Shown here piece by piece: positions 1-64,000 of a DNA stretch of 64,000 nt (the first letter of the stretch is position 1; the number at the start of each line of letters is the position of its first letter). The stretch lies in assembly GCA_036172665.1 (NCBI GenBank), contig CM069870.1:64666212-64730211 (forward strand), written 5' to 3'. A model generated the notes under the pieces. The model did not search any database, was not told the origin of the DNA, and saw only the letters and a program-made list of their open reading frames with translations. The position numbers were made by a program, and so were the translations under genes. This stretch comes from Prosopocoilus inquinatus (Eukaryota; Arthropoda; Insecta; Coleoptera; Lucanidae).

Positions 1-1790
1 CGGCAAAAATTGTAAAGTGATTTATTGTCGGAGTGCCATGAAATGTAGAAGAAAAAAAAAACAGTTTGCGAAGTGCACCACAAAATTAGATCGAAGGGTG
101 TGTTATAAATACAAAAATTTTCTGCGACGAAGTTAACGATAAATCTTATATCAACGTAATAAAAGTAGGCGAGAAACTCTGCCGTAGTGAACCCAAATAT
201 TTATTTAAAAAAAAAATATCTGAACGAAATATTTGGTTCTCTTTTTTGGAGTCACAGCTGTAACCCCTCCAAGCTCGAAAACTGCACTTTTGCACTTACT
301 TCTACGTCAAAAATAATTTTTTTTTAAATTTCTGGTATGTGTCATTCATAGTTTTTGTACTAGCGCATCTGTGTTTACATAAAGAGATTCGTTACTTTTA
401 ATAATAAACAAGGCCAAGGATAATAATAATTATGGGAAGCATAATCGAAACCGCAACATTGAATTATTTTCTTTTGTTTTCTTTTTTCTGAGATTCCTCT
501 GAAAACAAGTTTGTTTTCCCTTTCGCTTTCCCTTTTCGGCCCCCAGCAGGAAGACATGTCGCCTCGATAAAAACCAACCAACCAAGTTCCGCTTTAACGC
601 GCAGCAAGAAAAAAGTAACGCGCGTTTAAAAATTTAATGGGTGATTAAATTTAACGACACTTCCTGCAGCGCATTATATTAGTACCGGGGCTTTATGTTC
701 CAGGATTCATGATGAAACTTTGGCCGTTTAATTAAGGTCAAATAATTAACGGCGTATGCATCACGAGATCCCAAATGATAACATCCATCGCAAATTTAAA
801 TAATATCATCGCTGCGGTTTAAGTTCCTGCAAATAAAGTAAAGTGAAAGTGGGTTTGATTTATAAAATCGTTTCTGCGTATGTTTAATCAAGATTCATTT
901 CGCTGATACTATCCTTTGTAAATGTTTGCTATACTGGCCTAAATTCCGCCGACGAGCAATAAAACCGTCACGTTTGTCCCGAAATTTATCTTGCTGCTGC
1001 GACCTCCCGCCCCCTAACGACAAGACGCGTTTTCCTTCCCTCAAGAATTTTCCTCATTGTCGATTTAAATATTTTCCGCGGAAGTACTTTTTGCGTGACC
1101 GCTAATGGAAAACGGAAGCTTTCACGGGCGGAATTTCTTTCATGATCCTCGCTTCCGCTGCGGCGGCGGTGCCTTTTTTTTTATCTTTCCGAGCTGCCGC
1201 CGACGTTCTCGAAGAAACGGGATGGGAAATCAGCCGGCCGGGAAAATCAGGAGATATTCACCGTGATCAATTATTGTTCTCGGGTCGCAGGCGAAAATAT
1301 CGCGGAATTGCGTCGCGACGCCGCCACCGCCGCCGACGGAATTATTGAGCCGAGGAAGCGGGAAATTACCGAACTATTTCCAGGAAATTACAGGAGCTCC
1401 ATCAGAGCTTACTTGAGTTATGCGATCGTGAGGGGAATTTTTTTCAATGGTGATGAATGATCCACTGCATTAATAAAGAAGAGAATAAGGAAAGAAAAAA
1501 AAAATATGTGAAGGTTCTTTCTTTTCTGCTCCGCAATTGCACATTGCACGTTCTAATTCTGGGAGTAACCTATGGCTGATTTTGCCGAATCTCGGCGTTT
1601 CATGCTCACACGAATTTGACACGTGGACCTCACCTGCGTAGCTGGCAGCCATCCTTGACCTCGGCCAACAAAGACTCTTTCCCATGAGACAACCAACCAC
1701 AGACGTTTCGGACTATAGCGCATAATACTTTATCAACTCACTTGACTTAATTTACATGGAACCAAGTTAAATTAATTTTGTTAGTTTAAC
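1..1790. other. Non-coding flank, no gene recognised
   Basis: No convincing exon or repeat family is visible here. The part from about 960 to 1460 is CpG- and GC-rich compared with its surroundings and holds short overlapping open frames with low-complexity arginine/alanine content, which I read as chance. It could be conserved regulatory or intronic DNA, but nothing in the sequence proves that. Confidence 0.5.
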
Positions 1791-1793
1791 ATA

Positions 1794-1815
1794 AAGCGAT
1801 TTTTCGCGACATACT
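1794..1815 (+). repeat. Left terminal inverted repeat of Harbinger element
   Basis: Twenty-two bases identical to the reverse complement of 9109-9130. The trinucleotide ATA precedes it at 1791-1793. A second, weaker repeat of the CGCGACA motif lies just inside, near 1850. Confidence 0.88.
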
Positions 1816-2009
1816 TTTTTTTAGAGGTAACACATACCATTGTGTTTTCGCGACAAATAGGTATGTTAGGTCATTCATAACGTCGTTATTAGATACTACA
1901 ACATACCTGCCTTTTGAGCTGTGTATGTTGTGGTATGTGAGGCAACCTAACCTTATAATCTCATAACCCGTAATATTTATGCGAATTTGTAAATTGTGAA
2001 ATTCTAATT

Positions 2010-3117
2010 ATGGAAGAAGCAAACGAAGGAATGGTTGACATTTCTATTAACTATAAAGGGATTGATTACAAATTAACTGTGGATGAGTTCACTGCAAATG
2101 AATTATTAAATGGTAAGTACTTATTATTTAAAGTGGATTTATATATTTTGCGTTGCCGTTAAAAACTATATTGTGAAGAGGTAGGATTGTTTATAAACTA
2201 TGAGCAGACAGCAACTGAGTTTTTAAACGATTCTACTGATCAAGAAAAGTTAACATTTGCCAGCAACTCCGACAGGGAGTTGCAAGGTCGGTCAGAGTTT
2301 ATAAAACTGGCTTTGTACTAAAATTAAACTCGGGACTAAATTCTCTTTTTAGACCCCCTTAAAGCCCAGCAATACGCTGAAGCTGTTTTTCAAGAACGTA
2401 AAAGTACTGACGTTAATACAAAGCAGAAAGTTTGGTTTTCAAAGGGCCGTCCAACGAAAGAAGACGATGAAGCCACAGCTTTACTGTTAAGTTTGCGGCA
2501 AAAATACTCTTCAAAATTTAACGACAAACAAACGACTTACAACACTTTGTGGAATCTTATTGCTAAAGAAATGGAGGAACGCTACGACTTGTGTCTCACA
2601 AAAAAAGAAGGATCGGCGGGTAAATGTAGACAAAAATTTGTCAACATGGAGCGGCAGTATATTGCACAAGTCTCACATTAGAGACGAACAGGCGAGGAAA
2701 AGAAAAACCCACTACCATTCTTCGATGAATTACATTCCATATTAGGTATGGAATTACATAAAACAAGATTTATATGTAGATTAAACTTTAAACATTTTAG
2801 GTAGTAAAGCGAAAGTATCACCAGAATTTTTACAAGATACTTCAGATGACACCGAAGCGTCTACTTCTGTTGGTAGTAGTGATAAGACTAATAAGAGCAT
2901 TACAAACAGATTCAGTAAATCCAAAATTACTGCACGGCCCAACAGCATAAGTGAATTAATGTTAAAAGAACTCCGAGAACAACACAGTCAAGACCGTGAA
3001 GAACGTACAAAACAATATACTGAAGTAAAAATGTTACTGGAAACGCAAAATGAACAAAGAAAACGAATGCTAGATTTATTTGCCGACCTAGTACAATGCA
3101 AAAGGCAGAAAATGTAA
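2010..3117 (+). pseudogene. Harbinger Myb/SANT-like DNA-binding protein, one stop
   Basis: A four-exon model fits the sequence: 2010-2112, 2185-2286, 2353-2745 and 2801-3117. Introns have GT-AG ends and phases match at every junction, giving 305 codons in total. Exon 3 carries a Myb/SANT-like domain (from the acidic TKEDDEATALL stretch through tryptophan in TLWNLIAKEM to KCRQKFVNMERQY), followed by the PFFDELHSIL segment that usually follows this domain in transposon-associated proteins. The C-terminal exon is charged (SELMLKELREQ) and probably helical. A single in-frame TAG at 2679-2681 interrupts an otherwise open frame. In PIF/Harbinger elements this second protein is known to bind the transposon ends and help import the transposase into the nucleus. 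It converges on the transposase gene, with 43 bp between the two stop codons. Confidence 0.8.
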
Positions 3118-3556
3118 TTATGTTATCCTTAGCCTTTCTTTTAGTTTTTTTTTTCGACAACTATGTTTCCAAATTTGCAGCGATTACAATTTCAACAGCC
3201 TTACTAACAGAGTAAGTATTTATATAAAGAAGTCGTCTCCTCCTTCCCTTCACAAGTCCAAACACATTTTCAATTACGACTCTGTCATGACTTAACCAAT
3301 TATTATGATATTTTTCCATTCTGTTCATATAATTATTACGTCGAAATGGAGTAATTAACCAGGTTCTTACAGGAAAAGCACTGTCGCCAACATAGGCGCC
3401 GAATTTTGCAAATATTGTTGGGTGCAATTTTTGTCTATAGTTCAGTTTATAATATGTATAATACATATAATTTATTCGCAAATGAAAAGTCCACTGCCGG
3501 TGTTGCCTTATGAAGAATACAACCGGCAACGGCATCCTCGTTAGAAACTCGATAAC

Positions 3557-3841
3557 AGGTGCTTTCTTTTGCATAAGAGTTTGAATCTGCTTTCGACTAG
3601 TTTGAATCTGGATTCTGTAGTTGTTGCAACAAACACCTTAGTTTTGAATTATTGATATGATAGTTCGCCTGCAAATAAATACAATTTAATCAAAACGAAA
3701 TATAAAAATAGTTTAATTCGAAGGGAAAAGGAAATTACCAATCTGAACTGAAATTTCAAGGAGAGTGGGGATTAATCTGTTTGCAAAAGAACGTCCGTCT
3801 TTGAATCTAAACGCGTTTGGATTACGTCAAAGAAAGCACCT
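3557..3841. mobile_element. MITE copy 1, AGGTGCTTTCTTT termini
   Basis: A 285-bp sequence begins AGGTGCTTTCTTT and ends AAAGAAAGCACCT, and is similar along its length to 3947-4237. It sits just upstream of the last exon of the Harbinger transposase (minus-strand sense), inside or next to its intron. No coding capacity is visible. Confidence 0.75.
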
Positions 3842-3946
3842 AATAAAGTGACAAGTATATGAAATAAATGACAAGGTTATGAGTTCTGAATTTTTAGTAA
3901 TTACGACAGATTAATGGTTGATGGGTGTTTCTTTCATTTTAACAGT

Positions 3947-4237
3947 AAGTGCTTTCTTTCGCTTGAAAGTTTGAATCTGGTTTCGAATAGTTTGAAACTG
4001 GATTCCATAGTTGTTGCAACAAAACACCTCGGATTTGAATTATTGACAATTCGTCTGCAAATAACAGCAATTCGGACCAAACCAGTCCAAACAAAGCATA
4101 AAAATAGTTTTATTCGAAGAGGAAAGGGGATTATGAAATTTCAAAGAAAGTGGGGATTAATCCTTTTGCAAAAAGAACGCCTGTCTTTGAAACTAAACGC
4201 GCCTGGACCAAGTTTTTGTGAGCGAAATAAAGCACCT
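3947..4237. mobile_element. MITE copy 2, same family as 3557-3841
   Basis: A diverged direct copy of the preceding MITE, beginning AAGTGCTTTCTTT and ending AAATAAAGCACCT, about 291 bp. The two copies are separated by 105 bp that contain a further partial terminus (GGGTGTTTCTTTC near 3923), so the cluster may be a tandem insertion or a local duplication. Confidence 0.72.
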
Positions 4238-4652
4238 AGTGAAAAGGTTTCCATTTGCATGGCATTGAAAAGGATAAGTATTTAAATTGATTTTCTGATT
4301 AATTTGATATCGAATTATAATTTTGGCTTTTGTTAAAATTAAGGTTTACAATATTTAATATTTTGTATTTCCACTAAATAATTTAATGTCAAAGCGAAAA
4401 TCATTTTAGCTTATGAAGTATTTATTATGTTTTTTAATACATAAATTTTTCTCTAAATAATTAAAAATATTCCTTGTTCATATGTTTAATTGCTTTACTT
4501 ACATTTTGCAGGTTTGCAAGTCCTAATTACATTATGTTGACAACCGAGGTAACATACGGTAACAAACGGTAACAAATGAATATTACCTTACCTTAACATT
4601 GGAAATTTACCGTAAGGTAACGTGGTAATTTTAGCGACTCACAACACTACAA

Positions 4653-4788
4653 CTTAGGTCTAGTTTTACAAATGGGGCTCAACTTTGAGCTGAGGCTTAA
4701 ACCCTTAGCAACGATTATTTCAACAATGGTTGCGAAGGATTTAAGCTTCGGCTCAAAGTTAAAACGTTATTGTAAAACTGGGCCTTAG
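4653..4788. mobile_element. MITE-like foldback, AGTTTTAC termini
   Basis: Imperfect inverted ends (TTAGGTCTAGTTTTACAA and the reverse complement of TTGTAAAACTGGGCCTTA) enclose a second inverted pair built around CTCAACTTTGAGC and GGCTCAAAGTT. About 136 bp, no coding capacity. Confidence 0.6.
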
Positions 4789-4924
4789 TATCAGGGAGGA
4801 GGAAAGAGAAATCTTTCCTCATCCCTGCTTAGTATTTTGATAATATTTTACAGGAGAATTGTGTTTTATAACAACATAATGCAACAGGTGGTGGTTTTTT
4901 TATTTGTGAACAAATAATACACTA

Positions 4925-5004
4925 GTAGCGTTTTCTACTAATGTGCACTAATATGAATTGAGTGTGCACTCAGTGCATTAGTGCACATCAGTAGAAAACG
5001 CTAC
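4925..5004. repeat. 80-bp near-perfect palindrome
   Basis: GTAGCGTTTTCTAC at the left is mirrored at 4991-5004, and the inner GTGCACTAAT stretch is mirrored too. It is probably a minimal MITE or a foldback element. Confidence 0.65.
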
Positions 5005-5833
5005 ATTTAAGTATGCTGATAAGTGCAAGGAGGTGTCGGACATAGTGCATTCGGTGCCGAAGAATTCCCGCCAATTTTAGAAACCAATTAAAAAAAATAT
5101 GCTGTATTCCTGCTTTGGACGATGAACCAGGAAGAGGTAGCAATATTTTAAACAATTTCTGAATTTCTAGTAGGTAATCCTGTCAATTGCGGATTTTCTT
5201 TAAAAAACTGTGTAATATCAAATAAATTCTACGTCAAATAATTTCTGCTTCTTTGAATTTAGTAAACAAAAAGATACCACTTTGTCGGGTGCTCTCTAAT
5301 ACTTTTCCACCCAACAAAATTATTTGTCAGGTGCACAAGGTCCGTGCACCCGACGTAGCGGCGCCTATGGTCACCAATAAGATGATAATCAGGACTTGGG
5401 AAGTAAAAATTAGGTCCATATCTTGTAATATTTCTCATGAATCCGGAATTTAAAAAGACCTATGAAAATCCGTTTATTAGAATAAATAATTAATTACCAC
5501 AGATTACTTGTCCTAGAATCGTGGGCCGATCCCGGAGAGCCTACAAAAACATACGTTAAAATTTTGTTTGAAGTGCAAATTCCCAATAGGTTTATAGAGT
5601 GTCCTTGAAACCTGTCAATGTAGCTATCTTGTTGTTCTTTTGGCACTTTTAGTTCAATGTGTGAACCATCAATTGCTCCGATAGTGTCTGTAAAAATATT
5701 AAATCCGAATTTTTGCAAGTATAAATTTATTAACAATTTTAAATCAAATATTTCTTATCACAAAGGTTCACATTGTAAAATATGTAATTATTATAAATTT
5801 GTTTTGTTTTCACAGAATGAAACCAATGTATAC

Positions 5834-5941
5834 TAGCTGCGTTCATTTTGTCAAACTCTGTTCGCTCTGTTTACTGCTTTCGTACTTTTGTCTCACTTTC
5901 ATTTGCATCAGTGAATGGAGTTGAATAGACGAACGCAGCTA
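5834..5941. mobile_element. Short MITE, TAGCTGCGTTC termini
   Basis: An 11-bp perfect inverted pair (TAGCTGCGTTC / GAACGCAGCTA) encloses about 86 bp. It lies in the intron of the Harbinger transposase between the exons ending at 6475 and starting at 5687. Confidence 0.6.
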
Positions 5942-6262
5942 TTATACACATAATATACAGCTTGTTCCAAAATTCAGTACACAATTTTGTGTGTGAGTAA
6001 GGGACATCAAACAAATTTTATTAATGAGCTTATGTCCTAAAATTCAAATTTACTGAGTGCGGTACAATAAGAATATAAGAACATGCAAGGAAATGAAAAT
6101 TAATAATTGTATTCAGATCGATATTTATAGTTATTTATTACAATTTTGCATGTTCTCGTTGGTTACTGTACTGTATCTCAGTAAGTTTGCATTTTGAAAC
6201 ATAAGTTCATTAACAGAATTGATTTATTTTGTTCGTCACTCACATATAAAATTTGCATAATT

Positions 6263-6432
6263 GAAGTTTGTTCTTGTCCGATGAAAATAGTAAGTACAAA
6301 GTTAATCTCAAACCGGACAGAAAAATGAAGGGAAACACACTCAACGTTTCGCTATAGATTTATAAATCTATAGCGAAACGTTGAGTGTGTTTCCCTTCAT
6401 TTTTCTGTCCGGTTTGAGATTAACTTTGTACT
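6263..6432. mobile_element. Penelope-like palindromic insert
   Basis: It starts with GAAGTTTGTTCTTGTCC and continues into a perfect palindrome (6291-6434) whose arm carries CAACGTTTCGCTATAG. The same family recurs at 35426-35527, so the boundaries can be compared: that copy also ends in the GTACAAAG and ACAAACTTC sequences. TATAAAATTTGC occurs 6 bp before the left end (6245-6256) and 3 bp after the right end (6436-6447), a plausible 12-bp target duplication with small extra additions. It lies in an intron of the Harbinger transposase. The motif style (CAACGTTTCG with a small hairpin) is that of Penelope-like element termini. Confidence 0.6.
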
Positions 6433-6931
6433 TATTATAAAATTTGCGTATTGAATTTTGGAACATCTTATAATTACTTACCTGGATAATTTAGAAATCC
6501 ACGACTAACATGTGCAAACTCTTCTTGATTTCTTGGCCAAAATATGTATTTATTCTTTATTTGAAGTACAGTGTAGAGAAATACATTTACTATTTGCATA
6601 ACAGTACTAGCAGTCACTTTAAACGTATAGCCAATACATTGTAAATAATCTTCTTGTGCCATTTACCATAAAAATATAAGAAGTGATTTTTCTGGACGTA
6701 TTGGGAAATTTCCTCCTCTATACTTTTTTTTTAATCAAATTGAAATTGTCATTTTCAAGCAAAACATTCAATAATCTGTTGAAAGTGATTCTCTTTAAGC
6801 GGAAAAAGAGATAAAATATTACATCGTTGTATTTGGTTAACCATTCACTATCTTCACAAGTGTTCATTCCATAAAAAGTATTTCGTAAACCAGGCAATAA
6901 ATAAACAAATTTACTGTTCATATTAAATATA

Positions 6932-8863
6932 CAGCGCGGAAACTAAGTAGCGGATAAAATCCATAACTCCGTTAATATTTGTAATAAAGCAAAAATCTAA
7001 AAGGGGTATAGCGATTCAAATTACAGCGCATAAGAAGTATATTTTGAGATATTTTCATGAATTTTTTTTAAGTTATGACGTCATCAAGATTTTTTTAAAT
7101 GACAACCTATATTTTTTATTTTTTATTTCGGTGGGATTCTTTAACCTGCTTTCAACAGTATAAAATTTTGGATCGATTACATAACAAAAAATTCAAGAAA
7201 AACGGCCATAAAAGTTTAATTGTAAAGTTGAAGAAATAAACAGAACATCTAGTTAGCTAGGTTTAACACGAAACAAAATTAAGGTGTAAATAAACAAAAT
7301 TTGATTTTGACAGTCATTGAAATCACAATAAATGTTCAAACTGACGACCATGCACCAACTGACAATACCCAAGACGCTCATAAAATTCATTTATTACATT
7401 TTGAATAGTTTGAGGTGTTATTAACCTACATTCCTGTCAAATTCTTTCTTTAAGATCGGCTAAGTTGTTAGGTCTATTTTTATACACCTTGCTTTTTAAG
7501 TACCCCCATAGAAAAAAGTCTAATGGCGTTAGATCAGGGGATCTAGCTGGCCATTCCATTGGACCTCTTCTTCCTATCCATCTACCTGGGAACATCTCGT
7601 CCAAATAACGTCGCACATCAACTGCGTAGTGTGGCGGAGCACCGTCGTGTTGCATCCAAATGTTATTGTTTGGTACGTCACAGTCATTTTCATTAGGAAA
7701 TAATATCGCCAATACAGGTACTAATTCGAATTGTAAGAAGTGTAGATATTTCTCACCAGTTAAATTACCTTCGATAAAGAATGGACCTAAAATTCTGTCA
7801 CCGACAATTCCTGTCCATACGTTGAGCTTCTGGGGATGTTGAGTATGAGCTTCTTGCATCCAGTGGGGATTTTTCCTAGACCAATATCGACAATTATGTC
7901 TGTTAACAGTTCCATGTAAAGTAAAACTTGCCTCATCAGAAAAAATTATACGCTGCGAGAACATTGGATCACGATTGCAAATTTCCAACATTTCTTCACA
8001 AAATTCTTGTCTATGATCATAGTCAGTTTCTGCTAACTCATGGACTAATTTTACTTTATACGGATGAAACTTTTGCATTTTTAAAAGTTTCAGTACCGAG
8101 GTATGACTCAGGTTGTGCTCTAAAGCAATGTCTCGACTAGTCGAATGCGGATTATTTTCTATTTCTAGTAAAATATCAAGCTGCACATCGTCAATTAATT
8201 TTGTCTTAGGGTGGCCAGTTTTTGGAAGGTCTTTCACAATACCGTAATTTCGAAATTTATTTTCTATTCTGCTGACTGTGGATTGACTTATTTGCTGATC
8301 AGGATATTTGTCTATAAAAAGTCGACACACCTCTTGATGAGTTCTAATTCGATCGCCATACCCAATCATCATTAGAACTTCAATTCTTTGTTTTTCAGTC
8401 AGCAACACCATTTTGGTAAAAGGTTTTTAATAATTAGTGTAACTCCTACTATCCACAGGGAATAAAAATACTCACTTTATTGTGATAGGTATTTACAAGT
8501 TCTTGTCAATCAAACAAATTTTGTTTGTTTTACACCTAGCTAACTAGATATTCTGTTAATTTTTTCAACAATTAAACTTTTATGGCCGTTTTTCTTGAAT
8601 TTTTTGTTATGTAATCGATTCAAAATTTTATACTGTTGAAAGTAGGTTAAGAAAACCCACCGAAATCAAAAATAAAAAATATAGGTTGTCATTTAAAAAA
8701 AATCTTGATGACGTCATAACTTAAAAAAAATTCATGAAAATATCTCAAAATATACTTCTTCTTATGCGCTGTAATTTGAATCGCTATACCCCTTTTAGAT
8801 TTTTGCTTTATTACAAATATTAACGGAGTTATGGATTTTATCCGCTACTTAGTTTCCACGCTT
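6932..8863 (-). mobile_element. Complete DD41D mariner-like transposon
   Basis: A 1932-bp element begins CAGCGCGGAAAC and ends with the inverted GTTTCCACGCTT. TA target duplications are at 6930-6931 and 8864-8865. The inverted repeats are about 330 bp long (6932-7260 against 8530-8863), including ATGACGTCATCAAG and AAACGGCCATAAAAG blocks. A single transposase gene lies between them on the minus strand. It inserted into the N-terminal coding region of the Harbinger transposase and is therefore younger than that element. The long inverted repeats are nearly intact, so it could still be mobilised in trans. Confidence 0.92.
7323..8411 (-). pseudogene. DD41D transposase with one premature stop
   Basis: The frame opens at ATG 8411 and reads 324 residues to TGA at 7437-7439. 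It then stays open in the same frame for 37 more residues (QECRLITPQTIQ to RQFEHLL) to a second TGA at 7323-7325. The family C-terminus therefore continues through the first stop, and the gene is one nonsense mutation short of a 362-residue protein. An N-terminal helix-turn-helix (about residues 5-115) precedes the catalytic core. The acidic residues are D159 (IIFSDEASF), D256 (MQHDGAPPH) and D298 (LTPLDFFLW), with 41 residues between the last two, hence DD41D. WPARSPDLTPLDFFLW is the diagnostic block. The known reaction is cut-and-paste transposition into TA dinucleotides. Confidence 0.9.
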
Positions 8864-9108
8864 TATGTCCCGTCCCATCCACCTTATTATTTCTATATTG
8901 TCCATATTGAAAAACTCATCCAGTAGCAACGTAGCACAAATTTCCATTTTCTTTCAGTTAAACTAAACCCAATAAAATAGCTTTTGGACACAAACTCAGG
9001 TTATGCTTTTCTTCTACAAAAACAGAAGATCGACTTGATCATACCGTTTTCATTTTCGCGCTGTTACTTCTGGTATGTGGAGGGACGGGTAACCGTAAGT
9101 TACTAAAT

Positions 9109-9130
9109 AGTATGTCGCGAAAAATCGCTT
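9109..9130 (-). repeat. Right terminal inverted repeat of Harbinger element
   Basis: Perfect inverted match to 1794-1815, followed by ATA (9131-9133). The inner sequence near 9060 also resembles the left inner sequence (a TATGT/ACATA motif and CGCG), so the subterminal regions are related. Confidence 0.88.
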
Positions 9131-9133
9131 ATA

Positions 9134-10330
9134 ATATATCGTTTTTGAACGAAAATTAACAGTTTTTATTTTCTTGTTCCCGAAGTTGTTGTGAACCATC
9201 GTCTTCAACGGTCATATAAACGTCCGCCGTAAACGTAATTTGTAGAAGTTCGACGTCAAAAATAAATTTCAACTCCACCGTCTACTCTCTAAACTTATCG
9301 GGGCGAAGAGATAAAGTAAAATTTAATTTAAATCTAAACCGGGTCGATCCCGGTCGCAAATAAGACGCAAACAGCGCGCCGGCGTTTTATACGCGTCGCC
9401 ATTTTCATTTTGTCTCTGCGCCGTAATGGAATTTTCAGCGTATCCAAGATTCGAACTCTATCCCCTTTCGCTTTAAACTTTTATTCGTATGAATATTGTA
9501 TGAGTGAAATAATGTAATAGACTATATATTTTTGACTTTTTATTCATGAGGAGACACAACGCCGTCTGTCAGGCGAAAGCGGAGCTGTTCCGGAAGAAGT
9601 TTTTTTTTTCTCTCCTTGCGCGCATTTGCATAAAGAACGCATGAATATTCACGGACGGCGGGCGCTTTTTATTTCGATTACCGATTCCGGCGAATAAAGC
9701 GCATCTTCTCCGCCATAAAAATTCATTCGTAAGCAAGGGTTTCACGGTGGTGCGGAGAACAAACGCTAATTCTGTAATGTTGATTTATGAAATAACTCGC
9801 GCGCGGAGCGCAACGGGCCTTAATTTATACGGTTCCTGAAAAGTAGGGCTGTTGCAGTTGCAAATAGTTACGTTTTAAAATAGATTACGATTCTTTGTTT
9901 TGCTCCTCCGGGCTTGTAGAACTGTTCTTTACGGCCTGTATTCGCCCGGTGTTGTTAATTACGTAACGTAATAACGGAAGCTCGCGATGTAAAACATGAA
10001 AGGCACTTCCTTTGTCGGTGTACGTAAACATAGTCTTTGATGTATTTTATTTCTTTTTTAAAATAATAAAATGCACAACGCGAACTACAATAATTTATAT
10101 ACATTTTATTTCATTAATATCGTTATGAATTTACGGTTCGACTAATTTGTATTTTAAAGAAAAATAACGATAAACTGTTATTAAGCTTATTAAACTTAAT
10201 TTATTTATAAGACTTAGTAAACGCTGCTGTAAAAGTAACGGAGTGCAGTCCACCACAACTTAAGTTATTGTTAGAGCGTGACGCGCAAATAGATCTATTT
10301 TTAGCACAAGCCACCCCATCTTGCGTCACA
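9134..10330. other. Non-coding DNA, no gene seen
   Basis: Unique-looking sequence, CpG-rich from about 9340 to 9990 and AT-rich after that. I see no exon with splice sites and no repeat shared with the rest of the window. Confidence 0.5.
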
Positions 10331-10340
10331 GAATGTTATC

Positions 10341-10430
10341 GAAAGTTTCTCGTTCATTTCCAGTACATTTCAATCAAAATACAGGCATCTACTATAAAAG
10401 CGTACCGGCCCGCCAGTGATGGACAGTGAG
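10341..10430 (+). promoter_or_regulatory. Candidate heat-shock-type core promoter
   Basis: TATAAAAG at 10393-10400 is followed, 32 bases from its first T, by the A of CAGT (10424-10427), a standard insect TATA-to-initiator spacing. Upstream, 10341-10372 holds alternating GAA/TTC blocks (GAAAGTTTCTCGTTC, then TTCC and TTTC) that resemble a heat-shock element. The transcribed side is A-rich with GAAG and AAGTG motifs, like a heat-shock leader. No coding region follows within about 1 kb, so it may drive a non-coding RNA, a gene beyond an intron, or be a relic. Confidence 0.42.
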
Positions 10431-11750
10431 AAGTTAGCAAGCGAAGGGTTCATACCTCGAATAATATAAAGTACATTTTGTAGAAGTGTTATTTGATAGA
10501 CAAGTGTTGCAGCTCATTACTCTTGTGTTTTTAATTGTGCAAAGCGACAGCTTGTAATTAAAGTGATTTGAAATTTAACGACTATAATTTGTGAACCCTC
10601 AAATTCGTAACATTATATATTTTTTTTGATTAGTAAAATAAATTCATTCTCATCAAACAAGTAAACCTTTTCACACTTAATAAATATCGTACATAACTTA
10701 ATTTTAGGCACTTAAATCACTTAATTAATGTATTTAGACGTTCAATATTTCTATTTTTTCTAAAATTGTTCAATATTTCGTTTCAACAGATATGTGACAG
10801 CATGGATTACCGACTATTATCCATATGAATTCTTTCAGTGAATTACATATGTCTTCTGTTTTCAGTTTGTGTGTGTTGGTATAATATTGTCACAAGTTGG
10901 TCGCCTCCAGCATATTGAGTTGCATAGCTCAGTGTGGCAGCAACGAACAAAAATACATGTAAATTAATTAAATACGATTTCCAAATTTTCCGTAATGGTG
11001 ACAATATAACATACAGGGTGACTGTGATTGTTATGCCAAGTCTGAAACCTGTGATATTGTTATGGTTTTCTTTTAGGGGTTGACCGTAATAAGGGACGTA
11101 GTCAAAATAAGGAATACATTTGAGGAGCGTTCATGCAAATTCACTCACTCCACCATAACATACTAACCACGTCAGTTGTCAGATCTTATTCACAGCACAA
11201 ACCAAGACGGTGAAATATAATTAATATCAAGCATAACTAACACAATACATTAAACGCTGGCGCTGTTTCAACGACACGCTAGCCACTTTAATGCAATGAC
11301 TATTACACAGTCATGTCATTGTTCTGCCAGTCTCACCTAATAATTGATATAGTGTTAGTTTAATATAGGTTACATACTCAAACTAGTTTAAACCCCAACT
11401 GTTTCCTTGCTTTGCTTGCAGAAAGGGTTCGGTTTTATATGAACGCCCCACCACCACCAAATTCATAAAAGATAGAGTATTTTAGACCATGTATTCAGAA
11501 CTTTCCCAGGATTTTAAGAAAACTTTAGAAGACTCGAGGCGAGCTTAACCGCTTTTGGCGAAAGCTCTCTCGGTGCACTCGATTATATGCGTCATCATCG
11601 AAAATAAGCGATGAATCACTATAAACGATAAAGATTGAACCTCATATTGTGTGAGCCACAGAATTTTTTTTGAGTTGGCCATAAACGAGAGATATATACA
11701 TACATAGCAGTCATGCCTGACAATAATTATTTTTCATGGGTAGGTTGACA
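10431..11750. other. Putative leader and non-coding DNA
   Basis: AT-rich sequence with only short open frames. The first 200 bases could be the untranslated leader of the candidate promoter. No further element is recognised up to the pogo remnant. Confidence 0.4.
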
Positions 11751-12264
11751 GTTTAGTGGAACCTCTTTCATCCGAACACACTTTACTTCGAACGTCCAGT
11801 AATCCGAACTCCGAAATCAGGACCTGAATCCGAAAGCTACCTCGATAATCCGAACGTTCCTGATAGAGACTTGTTTAGCGTTTTGTCTCTTTTTTTCCTT
11901 TCGTATTTAGACGTCAAAAAGTAAACATTTCACATTTCAAAATTGAAAGGAAAAATTAAGATTTTGAAAAAAAAATATAGAAGTTGGTGCAAGTTACTTG
12001 AATATTGGTTCAGAATATGAAGTGAGTAAAGCAACAATGTCTGATATTAAAAAAAATAATAAACAAAAAATATTATGAAATACGTAACAACGGACAAAGG
12101 CCTTAGATTCAGAAAAACTTTAAAAATTACGGCAAATCCTGAGGTAAAAAAATGTTTATGTATATCATTGCTGCAAATTCAACAGTTCATTTAGGTTTAT
12201 CCAATAATGCGAACAATTCACTAATTCGAACCGCTCTTTATATTTAATTGTTCGGATTAAAGAG

Positions 12265-12493
12265 AAAGAAATTGGATTTAACCTCCTAACCACAAAAAGT
12301 TTGTTTAAAAGCTATATACGTATTTCGGCAGCTATGCTACCATCTTCAGTAGATACCTTCTTCATGATCACAAGAGAAGTCACTTCTCTTGCTGCCGAAA
12401 TACGTATCTAGTTTTTAAACAACCTTTTTGTGGTTAGGAGGTTAAATTCAATTTCTTTGTACTACAAACCACAGTCTCCAATACATTTTAATA
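12265..12493 (-). mobile_element. Penelope-like insert with 12-bp target duplication
   Basis: A 229-bp insert splits the right inverted repeat of the pogo remnant. Perfect direct repeats CGGATTAAAGAG flank it at 12253-12264 and 12494-12505. Its two halves form an inverted repeat (12265-12320 against 12410-12458) with CCTCCTAACCACAAAAAG in the arms. The TATTTCGGCAGC...ATCTTCAG pattern on the plus strand is typical of the termini of Penelope-like elements. Confidence 0.72.
12315..12349 (-). ncRNA. Hammerhead-like core, weak
   Basis: On the minus strand CTGAAGA (12343-12349) is followed by an imperfect stem II (GGTAGC/GCTGCC with one unpaired base), then GAA and the palindrome ATACGTAT. This matches the hammerhead order CUGANGA, stem II, GAA, stem III, UH, but stem I pairing is not evident. 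It may be a decayed or structurally unusual ribozyme. Confidence 0.4.
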
Positions 12494-12519
12494 CGGATTA
12501 AAGAGGTTCCAAGAGGTTA

Positions 12520-13400
12520 AGAGTATCTGCGAATCAGTGATTTATATCACAGCCAACTAAGAAAAAAGATTCTGTGGCTCATACGATATATCCTTCACGA
12601 AAAGTTAAGCCTTCAATAGGTCAGTGATTTTCAAACAATTGCGGAGAAATTTAGAACTGCGATTTTTTTAAAAACTAAAAACTTTTTGTTAAGGATATAC
12701 AAGTTCAATCGTTTCCTTATATTACAGATTTTGAACTTTTGAGCTGTTTGTTTTGCTAAGTTAGTAATTTATCGCTGAGCTTAAGACTTAAACAAAACAT
12801 AACCTCGCTGCGTAGTCGCTTCCATTTACTTTCACTTATAAATTAAGAAATTACAAATGTTACATTCCAGACAAAAATCGGTAGAAATTAGATTTGTACT
12901 TCGAACTAATCACACGGATAGCCTTTCGGGGGTACAGTTGAAACATTGTAGGTTACTATACTATAGTGCGTTTCAACCTTAGTACGCAGTATGAGTATAT
13001 GCCTTTCTTTCTATCTTTCATAGTTTTTCAATAAAGCCATCTTTATCTCTCCAAATTCTCCATAAGGCGTGTACTGCTTTCGCACTAATAAAGCTAATCA
13101 TAATTGTGTTTCAATTTAATCTCGGCTGTGAAATCTCAACAACACGACGCTACAGAAAATAGTATATTTAGAATGTTGGTTGAGCGTTACTTATTCACTC
13201 GCTTCCATGATGTAAAATTTCTCCTTCCCCTGAAGGCAACTTGTATAACATGATACCTTCCTGGAATAATTTTATTCGGGAAAATATGTCTGTAGAACTA
13301 CAACGAAGAGCCGTGTTGCATGGAATTTATCGCTCATGCAGTCAAGGCGCACTTTTTTTTACAAGGGCAGTTAAAAAGAACGAGACGGATGGAGTTGCCA
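12520..13400. other. Non-coding DNA, no gene seen
   Basis: Unique AT-rich sequence leading into the tRNA array; no exon or repeat recognised. The last 80 bases already resemble the spacer of the tRNA units. Confidence 0.45.
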
Positions 13401-13412
13401 CAATGGAAAAAG

Positions 13413-13485
13413 TGGTTCTGCCCGGGATCGAACCGGGGACCTTCTGCGTGTGAAGCAGACGTGATAACCGCTACACTACAGAACC
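13413..13485 (-). tRNA. tRNA-Val (CAC), copy 1
   Basis: 73-nt cloverleaf: acceptor GGTTCTG/CAGAACC, anticodon stem TCTGC/GCAGA, loop TTCACAC giving anticodon CAC, T-arm CCCGG TTCGATC CCGGG, discriminator A. Internal promoter boxes A and B are intact. It has a CTTTTT terminator and looks functional. Confidence 0.93.
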
Positions 13486-13586
13486 GTGTTGCATTCAGTT
13501 TGAACCGCGCATGCAACCACGGCGCATTTTTTACAAGGGTAATTAAAAAGAAAGAGATGGATGGAAGTTATCACAACGGCTAAAAG

Positions 13587-13659
13587 TGGTTCTGCCCGGG
13601 ATCGAACCGGGGACCTTCTGCGTGTAAAGCAGACGTGATAACCGCTACACTACAGAACC
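13587..13659 (-). tRNA. tRNA-Val (TAC), copy 2
   Basis: Identical to copy 1 except for the anticodon loop, TTTACAC, giving anticodon TAC. All stems pair. A four-T terminator follows. Confidence 0.92.
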
Positions 13660-13760
13660 GTGTTGCATTCAATTTGAACCGCTTATACAACCACGGCGCA
13701 TTTTTTACGAGGGTAATTAAAAAGAAAGAGATGGACGGTAGTTACCACAATGGAAAAAAG

Positions 13761-13833
13761 TGGTTCTGCCCGGGATCGAACCGGGGACCTTCTGCGTGTA
13801 AAGCAGACGTGATAACCGCTACACTACAGAACC
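13761..13833 (-). tRNA. tRNA-Val (TAC), copy 3
   Basis: Same mature sequence as copy 2, all stems intact, longer T-run terminator (CTTTTTTCC). Confidence 0.92.
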
Positions 13834-13933
13834 GCGTTGCATTCAATTTGAATCGCGCATGCAACCACGGCCCATTTTTACAAGGGTAATTAAAAAGAAA
13901 GAGATGGATGGAAGTTATCACAACGGCTAAAAG

Positions 13934-14006
13934 TGGTTCTGCCCGGGATCGAACCGGGGACCTTCTGCGTGTAAAGCAGACGTGATAACCGCTACACTAC
14001 AGAACC
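13934..14006 (-). tRNA. tRNA-Val (TAC), copy 4
   Basis: Mature sequence and spacer match copy 2, consistent with duplication of the copy 2-3 dimer. Confidence 0.92.
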
Positions 14007-14107
14007 GTGTTGCATTCAATTTGAACCGCTTATACAACCACGGCGCATTTTTTACGAGGGTAATTAAAAAGAAAGAGATGGACGGTAGTTACCACAATGG
14101 AAAAAAG

Positions 14108-14180
14108 TGGTTCTGCCCGGGATCGAACCGGGGACCTTCTGCGTGTAAAGCAGACGTGATAACCGCTACACTACAGAACC
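14108..14180 (-). tRNA. tRNA-Val (TAC), copy 5
   Basis: Mature sequence and spacer match copy 3; second half of the duplicated dimer. Confidence 0.92.
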
Positions 14181-14280
14181 GCGTTGCATTCAATTTGAAT
14201 CGCGCATGCAACCACGGCCCATTTTTACGAGGGTAATTAAAAAGAAAGATATGGATGGAAGTTATCACAATGGATAAAAG

Positions 14281-14353
14281 TGGTTCTGCCCGGGATCGAA
14301 CCGGGGACCTTCTGCGTGTGAAGCAGACGTGATAACCGCTACACTACAGAACT
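14281..14353 (-). tRNA. tRNA-Val (CAC), copy 6, acceptor mismatch
   Basis: Anticodon CAC. The first base is A instead of G, giving an A-C mismatch at the top of the acceptor stem; otherwise intact. Function is uncertain. Confidence 0.8.
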
Positions 14354-14453
14354 GCGTTGCATTCAATTTGAATCGCGCATGCAACCACAGCCCATTTTTA
14401 CGAGGGTAATTAAAAAGAAAGAGATGGATGGAAGTTATCACAACGGCTAAAAG

Positions 14454-14526
14454 TAGTTCTGCCCGGGATCAAACCGGGGACCTTCTGCGTGTGAAGCAGA
14501 CGTGATAACCGCTACACTACAGAACC
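14454..14526 (-). tRNA. tRNA-Val (CAC), copy 7, probable pseudogene
   Basis: Anticodon CAC. The T-loop reads TTTGATC, losing the invariant C56 needed for B-box recognition and tertiary folding, and the acceptor has G1-U72. Likely decaying. Confidence 0.7.
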
Positions 14527-14626
14527 GCGTTGCATTCAATTTGAATCGCGCATGCAACCACGGCCCATTTTTACGAGGGTAATTAAAAAGAAAGAGATGG
14601 ATGGAAGTTATCACAACGGCTAAAAG

Positions 14627-14699
14627 TAGTTCTGCCCGGGATCAAACCGGGGACCTTCTGCGTGTAAAGCAGACGTGATAACCGCTACACTACAGAATC
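14627..14699 (-). tRNA. tRNA-Val (TAC), copy 8, probable pseudogene
   Basis: Anticodon TAC. It shares the C56-to-T change and position-72 change with copy 7 and also has G2 changed to A, so the acceptor stem is weakened. Confidence 0.68.
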
Positions 14700-14827
14700 G
14701 TGTTGCATACAATTTCAATGGCTTAAGCAATCACGGCAGTTTGAACCGCGCATGCAACCACGGCGCATTTTTTACGAGGGTACTTAAAAAGAAAGAGATG
14801 GATGGAAGTTATCACAATGGATAAAAG

Positions 14828-14900
14828 TGGTTCTGCCCGGGATCGAACCGGGGACCTTCTGCGTGTAAAGCAGACGTAATAACCGCTACACTACAGAACC
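14828..14900 (-). tRNA. tRNA-Val (TAC), copy 9
   Basis: Anticodon TAC, acceptor, anticodon and T stems intact. One D-stem base is changed (TTAC instead of TCAC), still pairing as G-U. Possibly functional. Confidence 0.82.
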
Positions 14901-15001
14901 GTGTTGCATTCAATTTGAACCGCTCATGCAACCACGGCGCATTTTTTATAGGAGTAATTAAAAAGAAAGAGATGGATGGAAGTTATCACAATTGATAAAA
15001 G

Positions 15002-15074
15002 TCGTTCTGCCTGGGATCGAACCGGGGACCTTCTGTGTGTAAAACAAACGTTATAACCGCTACACTACAGAACC
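15002..15074 (-). pseudogene. Degenerate tRNA-Val copy 10
   Basis: The acceptor 3' strand, anticodon stem (TTTGT/ACAGA) and T-stem all carry changes; position 72 no longer pairs. The anticodon loop still reads TTTACAC. Confidence 0.75.
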
Positions 15075-15205
15075 GCGTTGCATTCAATTTGAATCACGCA
15101 TGCCACCACGGCGCATTTTTTACGAGAGCAATTAAAAAGAAAGAGATGGATGGAAGTTATCACAATGGCTAAAAGTGGTTCTGAATGAAAGTCTGCATCA
15201 TGGAA

Positions 15206-15253
15206 GAAAGTGGTTCTGCCCCGGACAAAACCCGGGATCTTCTGTGTGCTGTT
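15206..15253 (-). pseudogene. tRNA-Val fragment at array edge
   Basis: A plus-strand stretch beginning TGGTTCTGCCCCGGAC keeps the acceptor and T-arm region with several changes, and the rest of the tRNA is lost. It marks the decayed end of the array. Confidence 0.5.
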
Positions 15254-16950
15254 ACAGTTTGCTTTTCTGTTCATTTCCAGGCACCCTACATCGGACGAGG
15301 TTCTCTACTGCATCATATTGTGCACCACCAAATCGAGTCAGCTGTCGATGACGCCTGCGCCTGCGTTCTTTGCTCCAGCAGTAAAAATTCTTTTTGCGAG
15401 ACGTTTGCTTTATTTCTTTTATTCGCTAAAGAACAATCTTTGTCGTTAGAAAAGGAAGTTTAGAAAATAATTTCTTTTCTCCTAACAGCACCCACAGTGA
15501 CTACATTCGGTTTTATGAATCATATTAAGTCGTTTTTTTAAAGATTTTTAGATTTACGGAAAATAAACTGACTGAAACCAAGTCCAACCACTATTCCTCG
15601 AGACAATCAGTTCAAGAAATATTTTTCCATTCTTTTTACAGGATTACTTTCTATTAAAATCAAAATATTCCTAAAGTTACTTAATGTTAATGTTTTTTTT
15701 TTAAACACAATTTAACTAGTACAACTTACTTTGTCACAATAAAGATCCCGTGACATGAAATGGCATTTATTCTTTAACTTGTAATACTTGTCATTGCACC
15801 TGTTGTTACAGTTTCAAATCCTTTTATTATTTTGGGACGCCCTGTATAGTAAAATTTACCGGAGTCGAATCTTTTTTTTTATCGACGGGTTATTTTATCA
15901 CTCCGGAAAAGGGTGTGTCGCTGCGCTCTTGCCGAGCAAAACGTGTTGTCGCCTCGGGCTTGGGAAAGCAGTTAATTAACCTGTTAATTGCCCGGTTCTT
16001 TTTTTGGAATAGTTTTTGTATAGGTTTCCGACAAATATACTTCGAGACAGAAATACACAGGTTTGGTTTTTGGTATAATCTAAAGGAAGTTGATGGCTTT
16101 TTAAATTATTCCGGATTAGTGCCAGTCAAACTGGAATAATTTTTTGCCCTATGCTTCGAGCGTGTTGCGACTTTTATTGTGCGCCTTGCAATCGCTTTCA
16201 TGGCTCTGGGTATTTAATTTTGATTCGACGGGGCTTATGTCACATTTCAGCTTCTCGATTTCTTATTTTTTGGTTCTCTTTTCTTCGCTCTCCGAACTGT
16301 CTGTCTGGCAATAGATTCATTCTTCATTTGAAGATCGAGTAAGACTCTTGTGTTCGTATTTGGTGTCCCGTTTTAGTGTTCAAAAGCATTTCCCTCAGGG
16401 AGTTGAAATGAAAGTCACCGCTTAGATCTGGGTTTGAAAGTTCGCTCTGATTAAAGTCGTGTTCACACGCGCTTCTGTCAGCTTGGCGGAACCGGAACAT
16501 CCAAGTGAGTTTGAATTGTCTTTTTCCAGCAAGATTCGTGCTCTACGTTTTATCTTTATTTCCTCCCTTTGGACTAAATTGGAGGGGCTGAATATGCACG
16601 CTCTCGCCAAGAATTTTTCCCTGTCCCTTTCGACTTGTACAGTTACGAGAGGGGAAGCGAAGACCATTTTGCGTCTCGACTTTTTGGCCGACGTTGGACG
16701 TCGGGATTCGCGCACGCAGACGTGACGTCAATCCTGCCAAAGGTCGGACTTTCTTTCCCTGTTATTCCTCGTAACAGTTGATATCCTTTGAAAATTGATG
16801 CGTTTGATATTAAATACGTCCTAATCCCTTCAGGACTCTCTGCCATACTTTCCCTTCCCTTTACTTTAATTAAGTGTAGCATTGTCTTTCGGATCCACAC
16901 AGTGTAATTTGAGGCCTTCCGTCTCCTTTTTTTTGTGCGTCGTTCGGACG
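15254..16950. other. Unassigned sequence, no clear gene
   Basis: One plus-strand frame (about 15290-15460) follows a good acceptor (CTGTTCATTTCCAG at 15277-15290), but I recognise no domain and the downstream donor is weak. The remainder is T-rich on the plus strand with no supported coding region. Confidence 0.35.
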
Positions 16951-16959
16951 CGAACTAAG

Positions 16960-17225
16960 ATGTTTCGCCTTTTCTTTGCCCTTTTTTTTTGACAATATAT
17001 TGGTTGTGTTTATTTGTTGAATAAACTGGTTTGCGAAACTTTGGACGTATGGCGTTTTCCTTAGTTCTTCGCGCGTTACCAAAAGAATTTAGTGGCGTCC
17101 TTTTGGCTTAGTTTTCGCGTTGGTTTGATAAGAATCCCGACCCGTTCCATTGCAGCTGCTGACAACACCGAAGCCCTTCGTCGCGGTGTAAACCTTTGCT
17201 AATTCCTCGTGCAGGTAGGTAGCAT
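16960..17225 (+). mobile_element. LTR-like end and leader remnant A
   Basis: An AATAAA-type signal (TTGAATAAACTGG) is followed by a sequence ending AATTTAGTGGCGTCC, which has the layout of an LTR end with a TGG-type primer-binding site. A leader follows and ends in GTGCAGGTAGGTAGC. The same order recurs at 18530-18775. No gag or pol is seen, so these are solo fragments; the assignment rests on layout. Confidence 0.42.
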
Positions 17226-18529
17226 TATGTTGGCCAAAGTGGTCGTTCTCTGAAGATTCGAGTTAATGAGCATTACGTTTGACAAATGTAGAATTGGTTT
17301 TCCTAAACGTAATGCTTCACAATCTTCCAAAAGGGAAAACCCTTAATATTGCCGAGCAACTGGAATTTCTTTTACACCTGGTTTTTCTTCTTAACGATCA
17401 ATCACGTATTAGTACGGATAATTTTTCCCAATCTATTCATTGGCAGCATTACAGAGTTAACCCCCACCCCCCCTTCCACCCACCTGTTATTCGGTTGATT
17501 TTTGTTCTACGTTTTGTTCGCCTTCTGCTAATGGCGTCCCCTTTGCCTATTGTAAGTAATTTTATTATTTAAGATTGTATTTTGTGCTCGTAATTTGTTG
17601 TACTTTTTAGTTACGAACTTGACCTTGACAATATGTTTTAACGACGAAACTGAGGTCGCTGTTGCTTTTTGGAAATCAATATTTGTACTGAGACTTCGCC
17701 TTCTCTTATTCCAAAGGAAATTTATGATATATCAGAACGTCTTGTAATTTAACTCAATTTAAATCAAGTAATACAGGTCCGGACAGGTTTAAAATTAAGG
17801 CGCTGGCGATATTTTGGGAGCTTTTATTATACTTTTTTGAACTTTAAATAGGTTTTAAACAGGTTCTGAATAAATTATAATGAACTCTATCCTTTGTTTT
17901 CATTGGGTTTTCCTTATGTCCTGTCATTAGTCAATGGTGAATCTTGTACCCATTCTTGTTCTGGCTTAGCGGGGATGGTTTCGTATTCTTTCCAATCGCC
18001 TCAAACAAGAGAGTACTGCGAGAGTATAGCGATTATTAATGTGTGAATTTACTTACGCCTGCCGTCTCTAATTTTTCACTGGGAGAATAAGTCGTTTTAT
18101 TCAGCGTTTCTCCCAGCTTGAGTGCGGTTCAATCCAGGTAAGAAGTTTGACCATTGTTTGATTTTTCGTGTCTTTACGCACTTATTTTCCTCTATTATTA
18201 TAGGCTTTGGCCCTTGGATTATTTGGCATTAGGCTGTTTTTGGGTGCTGCGTTATTTGACCCCAGGTGTGTTGCTCCTTGAATCTTTTGCGTGCCTCTTC
18301 CGAGCTAGTTTGGAGTTTTGTCTACCGCCTTGAACCCGAACGTAGCCTAAAATTTGTCCTTGGGACGAATCACCAGCCTTCGACGTGCCCTTTCGTTTCG
18401 ACGCACGCCTACCATTTTTTTTTTAAGTTATAATGATAGTTTAGCTCTTATTGAGCGTTTTGATTTAGTTTAGATTTGCGATATGCGGATCAATTTCGAC
18501 TATTGTTGACCAAGTATTGTTTTTATCGA
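17226..18529. other. T-rich unassigned sequence
   Basis: No coding region supported. A C-rich run (ACCCCCACCCCCCCTTCCACC) near 17460 resembles the start of the retroelement leader seen at 18680, so it may be another fragment of that family. Confidence 0.35.
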
Positions 18530-18775
18530 TACCAGATATTCTATAACGATAGTGTGTGTTTTGCAAATAAATAACTCTGTGTGTAAACTCGGACACTGCG
18601 TTTTCTTAATTTTCCCACGGTTAATAAAAAAATTAAGTGGTGCCCTAGTTATTTCCCTTTCGCATTGGTTTTATCTTTACCCACCCCCGTCCCAACTGAT
18701 GAGCTGGCGATACCGGAGTCAACCGTAATCGCTACTAAATCTTGTTGCTGCACCAGGTAGGTAGCAGTGAGAGTG
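18530..18775 (+). mobile_element. LTR-like end and leader remnant B
   Basis: AAATAAATAACTCTGTG, then AAAATTAAGTGGTGCCC, then a leader with ACCCACCCCCGTCCC and CACCAGGTAGGTAGC. It parallels remnant A and the leader fragments at 28490-28610 and 28670-28752. Confidence 0.42.
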
Positions 18776-19136
18776 ACGTACGATCTTGAGAGCAGTTATT
18801 TTTTGCATCCGAGTTGGATAATTGGAGTGGTTACGATTGTATTGAATTGAATAGTAATTTAGGACTTTTGATTTAAACTTATTTCAAAATCAAGTTTTCC
18901 TCTAGCGGTATTCCAAACCAGAATAAAGCAATTCGAAACAAGTGAATTTAAATCAGCGCTGTAAATCTCCCGGTTTCCTTTAACATGCTGCCGCTATTAG
19001 TTAAGATAGGAGGTCCACAACTGGGCCATTATCATTTCCCAGCAGTAAATTTCGAATTTACTTTGCGCACCGGAACTTATCGTTGACGTAATACACGTAA
19101 CAAGAAATTATTGTTGTGCGAGAAAAGGGTACTTAC

Positions 19137-19347
19137 CTATAACGGTGAGGTGTATAAAGTGGCTAAGATGTGGGGTGGAAGACACCTGGCATTCATAGAC
19201 TCCGGAATCCCTGTGCTGGGGGTACTTGATCTGCAGGGTCCAGTCTTCAGAGTGAGGCTGGTGGATCGCGCGGAACCTCTGGTCGCTGGTGTAGGTGTAG
19301 TGACCGACGGTGAGCAGGTGGACGTCCCGATGTCTTACCCAGGACAC
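19137..19347 (-). CDS. dpr9: DPR-family immunoglobulin exon (dpr9-like)
   Basis: A single internal exon of 211 nt. The acceptor is CTCTACAG just above 19347, and the donor GTAAGT starts below 19137. It opens in phase 0 with VSWVRHRDVHLLTVG and encodes most of an Ig V-type domain: the tryptophan of strand C, YTYTSDQRF, the EDWTLQI strand, and the DSGVYECQVS motif with the conserved Tyr-x-Cys of strand F, ending HFIHLTVIG. This wording is characteristic of the insect Defective proboscis extension response (DPR) proteins, cell-surface receptors that bind DIP partners during synaptic wiring. Within the family it reads closest to dpr9 from memory; the paralogue call is less sure than the family. 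No other dpr exon is recognisable here, so the flanking DNA is probably intron. Confidence 0.88.
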
Positions 19348-19567
19348 CTGTAGAGATATCTGAAAGGTATTTAGGAGTCACGGAGATTTAATTAAGGCTA
19401 CGACAGAATTGACAGTATACTGTTAGTTTAATCTTTTTTTTTACGAGAGGGGGGAAAGATGTGACAAGAAAGATTGTTAAAGAAATTATTAACTTCACTT
19501 ATCAAACCAAGATCAAATAAACATGCAGGTACATCATTATTTATTATTACTTATAAGTATACAGATA

Positions 19568-19680
19568 AAACCACTCCAAGTAGGCACAGAATTTAAGTCG
19601 GCCTGCATCGGCACTGCATACACCTGCACGCTATAAGGCTGCCTCGGGATCGCTCGGATGTGCCTACTTTATGTGGTGGA
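19568..19680. repeat. Foldback, AGTAGGCACA arms
   Basis: AGTAGGCACA near 19578 and TGTGCCTACT near 19660 form an inverted pair, extended imperfectly by CCACT/GTGG outside. It is probably a small MITE. Confidence 0.45.
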
Positions 19681-19696
19681 ATCGATATATGTACGT

Positions 19697-19883
19697 AGAC
19701 AGGAAGAGGTATTACTTGTCAAACAAAATTCTTAATCTCCTCGAAAGTATATGTATGCATAATTTGTGATTATTGTAATAAATTTAGACAAATAGACAGG
19801 AAGAGGTTTTACTTGTCAAACAAAATTCTTAATCTCCTCGAAAGTATAGGTATACATAATTTTTGATTATTGTAATAAATTTG
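19697..19883 (+). repeat. Two-copy tandem repeat, 97-bp period
   Basis: AGACAGGAAGAGGT at 19697 recurs at 19794, with more than 90 percent similarity along the unit (ACTTGTCAAACAAAATTC, CTCCTCGAAAGTAT, AATAAATTT). Confidence 0.8.
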
Positions 19884-21179
19884 GTAAATCCTATGAAAAT
19901 TCTAAGAAGTCCAAAATATACTTAACAAAATTAATTAAAATCGATAATTATAGGACATATTCAAGATGTCAAGATCTTAACGCAGAAGTCTGAGAATAAA
20001 CCAAAAACAAAAAATTACAATTGTGAACATACAAATAAATTCATTTCCAAGGGACGAGAGGACGAGAGAATAGACGATGCTCTGTACAATTAATAGACAT
20101 TTCTTAGTTTCTTCTGGTACTTTGATAAGCAATTAACATTTAACATTTTATATTACTGTAAGAAACCGAGATTCTGTACAAAATAATAGTTTATTTTTGA
20201 ATTTATTGTAACGTGGAAAAATGTTTCCATCTTGTTATCGTTTCAATGAGAAATTGAAAACGCCGAGCAATTTTTTTTCTCATTGATTGTGGTGAGGAGT
20301 CATTGTAATTCTCTTCCATTCTTTCCCATCTCGTATTTAGGTCCATCATTCTCCTATTCTTTACAGGATCAGTTTGCTTGATCCTCCCCTACCACCACGT
20401 TTTAGTCTTCCTCTCTTCATGCCTTTCCAATTTCAAGCGGTTTCCTGGTCATCCATTTTTGCGTTCGACGGATCCATTGATTGTGGTGAATCACGCCATC
20501 GACTTCTTTATCATTATTTTCCGTTCATTCCTACATCCTATTCGGTTCCTAATTCCTAATAATTCTTTATAGTATACTCGAACACTCCCTTGAGGACGTT
20601 GGACATCACCAAAGTCGCGCGCTGTCAAAATAAGTAACTGTCAAACTTAGAAGAGCGTAAGCAGTGTTTAGTGTACCAAGTTTCCGCAGTTCTGACATTC
20701 GGAATCCTTATCACGATTAGATCAATCACGAGAGGATTGTTCCAATCACGAAGAGGATTCCTAGTGTTGCATGCTGTGTGCCGAAGGTTTGTTTGTCTGA
20801 ATTGTCAGCCATGAACCTTAGAGGAAGAAATGTTCGTAGAACATTCACTTGTGGACGATAAATCTCGTAATTTAATTCCTTTCCCCTATTTCTGGAGTAA
20901 CCCTGCAGAGACAGTATTGTTTGTTATCACAGAATTTGAAACATAGAAATAATTCAAAGAAAGGGCTTAAAACTAAAATTTATTCAACAAGAACAAAAGA
21001 AGTTAAAAGTCAAAAAACTGAAATTAACGCGATTAAAATTAAATCCAGCCCACTTCAAGCCAACTCAATTTGAGTGTGTCCTTATCAAAGTAAAAATTAT
21101 TAAATACATTATAATATATTTATTAAAGTGCACTTAATATAAACAAAGAGGGCAGGCTTACCTCGCAAAAGTAAACTAA
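19884..21179. other. Non-coding DNA before the MULE
   Basis: No gene recognised. On the minus strand around 20560-20350 a short arginine-rich reading (MKRGRLKRGG) recalls the C-terminus of some LINE proteins, but too little remains to support a call. Confidence 0.35.
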
Positions 21180-21187
21180 ATGAAAGG

Positions 21188-23067
21188 GGGGACAGGTAAT
21201 GTCGCCACCAGTAAGTATTTTAATCCCTGGACCTATTTCTCTGATCTTAATCCTACGGGTAATTTCGCCACCATTATTTTCGATAAATTTTAATGAGGGT
21301 GCAAATGATTAAGGGGTAAACAACCAGGTACTTTTCTTGCATTGATTATTATTTGGTCAGTACTATATCATTAGTAGTTGAGTGAACATTCCAGTATGGA
21401 TTTTAAAATTATTACAAGTATTCGTGGCAAATCCATGTTAGTGGTTGACAATTATAAGTTTAGTTTCCACAAAAAAATTAAATCCACTACTGAAAGTTTG
21501 TGGAAGTGTTGCAATCGAACGTGCAAATGTACAGTTCATACACTGGGAGATATTACCAATACTGTGATAACAAAATCAAGCGGTGAACACAGTCATGATG
21601 CAAATTTAGTTGCTTTAAACCGACAAATTGTCAGTGCTTCATGTAAAAGAAAAGCGATTGAAGATTTGGTCGAAAAGCCTGCCAAAATTATAAGAAACCT
21701 ACTAAAGGAGAATTTGCCGCCAACAATAACCAGCGTGGACGTCGAATACCTAAGAAAAAATATGTATAACGCTCGCCGTAAATTTTTTCCACCTACCCCC
21801 AAAACTATTAGTGAAGTGCACCGTATTTTAAGTGATTTAAATGTTAAAACAGACAAAGGGGAATCGTTTTTATTCATGAACAACGATCGTGAAAATATTG
21901 TAGTTTTTTCATGTGAAACAAATATTCGTATTCTTCACACCGTAACACGGATTTATCTTGATGGTACTTTTGATTATTGTACGCAACACTTTTGTCAATT
22001 TTTCACCATCCACGGTGTCAAAAATGGACATTATATACCTCTTTTGTTTTGTTTATTACCCAACAAGCAAACAGAAACTTATAAAAAACTATTTCATTTA
22101 ATTGAAAATAAATGTAAAGTGTCATTAAATATACGGGAAGTAGTGATAGATTTTGAAAAAGCCATCCATAATGCAGTTGAAGAAACTTGGCCGAATGTGT
22201 GCATTATTGGTTGTCGATTTCATCTAAGTCAAGCATGGTACCGAAAAATACAAAAGTGCGGTTTAATCAAAGAATATAACGATAAATCCAGTTTAATTAG
22301 TCATTGGCTACGTGTAACGTTTGCATTAACTTATCTGAACCCTGCTGAAATTGGCGACTGTTTTGCAATGGATTTATTTGAAATTATGCCCAAAGATGGC
22401 AGAGTAGAAACATATGCAGATTATTTAGTTGATACCTACATATCGGAAAATTCACTTTTCCCACCAAAAATTTGGGCTGAAAATTCTGCATGCATTACAC
22501 GTACCACAAATGCATGTGAATCATTTCACCGCAATTTTAACGATTCTATGTACAAAGCACATCCTAATTTGTTTATATTTTTAGAAAAAATTAAAGAATT
22601 TCAAATAGATACTTATGTCAAAATACAAAGTCTACATTTGCTAGCAAAAATACATAGTAAACAAGTTAGAGAAAGGCAAAAAGTTATTGATAACATGATA
22701 CAACGATACAATACTAACGAAACAAGCAGATTGAATTTTTTAAAATGTGTATCTTTCCATTCTAGTCCAATGTAATAAGTTTTTTTAATGTGTATATATT
22801 ATGTGGATTGTAATCTTGTGTAGATATAAAATATAACCATTTTTTTCAATATATGTATTTGTTTTACGATGTCTATTTTTATTTTACTACCACTATTAAA
22901 ATACATATATTTATAACAAATTGCCTGGATTGTCGTCGTACAGATTAATTCTTAGAAGTGCGGTGGCGAAATTACCGGTAGGATTACCATGCCTTTAATC
23001 GTTGGTGGCGAATTTACCTGTACGATGATTGCATTGATGTGATTTGGTGGCGAAATTACCAACACCC
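21188..23067 (+). mobile_element. MULE (Mutator-like) transposon, apparently intact
   Basis: An 1880-bp element flanked by a perfect 8-bp direct repeat ATGAAAGG (21180-21187 and 23068-23075). Ends are imperfect inverted repeats, GGGGACAGGTAATGTCGCC at the left against GGGTGTTGGTAATTTCGCC at the right. Five copies of a 16-bp motif, GGTAATTTCGCCACCA, lie near the ends: 21195 and 21258 in plus sense; 22961, 23003 and 23045 in minus sense. They are probable transposase-binding sites. A single uninterrupted transposase gene fills the interior. Confidence 0.9.
21378..22775 (+). CDS. MULE transposase with FLYWCH-type zinc finger
   Basis: A 465-residue single-exon protein. Residues about 15-74 form a FLYWCH-like zinc-binding module (WKCCNRTCKC and EHSHD supply Cys and His). 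The MULE catalytic domain follows, with D195 (YLDGTFDY), D258 (VVIDFEKAI) and E381 (NACESFH), and the CxxH of GCRFHLSQAW (C279, H282) between the last two. All triad residues are present and the frame is unbroken. The ATG at 21378 is followed by a second at 21396; either could start. The known reaction is cut-and-paste transposition with 8-9 bp target duplications, which agrees with the flanks. The family is often fixed in insect genomes but this copy could still be active. Confidence 0.9.
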   Translation: MSEHSSMDFKIITSIRGKSMLVVDNYKFSFHKKIKSTTESLWKCCNRTCKCTVHTLGDITNTVITKSSGEHSHDANLVALNRQIVSASCKRKAIEDLVEKPAKIIRNLLKENLPPTITSVDVEYLRKNMYNARRKFFPPTPKTISEVHRILSDLNVKTDKGESFLFMNNDRENIVVFSCETNIRILHTVTRIYLDGTFDYCTQHFCQFFTIHGVKNGHYIPLLFCLLPNKQTETYKKLFHLIENKCKVSLNIREVVIDFEKAIHNAVEETWPNVCIIGCRFHLSQAWYRKIQKCGLIKEYNDKSSLISHWLRVTFALTYLNPAEIGDCFAMDLFEIMPKDGRVETYADYLVDTYISENSLFPPKIWAENSACITRTTNACESFHRNFNDSMYKAHPNLFIFLEKIKEFQIDTYVKIQSLHLLAKIHSKQVRERQKVIDNMIQRYNTNETSRLNFLKCVSFHSSPM

Positions 23068-23075
23068 ATGAAAGG

Positions 23076-24456
23076 TTCACAATTTAGTTCTAAACTGAGA
23101 ATAAGAACAAAGGAGTCAATTCCTGAGAATTAGCTAACTTTACCACCTCTAGTTTATCATGTTCTAGTGCAGTACTCTTCCTTGTAACCAAATATAGGTT
23201 CAGACCATGGCAAATGACGAACTTCATCGCATAATTCTTAGAAGAAGTGCCGTAAATTGGTTAAAGTGTCAAAAATCCGTTGCTTTTCCTCTATCCGGTA
23301 TTACGGCTTGGTTAGCGAAAAATTAATTATTTATTTGACAATGCAATTTCAGTAACTAACATTTGCTTTAATTTTATTGTACAAAATGTCATGTCATCTC
23401 CCTCTCGCTTTTTCGAAAAGTTATCTTGAATATATCTCCTAACGTTTTGTTTCTCTGAACTACTTTCTATTTATTAGAAATCATTCTAAACTACTGCTTT
23501 TTCGAAATCGTTCTTCTTAATTATTTGTAAATTATTATCAATTATTTGTAAACGTATAATTTTTGTATGATTTTGTTTCCAGTGAATTACCAGAGGAAAG
23601 ATTTTAATGTAAATTCAATTTATTTCATGTTGATTTTGTTTTTAATACAGAATTTTAGAAATGTGCTTATTCTAACTTTTATTTCTCCACTAAATTTCAT
23701 AAAAAGAAAGAAAAAAATGAGGCTCAGCTGGTTTCGCCCTAAACATTCTATTTGTGAAGTCAACATCTTCCCTTAAATCTGTAAGGAATACAATTAATTC
23801 AATTAAGTCTTGTCTGGTTTTGAAGCTACTCTACAACAATGGTTCAATCCTGCACTCAATTAGGAGCCTGCGCGTTACACAGGTAAGTTATGCAACATTC
23901 TTGATTCAGTCATTAACGTTTTTTATTGCGCTTGTCTTATAGGCTCTTATTATTGGATGTTGGATGATTTGAATATTACATCGTTTTGTTAAGCATCTTT
24001 GCAGATGTCATTGGACATCGTCCCTATCTAACCTAGTTTTCCCCTTCGAGCCCCCTCAGTTCTTCTAGTTAATGCTCCACTAATCATCCGATAGTTCCTC
24101 TAACGTTGTCGGAGAGATACGAACACACGGCGGAAGAAATTAAGCCGGCAATCCACCATTTCCGAGTGGCAGGAGTCACAAGAAGGTTAAGGTATTAGTG
24201 AATTCAGAATATGCAGGAAATGTATAGAAAGTAATGAGATCTACTTTTTTCTGGGACCACGCCGCCGCAGCGAACTTCCTCCAAGTGGACTCGATTGAGG
24301 AGGAAGTCAGCTTCAAAGCGCACCTATCGTCCGTTACGACGAGCTTCCGTGTGGTTCGTACCGTTATTTTCGTGGACCCTTATCTAAAAGTTCGGTCGAA
24401 GCTTAAAAATGCAAAGTTCTATCAAGCAGTGCTACGCTATTAACGTCAGTGGGGGA
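23076..24456. other. Non-coding DNA, no gene seen
   Basis: AT-rich sequence with short open frames only. The GC-richer part at 24234-24440 has a 69-residue frame that I do not recognise; it may belong to the flank of the decayed mariner. Confidence 0.35.
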
Positions 24457-24930
24457 CTCGGAAAATCGGTTATGGAGGTATTGGCCATGACAAAACGAGA
24501 GAATGTCGAATGGCACACACTAGCATCCCCTCCCCAAAAAACGGGTCGAATGAGCAAGTCGAAGGCCGAAACCATGCTCATTGCCTTCTTTGACGCCAAA
24601 GGTGTGGTCCACCACCAATTCGTACTTCAAGGACAGACCGTCTACAAGTGTTGAAAAAATTGAAGGATAGGGTCAACTGAATGAAGTCAGACATTGGCGC
24701 CAATTGGAAGCTTCATCATGACAATGCACCTTGCCACAGCCGCTTCGTAGTCAACGACTACCGCCTCTGCTCTCAGTCTGGCCACAACGGACTTTTTCCT
24801 GTTCCCCAAGTGAAGACAGTCCTCAAAGGTTATCGCCATGGAGTCGTAGCAGAAGTCCAAGTAGGTTCGACGCGCTATTTGAAGGGCATTTCGGAAAAGG
24901 ACTTATGGAACTCCTTCCGAGCGTAGAAAA
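24457..24930 (+). pseudogene. Decayed mariner (DD34D) transposase fragment
   Basis: The stretch encodes RMSKSKAETMLIAFFDAKG followed by FVLQGQTV, then after a stop and frameshifts WKLHHDNAPCHSRFVVNDY and, in another frame, DFFLFP. These are the standard order of blocks in mariner transposases, including the second catalytic aspartate in HHDNAPCH and part of the third-aspartate block. The N-terminal half and both terminal repeats are missing. Confidence 0.82.
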
Positions 24931-25866
24931 CTCGCTGCCGACGCCCAAAGGTCCGGTTTTAAAGAATTTTAATTGTTCGTATCGATATCCGAATTTTTTA
25001 TGCAAACCCTGAAACTTCTGTAATTATTTTCAAGCTAAATTATTTCTTGCTTTTCACAATGCCATTAAGTTAATCGAATAGCTGTTCTAACTCGTCATTT
25101 ATTTATTGTGAATATATGCGGCCCGCCATCTTTGTACGAATTAATCGAACCAAGCCAAACCGCCAGCAGACATAAGCGTGTTGAATTGGGATTAAGCAAT
25201 TTGTTCACAGACAGGACCACAAATCTTTTTTGCTTTTGTTACCAGCGTATTATTCTTTTTTGCGAACCTTGTTATTCGACGATGTTTTAATATGCACACA
25301 CATTGGACCTTTGCTGGGATTGGTTCAACTTTACGTCAAATTACTTCGAATTGGTTACAGTTTGTGTCAACTGATTTTTAATTGTTCGAATGAACTCCTT
25401 CCTTAGCTTTGAGTATCACCCTTTTCGTATCGTCCCTTTCGTCACGGCTTCTACGGAGCAGTTCTCGTACCAGACTTTGCTAAACATTTTTCGTAGTGGT
25501 GTATATCGCATGGAAATTTTATTTCTTTTATGATGAGGTCACGCTTTCGAAACGAACGTTGGCGTCGTTTATTTGATTTAATACGATTACTTTATTTTGT
25601 GGAATTCTATCACGATTAATTATTTCAAATTTTTTCATGGCCATGAAGTTTCCGTCTCGCATTTCCTTTTGTGTGTTAACGCTTCGCTGGGTGTTTCATT
25701 TGGCCTCACCTTTCACATTTCATTTCATTGGCCGTTACTGATGTCAGATTGGTTTTGATTGGTGCAAGTGGAAGTGTAAGCAGTTGCGATGTGCTTTGAT
25801 TTATTGCGTTTTGATGGATTGCGTTACGGCCTTATGACAGATTTTGATTGATTGCATTTGAGTAAT
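24931..25866. other. Unassigned sequence
   Basis: No exon or repeat recognised. Base composition is similar to the LTR-like regions on either side. Confidence 0.35.
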
Positions 25867-26080
25867 GTTTTGGGCGCGTCTCGCCGATTAGTTTTGCTTG
25901 GGCATTTATCGACTATGGTTTTGTTTGACATTTAAGTTCGTTTTGGGCGCTTCCCGCCGATGATATTTTGAATTTTTGTTTTGGATTATTTGTGAGACTG
26001 ATGATGGATCCGCCAATGGTTAAATTTGGAGATTATCTTAATGTTGACCTGTGAAATTGATTCACAAGTAATATTTTGTT
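25867..26080 (+). repeat. Dispersed repeat with 28076-28280, copy 1
   Basis: Direct copy of 28076-28280 beginning TTTTGGGCGCGTCTCG and including TTTAAGTTCGTTTTGGGCGC and TGTGAGACTGATGA. It is probably part of an LTR retroelement related to the leader fragments downstream. Confidence 0.6.
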
Positions 26081-26588
26081 CTTTTTCTGCGATGACGTCT
26101 ATTGAAGTTGCCGTGGAGTCGAAGTCTTCACACGCCGACGAGGGGGACTGCAGGGTATTCTCCGTTAAAGTGTAAGCAGTTGCGAATTTTACTGTAGCCA
26201 CTTTTTTACGGATTGCGTTATGGCCTGATGCCGAATTTTGATTGGTTGCGAGAAGCGAAAGGTTTCCAGATGATACCTAATATGTATTTTTTTTTTAATA
26301 TAAATGGTCAGTCACTTTCTGAAGATTTTTGTTTGTTAAAATAAAACGTGTTTTTAGTTCTTTGTGTTTTTTATAAATAAAAAAGTTAGACAAGATTCAA
26401 TTTCATTTAAAAAAATAGAAAATACATAGATATAAAAAATTGGACTAAGATACCATCTGACAAATATTAAACATTAATAAAAAATATTTTTCTTATTATT
26501 GTTTTATTACAACAAAAAAGATGAATAAATAATAAGTAATATCTGGTAAAAATGTTTTTTTTTTTCTTGTTAAGTATAGTAACTAAAC

Positions 26589-26732
26589 TTAGGGCCGATC
26601 TTTCCACTAGCTAATACAGTTCCTAATAACGTTATTTGGCGAATAAATTGAATTTTATAATTGGTTGTCATGGTGATTCGTCGAATTATTTGTCAAATAA
26701 ATTACTAGCAGCTTGAAAAGATCGAGCCTAAA
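26589..26732. mobile_element. MITE, CGATCTTT termini
   Basis: TTAGGGCCGATCTTTCCA at the left mirrors TGAAAAGATCGAGCCTAA at the right, enclosing about 110 bp. Confidence 0.62.
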
Positions 26733-27552
26733 TTAATGAATGTTATTTAGAAAATACTTTTTCATTGCAGTTAAAATAATAATAATGATTTTATTACTAG
26801 GTCTAATTCAAGTTCAATATTTAATAATTAATGTAAATTTAAACTTAAAAAAAAAACTACGCCTTTTAAAACAAATCTAAAAATGTTTCATCGTTAAAAT
26901 AATTTTCAACAATTTTTTGCTTTGTGCTTTTTTTTTAGAAAAAACTTTTACTCCCATTCATTTTACAAAAGTAACGTTGTGCCGGTAGGTATTTTTTTGT
27001 CTTTCTTCAAAAACAGGCAGATAAATTATTTAATTTATGTCGTGTTGTAATCTTGACCGGACCGTTTTAAATGTTGCATAATTTTCCCTATTTTTTTTTA
27101 ATTTTTAAAATTAAAAATTTTCTCTTGCCTCGACAACATTTTCAAAAGGATTTTTTTTATTTGATAGTTACCCTCTCTGTTAGCACTCTCTTCGTCGTCT
27201 TCCTTTCTCACGAATTGACGTTGACTCATTGAGGGAGGGAGGTTGTACAGAGTGTTTTAGAGAATACGCAGAGGATGTAATAATTTGATAAAAAATAAAA
27301 AAAAAAAAAGTTGAAAATGTTTTTGAGTGAGGGAAGCAAGTAGTTAATCGCGCCTCTCTGTCTTGCATCTAATATTGTGTGTGTCGTAGAAAATTGTAAG
27401 TACTCTGCATGTTAATGTTTCATTTTTAGTTTTGATTGATTTACTTATTTCGTTTTTGTTGGTTTGTGTTGTGTTAATTCTTAGGTAAAACAATAACGGT
27501 TTTGTTGGAAATTCACTGCATTTTGGCGTGTTTTCTTTTTTTTTCCTAACAG
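26733..27552. other. Very AT-rich sequence, no gene seen
   Basis: Homopolymer-rich intron-like DNA ending in a long pyrimidine tract that serves as the acceptor of the candidate exon at 27553. Confidence 0.4.
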
Positions 27553-27606
27553 AAAGTAAGTCCGAAGACGTCCGCGACCCCCCTGCCAACGAGGACGGCC
27601 CTCCAG
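27553..27606 (+). CDS. Candidate 54-nt plus-strand microexon
   Basis: A 54-nt block, clearly GC-richer than its surroundings, stands between a strong acceptor (TTTTTTTTTCCTAACAG) and a donor (CCAG|GTAACA). Its length is a multiple of three, as for a cassette exon. Two frames are open; the one reading SKSEDVRDPPANEDGPP is acidic and proline-rich, like an intracellular linker. I do not recognise the gene. The opposite strand lacks splice signals at these borders, so it cannot be a dpr exon. Confidence 0.42.
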
Positions 27607-28075
27607 GTAACATACTAAAGCTCTGCCGCTTCGTTCCACCACTGGCATGACTAAAGTATTTTTTTCCTTCATACGATTAACGAGTCGTTGGCGAGCCTGT
27701 AGAGTTTAGCTACTAAAATTATATGTGTACGTTGTTGATAGGTTTATAAATAAATATTATTATTATTATTACATTAGGCGCGGTGTCCGCCAGAAATTTT
27801 TTTGGTTTTTTTGGTTTTTGGTGGGCGCCGCATGAAAGTATTAATTTATGATGTAACATTGTTAATATTGTAATATGCGTATTTTAGTTTATTAATAAAT
27901 AAATAAATAGTTTCTACCTTCTTACTAGTACATGCAATTTGTACTGTGTAAAAAAATAAACTTTTTCGCATTCCTTTTTCTTTTTATGTAGTGGAAATAA
28001 CAAGAGGGAGAAGAGACATTTTATTGCAATTTTATTTAAATTTCGTTTTGCGTATGCATACTAACTGCTAAATCT

Positions 28076-28280
28076 GTTTTGGGCGCGTCTCGTCGATTAA
28101 AATTGCTTATTTTGTTTGACATTTAAGTTCGTTTTGGGCGCTTCCCACCATTGATATTTGAATTAATAATTCGGATTATCTGTGAGACTAATGACGGTTC
28201 TGCAATTGGTTAAATTTGGGAGTTATACACATTAATGCTGACCTGTGGAGTTGATCACAACTAATATTTTGCATAATTTG
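28076..28280 (+). repeat. Dispersed repeat with 25867-26080, copy 2
   Basis: Second direct copy, about 80-85 percent similar by eye, with several small deletions. Confidence 0.6.
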
Positions 28281-28489
28281 AATTTATTTCGTTGCTAACG
28301 TAGTGTAGTCAAATTTTATTTGACGTTTAAGTATAATATCTATTCAGAGGCATTAAGCCCACTTCATATTTTTCGATGTTTTCTGATTGAATATTTTATT
28401 AAATATTGTTGCGTAATTGAGTCATTTTCTGTTTCCTTGATCCTTTGCTCATCTCAGGTTAAGACCAGACAACGCTCATTTTGTTGCGT

Positions 28490-28752
28490 TTACTAATACC
28501 CACCCCCGTCACGACTGTAGCTGACGACGGTGTTGTATGTTAATTTTCTCACCACTAATCTTGCTTTCGCTCAGGTAGGTAGGTAGGTAGCTGATTTTTA
28601 GATTCTAATCCTATCTTAAACTATGGTTAGGATTCAGTGGTCCTCAACTTTTCGCTTTTAATCAGCTTTCACACTCGTCACGACTGAGCTGCTGGCTGAG
28701 CTTTAAGTTAATTTCCTCGGCACAATCTTGTTACGACACAGGTAGATAGCAA
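28490..28752 (+). repeat. Two retroelement leader fragments
   Basis: ACCCACCCCCGTCACGACTG to CAGGTAGGTAGGTAGG (28498-28590), then a second shorter copy, CGTCACGACTGAGCTG to CAGGTAGATAGC (28677-28752). Both resemble the leaders at 17140-17225 and 18680-18775. Confidence 0.5.
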
Positions 28753-28759
28753 TCTTTTC

Positions 28760-29910
28760 TAAAACAACTCCCGAAATTCTTGCATGTAAAAATTGAATCC
28801 GTCCTATCACTATAGTCGTAAGTTGGAGGAATATACAAGGCTAAATAAGCCCTTGTCAAGTGATCATTTTCTTCTATCGTTCAAACTGTGCCCCTTGTAT
28901 TAACTACAACAAATTGAATGAAGTACTCGTACTTCGAGAAAGAATTTTTGTTTCCTTCCGAATAAGACAAGTTGAATTAAAAATGTCAACGTGTGGATAG
29001 AAACGTGACGTTCGGTATTTGCGAAGCTGGCGTTTTTCATCCTCAAGGGGGCACTTTTAGACTCTGTTGATGGGTCTTGAATGTAAGTGGCTAATACCAA
29101 CTGAACTAATCGACTTTAAAAGCTTTTTACGACGCGCGAAGCTTTTGAACGAAATCCATCCACAGGAAGATGTCATGTAACTGTCCATTCCGTTTGTTTA
29201 TCGGCGCATTTACGCGTGTACAGTTGTATTTGTTGATTAGCATCACGCCTTGTTACTGCAGGCGTTAATAAGAGCAGATTTATTCGAATCGTTTGTATTA
29301 AAATACGGCTGGTATGATTTTTAATCTAAATAAATAAATAAAATTAAATGAAATTACATTTTGATTTATCGCGTCGCCGGCAATTTAATTTCGGAATAAT
29401 AAAAGTCTCCGCAAAGAATTTCGTCTGTTTGTAGACAAGTGCATGACGTTATTTTATGTCTCATACGGTATAACGGAACCAATAAATTTTTATTGCCTCC
29501 ATCACGCCAGCCGAATGGGGTTAAATAGATTACTGCGGTAAATATGGAAGGTATCGTAAAGGTATAATTTAAATAGCATTTTCGAAAACGCCGTAACGGT
29601 ATAAGTAGTTATTAGTAGTTATTAAAAATAACGGTGTTTATAAGCTAATGGAAATTCAAGTGCCGGCAGTAAACTTTGAATGCCGCCCCAAAACCCCACA
29701 TTATCCGAAAGGGGATTGCCATCAGTCGCCGTATAATGCAGTTTATTGCAGCTTATAACGTTCTTCCGGGAAATGTAAGGGGAATTACCTTTTTTATATA
29801 AAGCGAGCGAATCCGAACATCGAACTCGATTTTCATTCATAACCACGCAATTCTTTTCAAAATTTCCATTCGAACAAATTAGGTATGTAGAAATAATATG
29901 AGTACGAGAC
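28760..29910. other. Non-coding DNA, no gene seen
   Basis: Sequence without visible repeats; no exon supported. Confidence 0.4.
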
Positions 29911-30041
29911 GGAATTCTATATTTTGTTCGGTTTATTTCGAACGAGGCGGCAACGAGCGTGTGTATGCTTTGACGCGTCGCTGCAGCGTTATACGCTTGC
30001 CGCCTCGTTTGTCTTTAAACGAACAAAATATGTAATTCCGT
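29911..30041. mobile_element. Foldback MITE, GGAATT...TTTTGTTCG arms
   Basis: GGAATTCTATATTTTGTTCG at the left is mirrored by CGAACAAAATATGTAATTCC at the right, with inner GAGGCGGCAA/TTGCCGCCTC also paired. Total about 131 bp. Confidence 0.7.
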
Positions 30042-31390
30042 TCCCTGAATATGAGCTTTGTTCATGCTCGACATCGTTTTTGTTTATTCGCTAGAGTTAT
30101 TTAATTTAAATTCGGACAGGACTTCATTCATGAAGTGAATGAAATTTTCAGCTGACAATCTAATTCGCAACAAACACGTTAAAGTGAAAATACCCATTGA
30201 TTTATGGCCACAGTTTCCAGGCGTGAATATTAAATCAGACTGTTCTATACGGAGTGTAGAAGCGAGTGTAGAATTTTCTTCCGGGCAATATAATCCTTTA
30301 ACTTTTACGCCCCCTGGTAACAAGTAAAAAAGCAGGTTTCCGGCGATAAGGACCGCCATAAAATCCAAGGCAACAAATTTTATTTATCATCCGCCACGAA
30401 CCGCGGCGGCATTTATAGTACCATTAACACTTTTAATAAATTCCGGGGAATCACCGACCGCTACTTTCGGATTATGCCATTAATCAGAACGAAACAGTTC
30501 AGTACAGATCCGGACGTCATTTAAAAGCAAAAGCAAAACGACTACTTGGACCGTCCTCCCCCTTCACCCCCTTCACCAACCATTCCCATCGACTGATACA
30601 ATTTATGTGGAATTTTGCGTGCGGATAATTTCACGTCTTGCGGAATTCCCCGGTGATTTATGAATCGATACTTAAAAATAATCTCTGGAAAATGTAACGC
30701 ACGAAATTATCTAACGAGTTTGCGGGGCGCGGGGGGCGGGTAGAGGAGTCGGGGAGGGAGCGGAACCCGCCCGGGGATCGATGGAATTAATTACCATATT
30801 TTATGAGTTTTTTGCGCGCCCCCACAAAAAAAAAATCATCGCCGTGCATCGCATTTATTACTAAATATATTTGCGTTTATTTCGATGAATAGTTTATTGT
30901 GCGATCGCCGCCGGATATGTGGGGCCGTAGTTTATTTTTTCTGCGCCTCTGTTCGGTTTGTGGGCCGATAGCGATAGCAGCGCCAATCGAAAATAACGGA
31001 CGCGCGTTCGTTAATAAAATTCATATCGCGTTCCGATTCATTGGCTCGCATTCTGCAGTAATTTATACGTATGGCGAGGGTGTACATTTAAAAATTAATC
31101 GGGGTGCGTTATCGCCTGCACAAAATTCAGCCGTATTTTTTATTAAGCTTCCTCGTTAAACATAAATCGAATGCGTAAAATAATTACATTACAAAAATTT
31201 TCTGCTTTCCATTGTAGGGTGCAGAATGGAAGAATTAAAAATTCCAATAGGTATAAAGGAAAAGTATTTAATTTCATTTAGTATATCAAGCAGATGATAA
31301 ACTACAGTGAGGATAGCAACGGTAGTTTTTCTTTACGAGTAAGTAATACGCTGTTCTTGAGTTTCGCGCATTCGATGAAATACGATATCG
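30042..31390. other. CpG-rich non-coding DNA
   Basis: No repeat is visible. A minus-strand frame from 30368 starts with a hydrophobic stretch (MAVLIAGNLLFYLLPGG) that could pass for a signal peptide, but there is no convincing donor or domain. A G-rich patch lies at 30722-30775. Confidence 0.35.
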
Positions 31391-31398
31391 AGTCTTTA

Positions 31399-31857
31399 CA
31401 GATAAAATAGCGACATCATACTATCGCTATTTGACCTAACATTGCAGTAGGGTAAACAAATTGAAGCGGGATTTGCTCCTAATAAGTCCCCCATGCAAGG
31501 CGGCCATGCTTGCTGTCAAAGCATAATGAAATTTATAGAAAAATTTTTGTGCAAATCGTTTTTGATTGCAGTGAAAACCTCGAGCAGCCTCTGGACAGCT
31601 GTTTCAGCCCTGCTTGTGGCTTCTTCAGCAGAGACGTAGCTCGACATTTCCACTGCAAACAAAAACGACTTGTCCAATTTATTCGCAATTACGATGTAAG
31701 AGTGATGAACAGATAAAATAGCGACATCTTACTATCGCCTTTTGACCTGACATTGCAGTAGGATAGACAAATTGAAGCGGGATTTGCTCCTAATAAGTCC
31801 CCCATGCAAGGCGGACATGCTTGCTATCAAAGCATAATGAAAATTTTTAGAAAAATT
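31399..31857 (-). mobile_element. Hammerhead retroelement copy A, 1.5 tandem monomers
   Basis: GATAAAATAGCGACATC at 31401 recurs at 31712, so the insertion contains about one and a half copies of a 311-bp monomer. The monomer holds, in plus order, CCCCCATGCAAGGCGG, GCATAATGAAA, GCAAATCGTTTTTGATTGC, the hammerhead (minus sense) and TCGCAATTACGATGTAAG. The right side abuts the 6.2-kb inverted repeat, and no target duplication is visible for this copy. Confidence 0.8.
31578..31644 (-). ncRNA. Type I hammerhead ribozyme, copy A
   Basis: Minus strand: stem I 5' arm TCGAGCTACGTCTCTG, core CTGAAGA, stem II AGCCA/GGGCT (one terminal mismatch), GAA, palindromic stem III ACAGCTGT, then C and the stem I 3' arm CAGAGGCTGCTCGA. 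Predicted cleavage falls between 31593 and 31594. All core bases are kept. Confidence 0.75.
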
Positions 31858-31862
31858 CTTCC

Positions 31863-34786
31863 CGACCGGTCCTTCTCTTTTATTTTGTTGATAAATTAAC
31901 GGATATTAATTAATTTAATTATTAAATTTGAAAATAACAAAATGATATACAAATTAAGAATAATAAATTAGAAAATAACAGAAAACAGTGAACAAATTAA
32001 GAATAACAAGGAACCATTGGATCTAGAATATTTATATTAAATATTCAAATTGTTTTTCAGCTTCTTGTAGATACTTCTTACTTCTTGTAATCTTGACGCC
32101 AAAAAAGACAGTTTTAGTTGCTTTCTCCTATTAGTTGTGTCACGTAATGTAACTTTTCATTATTAAAATCCATTTTGTTAACACAAAAAGAAGTACAAAT
32201 TTGTAAAAGTAGTGTCTCACTAATCTAAACAATTGTTCTGTCAATTAAAAATTCATGGCAATTGTTTTCAAATTTTTTAGCAAAGGGCAACGTAATTTTA
32301 AATTTTATTTTTTAAATTATTTTAATAAAGTTATTTAAATATTTTTTAAGTAGAGGAACATAGGAATTAGTTTAATACGAACATATTCAATTACTTTGAA
32401 CACAAAATAAAACATATTCATTGATTTATCATCTAATTGAAACAGAAAAACCGGACGGAAAGGCTAAATAACGTTAATATTGAAAGAAAAAAAATATTTC
32501 ATTGGTCTCTAGATTTCTTCAGTTTAAACAAAAACATTTGGCGTTTTATGAGCTCATTAAAACAGTGTTTTACACGAGTTTAGGCATACTGGATGTCCCA
32601 TTTAAAAAAAATATAACTTTGGTGTGGCTCTCAGTTACTGAACACGCTGTATACCCCAAAATAATTTTAGAAAACAGAGCTGACTGAGTTACACCTCAGC
32701 TCGTTTGAATTTCTTTTCTATCTTGTATACTTTAGACGGTAGAGAAGACCGCGGCACTCGGTGAACAGCCTGTATATTAATTTTACGAAAAAATTACTTT
32801 CAAGTGAAAGTTTCACCTGAAGCATATTTTTAGATTAGTTTGACGTATACAGAGTGTTCCGTTTAGCCTGGACGCAAGATCACTTCGTTATTTTAAATGG
32901 AACTATACTATACTATATTTTTACATTTTCGGGTTCTGGACTGAATTTTAACCTGACTTTATGCATCTTATATAGGTGCTAAAGTAAACTGCTTTCGCGT
33001 TATTCAACTTTTTATAAAAAATTTCCGCTGTTGCAGTACTCAAAAACAAATGCAAATATCTTCCGAACAAATGACGTTAGACTTCTAGTATTTTTGCAAG
33101 TGCTTCATGTTGAAATGCTGCTTTACATACAGAGTTAAGAGAAATCTAAAGTAAAAAAATACATTTGCTTTCCCATACTTAAAGTGACTTTAAATTACAG
33201 CTTCCTTAAAGTCTGATTATGAAAATAGCCGTCATTATTATAAACGCTGTGTGAAAGGGTTAAATTTAACTAAAAATTTTTTTTTTTATCTTAAGCCAGA
33301 CAGAATTATTAAGATTAAAAAAAACCTTTCACTGACATTTCTCATCGGACAACAAACAAGAAACATTAAAAAAAACTGTACAGAAAAACATAAAATTTGA
33401 AAACAGTATTAACGGTAGATAGGGATGACCCTGTATCATTGATAAGAGAACTAAATGGCGGAATCAATAATTGTAAAAAAAAATAATGGAATAAAAAATG
33501 TTCATTTGTTTTTTTTTTCGAATATTTTTATTTTCAGAAAGCTCTCTCTACTTTATTTTCTTTTTTTTATTAATACGCCGATTTTTACAGTTTTTTTGAA
33601 AAAGTTTCGTTTCATTTCTTTTATTTTCCAATTACTCTATCGTTTTCAAAAATCTACCAACTATTTCAGTTTCTTTTGTTTTTTAACTTCATTTACACTT
33701 CTTTTTTATTCGTGTTTCATATGTTCTAGTTTCTTTCCAGTTTTCGTTAGACTGTTTTGTTTTATTTGCTTTTTGATTTGGAAATCGACTTCTTTTGTTA
33801 AATAACAATTGCGTGTTTCACGAGATATTCATTTTGTAGTTTTCTTTCCGTATTTCTGATTTTGTAGGTAAATTATGCAAAGGATCAAATGTTCCGCCCT
33901 GTGTGATGGTTCAGTTTAGGTGAGTATTTTTTTAACAACCTTAGGTCAATTCTTTAATGAGTTTAGGGGTTGGTCAGCCTGAATACTCGCCCGAAACTCT
34001 TTTACTTTGATCAACAACGAAACCACCCCCGTTTTACTGATAACCCAGCCTGCTCCTTTGACTCACGAGCTACCGCTGAAAGCAATTTCCTTGTTCGGTA
34101 GCAAGTTTGAGATGAGAAAGCCAAAAAGACTCTCAAAAAAGGTGTTTTTCTCGAGAAGACAAAACAGGACCGTTGTTTGCCTTAAGATTGTCAAATTCTT
34201 CTCTCTCGTTGTTTCTCTCCTTACGAAGATTTTCTCTTCAGAATAACTCGTTGAGGGTATTGAATGAATAAAAGAGAGTAGTAATTTTAACAAATATATC
34301 GAAAGAAAAATTAAAAAAGATAATTAGACAATAATGAAATAACAACCAATAATTTGTAGCCAGCTTACAAAATAAATCTTGGAAAAACGTTAAACATAAG
34401 AAAATAAATAAATAAAAACATTATACAGGAAAGCGTTTGCTTAGGCCGGGTTTTTCACTAAAGTTTAACTTTACGTTTAACTTTATTCTTTTTTGGTGGT
34501 TCAGTCAGTGGTTAAGATGTAAAACGTAGTTTAACTATGAAAGAAAATTGCGGTTTAACACTTAATCCGCAGTTAATAAATTGCTGGTTTAATTGGACAC
34601 TGAGCAACTCAGCCTTATTGTATCAAACGTGGAGGAAAATTACTGAATTTATTTAAAAGAAAAAATTTAATCTGGAGTTCAATTTAGAATCGCCCGGAAT
34701 GAGATAAGTCGCGTGCTTTTTTCCAAAGCTATTCGAGTCCACGTAATAACTGCACATTTAAATGTTAATTGTTTTAATCAACTTCT
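31863..34786 (+). repeat. Left arm of 6.2-kb inverted repeat
   Basis: Begins CGACCGGTCCTTCTC and matches the reverse complement of 35086-38111 with high identity by eye. It has about 350 bp (33095-33445) with no partner in the right arm. Inside are ACAGGGTGT-type repeat ends, the CCGCGG-containing repeat shared with 39310, 47455 and 48755, and the MITE of 34443-34618. No supported coding region. Confidence 0.82.
34443..34618. mobile_element. MITE in left arm
   Basis: Ends TAGGCCGGGTTTTTCAC and CTGAGCAACTCAGCC. It corresponds to the better-preserved copy at 35253-35585. Confidence 0.5.
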
Positions 34787-34796
34787 TCTTCAGCAG

Positions 34797-34862
34797 TCGA
34801 GCTACGTCTCTGCTGAAGAAGCCCCAAGTAGGGCTGAAACAGCTGTCCAGAGGCTGCTCGGG
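34797..34862 (+). ncRNA. Type I hammerhead ribozyme, copy B
   Basis: Core CTGAAGA (34813-34819), stem II AGCCC/GGGCT with loop CAAGTA, GAA (34836-34838), ACAGCTGT, C at 34847, then CAGAGGCTGCTCG. Stem I pairs GTCTCTG with CAGAGGC and CGAGC with GCTCG. It lies in the spacer between the inverted-repeat arms; the element continues to TTTTTCT near 34911 and is truncated at its 5' side. Confidence 0.8.
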
Positions 34863-34911
34863 GTTTTCACTGCAATCAAAAACGATTTGCACAAAATTTT
34901 TCTAATAATAA

Positions 34912-35085
34912 AGTCTCTACGTTTTATTTTTTGACGAACACGTGGAAAGTTGACGACGCGATTCTCATGTAGAGTGAGAAATGCATGTGGGAAGTTTTGA
35001 GCTAAATGACGTAACTGCGCCACCTAGCGGAGAGAGGTACTTACGGTAAAAACATCCCCGAGGAAGGCGGGGTAATGTAACCAGG
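34912..35085. other. Spacer of the large inverted repeat
   Basis: About 170 bp not shared by the arms, with no coding region. It contains GCGCCACCTAGCGG. Confidence 0.5.
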
Positions 35086-35252
35086 AAGTTGATTAAAACA
35101 ATTAACATTTAGTTGTGCAGTTATTACGTGGACTCGAATAGCTTTGGAAAAAAGCACGCGACTTATCTCATTCCAGGCGATTCTAAATTGAACTCCAGAT
35201 TTAATTTTTTCTTTTAAATAAATTCAGTAACTTTCCTCCACGTTTGATACAA

Positions 35253-35585
35253 TAAGGCTGAGTTGCTCAGTGACCGATTAAACCAGCAATTTATTAACTG
35301 CGGATTAAGTGTCAAACCGCAGTTTTCTTTCATAGTTAAACCACGTTTTACATCTTAATTCATAGTTCAACTACATTTTACATCTTAACCACAGTCTGAA
35401 CAACCAAAAAGAGAATAAAACTTTAAGTACAAAGTATTTTAAACCTCGAACCGGACAGAATTATGAAGGGAAAACACTCAACGTTTCGCTATAGATTTAT
35501 AGCTTCGTCAGGACAAGAACAAACTTCAATAAAACTTTAGTTAACGTTAAACGTAGTTTAAACCTGTTGTGAGCAACTCAGCCTA
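35253..35585. mobile_element. MITE with AAGGCTGAGTTGCTCA termini
   Basis: Inverted ends GGCTGAGTTGCTCA and TGAGCAACTCAGCC enclose this copy, which was later interrupted at 35426. Confidence 0.65.
35426..35527 (-). mobile_element. 102-bp Penelope-like insert, 12-bp duplication
   Basis: Perfect direct repeats AATAAAACTTTA flank it at 35414-35425 and 35528-35539. The minus strand reads GTCCTGACGAAGCTATAAATC, then TATAGC, GAA and ACGT: a hammerhead-like order with a bulged stem II. Stem I does not pair convincingly. Same family as 6263-6432. Confidence 0.75.
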
Positions 35586-38115
35586 AACAAAAGCTTTCCT
35601 GCGTAGTGTTTTTGCTTATTTATTTTCTTATGTTTAACGTTTTTCCAAGATTTATTTTGTAAGCTAGCTACAAATTATTGGTTGTTATTTCATTATTGTG
35701 TAATTATCTTTTTTAATTTTTCTTTCGATATATTTGTTAAAATTACTACTCTCTTTTATTCATTCAATACCCTCAACGAGTTATTCTGAAGAGAAAATCT
35801 TCGTAAGGAGAGAAACAACGAGAGAGAAGAATTTGACAATCTTAAGGCAAACAACGGTCCTGTTTTGTCTTGTCGAGAAAAACACCTTTTTTGAGAGTCT
35901 TTTGGCTTTTTCATGTCAAACTTGCTACCGTACAAGGAAATTGCTTTCAGCGGTAGCTCGTGAGTCAAAAGGGCAGGTTGGGTTATCAGTAAAACGGGGG
36001 TGGTTTCGTTGTTGATCAAGGTAAAAGAGTTTCAGGCAAGTATTCAGGCTGACCAACCCCTAAACTCATTAAAGAATTGACCCAAGGTTGTTAAAAAAAA
36101 TACTCACTTAAACTGAACCATCACACAGGGCGGAACATTTGATCCTTTGCATAATTTACCTACAAAATCAGAAATACGGAACGAAAACTAAAAAATGAAT
36201 ATCTCGTGAAACACGCAATTGTTATTTAACAAAAGAAGTCGATTTCCAAATCAAAAAGCAAATAAAACAAAACAGTCTAACGAAAACTGGAAAGAAAGCA
36301 GAATATATAAAACACGAATAAAAAAGTGTAAATGAAGTTAAAAAGCAAAAGAAACTGAAATAGTTGGTAGATTTTTGGAAACGATAGAGAAATTGGAAAA
36401 TAAAAGAAATGAAACGAAGCTTTATCAGAAAAGCTGTAAAAATCGGCGTACTAATAAAAAAAAGAAAATAAAGTAGAGAGAGCTTTCTGAAAATAAAAAT
36501 ATTCGAAAAAAAAACAAATGAAATTCTTTTATTCCATTATTGTTTTGTACAATTATTGATTCCGCCATTTAGTTCTCTTTTCAATGCAAAAATACTAGAA
36601 GTCTAACGTCATTTGTTCGGAAGATATTTGCATTTGTTTTTGAGTACTGCAACAGCGGAAATTTTTTATAAAAAGTTGAATAACGCGAAAGCAGTTTACT
36701 TTAGCACCTATATAAGATGCATAAAGTCAGGTTAAAATTCAGTCCAGAACCCGAAAATGTAAAAATATAGTATAGTATCGTTCCATTTAAAATAACGAAG
36801 TGATCTTGCGTCCAGGCTAAACGGAACACTCTGTATACGTCAAACTAATCTAAAAATATGCTTCAGGTGAAACTTTCACTTGAAAGTAATTTTTTCGTAA
36901 AATTAATATACAGGCTGTTCAAAGAGTGCCGCGGTCTTCTCTACCGTCTAAAGTATACAAGATAGAAAAGAAATTCAAACGAGCTGAGGTGTAACTCAGT
37001 CAGCTCTATTTTCTAAAATTATTTTTGGCTACACAGGGTGTTCAGTAACTGAGAGCCATACCAAAGTTATATTTTTTTAAATGGGACATCCAGTATATTT
37101 TTACATATTTCGAAAGTACGCATAACGATTAGGTAATAACCAAACATTTCGGATGTTTTATTTAAGAGTCTTTAAGATATTAATGATTGAAAAATTGCTC
37201 TACTTCGAGCTCTTATAGTTTGATCATTTATATACATTTCATAGCGAATTTTTGTAGGTAGTCAGCAGAATATCTCATCTACAGAAATTTCATAACAGAT
37301 TCAATCTATTAGTTATTATGTGTACAGGGTGTTGAGTTTTGCAAAATATAGTTTTCCTCAAAATTTTCAAATGGAACACCCAGTATGCCTAAACTCGTGT
37401 GAAACACTGTTTTAATGAGCTTTCATAAAACGCCAAATGTTTTTGTCTAAACTGAAGAAATCGTCAGACAGCAATTAAATATTTTTTTTCTTTCAATATT
37501 AACGTTATTTAACGTTTTCGTCCGGTTTTTCTGTTTCAGTTAGATGATAAATCAATGAATATGTTTTATTGTGTGTTCAAAGTAATTGAATATGTTCCTA
37601 TTAAACTAATTCCTATGTTCCTTTACTTTAAAAATCTTTAAATGACTTTATTAAAATAATTAAAAAAATAAAATTTAAAATTACGTTGCCGTTTGCTAGA
37701 AAATAGGAAAACAGTTGCCATGAATTTTTAATTGACAGAACAATTGTTTAGATTAGAGACACACTACTTTTACAAATTTGTACTCTTTTTGTATTAACAA
37801 AATGTATTTTAATAAAGAAAAGTTACGTGACGTGACACAACGAATAGGAGAAAGCAATTAAAACTGTCTTTTGACGTCAAGATTACAAGAAGTAAGAAGT
37901 ATTTACAAGAAGCTGAAAAACAATTTGAATATTTAATATAAAAATTTCTAGATCCAATGGTTCCTTGTTATTCTTAATTTGTTCACTGTTTTCTGTTATT
38001 TTCTAATTTATTATTCTTAATTTGTATATTATTTTATTATTTTCAAATTTAATAATTAAATTAACTAATATCCGTTAATTTGTCAACAAAATAAAAGAGA
38101 AGGACCGGTCGAAAA

Positions 38116-38350
38116 GGCTAAAAAACGTCAATATTACAATTAAAAAAAAATGATTAATTGCTGTTTCGCGATTTGTTCAGCTTGGACAAAAACATTTGGC
38201 GTTTCATGAAAGCTCATTAAGGCAGAGTTTCACAACACCCTGTACACACAATAACTAATAGATTGAATCTATTGTGAAATTTCTGTAGATGAGAAATTGT
38301 ATTGACTACCTACAAAAATTTACGATGAAATGTAAATAAATAATCAAACT
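38116..38350 (+). repeat. Further fragment of the inverted-repeat family
   Basis: GAAAAGGCTAAAAAACGTC and AAAAACATTTGGCGTTTCATG repeat sequences near 32460-32560, in the same direction as the left arm, so the right arm is followed by a partial direct copy. Confidence 0.6.
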
Positions 38351-38574
38351 ACCGGGTGGTCAATGGAATTTATAATTGGAGGAGGCTCTGAGAGTTGCTA
38401 TTTTACGTTAGGTGGTTGGAAACACTGAGAAATTAACAATAAATTGACAGTTGTTATTTTTGGGGTTATATTCGTGCTTTGTGTGTTCGATCTTCAATGA
38501 TATAGTAAACATTATTTTGCTGAAACTTAGAAATAAAATAAGTGTGAAGAAAAAAGTGGATATTTGTATTGAAA

Positions 38575-39021
38575 TTAAAATAAATTTTCAAAATGTTGTC
38601 CGTCAATTTTTTTACACCGGGCAACTCACTTTTTCATATTGTCGAACGCATTTTGCAATTTTTGAGGAGTAATTAAATTGCACGCTTCTGTAATTGCTTC
38701 TCTCAGGTCTTCCAATGTGTTACTGGCAAACAATGTATTTTTCAGAAATGGAAAAATAAAATAATCGATAGTTGTCAAATCTGGAGACCGGGCAGGAAAA
38801 TTCACATCGCGATTGTGAAAAAACTCCTGTATCAATTGAATGGTTTCCCTTGTGTGTGCATCATCCTGTTGAAAATACCCTCGTACCTGGCTTCCGAGTA
38901 AGAGCCATCGTCTCTCGATATTGTATACAACCAGGAATCGAATAGCTCCATGTGCCATTTTCTTGTTTCTGTGCATTTTTGAAATAACTTTCAGTGAGAA
39001 AAATGTTATGTCGAATATCAA
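38575..39021 (-). pseudogene. DD41D-group transposase C-terminal fragment
   Basis: Encodes GYFQQDDAHTRETIQ, NFPARSPDLTTIDYFIFPFL and LEDLREAITEAC. After an in-frame TGA near 38626 comes a short tail (KKIDGQHFENLF) to TAA at 38575-38577. The block order is that of the two DD41D elements in this window, with residues lost between the second and third catalytic aspartates. No terminal repeats are seen. Confidence 0.75.
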
Positions 39022-39166
39022 ACATTTTCGAAACTAAATGTCATTATGACACTTAAAATCTTTAATTTCAAACTGCAAGCCTGGGTTGCCAACTTATGAT
39101 AAATACCACAGCCTGCTCTAATTATAAATTCTAAAGTTGAGCAATTTTTTATACACTATCATTAAT

Positions 39167-39235
39167 AGAAAAATTTTGTGGAAATCGTTTTTGATTGCAG
39201 TGAAAACCTCGAGCAGCCTCTGTACAGCTGTTCAT
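39167..39235 (-). mobile_element. Hammerhead retroelement copy C, 69-bp truncated
   Basis: Perfect 13-bp direct repeats CACTATCATTAAT at 39154-39166 and 39236-39248. In minus sense it starts within stem III (GAACAGCTGTACAGAGGC), continues through the stem I 3' arm and ends GAAATCG...CACAAAATTTTTCT. It is thus 5' truncated with a clean 3' end, and the ribozyme core is lost. Confidence 0.82.
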
Positions 39236-39299
39236 CACTATCATTAATATCTTAAAAACTCTTAAATAAAACTTCCGAAAAATATAACTTTGGTATGGC

Positions 39300-39450
39300 T
39301 CTCAGTTACTGAACAGCCTGTATAACAAAAAATAATTTTAGAAAATAGAGCTGACTGAGTTACACCTCAGCTCGTTTGAATTTCTTTTCTGTCTTGTATA
39401 CTTTAGACGGTAGAGAAGACCGCGGTACTCGGTGGACACCTGTATATCTA
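39300..39450. repeat. CCGCGGT-containing dispersed repeat
   Basis: GAGCTGACTGAGTTACACC, AGACGGTAGAGAAGACCGCGG and a GGTGGACACC end. Other copies lie at 32640-32775, 36905-37050, 47455-47600 and 48755-48895, in both orientations. Some end in ACAGGGTGT, like the non-autonomous elements nearby. Confidence 0.7.
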
Positions 39451-39469
39451 TAATAGTAAGAAAGAATTC

Positions 39470-40130
39470 GCCTTAAGTGGGACACCATGTATAGTATTCA
39501 ACTAAATGTGGGTATCAACGCGTGGAGTTTATCATTTAGTCGGATTCAAATTATTACATCTTAATTTTAACTATTTTAGGTGGATATATTTAGTTTATCC
39601 GAAAAAGTGGACATGACAATAATTTTTTGCTAGAACTAATAAAACATCAGGTTTCAGTTTGCAAATTACGGAGGGAATTAATTTAAAATAAATATTTCGC
39701 TGTGTATGAGTGGACCTAGCATCGAACGTGTTAAACAGAGATAAAATTCTACCTTTTCCGGCGTGCAAGTCGACAAAAACTCGCAAAAAAGAACTCGAGC
39801 GTTCCACGGCTATCTTTGCGTTTTGCTTAACCGGTAATCGTCCTTAGTATCTTATCAGGTATCGCCGAGGAAACTGCGAGATTTTCTAAGCGAATTTCCA
39901 ATACTTATTGCAATAATTTGTTTATTATAATATACGTGATAGTGAAGTGCACCTAGAACTTGCTGTTATAGTGGAATTAGGTAAGAAGATTTTGAAGTCA
40001 TCTGCGATATTATCATTGCCAAACATTTAAATTGAAATCAAGCTCGTATTATACGAAAAGCAACTCGCAATCAGTCGACCGCGCACTGTTAATATTTAAT
40101 GATGTTAACCAAATTATATTTATTTTAATT
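39470..40130. other. Non-coding DNA, no gene seen
   Basis: Sequence without visible repeats between repeat clusters; no exon supported. Confidence 0.4.
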
Positions 40131-40139
40131 TAAATACAT

Positions 40140-41520
40140 GAAATTTTCCAATTTGCAAAAACATTACAGCAGCAGTCATTATTAGGCTTAGTACATACAT
40201 ACTTGGATACAAAGTCGGGTAACTTTGTTTCAAAGTCTTGTTTCGCGATTGTTTCGAAACAATTGCTAGACAAAATGTGATGTATAAGGATAGGCTTTGA
40301 ATAAGTACAAGCCATCGTTTCAGTAGCGTCATAAAAATGTATCTAACAGGCACATTGTGTAATGAGACGGTGAAAAAAAATTACGGCGTTCTTACACTCT
40401 GATGCAATGTGGCGGAGGTCGCGATACAATTGGCCAACTACTTACTCTGAAAATCTTTACACATTTAAACAAGAAGAGTTGATTGCATAACTGTATTTTT
40501 TTTATTGCGGCAATATTGATCTGTTTTTTGTTATACTGAGTAACACCATTGCTGTAGCGGCGTTAATTGTCTCCGTAGCCCTCGCGTTTGTTTGCATGCT
40601 ACGGTCTAATATTTTTTAATGCCCACTTCATTAGAATTTGAACCGCGCAAATATATTTCCCCGACCCATAGTGATGCACCTCGAGTCTTCGGGGACAAAA
40701 GTCGCAGAATTTTTGTTTCCCATTTAAAATGGGAAACTTGAAACAGTGTTGCGCAACATTTGGACATGGGAGAAAAAAAAAGCAGATGAAGATCACAAAC
40801 ACGATAAATCTCGCTCACAATGAATCACCTTCGTATTTTATCGGCTCTGCTGTTTTTTTTAATTATGTGGTCTCAAAGAAAAACAAACTAAAGAATATCA
40901 TGATGAAACGTGCTTGTAGCCTTGTAGGACATCTTTTTAGTACAGTATAAAAATTGAATAAAAAAAAAATAGATACAGGATGTTATCGAATAAGATGACA
41001 ATAATTATACCACGTATCGACCACATAAAAATATTACAATTTAATCTACATACAAAACTCTTTCGTTGCTGAAAGACATAACTTCAAAAGAATATTTTCT
41101 CAAATATATCTGGAACGGTTTGAAGTAGATCGTTGAAATTTGACACGCAGTATAAGTGAAATATAGGGATGGATATATCATATGGAAAATTGAGCGTTCT
41201 TCACCAGTGGCGTAGAACCGAGGAAGTTATCATTTTAGTAAATAAGTTACTTATTGTCACTTTTTAAAGACTACTGAAACAAAAATTGAAAAGTACGAAG
41301 AAAATTGTACTAGAAATGAACTAGTACCATCTTCGTCAGATTAACCGTTTACGAGATAATTAGGTCGAAAGAAATTATTGCAGCAAAAACTCGAAATTTC
41401 AAAAAGCTCTAATTTACCTTGAAAATATTAGATGGAATTTTATCTGCGTATTTTACATGTGCAATACTTAATTGTTGCGTAGTTCCTTTTCTCAAAGTAT
41501 GCTTTTCAAGGCCTAGCCTA
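40140..41520 (+). repeat. Left half of 40-45 kb inverted mosaic
   Basis: Matches the reverse complement of parts of 43930-45000. It contains a copy of the 43802-44456 element starting CAGGATGTTATC at 40976 and truncated near 41512. It also contains GCTTAGTACATAC...TTGGATAC termini that recur at 44850 and 44990. No coding region. Confidence 0.65.
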
Positions 41521-41746
41521 GAACATACTTAGGTACAGCGTCGCGCAACAATCGCGAAACATTGTTTGACAAAATTGAAAAAATATCGAAACTGTTTCTA
41601 TACATTATCGCATGTCCACACTTAGCTTAGTTCTGGATACGCAAAATATTTCTTGCTGATTGTTTTTGATTGGTCGATTTTTTTTAAAGAATCAATCTGA
41701 AATCGATTCGCAATAAACATTTAGCCTACCTATCAGGATGTACGTA

Positions 41747-42684
41747 CAGGGTGACTACGCTAGAATTCCTACCCCCTTTAACTCTTTTATTTTTGATTTC
41801 AGGAAAAAATGTTTAATACAAAACTTATAGGGACTAATTCAAAGTTTCTCTGTGTGCTCACAATAAAACAATTGATGGTCGGATAAACGAAACATAAACT
41901 AAACTTAAGTTTTTCCCTCTACATTATTAAGCTTTTCAATTCTAAATTAAATTCTAATGAGACTGTGACTGAGACTGTGTCCATAAAATAATTTCGATTT
42001 AATTTATTTTATTTTTGAATTTTAGAAATAGAAAACTTGAATAATGATCCTTTTATACTAAGAGATGTGATTAAGAACATGTTAAAAAGTTTTACACTTT
42101 GCATAAAAAAAATTGAGAACGCTTTGAATATGTTTTACGGTAAATTTTCAGTTATTTTATTTTTTAAAGTTCAATTTTTCCGAAATATTTTTCGTTTCCA
42201 GTTTAAAAGTTAATTTTTAGAAAACATCTAAATCCATTTAATATGTTAATGGTAAAATTTTATTTCTTGTTTTTTTTTTTTTTATTTAAAACCAAAACTT
42301 CGTTTAGTTTTTTGGGTATCTGACTCTCAATTGTTTCTTGTAAATATCTACAACTTCTTTTATCTTTTTTTTTCTTCTAAAATTAGAAATAAAAAAAAAA
42401 TAACAGGAATTATTTTATAGACACCTTCTACATTATTAATTTTATTATACATGTAGTCTCATTAGAATTTAACTTAGAATCGAAAAAAGTAATAATATAC
42501 AGGTGTCCCATTTAAAAAAAAATTAAGTTTAGTTTGTATCTCGTTTATCCGATCAATAATTGTTTTCCTGTGAGCACACAAAGAAACTTTGAATTAGTCC
42601 CTATAAGTTTTGTATTAAACATGTTTTCCTGAAATCCAAAATAAAATAATTAAAGGGGGTAGGAATTCCCACGTAGTCACCCTG
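41747..42684. mobile_element. 938-bp non-autonomous element, CAGGGTGACTACG ends
   Basis: Inverted repeats of about 200 bp (GAATTCCTACCCCCTTTA, then GGACTAATTCAAAGTTTCT) start with CAGGGTGACTACG. TA target duplications are at 41745-41746 and 42685-42686. There is no open frame between the arms, so it probably depends on a Tc1/mariner-type transposase. Confidence 0.8.
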
Positions 42685-42945
42685 TACGTTCAATGCAAAA
42701 CGACGTAAGCGACATTTTCTATGAAATTGGAAATTTACCGTTAAACGACAGCGCTAAACGCAAAAATTAATATGAATTTTACCATTTGAGTGTCAAATAA
42801 ATAGTAATTTAGTTATTTATATCCGAATGATTTGCGTCTCTTTTTTGTTTTTAGTTTTAAATATTTTAATGGCTGTTTTTCCCAATATTTCTTGTTTGAA
42901 GCTTATTAGAATAGTAAAAAGACAAGCACTAACATTAATGCATTA

Positions 42946-43426
42946 AGAAAATTTGTTGCAAATCGTTTTGATTGCAGTGGATGCCTCGAACATCCTCTGT
43001 ACTCGGCAGAAGCGTAGCTCGAGAGTTCCACTTCAAAGCAAAGCGACTTGTCCAAGGATATTCGCAATTGCTGTGTAATAGTAATGATTAACTTAAATAG
43101 CGACATCCTGCGATCGCTTTTAGACCTGACATTTGCGAATATCCTTGGACAAGTCGTTTTGGTTTGCGGTGGAACTCTCGAGCTTCGCTTGTGCTGATGA
43201 ACCTCTAAATAAGGCTGAAACAGCTGTACAGAGGATGCTTGACGGATTCACTGCAATCAAAAACGAATTGCGACAATTTTTTTCAATATTTTCATTATGC
43301 CTTGACAGCAAGCACGGCCGGCTTGCATGGAATGACTTATTATGTAACAAACTGGCTTCAATTCGTCAATGATAATGCAACGTCACTTCAAAAAGCAAAC
43401 GTAGGATGTCGCAATTTAAACTATTA
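42946..43426. mobile_element. Hammerhead retroelement copies D/E, head-to-head
   Basis: Perfect direct repeats ATTAATGCATTA flank it at 42934-42945 and 43427-43438. The left half (to about 43129) is in minus sense and has lost the ribozyme core; the right half is in plus sense with a core. The two halves meet at TTTGCGAATATCCTTGGAC. It is more diverged than the 31, 51 and 61 kb copies. Confidence 0.8.
43176..43244 (+). ncRNA. Hammerhead-like ribozyme, copy E
   Basis: Core CTGATGA (43194-43200), an imperfect stem II (ACCT/AGGCT), GAA (43217-43219), ACAGCTGT (43220-43227), A at the cleavage position, then CAGAGGATGC. Core bases are conserved, while stems I and II carry mismatches. Confidence 0.55.
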
Positions 43427-43801
43427 ATTAATGCATTAGGTAACCAGTTATGTCAAATTTCATCAAAAACCAAATGTGTCAAAAATAGTTTTTCCCTATT
43501 TCTAAACAATTGAGTCAAAAGAGCTTACGTCATTTTGCCTTAAACTTCGTAGTCTAGAATGACAAGCTGCGGTTATTCGAACTTCAACCTTTAGTACGTG
43601 CAGTGCCGTGGTCAGCGATATTGGAATTGCTGCCTGTAGCACCGCTGCTTAATATAGTTCTCATGCTCAGTAAAAAATTAAAAATAAAATAAAAGTAAAA
43701 CATAGAACTATTTATTTTCTCGGCCAAGTCGGGTTTTAAAGTCCATAAATCTTTTTCAACTTCAGAAATTACAATTTTGTGTTTTTTGATTAAATCTTCT
43801 A

Positions 43802-44456
43802 CAGGGTGTCAACGAATATGATGGCATTAATTATATACCACGTATAGACGGCGTTAAAATACTACGATTTAACCTAATTTATCTATATACAAAATGTTTT
43901 CGTTTCTGTGATATAACCTATAAAAGCAACTTAAAAAGCATACCTTGAGAAAAAGAACTACGCAACAATCAAGTTCTGCACATTAACATGTCAAATACGC
44001 AGATAAAATTTCATCTAATGTTTTTAAGGTAAGTTAGAGCTTTTCGAAATTTCGAGTTTTTGCTGCAATAAAATCTTTAGACCTAATTATCTGGAAAACG
44101 GTTAATCTGACGAAGATGGAGCTTAGTTCATTTCTAGTACAATTTTATTAGTACTTTTCAATTTTTGTTTCAGTAGTCTTTAAAAAGTGACAATAAGTAA
44201 CTTATTTACTAAAATGATAACGTACTTCTTTAGTTCTACGCCGCTGGTGAAGAACGCTCAATTTTCTGTATGATATATCCGTCCCTGTATTTCACTTATA
44301 CTGCATGTCAAATTTCAACGATCCGAGAAACCTCTTTAGGAGGTTATACCTCAGGAACGAAAGAGTTTTGTACGTAGATAAATCAGGTTAAATTGTAATA
44401 TTTTAATGTGGTCTATACGTGGTATAATTATTGTCAATTATTGTGATAACATCCTG
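43802..44456. mobile_element. 655-bp non-autonomous element, CAGGGTGT ends
   Basis: Terminal inverted repeats of about 130 bp (ACCACGTATAGAC, ACAAAATGTTTTCGTTTC) and TA target duplications at 43800-43801 and 44457-44458. A related copy in opposite orientation begins at 40976. Non-coding. Confidence 0.75.
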
Positions 44457-44461
44457 TATAT

Positions 44462-45000
44462 CTATTTTTTTATTCGATTTTTATACTCTACTAAAAAGAC
44501 GTCCTACAAGGCCACAAGCAAGCTGTACCATGGAAATCTTTAGTTTTTTTTTGAGACCACATAATTAAAAAATATAAACCGCAGAGCCGATAAAATACGA
44601 AAGTGATTGATTGTGAGTGAGATTTATCGAATTTGTGATCTTCATCTTCTTTTTTCTCCCTCGTCCAAATGTTGCGTAACACTATTTCAAGTTTCCCATT
44701 TGAAATGGGAAACAAAAATTCTTCAATTTTTGTCCCCGAACACTCGAGGTATATCACATTTTGTCTAGCAACTGTTTCGAAACAATCGCGAAACAAGACT
44801 TTGAAACAAGTTGCGCGATTTTGTATCCAAGTGTGTACTAGGCTTCGAAATAAAAGTTTTGCGATTTTGTGCCGGAACACTTGAGATACACCACATTTTA
44901 TTTAGCAACTGTTTCGAAACAATCGCAAAACATGACTGAGAAACAAAGTTGCGAGACTTTGTATCCAAGTGTGTACTAGGCCTTAAGAGTTTGCTTATGT
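44462..45000 (-). repeat. Right half of 40-45 kb inverted mosaic
   Basis: Reverse-complement similarity to 40186-40970, including GTTTCCCATTT...AAATGGGAAAC pairs and two GCCTAGTACACACTTGGATA termini (near 44850 and 44985, minus sense). Confidence 0.65.
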
Positions 45001-45429
45001 ACAGGATGATTAAAATTTAATCTTGATAACTTCAGAACTTCTTAAAATAACAGAACTTTTATTAACAACAATTATATCCAAAAGACCTTTGTTTCTGAGA
45101 AAAATGACATCAAAATTTGTTTCTTAAGCATTTTTAAAGAATGACTCAAGTGTAATAGCCTTAATACTTGGCATGATTTTTCAGCTAACCTCACAGTATC
45201 TTTTATTTAGTGTTACTTACATACGGCACAACTAACATTAAACCCAATCGATTTTTTCATGTCATGCCTTTTGTTTTATTTAACCTGAAAAATTAAGTTA
45301 TCCTTCCTTTTACGTTTGATTTATTGAAAATTGTTTGTAATGTACGCAGTGTTTCAAATTAAGCTTTCTAAGTTATTAATTTATCCAGACTTTACAATTT
45401 TTAATTGCCTTTTTTTCTTCTTTTTTTAG
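45001..45429. other. AT-rich DNA before candidate exons
   Basis: No coding region; ends in the pyrimidine tract used as acceptor for 45430. Confidence 0.4.
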
Positions 45430-45597
45430 TGAGTGTTGTGGTCGCTGGTTGAGGCGGGTGTTCGGCACTAGAACCGCACGCTTCGTAAAACGGTAGGGTG
45501 AGTAAAACCACAGTTTTTCTTAATTTAATTTATTAAATTTGTTTTTGTGTTTCATTGTTACAGTTCCACGTCGATATGCAGTATGGGTAGCAGAGGG
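45430..45597 (+). CDS. Two candidate plus-strand exons, unknown gene
   Basis: Exon 1 (45430-45492) follows TTCTTTTTTTAG and can use the donor GTAGGG at 45493; a stronger GTGAGT lies 5 bp on. After a short intron ending GTTACAG, exon 2 (45564-45597) ends at GTGAGT. In the joined frame they read CCGRWLRRVFGTRTARF then KRSTSICSMGSRG: Cys- and Arg-rich, with no domain I recognise. Using the GTGAGT donor of exon 1 would include stop codons in all frames, so the coding model needs the upstream donor. GC content is above the surroundings. Confidence 0.38.
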
Positions 45598-45721
45598 GTG
45601 AGTAATTTTTTTTTTTTAGTGGGCCATTCAGGATTTGATGTTAATCTTTTGCATTTGAGAAATAACTAAATTACAATTAAAGCCGCATTAACATATTTTG
45701 ATGGAACTATTGCTTAATGTA

Positions 45722-46419
45722 CAGGGTGTAACAAAAATGCATTTATGAGATTATTTAAGGAGCTACTAAAAATTAATCTGCGGTATACGATTACCAGGCT
45801 AAAAGACAAAAATAGAAAATTATAAAAGAAATTGATTTAGGCGTCTTGTCGCTATTGAGCATAACTTCTTGACCACGCCGTACAACATATTAATACCTTA
45901 TATTTTTAAAAAGGGCAACTAATGTAGAATTCGACTCTGGTAAGATGTATACGGTATCCCATTAAAAAAAATTGAGTTTTCCAATCATTTGAGTTTTGAC
46001 TCGCTCTGTATAAACGGTGACAAATGAGCATCTTTGTACTGCCAGAAAATAAATTTGACATATCTTTAAATACACTCGCAAGCACAAAGTTTATTCGCAA
46101 GTAACTTTCAACGTTTAGAGATGACGTTAAATTTATGCTAATTTGTAGACAAAAGTGGTCATAACTTGTTAACTACTTGATATAAATTATTAAAACTTTA
46201 CATCTTTACAAACGGCATAATTAAGACACTTCAATAAGTCACATCATGTTCTATTTAAAAAAAAGTAACTTTGGTTCGCAGAAACTTTATGAAACACCCT
46301 GTATTATTAAAAATAATTTTAAACATTTACCCTGGTAATCATATGCCGCAGATTAATTTTTAGTAGCTACTTAAATAGTCTCATAAATGACCAAATTCAG
46401 AACTTTTCCGAAACCTGTG
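45722..46419. mobile_element. Non-autonomous element, CAGGGTGTAAC end
   Basis: TACAGGGTGTAAC with CATTTATGAGA and CTACTAAAAATTAATCTG at the left is mirrored by CAGATTAATTTTTAGTAG and TCTCATAAATG at the right. No open frame. Confidence 0.65.
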
Positions 46420-46429
46420 TAAACATACA

Positions 46430-49135
46430 GGGTCTTTCACATAAAATGCCTCCTTTATATCTCTCCAGTTATTCATTTGACAAAAAACTGTTTCAAATGA
46501 AAGTTATTTGGTATCATGTGGGCCTTATTTTAAAATTAGTTTTGTGTGACAGAGTCTTTCGTTTAGTCTGGGCGTTATGTCACTTAGTTACTTTAAATAG
46601 AACACCTTCTATGTTTTTGCATTTTCGAATTCCTGACTAGATTTTTATGTGTCTTTGTATCCCACACATACGGTCTAATCTAAACCTTTTTGGCGTTATT
46701 AAACTTTTTAAAGAAATTATCCCTGTTGCAGTACTTCAAACGAATGCAATTATCTTCCGAACAAATGACGTTAGAGATTCGTATCTTCTTGCAAAAGTTT
46801 CACCTTGAGATGCTTTATTAGATAAGCCCTCAAGAGAAATTCCAAGCAGTACAAGTTCTTACAAAAAAAATAATAAGCTTGAGAATATTCACACTACGAT
46901 AACTATTTTTTTTTTAATGGAATGTCATATATCTTTTACCATTAGCAGACGAGTTATTTAGTTCTCTTTCCAGTTACTTTCCAGTTATATGAGTTGTCGG
47001 TATTGTCGTTAACAGTTTTTTCAGTATTTAGATTTTTCTTTGCGATTTTTAAAAATACACGAAATATTGTGACATTTGCTAGTTGCCATGGTTACACAGC
47101 AAACTGTTTGTTTATCTTCACTCTAAGCTTATTAAGTATTATGTGACATTACATACCGATAACCCGAAATAATTGAAGAGATAATTAAACAGCGCATCTA
47201 CTAATGGTAAAAGAAACACGACATTCCGTTAAAAAAGTAGTTGTAGTTTTTAATATTCTGAAATTTCTTAATTTTTTTGTGAGAACTTATGTTACTTGGA
47301 ATTGTTCTTGACATTGTATAGGAAAAAGTGTTTCAAGGTGAGACCTTTGCAAAAAAGTCACGAGTCTCTAATGTCATTCATTCGGAAGATATTTGCATTT
47401 CTTTGAAGTATTGCAACTGCGATATTTTTTTTAAAAAGTTGAATAATGTATATATACAGGCTGTCCACCCAGTGCCGCGGTCTTTTCTACCGTCTAAAGT
47501 ATACAAGATAGAAAATAAATTCAAACGAGCTGAGATGTAACTCAGTCAGCTCTATTTTCTACAATTACTTTTGGGTATCTAGGGTGTCCAGTAAATGAGA
47601 GCCATACCAAAGTTATATTTTTTTAAAGCAATACAATATTGACGTGTTTTAGTCTTTTCGACCGGTCCTTCTGTTTCATTTTGTTGATAAATTAACAAAA
47701 ATTAGTTAATTTAATTAATAAATTAGAAAATAACAAAATAATGTACAAATTAAGAATAATAAGTATTATAGTATATATATAATAGTTATTTTCTAATTTA
47801 AAATAACAGAAAAGATGAATAAATTAAGAATGACAAGGAATGGATCTAGAAAATTTATATTAAATATTCAAATTGGTTTTCAGCTTCTTGTAAATACTTA
47901 CTTACTTCTTGTAATCTTGACGTCAAAAGACAGTTTTGTTGCTTTCTCCTATTAGGTGTGTCACGTCACATAAATTTTCATTATTAAAATCAATTTTCTT
48001 AACACCAAAAGAAGTACAAATTTGTAAAAGTAGTGTGTCACTAATCTAAACAATTGTTCTGTCAATTAAAAATTCATGGCAACTGTTTTCCTGTTTTCAA
48101 ACAAACGACAACGTAATTTTAATTTTTTTTAATTATTTTAATAGTTATTTAAATATTTTCAAAGTTAAGAAAAATAGGAATTAGTTTAATAGGAGCATAT
48201 TCAATTACTTTAAACACAAAGTAAAACTTATTCATTGATTTATCATCTAACCGAAACAGAAAAACCGGACGAAAAGGCTGAATAACGTGAATATTGAAAG
48301 AAAAAAGATTATTTCATTACTTTCTCGCGATTTCTTCAGTTTAGACAAAAACATTTAGCGCTTTATGAAAGCTAATTAAGGCAGTCATTCACAGGAGTTT
48401 AGACATACAGTTTGTGCCATTTGAAAATCTTGAGAAAAATTAATTTTTTCAAAACTCAACACCCTGTATACATAATAACAAACAAATAGAATCGGTTGTG
48501 AAATTTCTGTAGATGAGATATTGTATTGACTACCTACAAAAATTCGCGATGAAATGTAAATAAATAATGAAACTATAAGAGCTCAAAATAGAGCAATTTT
48601 TTACACGTAATCATTCATACCTTACAAACTCTTAAATAGAACTTCCGATATTTTTGATTATTTCCTACTCGTTATGCGTACTTTCAAAATATGTAAAAAT
48701 ATACTGGGTGTTCCATTTAAAAAAGTATAACTTTGGTATGGCTCTCAGTTACTTAACACCCTGTATAGCCAAAAATAATTTTAGAAAATAGAGCTGACTG
48801 AGTTACACCTCAGCTCGTTTGAATTTCTTTTCTATCTTGTATACTTTAGACGGTAGAGAAACCGCAACACTAGGTGGACACCCTGTATAAAGTTACATTA
48901 AAATTTAGTCCGGAATCCGAAAATGTAAAAACGTATGGGGTGTTCTATTTAAAATAACGAAGTGACATAACGCGCAGACCAAATGGACCGCTCTGTATAC
49001 ACCAAATTAATTTTGGAGTATGCTCCACATGATACCAAGCAACTTTTATTTGAAACATTTTTTTGTAAAATGAGTAACTGAAGAGATATGCAGGAAGTCG
49101 CTTTAAGTGAAACACCCTGTAGACAGTTACCACCA
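46430..49135. repeat. Third copy of the 31-38 kb repeat mosaic
   Basis: Blocks from the large inverted repeat recur in rearranged order. 47325-47640 resembles 36590-37080. 47645-48480 resembles 31863-32640 (CGACCGGTCCTTCT, AAACCGGACGAAAAGGCTG). 48480-48895 resembles the reverse complement of the right arm near 37000-37330. The outer parts 46430-46900 and 48900-49130 are inverted to each other (ACCCTGTA/TACAGGGT). No coding region. Confidence 0.65.
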
Positions 49136-49159
49136 AAAAATTCACACAATATGCAAAAA

Positions 49160-50580
49160 TTTTTGCTTAATTTTCACAATGATGCTATCGTGTTTTGTTT
49201 TTATTTTTCGTTAATTTGATTCGATTTTCAATTGTTATTTAAACAGTTGAATCATTCGTTTTAATTTTGCATCATTTTTTTTTCGATTTTGCATCCACGC
49301 TTTGGATTCGTTCATATTCAATCACTAAAAATCAAGACTATCATTTGTTTTTTTTTTCTACTTTTCGTTTTTTTTGCTTTTTTAATTTACAATTTTAGAA
49401 ATAGCTTCTCAGAAATACTTGAATCCCAAATTTTCGAATTTTTATTCATTGTCTTTTTTTCTTTTACTTGAACTGTTGGAGTTAATTTTTGCTTTGTTCT
49501 CATAATTTTGTTTTATTTTTATTTTTTGTTTTTTGTCTAATTTTGTCCGTGTTAAATTGTCTTTTGTCTGGAACCATCTGCATTATTTGTTTTAATTTTG
49601 AAGAAATACTTGCATCCCGAATTTTCGAGTTATTAATTTTTTTATTTACTTGTATGTTAACTGTTGGAGTTAATTTTTACTCTGTCCTCATAGTTTTGTT
49701 TTGTTTTTATTTCTTGTCTAATTTTATCGGTGCTCAATTGAAGAGTGGAAATCCTAAAGAATCTAAGTGCCATTTTTTTTACTTTTGCGTTTTTTCATTG
49801 ATGACTAATCTAAGTCCTAGCGTCAATGGTCTGCTAAGAAATTTATGTGCACCAATTGATTCTTGTAGGTGCTACAGTCACCGACAGAATGCGCTAGTCG
49901 TATGTTTCCTGAAAAAAATCATTTTTGTGACTTAGCACCTTAAGCAATTCTAGTCTTCAATTGTCTTTTGTTTACCTAAAATCATCTACTTTACTTGTTT
50001 TGATTTTTGTTCCATGTTTCCAATCGTGGAATTCGTTCATTCGGTTTTTCTTTTGTTTTAATTCTTTTAATTACTCTTGATCCGAATTCTCATGGCTTCA
50101 ATTGTGAGTCCTAATTATTATTAATTTTCACCTAAAAGCACGTGTGCATTATCTGTTTTAATTTTGTTTCGCCTTCCCAATTTTGGGATTTGTCCATTTG
50201 TTTTTTCTTTTTGCTTTTTTTATTCTTTAAATTGCGGATTTTTTTTTAATTTTTAAAAGATTTACTTCTATAAGCTTGTGAGGTTTTATTTTTGCAACGT
50301 TTGATTGTTTATATTTATTTTTCCAATTGCTTTTTAATTATTTTTTCTTGAATCAGCTTGATTTTTTATTGTAATTGCGTAATTTTATTTATGTTTTAAT
50401 TTTTTAATTTCTATAAATTGTCGTGTTGATTATTTTAATTTTAATTTCTTTTTAAGTTTTCACTTTTTGCTTTAGTTGGGTCGCGTTAGGTTTGGTTGGT
50501 CTTAATTCTGTTTGAGTTCAGTTTTTTTTCTTTTAAGTTTAGTTTTTTCCTGTTTTCATTAATAATGATTAACTCGACTA
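49160..50580 (+). repeat. T-rich degenerate tandem repeat
   Basis: Landmarks such as CTGTTGGAGTTAATTTTT recur at about 190-bp spacing (near 49462 and 49660), with TTTTCGAATT/TTTTCGAGTT before them. Long open frames in this stretch are poly-Phe/Leu products of T-rich DNA and not genes. Confidence 0.55.
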
Positions 50581-50688
50581 CTCATAGATAAATTATATAA
50601 AAACTAATAATAATATAAATTAAAACTCAAATAAAGTTAAATGTTTTTAGAAAAATTTTGTGCAAATCGTTTTTGATTGCAGTGAGAA

Positions 50689-50755
50689 CCTCGAGCAGCC
50701 TCTGGACAGCTGTTTCAGCCCTGCTTGGGGCTTCTTCAGCAGAAACGTAGCTCGA
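50689..50755 (-). ncRNA. Type I hammerhead ribozyme, copy F
   Basis: Minus strand, same structure as copy G: CTGAAGA, AGCCC/GGGCT, GAA, ACAGCTGT, C. Cleavage between 50704 and 50705. Confidence 0.8.
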
Positions 50756-50975
50756 CATTCCCACTGCAGACCAAAAACGACTTGCCCAATTTATTCGCAA
50801 TTGCGATGTAAGAATGATGAACATATAAAATAGCGACATCTTACTATCGCTTTTTGTCAAAAATCGCTTTTTGTCAAAAAGCGATAGTAAGATGTCGCTA
50901 TTTTATATGTTCATCATTCTTACATCGCAATTGCGAATAAATTGGGCAAGTCGTTTTTGGTCTGCAGTGGGAATG

Positions 50976-51042
50976 TCGAGCTACGTTTCTGCTGAAGAAG
51001 CCCCAAGCAGGGCTGAAACAGCTGTCCAGAGGCTGCTCGAGG
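50976..51042 (+). ncRNA. Type I hammerhead ribozyme, copy G (reference)
   Basis: Stem I distal TCGAGC/GCTCGA (6 bp), internal loop UAC opposite U, stem I proximal GTTTCTG/CAGAGGC (7 bp, two G-U). Core CTGAAGA 50992-50998. Stem II AGCCC (50999-51003) and GGGCT (51010-51014) with loop CAAGCA. GAA 51015-51017. Self-complementary stem III ACAGCTGT 51018-51025. Cleavage follows C51026. Every universally conserved hammerhead base is present. Very short palindromic stem III helices are known from Penelope-like and retrozyme hammerheads, which act well as dimers. Confidence 0.83.
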
Positions 51043-51234
51043 TTCTCACTGCAATCAAAAACGATTTGCACAAAATTTTTCTAAAATCTTTCATTATGCT
51101 TTGACAGCAAGCATGGCCGCCTTGCATGGGGGACTCATTAGGAGCAAATCCCGCTGCAATTTGTCTATCCTACTGCAATGTTAGGTCAAAAAGCGATAGT
51201 AAGATGTCGCTATTTTATATGTTTAAATGTTTTT

Positions 51235-51990
51235 GTTTTTAATTTATTGTTCGAGTTGATATAGAGTTTGAGTTGAGTTGGTCGGCCTTGAGATGAGATG
51301 GACTAAATTTTAATTACATTTCAATTTTTAAAAGATTTAATTTTTGGGTTTTTGATTTTGTCAATTTTTTGTTAAGGTTGATAGAGTTTGAGCTGGGTTG
51401 GGTTGACCTTGAGATGACTGGATTGAGTTTTCTTTGAGCTTAAAAGATTTTGACAGCTTTATTTCTACGACTCTTATTAAGTTTTTAGTTTTAATATTTT
51501 CAAATTTTTAATTTTTTGATTAGGTTAGCGTTGACATTTAGTTCGTTTGAATTTGATTAAATTTTAATTTTTAAAAGACTTAATATTTTGAGTTTCAACT
51601 GTGAAGTTTTATTTTTTCCAGTTTTAATTTATTTGGTTTTAATTCTTTTGAGTTGTTGAGTTGATTTTTTATTTAAATTTTTACAAATCTTATTTTTTGA
51701 ATCTCCACTTTTGCTTTAGTTGGGTCGATCTAGACTCAGTTTCTTAGACTGAACTTAGTTCTAATTGAGTTTAGTTTTTGTTTTGTGTTTAGTTTTTCAA
51801 TTTCTTGCTTCGCTTGGTTTTAGTTTGTTTCCAGTTTTAGGTTTTTAGTTCTTCTTTTTTTAATTTTTAATCCTTTTACATGGGTTGGCAGAGTTTACTT
51901 AAGTTGGATTGCGTCGACCTTACAATTGAGTTTTAACTTTGACAAGTTTTAATTTTCACTTTTTAAAATTCCTTCTTATTCTTTTCCTGT
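51235..51990 (+). repeat. T-rich degenerate tandem repeat, continued
   Basis: GAGTTGAGTTGG/GACCTTGAGATGA and TTTTAAAAGATTT landmarks repeat at irregular spacing; related to 61800-63400. No gene. Confidence 0.5.
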
Positions 51991-54261
51991 CATTCAATTT
52001 ACTAAATGAAGTGCCCAATTTAATTCTCCCGCCGCGCAACTATTCAGAATTAACGTTTCGAATGAGGACATTCTATGCTGACAATTGAAATTCAAGTTGT
52101 TGAAGTTACTTGCAATGCTGCACCAGCGGATCGTATTTCATGCAAGACAATTAACATGCTCGCTTATTAATTATGTTTCAACGAGACGCTGACAGTTTTG
52201 ATGCAACGACTTTTGAATTCGAACATCCTGAACGGATAGTTTAAAAAGAGATTTTTATAAATCAATGCATCCATTACAAGAGATTCATATTTAAGTCGTT
52301 ATTAGAGAGAGATTATTCATTATTCATTCGGAAGTTAGCCAATGGTTAGTAGAAATGATCGCAGTTAGTTAGTAAATTGTTCATTGTTGGCCACGGATGA
52401 AGAGCCAGAGAGTATTTATGGTAAAGTATATTTGGATTTATTTTATTTATATTTGGTTTCATTATTTTATGCCAAGTGTTTCCTACGATCTAATGTAAAA
52501 CCGACTGTCTTCTATAATTTAATACGTAATTAATTATGTTTCCGGACTTAACATGTTGAACTATTAATCTAATTTTACTTTAATTTTAATCTAATCGCTT
52601 GAAAGTAAATTAGTTTTTTTAATAGACCCGCGCAAACGAACGGAACGTTTTCTTCTTATCCGCGCTTAAAATTTTTATCCTCTTTTTACTTCGTGACATG
52701 GCATAGACTTTATAGCACCTATTTTTCTCGTTCGTGACGTTTCGTTGTAATGGAGACAGTTTTTAAGTGACAGAGCAAATGTTGATTTGATAAGATTGTC
52801 TAACTTTGTCTGTTTTGTTTGCTTAAGGACTGCTTTATGAAACTCATTTAGCTTTTGTAAAGTAACTCATTAAAGCATGGAGAATTTTATTTAATTTATG
52901 TTTCTATCAAGACCGAGAGAAAAATCTCGGATAACTTCATTATTGCCAAAACCAAGCAACTTTAAAATAAATTGTCAAGCGAATTTTCGTTTTAATTTGG
53001 TTTAATTGGCATCGTTTACTTTTCAAAATCCACTCGGCTAATATAATTTCCATGGACGTTTAGCACCGTCGCTTTTTTCCATTAAATTAAGTAGTTACCA
53101 CAGTGAACGATATATTAGGTAACGCTACAGGAGCACTCGGCTGTGCATGAAAGTGCGAGATCAATTGCGAAGGCGAAAGGGGGGGTTCAAATGTCAATGC
53201 GCTAGAGAGAACGGTGTTTAATCCTTCATCATGAGATAACATTAAAATATTTCTCGCAGTTGGGTGCACGTTCCTAATGCGCGCGCTACTACTTATTGAT
53301 TATTTACTGTGGTCTTTCTAGGTACTTTCTGTTGTTTTATCAACTCGTGCAGGTAAGTTTTGAGGCCTGCAACTTATGTAATTTAAATTATAAGGTAGCG
53401 CATTCTTTTCTTCTGTAATCTGATTTTGCGAAATTTGAAAAACACGTCAGTCACGGACTGAAATACGGTCAGGCCCAATTTTATCTGCAGCTCGCAACTG
53501 AAAAGAAAAGAGCCTTGTCAAGTCGATTTTTTTGAAGGGCGGGCGTGACTGATTCACTGCGACGCTTTTTTTCATTCACCCCAAAGTGTATCTAAATGCA
53601 ACCCCCCCGCCGGTTCCGGGCGAGCTCATTGTACACCCGCCATTATCGCGGACAAATTCCATCCCATTTATAATAAGTTATTCAAATACGAATTTAATCC
53701 GACGCTGCTTAAGTTAACGCCGTTTTACCTTTAAGCGCGCTTTTGTATTCGGAACAGAAGTTCGGCTGAATTTTTTTTTTTTTTTTTTGATGGGCGATCA
53801 ATCGCGGTTGTATATCTCGCGCGCGATTTCGGTATTTCGAAACGGCAGTATAAAAGTGCCTCCTTAATAACGGCCACCGAGAAAGAAGCTGACCACTATA
53901 AACATTTTATTGCGAATTTATCGGCGGAAATAAAAACTAATGGCAATAAAGACGTTGAATTTTGGCGGTGGAGTGCCCATTCGATAAAAAATAAATGTCG
54001 CGGGTACTTTATAAAAATATGGCGTGACTTGATTCAGAAAAGGCAACATTCTGTGACGTGAATACAATAAATGCTGTGAGATAACTTTTTTAACATGCCA
54101 CCGAATAATTTAGTTGCAGACTGCAGAGAATAGAGGATCGAATCGTAAGGGGTGACCCTAAAAACAACCTACCTGTGAGAGTCGACAATAAAGTGCAGCA
54201 GAAATAATCTCCTCTGCCGCAAGTTCAGTGAATATGAGGGCTGGATATATATATATTACAA
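51991..54261. other. Mostly unique non-coding DNA
   Basis: No recognised gene. A plus-strand ATG at 53277 opens a hydrophobic frame (MRALLLIDYLLWSF), stops at TAG, and continues VLSVVLSTRA to a GTAAGT donor after 53352, resembling a broken signal-peptide exon. CpG content rises from 53520 to 54000. Confidence 0.35.
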
Positions 54262-54486
54262 TGGCTAAAGACCACACTAATATTGACCTAAAATGTTTCT
54301 TGTTCTATCCGTAAGCCTTCGTTGAATAACTGTGGATAAGATTTTATAGGCAGTGCACAACAAGGTAATTCCTCTATAGTTTGCGCATTCTTGTTGATCC
54401 CCTTTCTTGTGTATTGTAACTATTTGCCCTGATTCCCATTCTGTAGGCATGAGCTCTTCTCTCCAAGTTTTAAGTATTAATTTATA

Positions 54487-56907
54487 CCGGCTGTCTTACG
54501 AAAAACGCACCACGCTATAGCTCTGTTATTAATAATCGGATTTTAATAATTCAAAAACTACGTAAGACCATTTTATAAATACTACAAAACAGTAACATTT
54601 CAATATTTTTTTAATTTGTAATTTTTCCCAAGCGATAGTCAACTATTTTTTTTTAAATAGCACCACATATTTTTTTTATTCAGTTCGATAGAGAATCTTT
54701 TTCTGAATTCAACAATGTACTCAACTTGATTTTTTAGTATCCTACAGCGAAATAATTTCGTTGTTAAAATAAAAATGAAGTGTGCGTTGAAATCCTATAA
54801 AAGCGCACTTGCAGCTATCCGTGTTCCCCTGACTTCGACTTTTGGTTATGGAGCTATGTTCCTACTCAAATTGCCCTAAGTTAAAATGTTCTTCATTTAT
54901 GATTTTTTTAATATGATTTATTTTTTTCAAATGAAACACGTATTTTTTGTCTTTCAGTTTGACTGGGAATATATTTTCATGAATTCTACGATCTATTTTA
55001 ACCTGACTTTTAAAACTATTATAGCAAAATAATTACTTTTTTTAATAAAAATGAAACAAGCCATGGAATCCTATGACAGCGCACAAAACACTAAATGTCA
55101 TTGAACACTTAAGTATTTAACTTGCCACATCGTTTTTTCTTATTGTTACTTTATTTATTGTTATTTGTTGTCTTTTGTTATTATTGTATTATACTGTTAT
55201 TTTATTATGGATAACAATCAGCTAACTGATATGCTGCAAGTGTATTTTGAGTGCCATAAAAATTCTGGTCAAGCAGAGCATCTGTACGCAATTCGTTTTC
55301 CTATTAGAGAAGTTCCTGGCCGTCAGAAGTTTAGAAGACTTGAACAAAATTTAAGAAATCACGGCGCTTTTAAGAAATCTAAGAAGCAACAACGCTAGTT
55401 TCGTGAAAATGTAGAATTAGATGTCTTGCTTAGTGTTCAAGAAAATCCAAGAACTTCAACAAGAGAAATCGCACACAACAACCATTTATCAAAGGATACT
55501 GTCCATAAGATCTTAAAAAAAAAATAAATTTACGCCTTATATCCCACAGAAAGTACAAGCGTTGTATGAAAATGACCCAAATCGCCGCCAACAATTTTGT
55601 ATTTTTTATTTAAATATGTTACGCCAAAATGGACTTTTTTACAGAAATATTATTTGGTCGGATGAAAGCACTTTTAGTAATAATGGCATTTTCAACAGAA
55701 ATAATCAACGTTACTGGAGTCAACATAACCCAAGAGTTACAGTTGAAACTAATCGACAACATAGATTCTCTCTAAATGTATGGTGTGGTATTTCAGGTGA
55801 TAGATTGATTGGGCCCTTTTTCATCAATGGCACCCTAGATCAGAATAAATATCACCAGCTGCTAACTAACAATTTGGACAACTTTTTGGATGAATTACCT
55901 CTCGCAGAATTAAATAGACTGTATTTTCAACAGGATGGTGCCATTCCACATAATGCCAGGCAAAATTTTAACTGGTTGAATGAAAAATTTGGCCAAAAAT
56001 GGATCGGGACATACGGCCCAGTTAGGTGGCCTGCGCGTTCTCCTGATATGACACCGCTAGATTTTTGGTTATGGAGTTATATTCAAGACCACGTCTACTT
56101 AACACCGCCAGAAAACGAGCAAGTTTTAAGGGGGAGAATTCTTCGCACTTGTCACGAGATACCCCCCAATTTAATATTAAATGCAGTGCATGGGGTAACT
56201 AAGAGGTGTCAGCTATATATTAAGCAAAATGGGGGACATTTTGAACAATATTTATAATTAACTAATTATTTGTATTTTGTTATACTGTTTTAGTATGTAA
56301 TAAAATTTTGCATTGTTTTATGTTCCAACGAACACTTCATTTTTATTTAAGAAGCGAAACTATTTCTCTATAGTACTACAGAAAATCAAGTTGAATACAT
56401 CGTTGAATTCAGAAAAAAAATATAGTAAAAAAAATTGAGAAAGCAGCAATTAATTGGATTTTAGGGCGTAGAAACTAATTTCAAATCATTCATGATAAAT
56501 GAAGAACATTTTAACTTAGGCCGATTTAAGTAGGAACACAGCTCCTTAAGTAAAAGTCGAGGTTAGGCGAACACAGATAGGTGCAACGTGCGCTTTTATA
56601 GGATTTCAACGCACACTTCATTTTTATTTTAACAACGAAATTATTTCGCTATAGGATACTAAAACATCAAGTTGAATAGATTGTTGAATTCAGAAAAAGA
56701 TTCTCTATCGAACTGAATAAAAAAAATGTAGTGCTATTAAAAAAAAAATAGTTGACTATCGCTTGGGAAAAATTACAAATTAAAAAAATATTGAAATGTT
56801 ACTGTTTTGTAGTATTTATAAACTAGTCTTACGTAGTTTTTGAATTACTAAAATCGGAGTGTTAATAACAGAGTTATAGCGTGGTGCGTTTTTCATAAGA
56901 CAGCCGG
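54487..56907 (+). mobile_element. Second DD41D mariner-like element
   Basis: A 2421-bp element starts CCGGCTGTCTTACGAAAAAC and ends with its inverse. TA target duplications lie at 54485-54486 and 56908-56909, within TATA on each side. Inverted repeats are unusually long, about 590 bp each with gaps. One transposase gene lies between them on the plus strand. Confidence 0.9.
55207..56257 (+). pseudogene. DD41D transposase, stop plus frameshift
   Basis: ATG 55207 (MDNNQLTDMLQVYF) reads to TAG at 55396-55398. The frame continues to a poly-A frameshift near 55523, then runs open from 55562 to 56257. Catalytic blocks are IIWSDESTF, YFQQDGAIPH and WPARSPDMTPLDFWLW; the last two aspartates are 41 residues apart. 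It ends GGHFEQYL. It is in the same group as 7323-8411 but clearly a different subfamily. Confidence 0.9.
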
Positions 56908-57739
56908 TATATAGACTGTTGGAAGACTTCACCTCCATACTTTAGCAGCTCATTATTTACTCCGTCTTTTCCTGGCGCTTTACCGTTTCTCAGACCTCTT
57001 ATAATTTCCTTCATTTCTTCTTCTGTCGGCTCATCTACTATTGCCTCATTATCATCCTCCTCTGTTAATGTCTCATCCTTTAGTTGTTCGTCATTTAATA
57101 AGTCCTTATATATAGTTCAACTATACTTCCTTATACTCCTGCTCATCTATAGTCACTTGCCCTTTATTATTTTTTATGCCACATAGTTTGTACTTAAATG
57201 TTTTATTTTGTTCATTGATCTTTTGATAGCAGCTTTTTGTGTTCTTTTTTTCCTCTCGCTTTCAATGTCCTTTATTTTTTTTCTAACCAATCTCTCTTGC
57301 ATTTTCTCAGTTTTATTTTACACTGCCTCCTAATATTCCCATATTCTTCTCTATCTTCATTTTTGCTTGTCCTGATCCATGTAAGTCTTGCTTGTACCTT
57401 ATTTGCAACCATGTTGCGGCATTTCTGGTTGTACCATTCTTTTCCTGTTTTCTTTCATTTTTTTTTTCAATATTTTTTTTCTGCGGCTTGCAGTATACAT
57501 GATTTAATTTTATTCCATTCTTCTTTAGTTGTACTCTTGTCATTGTTTTGTTCTTTTACTTGATTTTCTATGTATTTTTTTGCATTATCAGCTTTGCCTG
57601 GGACCTGCACATTCCACTTATTCTGCAAATTTTTCACCTTACTTATTCTTTTTATTTTCTGTTTTAATGTTGCAGCTACCATAAAATGGTCCGTGTCTGC
57701 GCATGCTCCTCTAAAGGATCGTACATCCGTTAACGATGA

Positions 57740-58380
57740 TTGCTTACGTTTTTAAATTAGTATATGATCGACCTGCGCGTGAAAACTCATATATGGTGAT
57801 GTCCAGGTGATTTTATGCAGCCTTGGATGCTCATATCTAGTACTGCCAATTATCATGTTTGGTTTTGCAGCAAGGTTGCGTAGCCTTTGTCTATTATTGT
57901 TCGTCTTTTCATGAATTGTATGTTTTCCAGCTACCTTCTTCACGAACTCTTCCTCTCCTACCTGCGCATTAAAGTCTCCTAATAGCAAAAGTGTGTCCTC
58001 TTTTGGTATTGCTTCAATTTCCTCTTCTAACGATTCGTAAAATTTGTCTTTTATTTCTTCTGATGCGCTTTCAGTGGGCGCATAAACATTCAAAATGGAC
58101 AACTTGAAGGGGGCTGTTTCTAGCCCAACATACGCAAGCCTTTCATTTATAGGTTTAAATACTATCACCTTTTCCTTTAGTTTGCTTAAAATCATAAATG
58201 CCACCCCATGTTGCCCTTGCTTCTCGTTTCCTGAATATAAAACTGCAAAATCTTCTTTATCTATCCGCCCCTGCCCTTTCCATCGAATTTATCTATTTTA
58301 TACTTATTCAATTCTGATCTTACTTCCTGCATTTTTCCTGCCGTTAACATTGTTCTTACGTTCCACGTGCTAACTTTAAT
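57740..58380 (-). pseudogene. LINE ORF2, AP endonuclease domain
   Basis: WNVRTMLTAGKMQEV opens the domain. A deletion and frameshift remove the QE motif region. The frame then reads LNVYAPTESASEE, LLLLGDFNAQVG, HPRLHKITWTSP and FHAQVDHILI. GDFNAQVG and the final Asp-His are catalytic blocks of exonuclease-endonuclease-phosphatase enzymes, which nick target DNA to prime reverse transcription. The linker continues at about 57740 with DVRSFRGACADTDHFMVAA. Confidence 0.85.
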
Positions 58381-58525
58381 TTTATCATTATTTTTATTCT
58401 TCTTATTTTTTGCATCCTCTCTTTATGTTATTTCCTATGTCATGTTTTTTTATTGTTTATTGATATATCATGTCCTTTTTCTTGCCAAGTCTTTTCCGTT
58501 AATTCGCGCTCTACGTATCCATTCG

Positions 58526-59274
58526 CTAGTTTTTTGCTTGTTCTTTCTCTAATTTACCTAATACATCATTCCATACCATTACACTTCCTTCTACAATCAG
58601 TTTCATATGTCCAAATTTGACTGATTTTCCTTTTTCTTTGAATGCCTTTGCGGCTGCTCTGATTTTTTTGTGTATCTTTCTCTCATACGGCGTTAAGTCA
58701 CTGTCAATGTACACACTTTTAACTTTCAATTTGTTCTTGCTCTTGAGTATTTCTAGTTTTTCTTCAAATGTTTCCATCTTTGCCACCTCCATTTTCTTTG
58801 CAATTATCTTTACCTCTTTAATTTTCTTACTTATTCCCTGCTCTTTGTTTATCCGCTCATCTATCTGGTTTTTTGAATCCCTATTTCTTTCATCTAAAAC
58901 TATTCCTGAGAACACGAGGTTATTTTTTCGTTTTTCCTTTTCCATATTTTCCACTTTCCTCTCCAGTTCCTTAATTTTATTCTCCACTTCCTCATATTTT
59001 TGTTCCCATTTATAGTTTGATTTCTTTATTTCCTCTCTGAGTGCTTTCATCTCGTTATTGTTTACCTCTATTTTTTCTTTCTTTTCATCTTGGTCCTTTC
59101 TGATTCCCTTTATTTCCTCCAGCATCTGTTTACATATTTCCCTGACGTCTAAGCTATCACTGCTTATATTTGTTTTTGGAGGCGTCTTAAAATCTTTTTA
59201 CTTTTCTGAAAAGTTTCGTAACCTATACCTTTTCTCTTTTTGGTATCAGACAACGTATCTTCGGAGTACGACAT
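58526..59274 (-). pseudogene. LINE ORF1, coiled-coil RNA-binding protein
   Basis: ATG at 59274 (MSYSEDTLSDTKKRK) leads into the main frame after a frameshift near 59198 (TPPKTNISSDSL). The main frame has a long coiled coil (KIKELERKVENMEKEKRKNN) followed by the NNLVFSGI motif that starts the RRM-like domain of L1-type ORF1 proteins, and a basic C-terminal domain (TPYERKIHKKIR). The known role is binding LINE RNA in the ribonucleoprotein. Confidence 0.8.
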
Positions 59275-59402
59275 TCTCACGTTTATTGTTTTCTTTACTG
59301 CGTGTTTTTTATTACGCAAAGTGTTGCTCCAAGTTTCTTTAATACTTTCCCTTAAACTCGCGTCAGCCCAGTCAACCCGTCGGAGCTAAACCCGCACTGT
59401 TT

Positions 59403-60327
59403 TAAAACAACTAACAGTTTATTCTTTCAGTTGAACCCTCAAATTATAGCTTCCCTAAGATAATTTAGGAAATATACATTAACATTAATATTTCTTATTT
59501 TTCTTTTGTCCAGCGATATTATTGTTATTTCTTCCGCTCGGCCTTTATCAGTTGCCGGACCGCTGGTCCTCTTTTTTCTTCAGCACAAATAAAATATATG
59601 CTATCCTTAATTCGACTTTAACGCCGCGCGATTAAAGCTTATAATGGCCTGCCGGGCGTCTACCTACTTCAACCGCTTAACTTCATATTAAACTATGTTT
59701 ATTGCTCACAGTTTTGTGACTGATGTCAGTTTTACAATAATTAATATTATCCTTACCACACATTTACTAGAAAATTGCAGAGCTTCAGAATAACACGTCC
59801 ACTATTCACCACTTCACTTCAATCAGGTTCTGAGGGGTGGATATCATCCATTAAAATAATGCCTCAAGGCAAACTGTTTTATAATTTAGGGGAAAGCCTT
59901 GGTAAAACAGGAGCTTGCGTACTGTCTCACAAATTGCACGATTCGACTGGAATCTTTAAAAGGGTCAAATACTCTTAGGCGGATGAACATTAAAGAGTAT
60001 AAAACACTGGAAAATAAATTACTAAAGGAATCTAATATTGCAATTGTATAAAACTTAAAATACCATTTAAGACATTGTCAAAATTTAAATAACTGTAAGT
60101 AAATAACTCACAATCAGTAAGGTCAGATCTGCCCCTTACACAAATTCTACATTAATTCAATTGCTAAACTTAACTGTCAACAAATGTAATGTAATGCCCT
60201 CTAATTTGTTGCTATAAACAACTATCAAAATTCAATTAATTAATTAATTCCGGTAGAACCGTATAAACAAGAACTTTCGTACAATTTGTAATAAATTCGC
60301 CTTTTACACTTAATAATTGTAGTGCAC
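59403..60327. other. Non-coding DNA, no gene seen
   Basis: No exon supported; short open frames only. Confidence 0.4.
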
Positions 60328-60597
60328 TTTGATCAAAAATATCGCCTTGCTCAGGCAATAGATGCCTAGGTCGTAAGAGGCGGGAAAATATTGACACGTA
60401 AGGGGTGAGGGGGTTGCTGGCGGATGGTAAACGAATTATACGAGAGTAAAACTGAAATGGAACTAGTAATTATCGGGCGTAAGCTATTGTTTTTGTTTGA
60501 GTGTAATACATCATACCACCTCCTAAACCGTGGACAAAAACATTTTTTTTTTGTTTCCAGACACATGTATACAACCTGAAATATAATAATCAGGGAA
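60328..60597 (+). repeat. 270-bp dispersed repeat, copy 1
   Basis: TTTGATCAAAAATATCGCC to ATAATCAGGGAAA, about 95 percent identical by eye to 62840-63106 and in the same orientation. It includes ATGCCTAGGTCGTAA and CTCCTAAACCGTGGAC. Class unknown. Confidence 0.75.
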
Positions 60598-60601
60598 AAA
60601 A

Positions 60602-60980
60602 ATTCAGCCCATTTGTTCCGCGAAGGGAACGAAAATTTAATACTTGCACTGCATTAGCTCCACCCACAGTAAGTTCTATGAAGTACGAACGCTCGCATTG
60701 TACACCTTCCCTCCAACTCAGTAAAAAGTAGATACATTAGAGCCGCGGAAGGGTGGAAAGACGTTTTTTTCGTTTCCAGATATACACAGGCTGAAATTTA
60801 ATATTCAGGAAAAAGAATTCAGCCCAGTTCATCAGGCAGAGAACGAAAATTTAATACTTGCACTGCATTAGGTCCACCCACTATAATATCTGCGAAGTAC
60901 GAACGCTCGCATTGCATCCCTCAATAAAAATTAGATTCATCGGAACCGCGGAAGGGTGGAAAGATGTTCGGCGTAAAAAG
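60602..60980 (+). repeat. Two-copy tandem repeat, about 215-bp period
   Basis: ATTCAGCCC at 60602 and 60817, followed in both by GAACGAAAATTTAATACTTG, GAAGTACGAACGCTCGCATT and CCGCGGAAGGGTGGAAAG. Confidence 0.75.
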
Positions 60981-61298
60981 CGTCCTAATACTAAGGGGAC
61001 TGAATTCTTTTCCCTGACAATAATATCTGGTCGATGATTGCAACGAGTTTTCAAACCCACACGTTCAATTCCAAACGTTTTCTGCGTTTCGTTGTAAGGT
61101 TAATTCCATTTCCCTTAACTTCAGAAATTCTTCTTATTACTGGAGAGCCCCGTCCTCCTCAACAGAAAAAACAACACCAGAATGAAAGGAATTAATATAG
61201 CTACACACTAAGCACATTTTCCAACGTTTTTAAATTAAAAAAAAAATAGTTGACACTTGTTCAATTTTAATATCGTCCGGTTAAAGGTTAAGAACTAC

Positions 61299-61743
61299 GA
61301 ACATATAAAATAGCGACATCTTAGTATCGCTTTTTGACCTAACATTGCAGTAGGATAGACAAATTGAAGCGGGATTTGCTCCTAATGAGTCCCCCATGCA
61401 AGGCGGCCATGCTTGCTGTCAAAGCATAATGAAAGATTTTAGAAAAATTTTGTGCAAATCGTTTTTGATTGCACAAAATTTTTCTAAAATCTTTCATTAT
61501 GCTTTGACAGCAAGCATGGCCGCCTGCAATGTTAGGTCAAAAAGCGATAGTAAGATGTCGCTATTTTATATGTTCATCTTTCTTACATCGCATTTGCGAA
61601 TAAATTGGGCAAGTCGTTTTTGGTCTGCAGTGGGAATGTCGAGCTACGTTTCTGCTGAAGAAGCCCCAAGCAGGGCTGAAACAGCTGTCCAGAGGCTGCT
61701 CGAGGTTCTCACTGGAATCAAAAACGATTTGCACAAAATTTTT
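61299..61743. mobile_element. Hammerhead retroelement copy H, head-to-head
   Basis: Perfect 12-bp direct repeats GTTAAGAACTAC flank it (61287-61298 and 61744-61755). The left half is in minus sense and the right half in plus sense, meeting near 61470 at GATTGCACAAAATTTTTCT. A short deletion in the right half removes the ATGGGGGACTC region. Confidence 0.87.
61639..61705 (+). ncRNA. Type I hammerhead ribozyme, copy H
   Basis: Identical in sequence to copy G: TCGAGCTACGTTTCTG, CTGAAGA at 61655-61661, AGCCC/GGGCT, GAA, ACAGCTGT, C, then CAGAGGCTGCTCGAGG. Confidence 0.82.
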
Positions 61744-61799
61744 GTTAAGAACTACCTTCTTAAAAATGTTTTTAATGAAAGTTTTATTCATTTTTTTTT

Positions 61800-62839
61800 A
61801 AATTAGGCCTTGCTTCATCAAAATATGCTGAACTTGAAAATGTCCTCCTGTTTTGGACGAGATTCTGCTTAATTAAATTTTATGAACTTAAAGAGAAATT
61901 AATTTTATGATATACATTTTAATTAAATTTTATAAACTCAAAGAGAAATTAATTTTATAATTTATATTTTGTTTTTCCTTCTCGGGTTGAGTGTACCTCT
62001 ACTATGTTGGACTTAAGTCCAATGTACATAGTTCAGTTCATTGTTTTGTTACGAGTTTATTTTCCTTATTTTAAATTAAAATTTGCTTGGGTTGAGAAGA
62101 ATTAGATTGCGTTGAGTCGGGTTGGTCTTGTTGATATTGGACTCAATTGTAATTGAGCTTCGAGTTTAATTTTTTTTAATTCAATAAAGTTAGGTTAAAT
62201 TGAGGAGCAGCGGGAAAGTTTGACGTTTTTTAATTATGTCGGGCAATTCTATTTTTACATTTACTTCTTTCTAATTTTAATTTTTTTTTTGTTGGGTTGA
62301 CCTTGAGTTGGTTTGGATTTAATTTTTTGAGTTTTAATTTTAAAAAGCTGTAATTTTGGAGTTCCAATTTTTAATTTTGTAATGTCCGGTCAAAAAATAA
62401 TGCAACGTCAGATCTAAAAGCGGTCGCTATTTAAACTTTTCTATAATTTTTTCAGTTTTTGGTTTCAATCTTTTCCGATTTTTAATATTTTGTTTTAGAT
62501 CAATTTCCCAAAGATTCATATTTCAAAATTGTATTTTTATTTTTTTTAATTTTTATTTTTTCCTTGTTGAACTGACCTTGAGCTGGTTTCAACATTTCGT
62601 TGAGATTTAATTTTTAAAAGCTGTAATTTTTTTTTAATTTCAATTTTTAATTTTGCTATTTTATTTTATTGAATTTAATTTTTTTCCTTTAAACTTTTCT
62701 ACTTATTAATATTTTACTTGGGTCAGCGTAACAGTTAGTTCAATTTAACTTAACTTTAGTTGAGCTTTAATTTTTAAAAGCTATATTTTTTTAATTTCAT
62801 GTTTAATTTTGTAGTTTTATTTTTTTAATTTTAATTGAG
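61800..62839 (+). repeat. T-rich degenerate tandem repeat
   Basis: Units with GGGTTGACCTTGAG or GGGTCAGCGTAACAG, then GAGCTTTAATTTTTAAAAGC and runs of T. The period is roughly 150-200 bp with many indels. Confidence 0.6.
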
Positions 62840-63106
62840 TTTGATCAAAAATATCGCCTTGCTCAGGCAATAGATGCCTAGGTCGTAAAGGGCGGGAAAA
62901 TGTTGACACGTAAGGGGTGAGGTGGTTGTTGGCGGATAGTAAACGAATTATACGAGAGTAAGACTGACATGGAACTAGTAATTATCGGGCGTAAGCTATT
63001 GTTTTTGTTTGAGTGTAATACATCACACCACCTCCTAAACCGTGGACAAAAACATTTTTGACAGACAAAATAATGTATACAGCCTGAAATATAATAATCA
63101 GGGAAA
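62840..63106 (+). repeat. 270-bp dispersed repeat, copy 2
   Basis: Inserted into the T-rich tandem array, whose pattern resumes at 63107; otherwise as copy 1. Confidence 0.75.
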
Positions 63107-64000
63107 TTTTAATATCTCTTAACCTCTTCCACTTTTAATATTTTTCTTGGATCGGCTTAACAGTCAGTTCCGATTGACTTAACTTGATTTGAGCTTTAAT
63201 TTTTAAAAACTGTCATTTTTTTGAATTTCAGCTTTTAATTTTGTAGTTTTGTTTTTATTTTTTTAATATTTTCTTTTTCACTTTTTCATATTTTACTTGG
63301 AATGCCTTAACAGTCATTTCCATTTGACTTAACTTTAGTTGAGCTTTAATTTTTAAATGCTTGATTTTTTTTTAATTTCAATATTTAATTTTTTGATTTC
63401 ATTTTTTTGAATTTAGTTTTTACATTTTTTGAATTTAGTTTTTACATTTTTTTGAATTTTTTTTTAAAGTCAGTTTTAATACACGAAATTAGGACTCTAA
63501 ATCATGTGTATTACTGGTTTACAAAGACCAGGATGTCAAGATCTAATTATTGTCGATTATCTAATAAAACAGATTTAATTCTGATCAACGCAAGCAGATT
63601 TAAATTGTTCTTCTTTAATCATAATGCACATATGGGCCACGACCGAGAGGCTGTAAATTTGAACTCTCTTCTTTAAATCGGTCGGCGTTTCTGTTTTATT
63701 GTTTTGTGTTCACATAAAGCTTTTAAAATGCGCTCAAGCAGTTGACCTTGAATTTTACTGGAATTTTGTTTCATAACGTTGTTTTTGCGCACGGCCGATC
63801 AAAAGTTCTCAAGCAAAAGAGTCGATGCTCCTGCATTAGGAAAATTTTTGAGTTTTGATAGCTGCAGCTATCTATTGTCTATTGTCTTACATGACGAGGA
63901 ACTGGCGGTATTAATATGTGAAACTAATTTGTTTACCCCCTGTGCTTGGGTCGGCTTAATAGTCAGTTCCAATTGATTCAGCTTTAGTTGAATGTTGATT
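63107..64000 (+). repeat. T-rich tandem repeat, last units
   Basis: CTTAACAGTCAGTTCC-type landmarks at about 63156, 63304 and 63964 and GAGCTTTAATTTTTAAA follow the earlier unit. 63480-63940 is a less repetitive block with short frames only; no gene supported. Confidence 0.5.

Follow-up and report, generated by a model that had tools for sequence, protein, structure and literature searches.

The window analysed in this study was the whole stretch of 64,000 nucleotides from Prosopocoilus inquinatus (GCA_036172665.1, contig CM069870.1, positions 64,666,212 to 64,730,211). A type I hammerhead ribozyme lies on its plus strand at 50976..51042, within a 312-bp repeat unit that is present there as a foldback. 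The parts of the ribozyme are as follows:

50976..51042, plus strand: type I hammerhead ribozyme, with cleavage expected between 51026 and 51027 (monomer nt 154/155)
50976-50981/51035-51040, plus strand: outer stem I, 6 bp, read from the letters
Between outer and inner stem I: internal loop UAC/U
50985-50991/51027-51033, plus strand: inner stem I, 7 bp
50992-50998, plus strand: core CUGAAGA, from the letters
Plus strand: stem II, 5 bp, with loop CAAGCA
51015-51017, plus strand: core GAA, from the letters
51018-51025, plus strand: stem III stretch ACAGCUGU
C51026, plus strand: cleavage base, with the predicted cut directly after it

The letters contain the type I features, with the core CUGANGA ... 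GAA ... NUH, three helices, and an open stem I. An earlier note on this DNA had described a stem I of 7 proximal and 6 distal pairs around an asymmetric loop and a stem II of 5 bp, all of which match the letters. The stem III of that note is present, and its extent was corrected to 2 bp with a palindromic AGCU tetraloop. A palindromic stem III/loop III, which could pair as a dimer, is likewise described for an Aedes aegypti hammerhead (PMC3088659).

The core pattern CTGAAGA-N(5-30)-GAAACAGCTGTC was matched five times in the window and never in any of 100 dinucleotide shuffles, which bore out the complete hammerhead with exact core claimed in the earlier note. The matches are:

31594-31628, minus strand
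34813-34847, plus strand
50705-50739, minus strand
50992-51026, plus strand
61655-61689, plus strand

All five hammerhead places named in the note were thus recovered; a sixth, diverged copy with an intact strict core at 43178-43249 (+) had been missed. The other copies were said to have the same structure with substitutions outside the core. The structure was found in them; the substitutions were absent from the copies at 50689 (-) and 61639, which were identical to the 50976 copy over monomer nt 100-174.

No hammerhead in the window was reported by Rfam at gathering scores. In a lax search with 141 bases, RF00163 aligned from end to end with 23.8 bits (E 5.6e-4), under the gathering score of 34. 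The covariance-model check proposed in the earlier note was therefore positive in the full-length alignment and negative at the cut-off across the window. Elsewhere in the genome, 74 of 83,220 candidates were scored, and 7 of the 8 listed RF00163 matches exceeded 34, the best with 42.6 bits. Hammerheads of diverged sequence, scoring above or close to the Rfam cut-off, were observed in L001, L002, L004, L005 (1497-1544), and L007, and probably represent older or sister retrozyme families. Matches of miRNA models to the foldbacks were rejected as artefacts of long hairpins, all being under their gathering scores. The fold energy of the hammerhead had a z of -3.1, equalled by 1 of 200 shuffles. 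Energy alone does not establish the hammerhead fold, because some core bases have other partners in the predicted minimum-energy structure.

Conservation of the ribozyme was investigated over monomer nt 100-174 in 66 copies, of which one from a duplicate locus was dropped, leaving 65. Several copies derive from one insertion, so the copies are not independent. In 57 of the 65, none of the 11 strict core bases was changed and the cleavage base was an allowed one. The earlier note had taken a core that mutates as freely as its surroundings as evidence against a hammerhead. Strict-core substitutions were rarer than those elsewhere in near copies (1/539 versus 42/3005, p 0.016) and in diverged copies (8/176 versus 89/945, p 0.040), both p values ignoring shared descent. 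Nine substitutions were common to at least three copies, and none fell within the strict core. Stem I held three of them, loop II two, and loop I one; two more changed the free N of CUGANGA, and the last replaced C by A at the cleavage base. Two of the stem I changes convert U-G to C-G; the third (nt 167) disrupts an outer pair. Loop I kept UAC in 56 of 65 copies and U in all 65, and loop II was CAAGCA in 51 of 65. This substitution pattern may be taken as modest evidence of past selection on the ribozyme.

The carrier of the hammerhead is a unit of 312 bp with a GC content of 0.436, spread through the genome, in agreement with the dispersed insect repeat proposed in the earlier note; the 312-bp period was found again in locus L003. 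The longest stop-to-stop frame in three joined monomer copies, with both strands considered, was 103 codons, so protein coding in the unit was not found, and neither was a reading frame for reverse transcriptase (RT) or GIY-YIG nuclease. A Penelope-like element was rejected on the lack of such a frame, the resemblance being limited to the insertions. Satellite DNA was also rejected, as no array exceeded about 2.8 monomers in the examined loci; units sometimes stand head-to-tail, and the longest one-directional run was 835 bp with an adjoining 41 bp (L032). On the window, TRF listed no tandem repeat of 312-bp period. Folded as a circle, the monomer had an energy of -110.7 kcal/mol, compared with -75.7 (sd 4.9) for 100 shuffles, and the share of paired bases was 0.61, equal to that of the shuffles. 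In this very stable circle fold, a stem reaching from about nt 70 to 202 bears the ribozyme at its end.

The number of insertions was 4 in ten 10-kb genome stretches, 3 in ten beside the window, and 6 in the window. The ten genome stretches were taken at round coordinates, with two adjacent pairs among them. Extrapolation of 4 per 100 kb over 650 Mb gave an estimate of ~26,000 insertions, with a Poisson range of roughly 7,000-66,000; the unit is a dispersed repeat in perhaps 10^4 copies.

The element is a metazoan non-LTR retrozyme, a known kind, and the family itself is new; the lead of the earlier note to retrozymes and Penelope-like elements was correct. Insects are named among the carriers of such retrozymes (PMC7229834). 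As in those described, there is one type I hammerhead per non-coding monomer (312 bp here, 150-450 bp there), GC is below 45%, target duplications exceed 4 bp, and Penelope elements are co-resident (PMC7229834). The described retrozymes are tandem, from dimers to large multimers (PMC7229834), whereas this family is dispersed, mostly foldback, and has two paired 3' ends. The pDo500 repeat of Dolichopoda cave crickets is also an insect hammerhead repeat, but a satellite DNA family; unlike it, the retrozyme is dispersed with target duplications (PMC2837043, PMC2808323). No description of this family or of two-site foldback retrozymes was found in the open-access literature searched.

Insertions were described by the sense 3' ends that face outward. 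Two sites were defined, with intervals chosen post hoc: site A at nt 28-52 (near nt 39) and site B at nt 200-226 (near nt 211). The retrozyme pieces in the window are:

50873..51184, plus strand: 312-bp retrozyme monomer, the numbering reference; 51185-51223 repeats 50873-50911
50873..51223, plus strand: foldback sense arm, 3' end at site A (nt 39)
50645..50856, minus strand: inverted arm of the same foldback, ending 3' at site B (nt 214) and carrying a second hammerhead
50637..50648: left target duplication TTAAATGTTTTT, overlapping the element by a few bases
51223..51234: right target duplication TTAAATGTTTTT
61289..61473, minus strand: inverted arm of a second foldback, site A (nominal nt 50, the last bases matching the flank)
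61469..61748, plus strand: sense arm of the second foldback, ending 3' at site B and containing the hammerhead 61639-61705
61287..61298: left target duplication GTTAAGAACTAC
61744..61755: right target duplication GTTAAGAACTAC
31398..31857, minus strand: one-sided insertion of about 1.5 monomers with one hammerhead, site A; a duplication was sought and none found
34796..34905, plus strand: one-sided insertion with the hammerhead 34797-34862, site B; a duplication was sought and none found
39166..39232, minus strand: short piece without a full hammerhead, site B, with a 14-bp shared flank CACTATCATTAATA
42943..43130, minus strand: inverted arm of a diverged foldback, ending 3' at site B and lacking a full hammerhead
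43130..43428, plus strand: sense arm of the diverged foldback with the hammerhead 43178-43249, site A, with shared flank ATTAATGCATTA

The region 50645-51086 is self-complementary at 99%. A transcript of the 50976 copy is predicted to form one ~200-bp hairpin that buries the ribozyme with its antisense copy, and this copy may be inactive in its own transcript. Release of a monomer from this locus is unlikely because it has one ribozyme per direction. Most insertions are shorter foldbacks, and several loci have 2-3 hammerheads in one direction; the latter (L029-L032 among others) are better candidate sources.

Other mobile and host features occur in the window. Ten tRNA genes form a tandem array of about 173-bp units at 13307-15183 (-). 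A 465-aa frame with MULE transposase and FLYWCH domains lies at 21378-22775 (+). Tc1/mariner-like frames were found at 7437-8426 (-), 38626-39033 (-), and 55517-56257 (+); among them only 7437-8426 had Pfam matches, to HTH domains, one at the cut-off and the others below it. A Myb/SANT-like frame at 2340-2681 (+) and a DDE_Tnp_4 frame at 3161-3637 (-) were read as a Harbinger-like pair. Two LINE-like frames without a Pfam match lie at 57752-59197 (-).

The insertion ends were investigated by a genome search with the window monomer. A total of 120 pieces came from 40 scored candidates of 56 and were grouped into 40 places; 39 were fetched (L029-L067), the fortieth lying in the window. Ends were taken from the fetched sequence; search pieces ending at nt 50 reflect clipping by the search. 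Together with earlier loci, 66 clusters were obtained. Of the 64 of at least 50 bp, 11 were cut by the locus end, 2 were duplicates, and 51 were whole, a sample biased to long, well-matching copies.

The outer sense 3' ends were concentrated at the two sites, with 45 at A and 40 at B (85 of 94). The nine others were at nt 8, 156, 176, 188, 198, 279, 284, 284, and 300; the two at nt 284 are in L036 (740) and L045 (401). The 51 whole insertions consisted of 33 head-to-head foldbacks, with 3' ends outward, and 18 one-sided insertions. The foldbacks were 18 A/B, 11 B/A, 1 A/A, and 0 B/B, and three had one untyped end (L035, L036, L066). Unlike ends, one A and one B, were found in 29 of the 30 fully typed foldbacks, where 50% is expected if the ends were independent and equally used (p 3e-8). 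The exception, L042, is part of a larger palindrome whose mirrored halves extend into the flanks; for this reason it was attributed to later palindrome formation or an error of assembly, and it was kept in the counts. A further A/B insertion with a 13-bp duplication was seen by eye in L069, which was fetched for a Penelope domain and stands outside the counts. At L056 (241-1216), short pieces alternate in a ladder, with starts at nt 213 and 218, as if produced by repeated template switching.

An exact string of at least 9 bp was found near both junctions in 24 of the 29 A/B foldbacks, compared with 22 of 812 mispaired flanks. Its length was mostly 13 (ten foldbacks) or 12 (five); the five foldbacks below 9 had 7, 5, 5, 0, and 0, and a few of the 9-14-bp strings are of low complexity. 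The AT content was 0.80 for sixteen retrozyme duplications, 0.72 for eleven Penelope ones, and 0.66 for the window. Among 32 two-piece foldbacks, the arms overlapped at the inner junction by at least one base in 22, to which chance extension of the alignment may add a base or two, abutted in 4, and left a gap in 6. Only 2 of 116 sense 5' ends fell at nt 152-158, about the number for an even spread, and copies run through the cleavage site. Site B lies just 3' of the long ribozyme-bearing stem, and site A ~12 nt 3' of a small hairpin.

A GIY-YIG search of the genome, in which 150 of 2232 candidates were scored, gave Penelope-like open frames of up to 788 aa among the scored matches. Locus L068 has a 369-aa frame with a GIY-YIG domain and, seen by eye, a YVDD motif. 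The homologues carry RT, GIY-YIG, and PF26215 (120 of 236 listed). The best were up to 60% identical, and the top named ones were beetle proteins (Molorchus minor, Aromia moschata, and Tribolium castaneum; about 47-50%), which makes a beetle host probable. Of 48 neighbouring GIY-YIG pairs within 12 kb, 47 were head-to-head, 1 was same-strand, and 0 were tail-to-tail. A second Penelope family (L070, L072, L073) has in L072 a GIY-YIG domain and RVT_1 below the cut-off; the end counts come from the other family.

Ends were read for 12 Penelope foldbacks. Two, L074 and L075, were selected because they span little; the other ten are pairs on C3-C5 picked in the order of the list, with their ends unseen at selection. 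In all 12, one end was at ...CTCACTATTTA(TTT) and the other had an extra 35-38 bases, so each foldback joined an end without the tail to one that has it. The longest string common to both end stretches was 11-15 bp and lay at the junctions in 10 of 10, counted without a shuffle control. Both Penelope 3' sites also closely follow hairpins. Hammerhead-like cores lie just inside the Penelope ends by pattern, and were not reported by Rfam.

The retrozyme and the resident Penelope elements have start sites alike in position, not in sequence. BLAST gave no useful match between the retrozyme and the examined Penelope family. An alignment of the whole regions was equalled by 136 of 300 shuffles; for a short 3' stretch, the corresponding numbers out of 2000 were 6 for one copy and 78 for a second. 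These shuffle-tested alignments give no support to an origin of the retrozyme in the terminal repeat of that Penelope family, and no retrozyme-Penelope hybrid insertion was found in the loci in hand. In the window, a 42-bp stretch at 12308-12349 is 83% like part of the Penelope terminal region.

The insertions resemble published Penelope/Poseidon elements in their head-to-head copies, two alternative 3' ends, AT-rich targets, and a hammerhead core near the end; those elements encode RT and GIY-YIG, whereas the retrozyme encodes nothing evident (PMC3846280, PMC11167929). Duplications are 8-10 bp in several rotifer Penelope copies (PMC3846280) and 12-13 bp in the retrozyme. The published Penelope tail is optional at one inverted end (PMC3846280), whereas a strict one-of-each pairing was seen here. 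Purified Penelope protein cuts and extends both strands, starting at two internal RNA sites (PMC11167929). The start sites in that assay were the same for top and bottom strands, so it neither shows nor excludes A/B pairing (PMC11167929). The describers of metazoan retrozymes regarded Penelope as a strong mobiliser candidate, on the basis of shared type I hammerheads, tandem copies, and genomes (PMC7229834).

The results suggested, with a probability of roughly 0.7, that a Penelope-type enzyme primes from both strands of the target, starting at two fixed sites on retrozyme RNA that is circular or uncut. Penelope machinery is indicated because the retrozyme shows foldbacks, two fixed starts with one per side, and 12-13 bp duplications. 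Cut linear monomers are not the template, because 5' ends are not piled at the cleavage site and copies run through it. The template would be a circle or an uncut multimer, because a cut monomer would have nt 155 first and nt 154 last. A more specific form, in which one RNA circle offers two stem-adjacent RT landing sites and a paired Penelope enzyme primes both nicked strands at once, is tentative, at slightly less than even odds. In the proposed pathway, loci with at least two monomers in one direction would be transcribed, hammerheads would cut the RNA into 312-nt monomers, and a host ligase would close these into circles. A Penelope-type RT with GIY-YIG nuclease would then nick both target strands ~12-13 bp apart, and priming would occur from both nicks, one at site A and the other at site B. 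Each cDNA would be extended along the circle, in some cases for more than one turn, before the two are joined head-to-head. This would leave a foldback that ends at A on one side and at B on the other, flanked by a 12-13 bp duplication.

The strongest alternative concerns the ribozyme, which might be dispensable for spread: uncut multimeric transcripts would serve as templates, with the hammerhead a passenger or acting elsewhere. The lack of enrichment of ends at the cleavage site agrees with this, as do the weak stem III and the shared nt 167 substitution, and hammerhead mutants of an Anolis Penelope left in vitro insertion unaffected (PMC11167929). However, none of the shared substitutions falls in the strict core, changes there are less frequent than elsewhere, and similarly built animal retrozymes do cut and form circles (PMC7229834). 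A dispensable ribozyme was considered unlikely.

The products of twin priming in LINE target-primed reverse transcription are inverted head-to-head, with duplicated targets and inner junctions that vary. A LINE that moves the retrozyme, with foldbacks as twin-priming by-products, would likewise account for the inversions and duplications here, and the window contains the LINE-like frames at 57752-59197. By-products of this kind do not fit a second start that is fixed at A or B and not scattered, nor the same paired-end scar on the Penelope elements of the genome, and mobilisation by a LINE was considered improbable. Formation of the foldbacks by self-priming (snap-back) of one cDNA, such as is proposed on an antisense template for rotifer Penelope elements (PMC3846280), or by later inverted DNA duplication would suit the palindromic L042 and the L056 ladder but predicts like ends, which are unlike in 29 of 30 typed retrozyme and 12 of 12 Penelope foldbacks, and the two arms are usually unequal in extent, so that it has very little probability.

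Priming by a Penelope-type enzyme at two fixed sites therefore remains the preferred reading, and the two-site insertion rule looks new, going beyond the open-access literature found. The fixed paired starts and matching duplications make Penelope mobilisation of retrozymes directly testable with one protein and one 312-nt RNA. If the reading is true, a single mechanism would have left both the A/B pairing of the retrozyme and the tail/no-tail pairing of the Penelope elements, and would account for the movement of animal retrozymes and for the optional Penelope tail.
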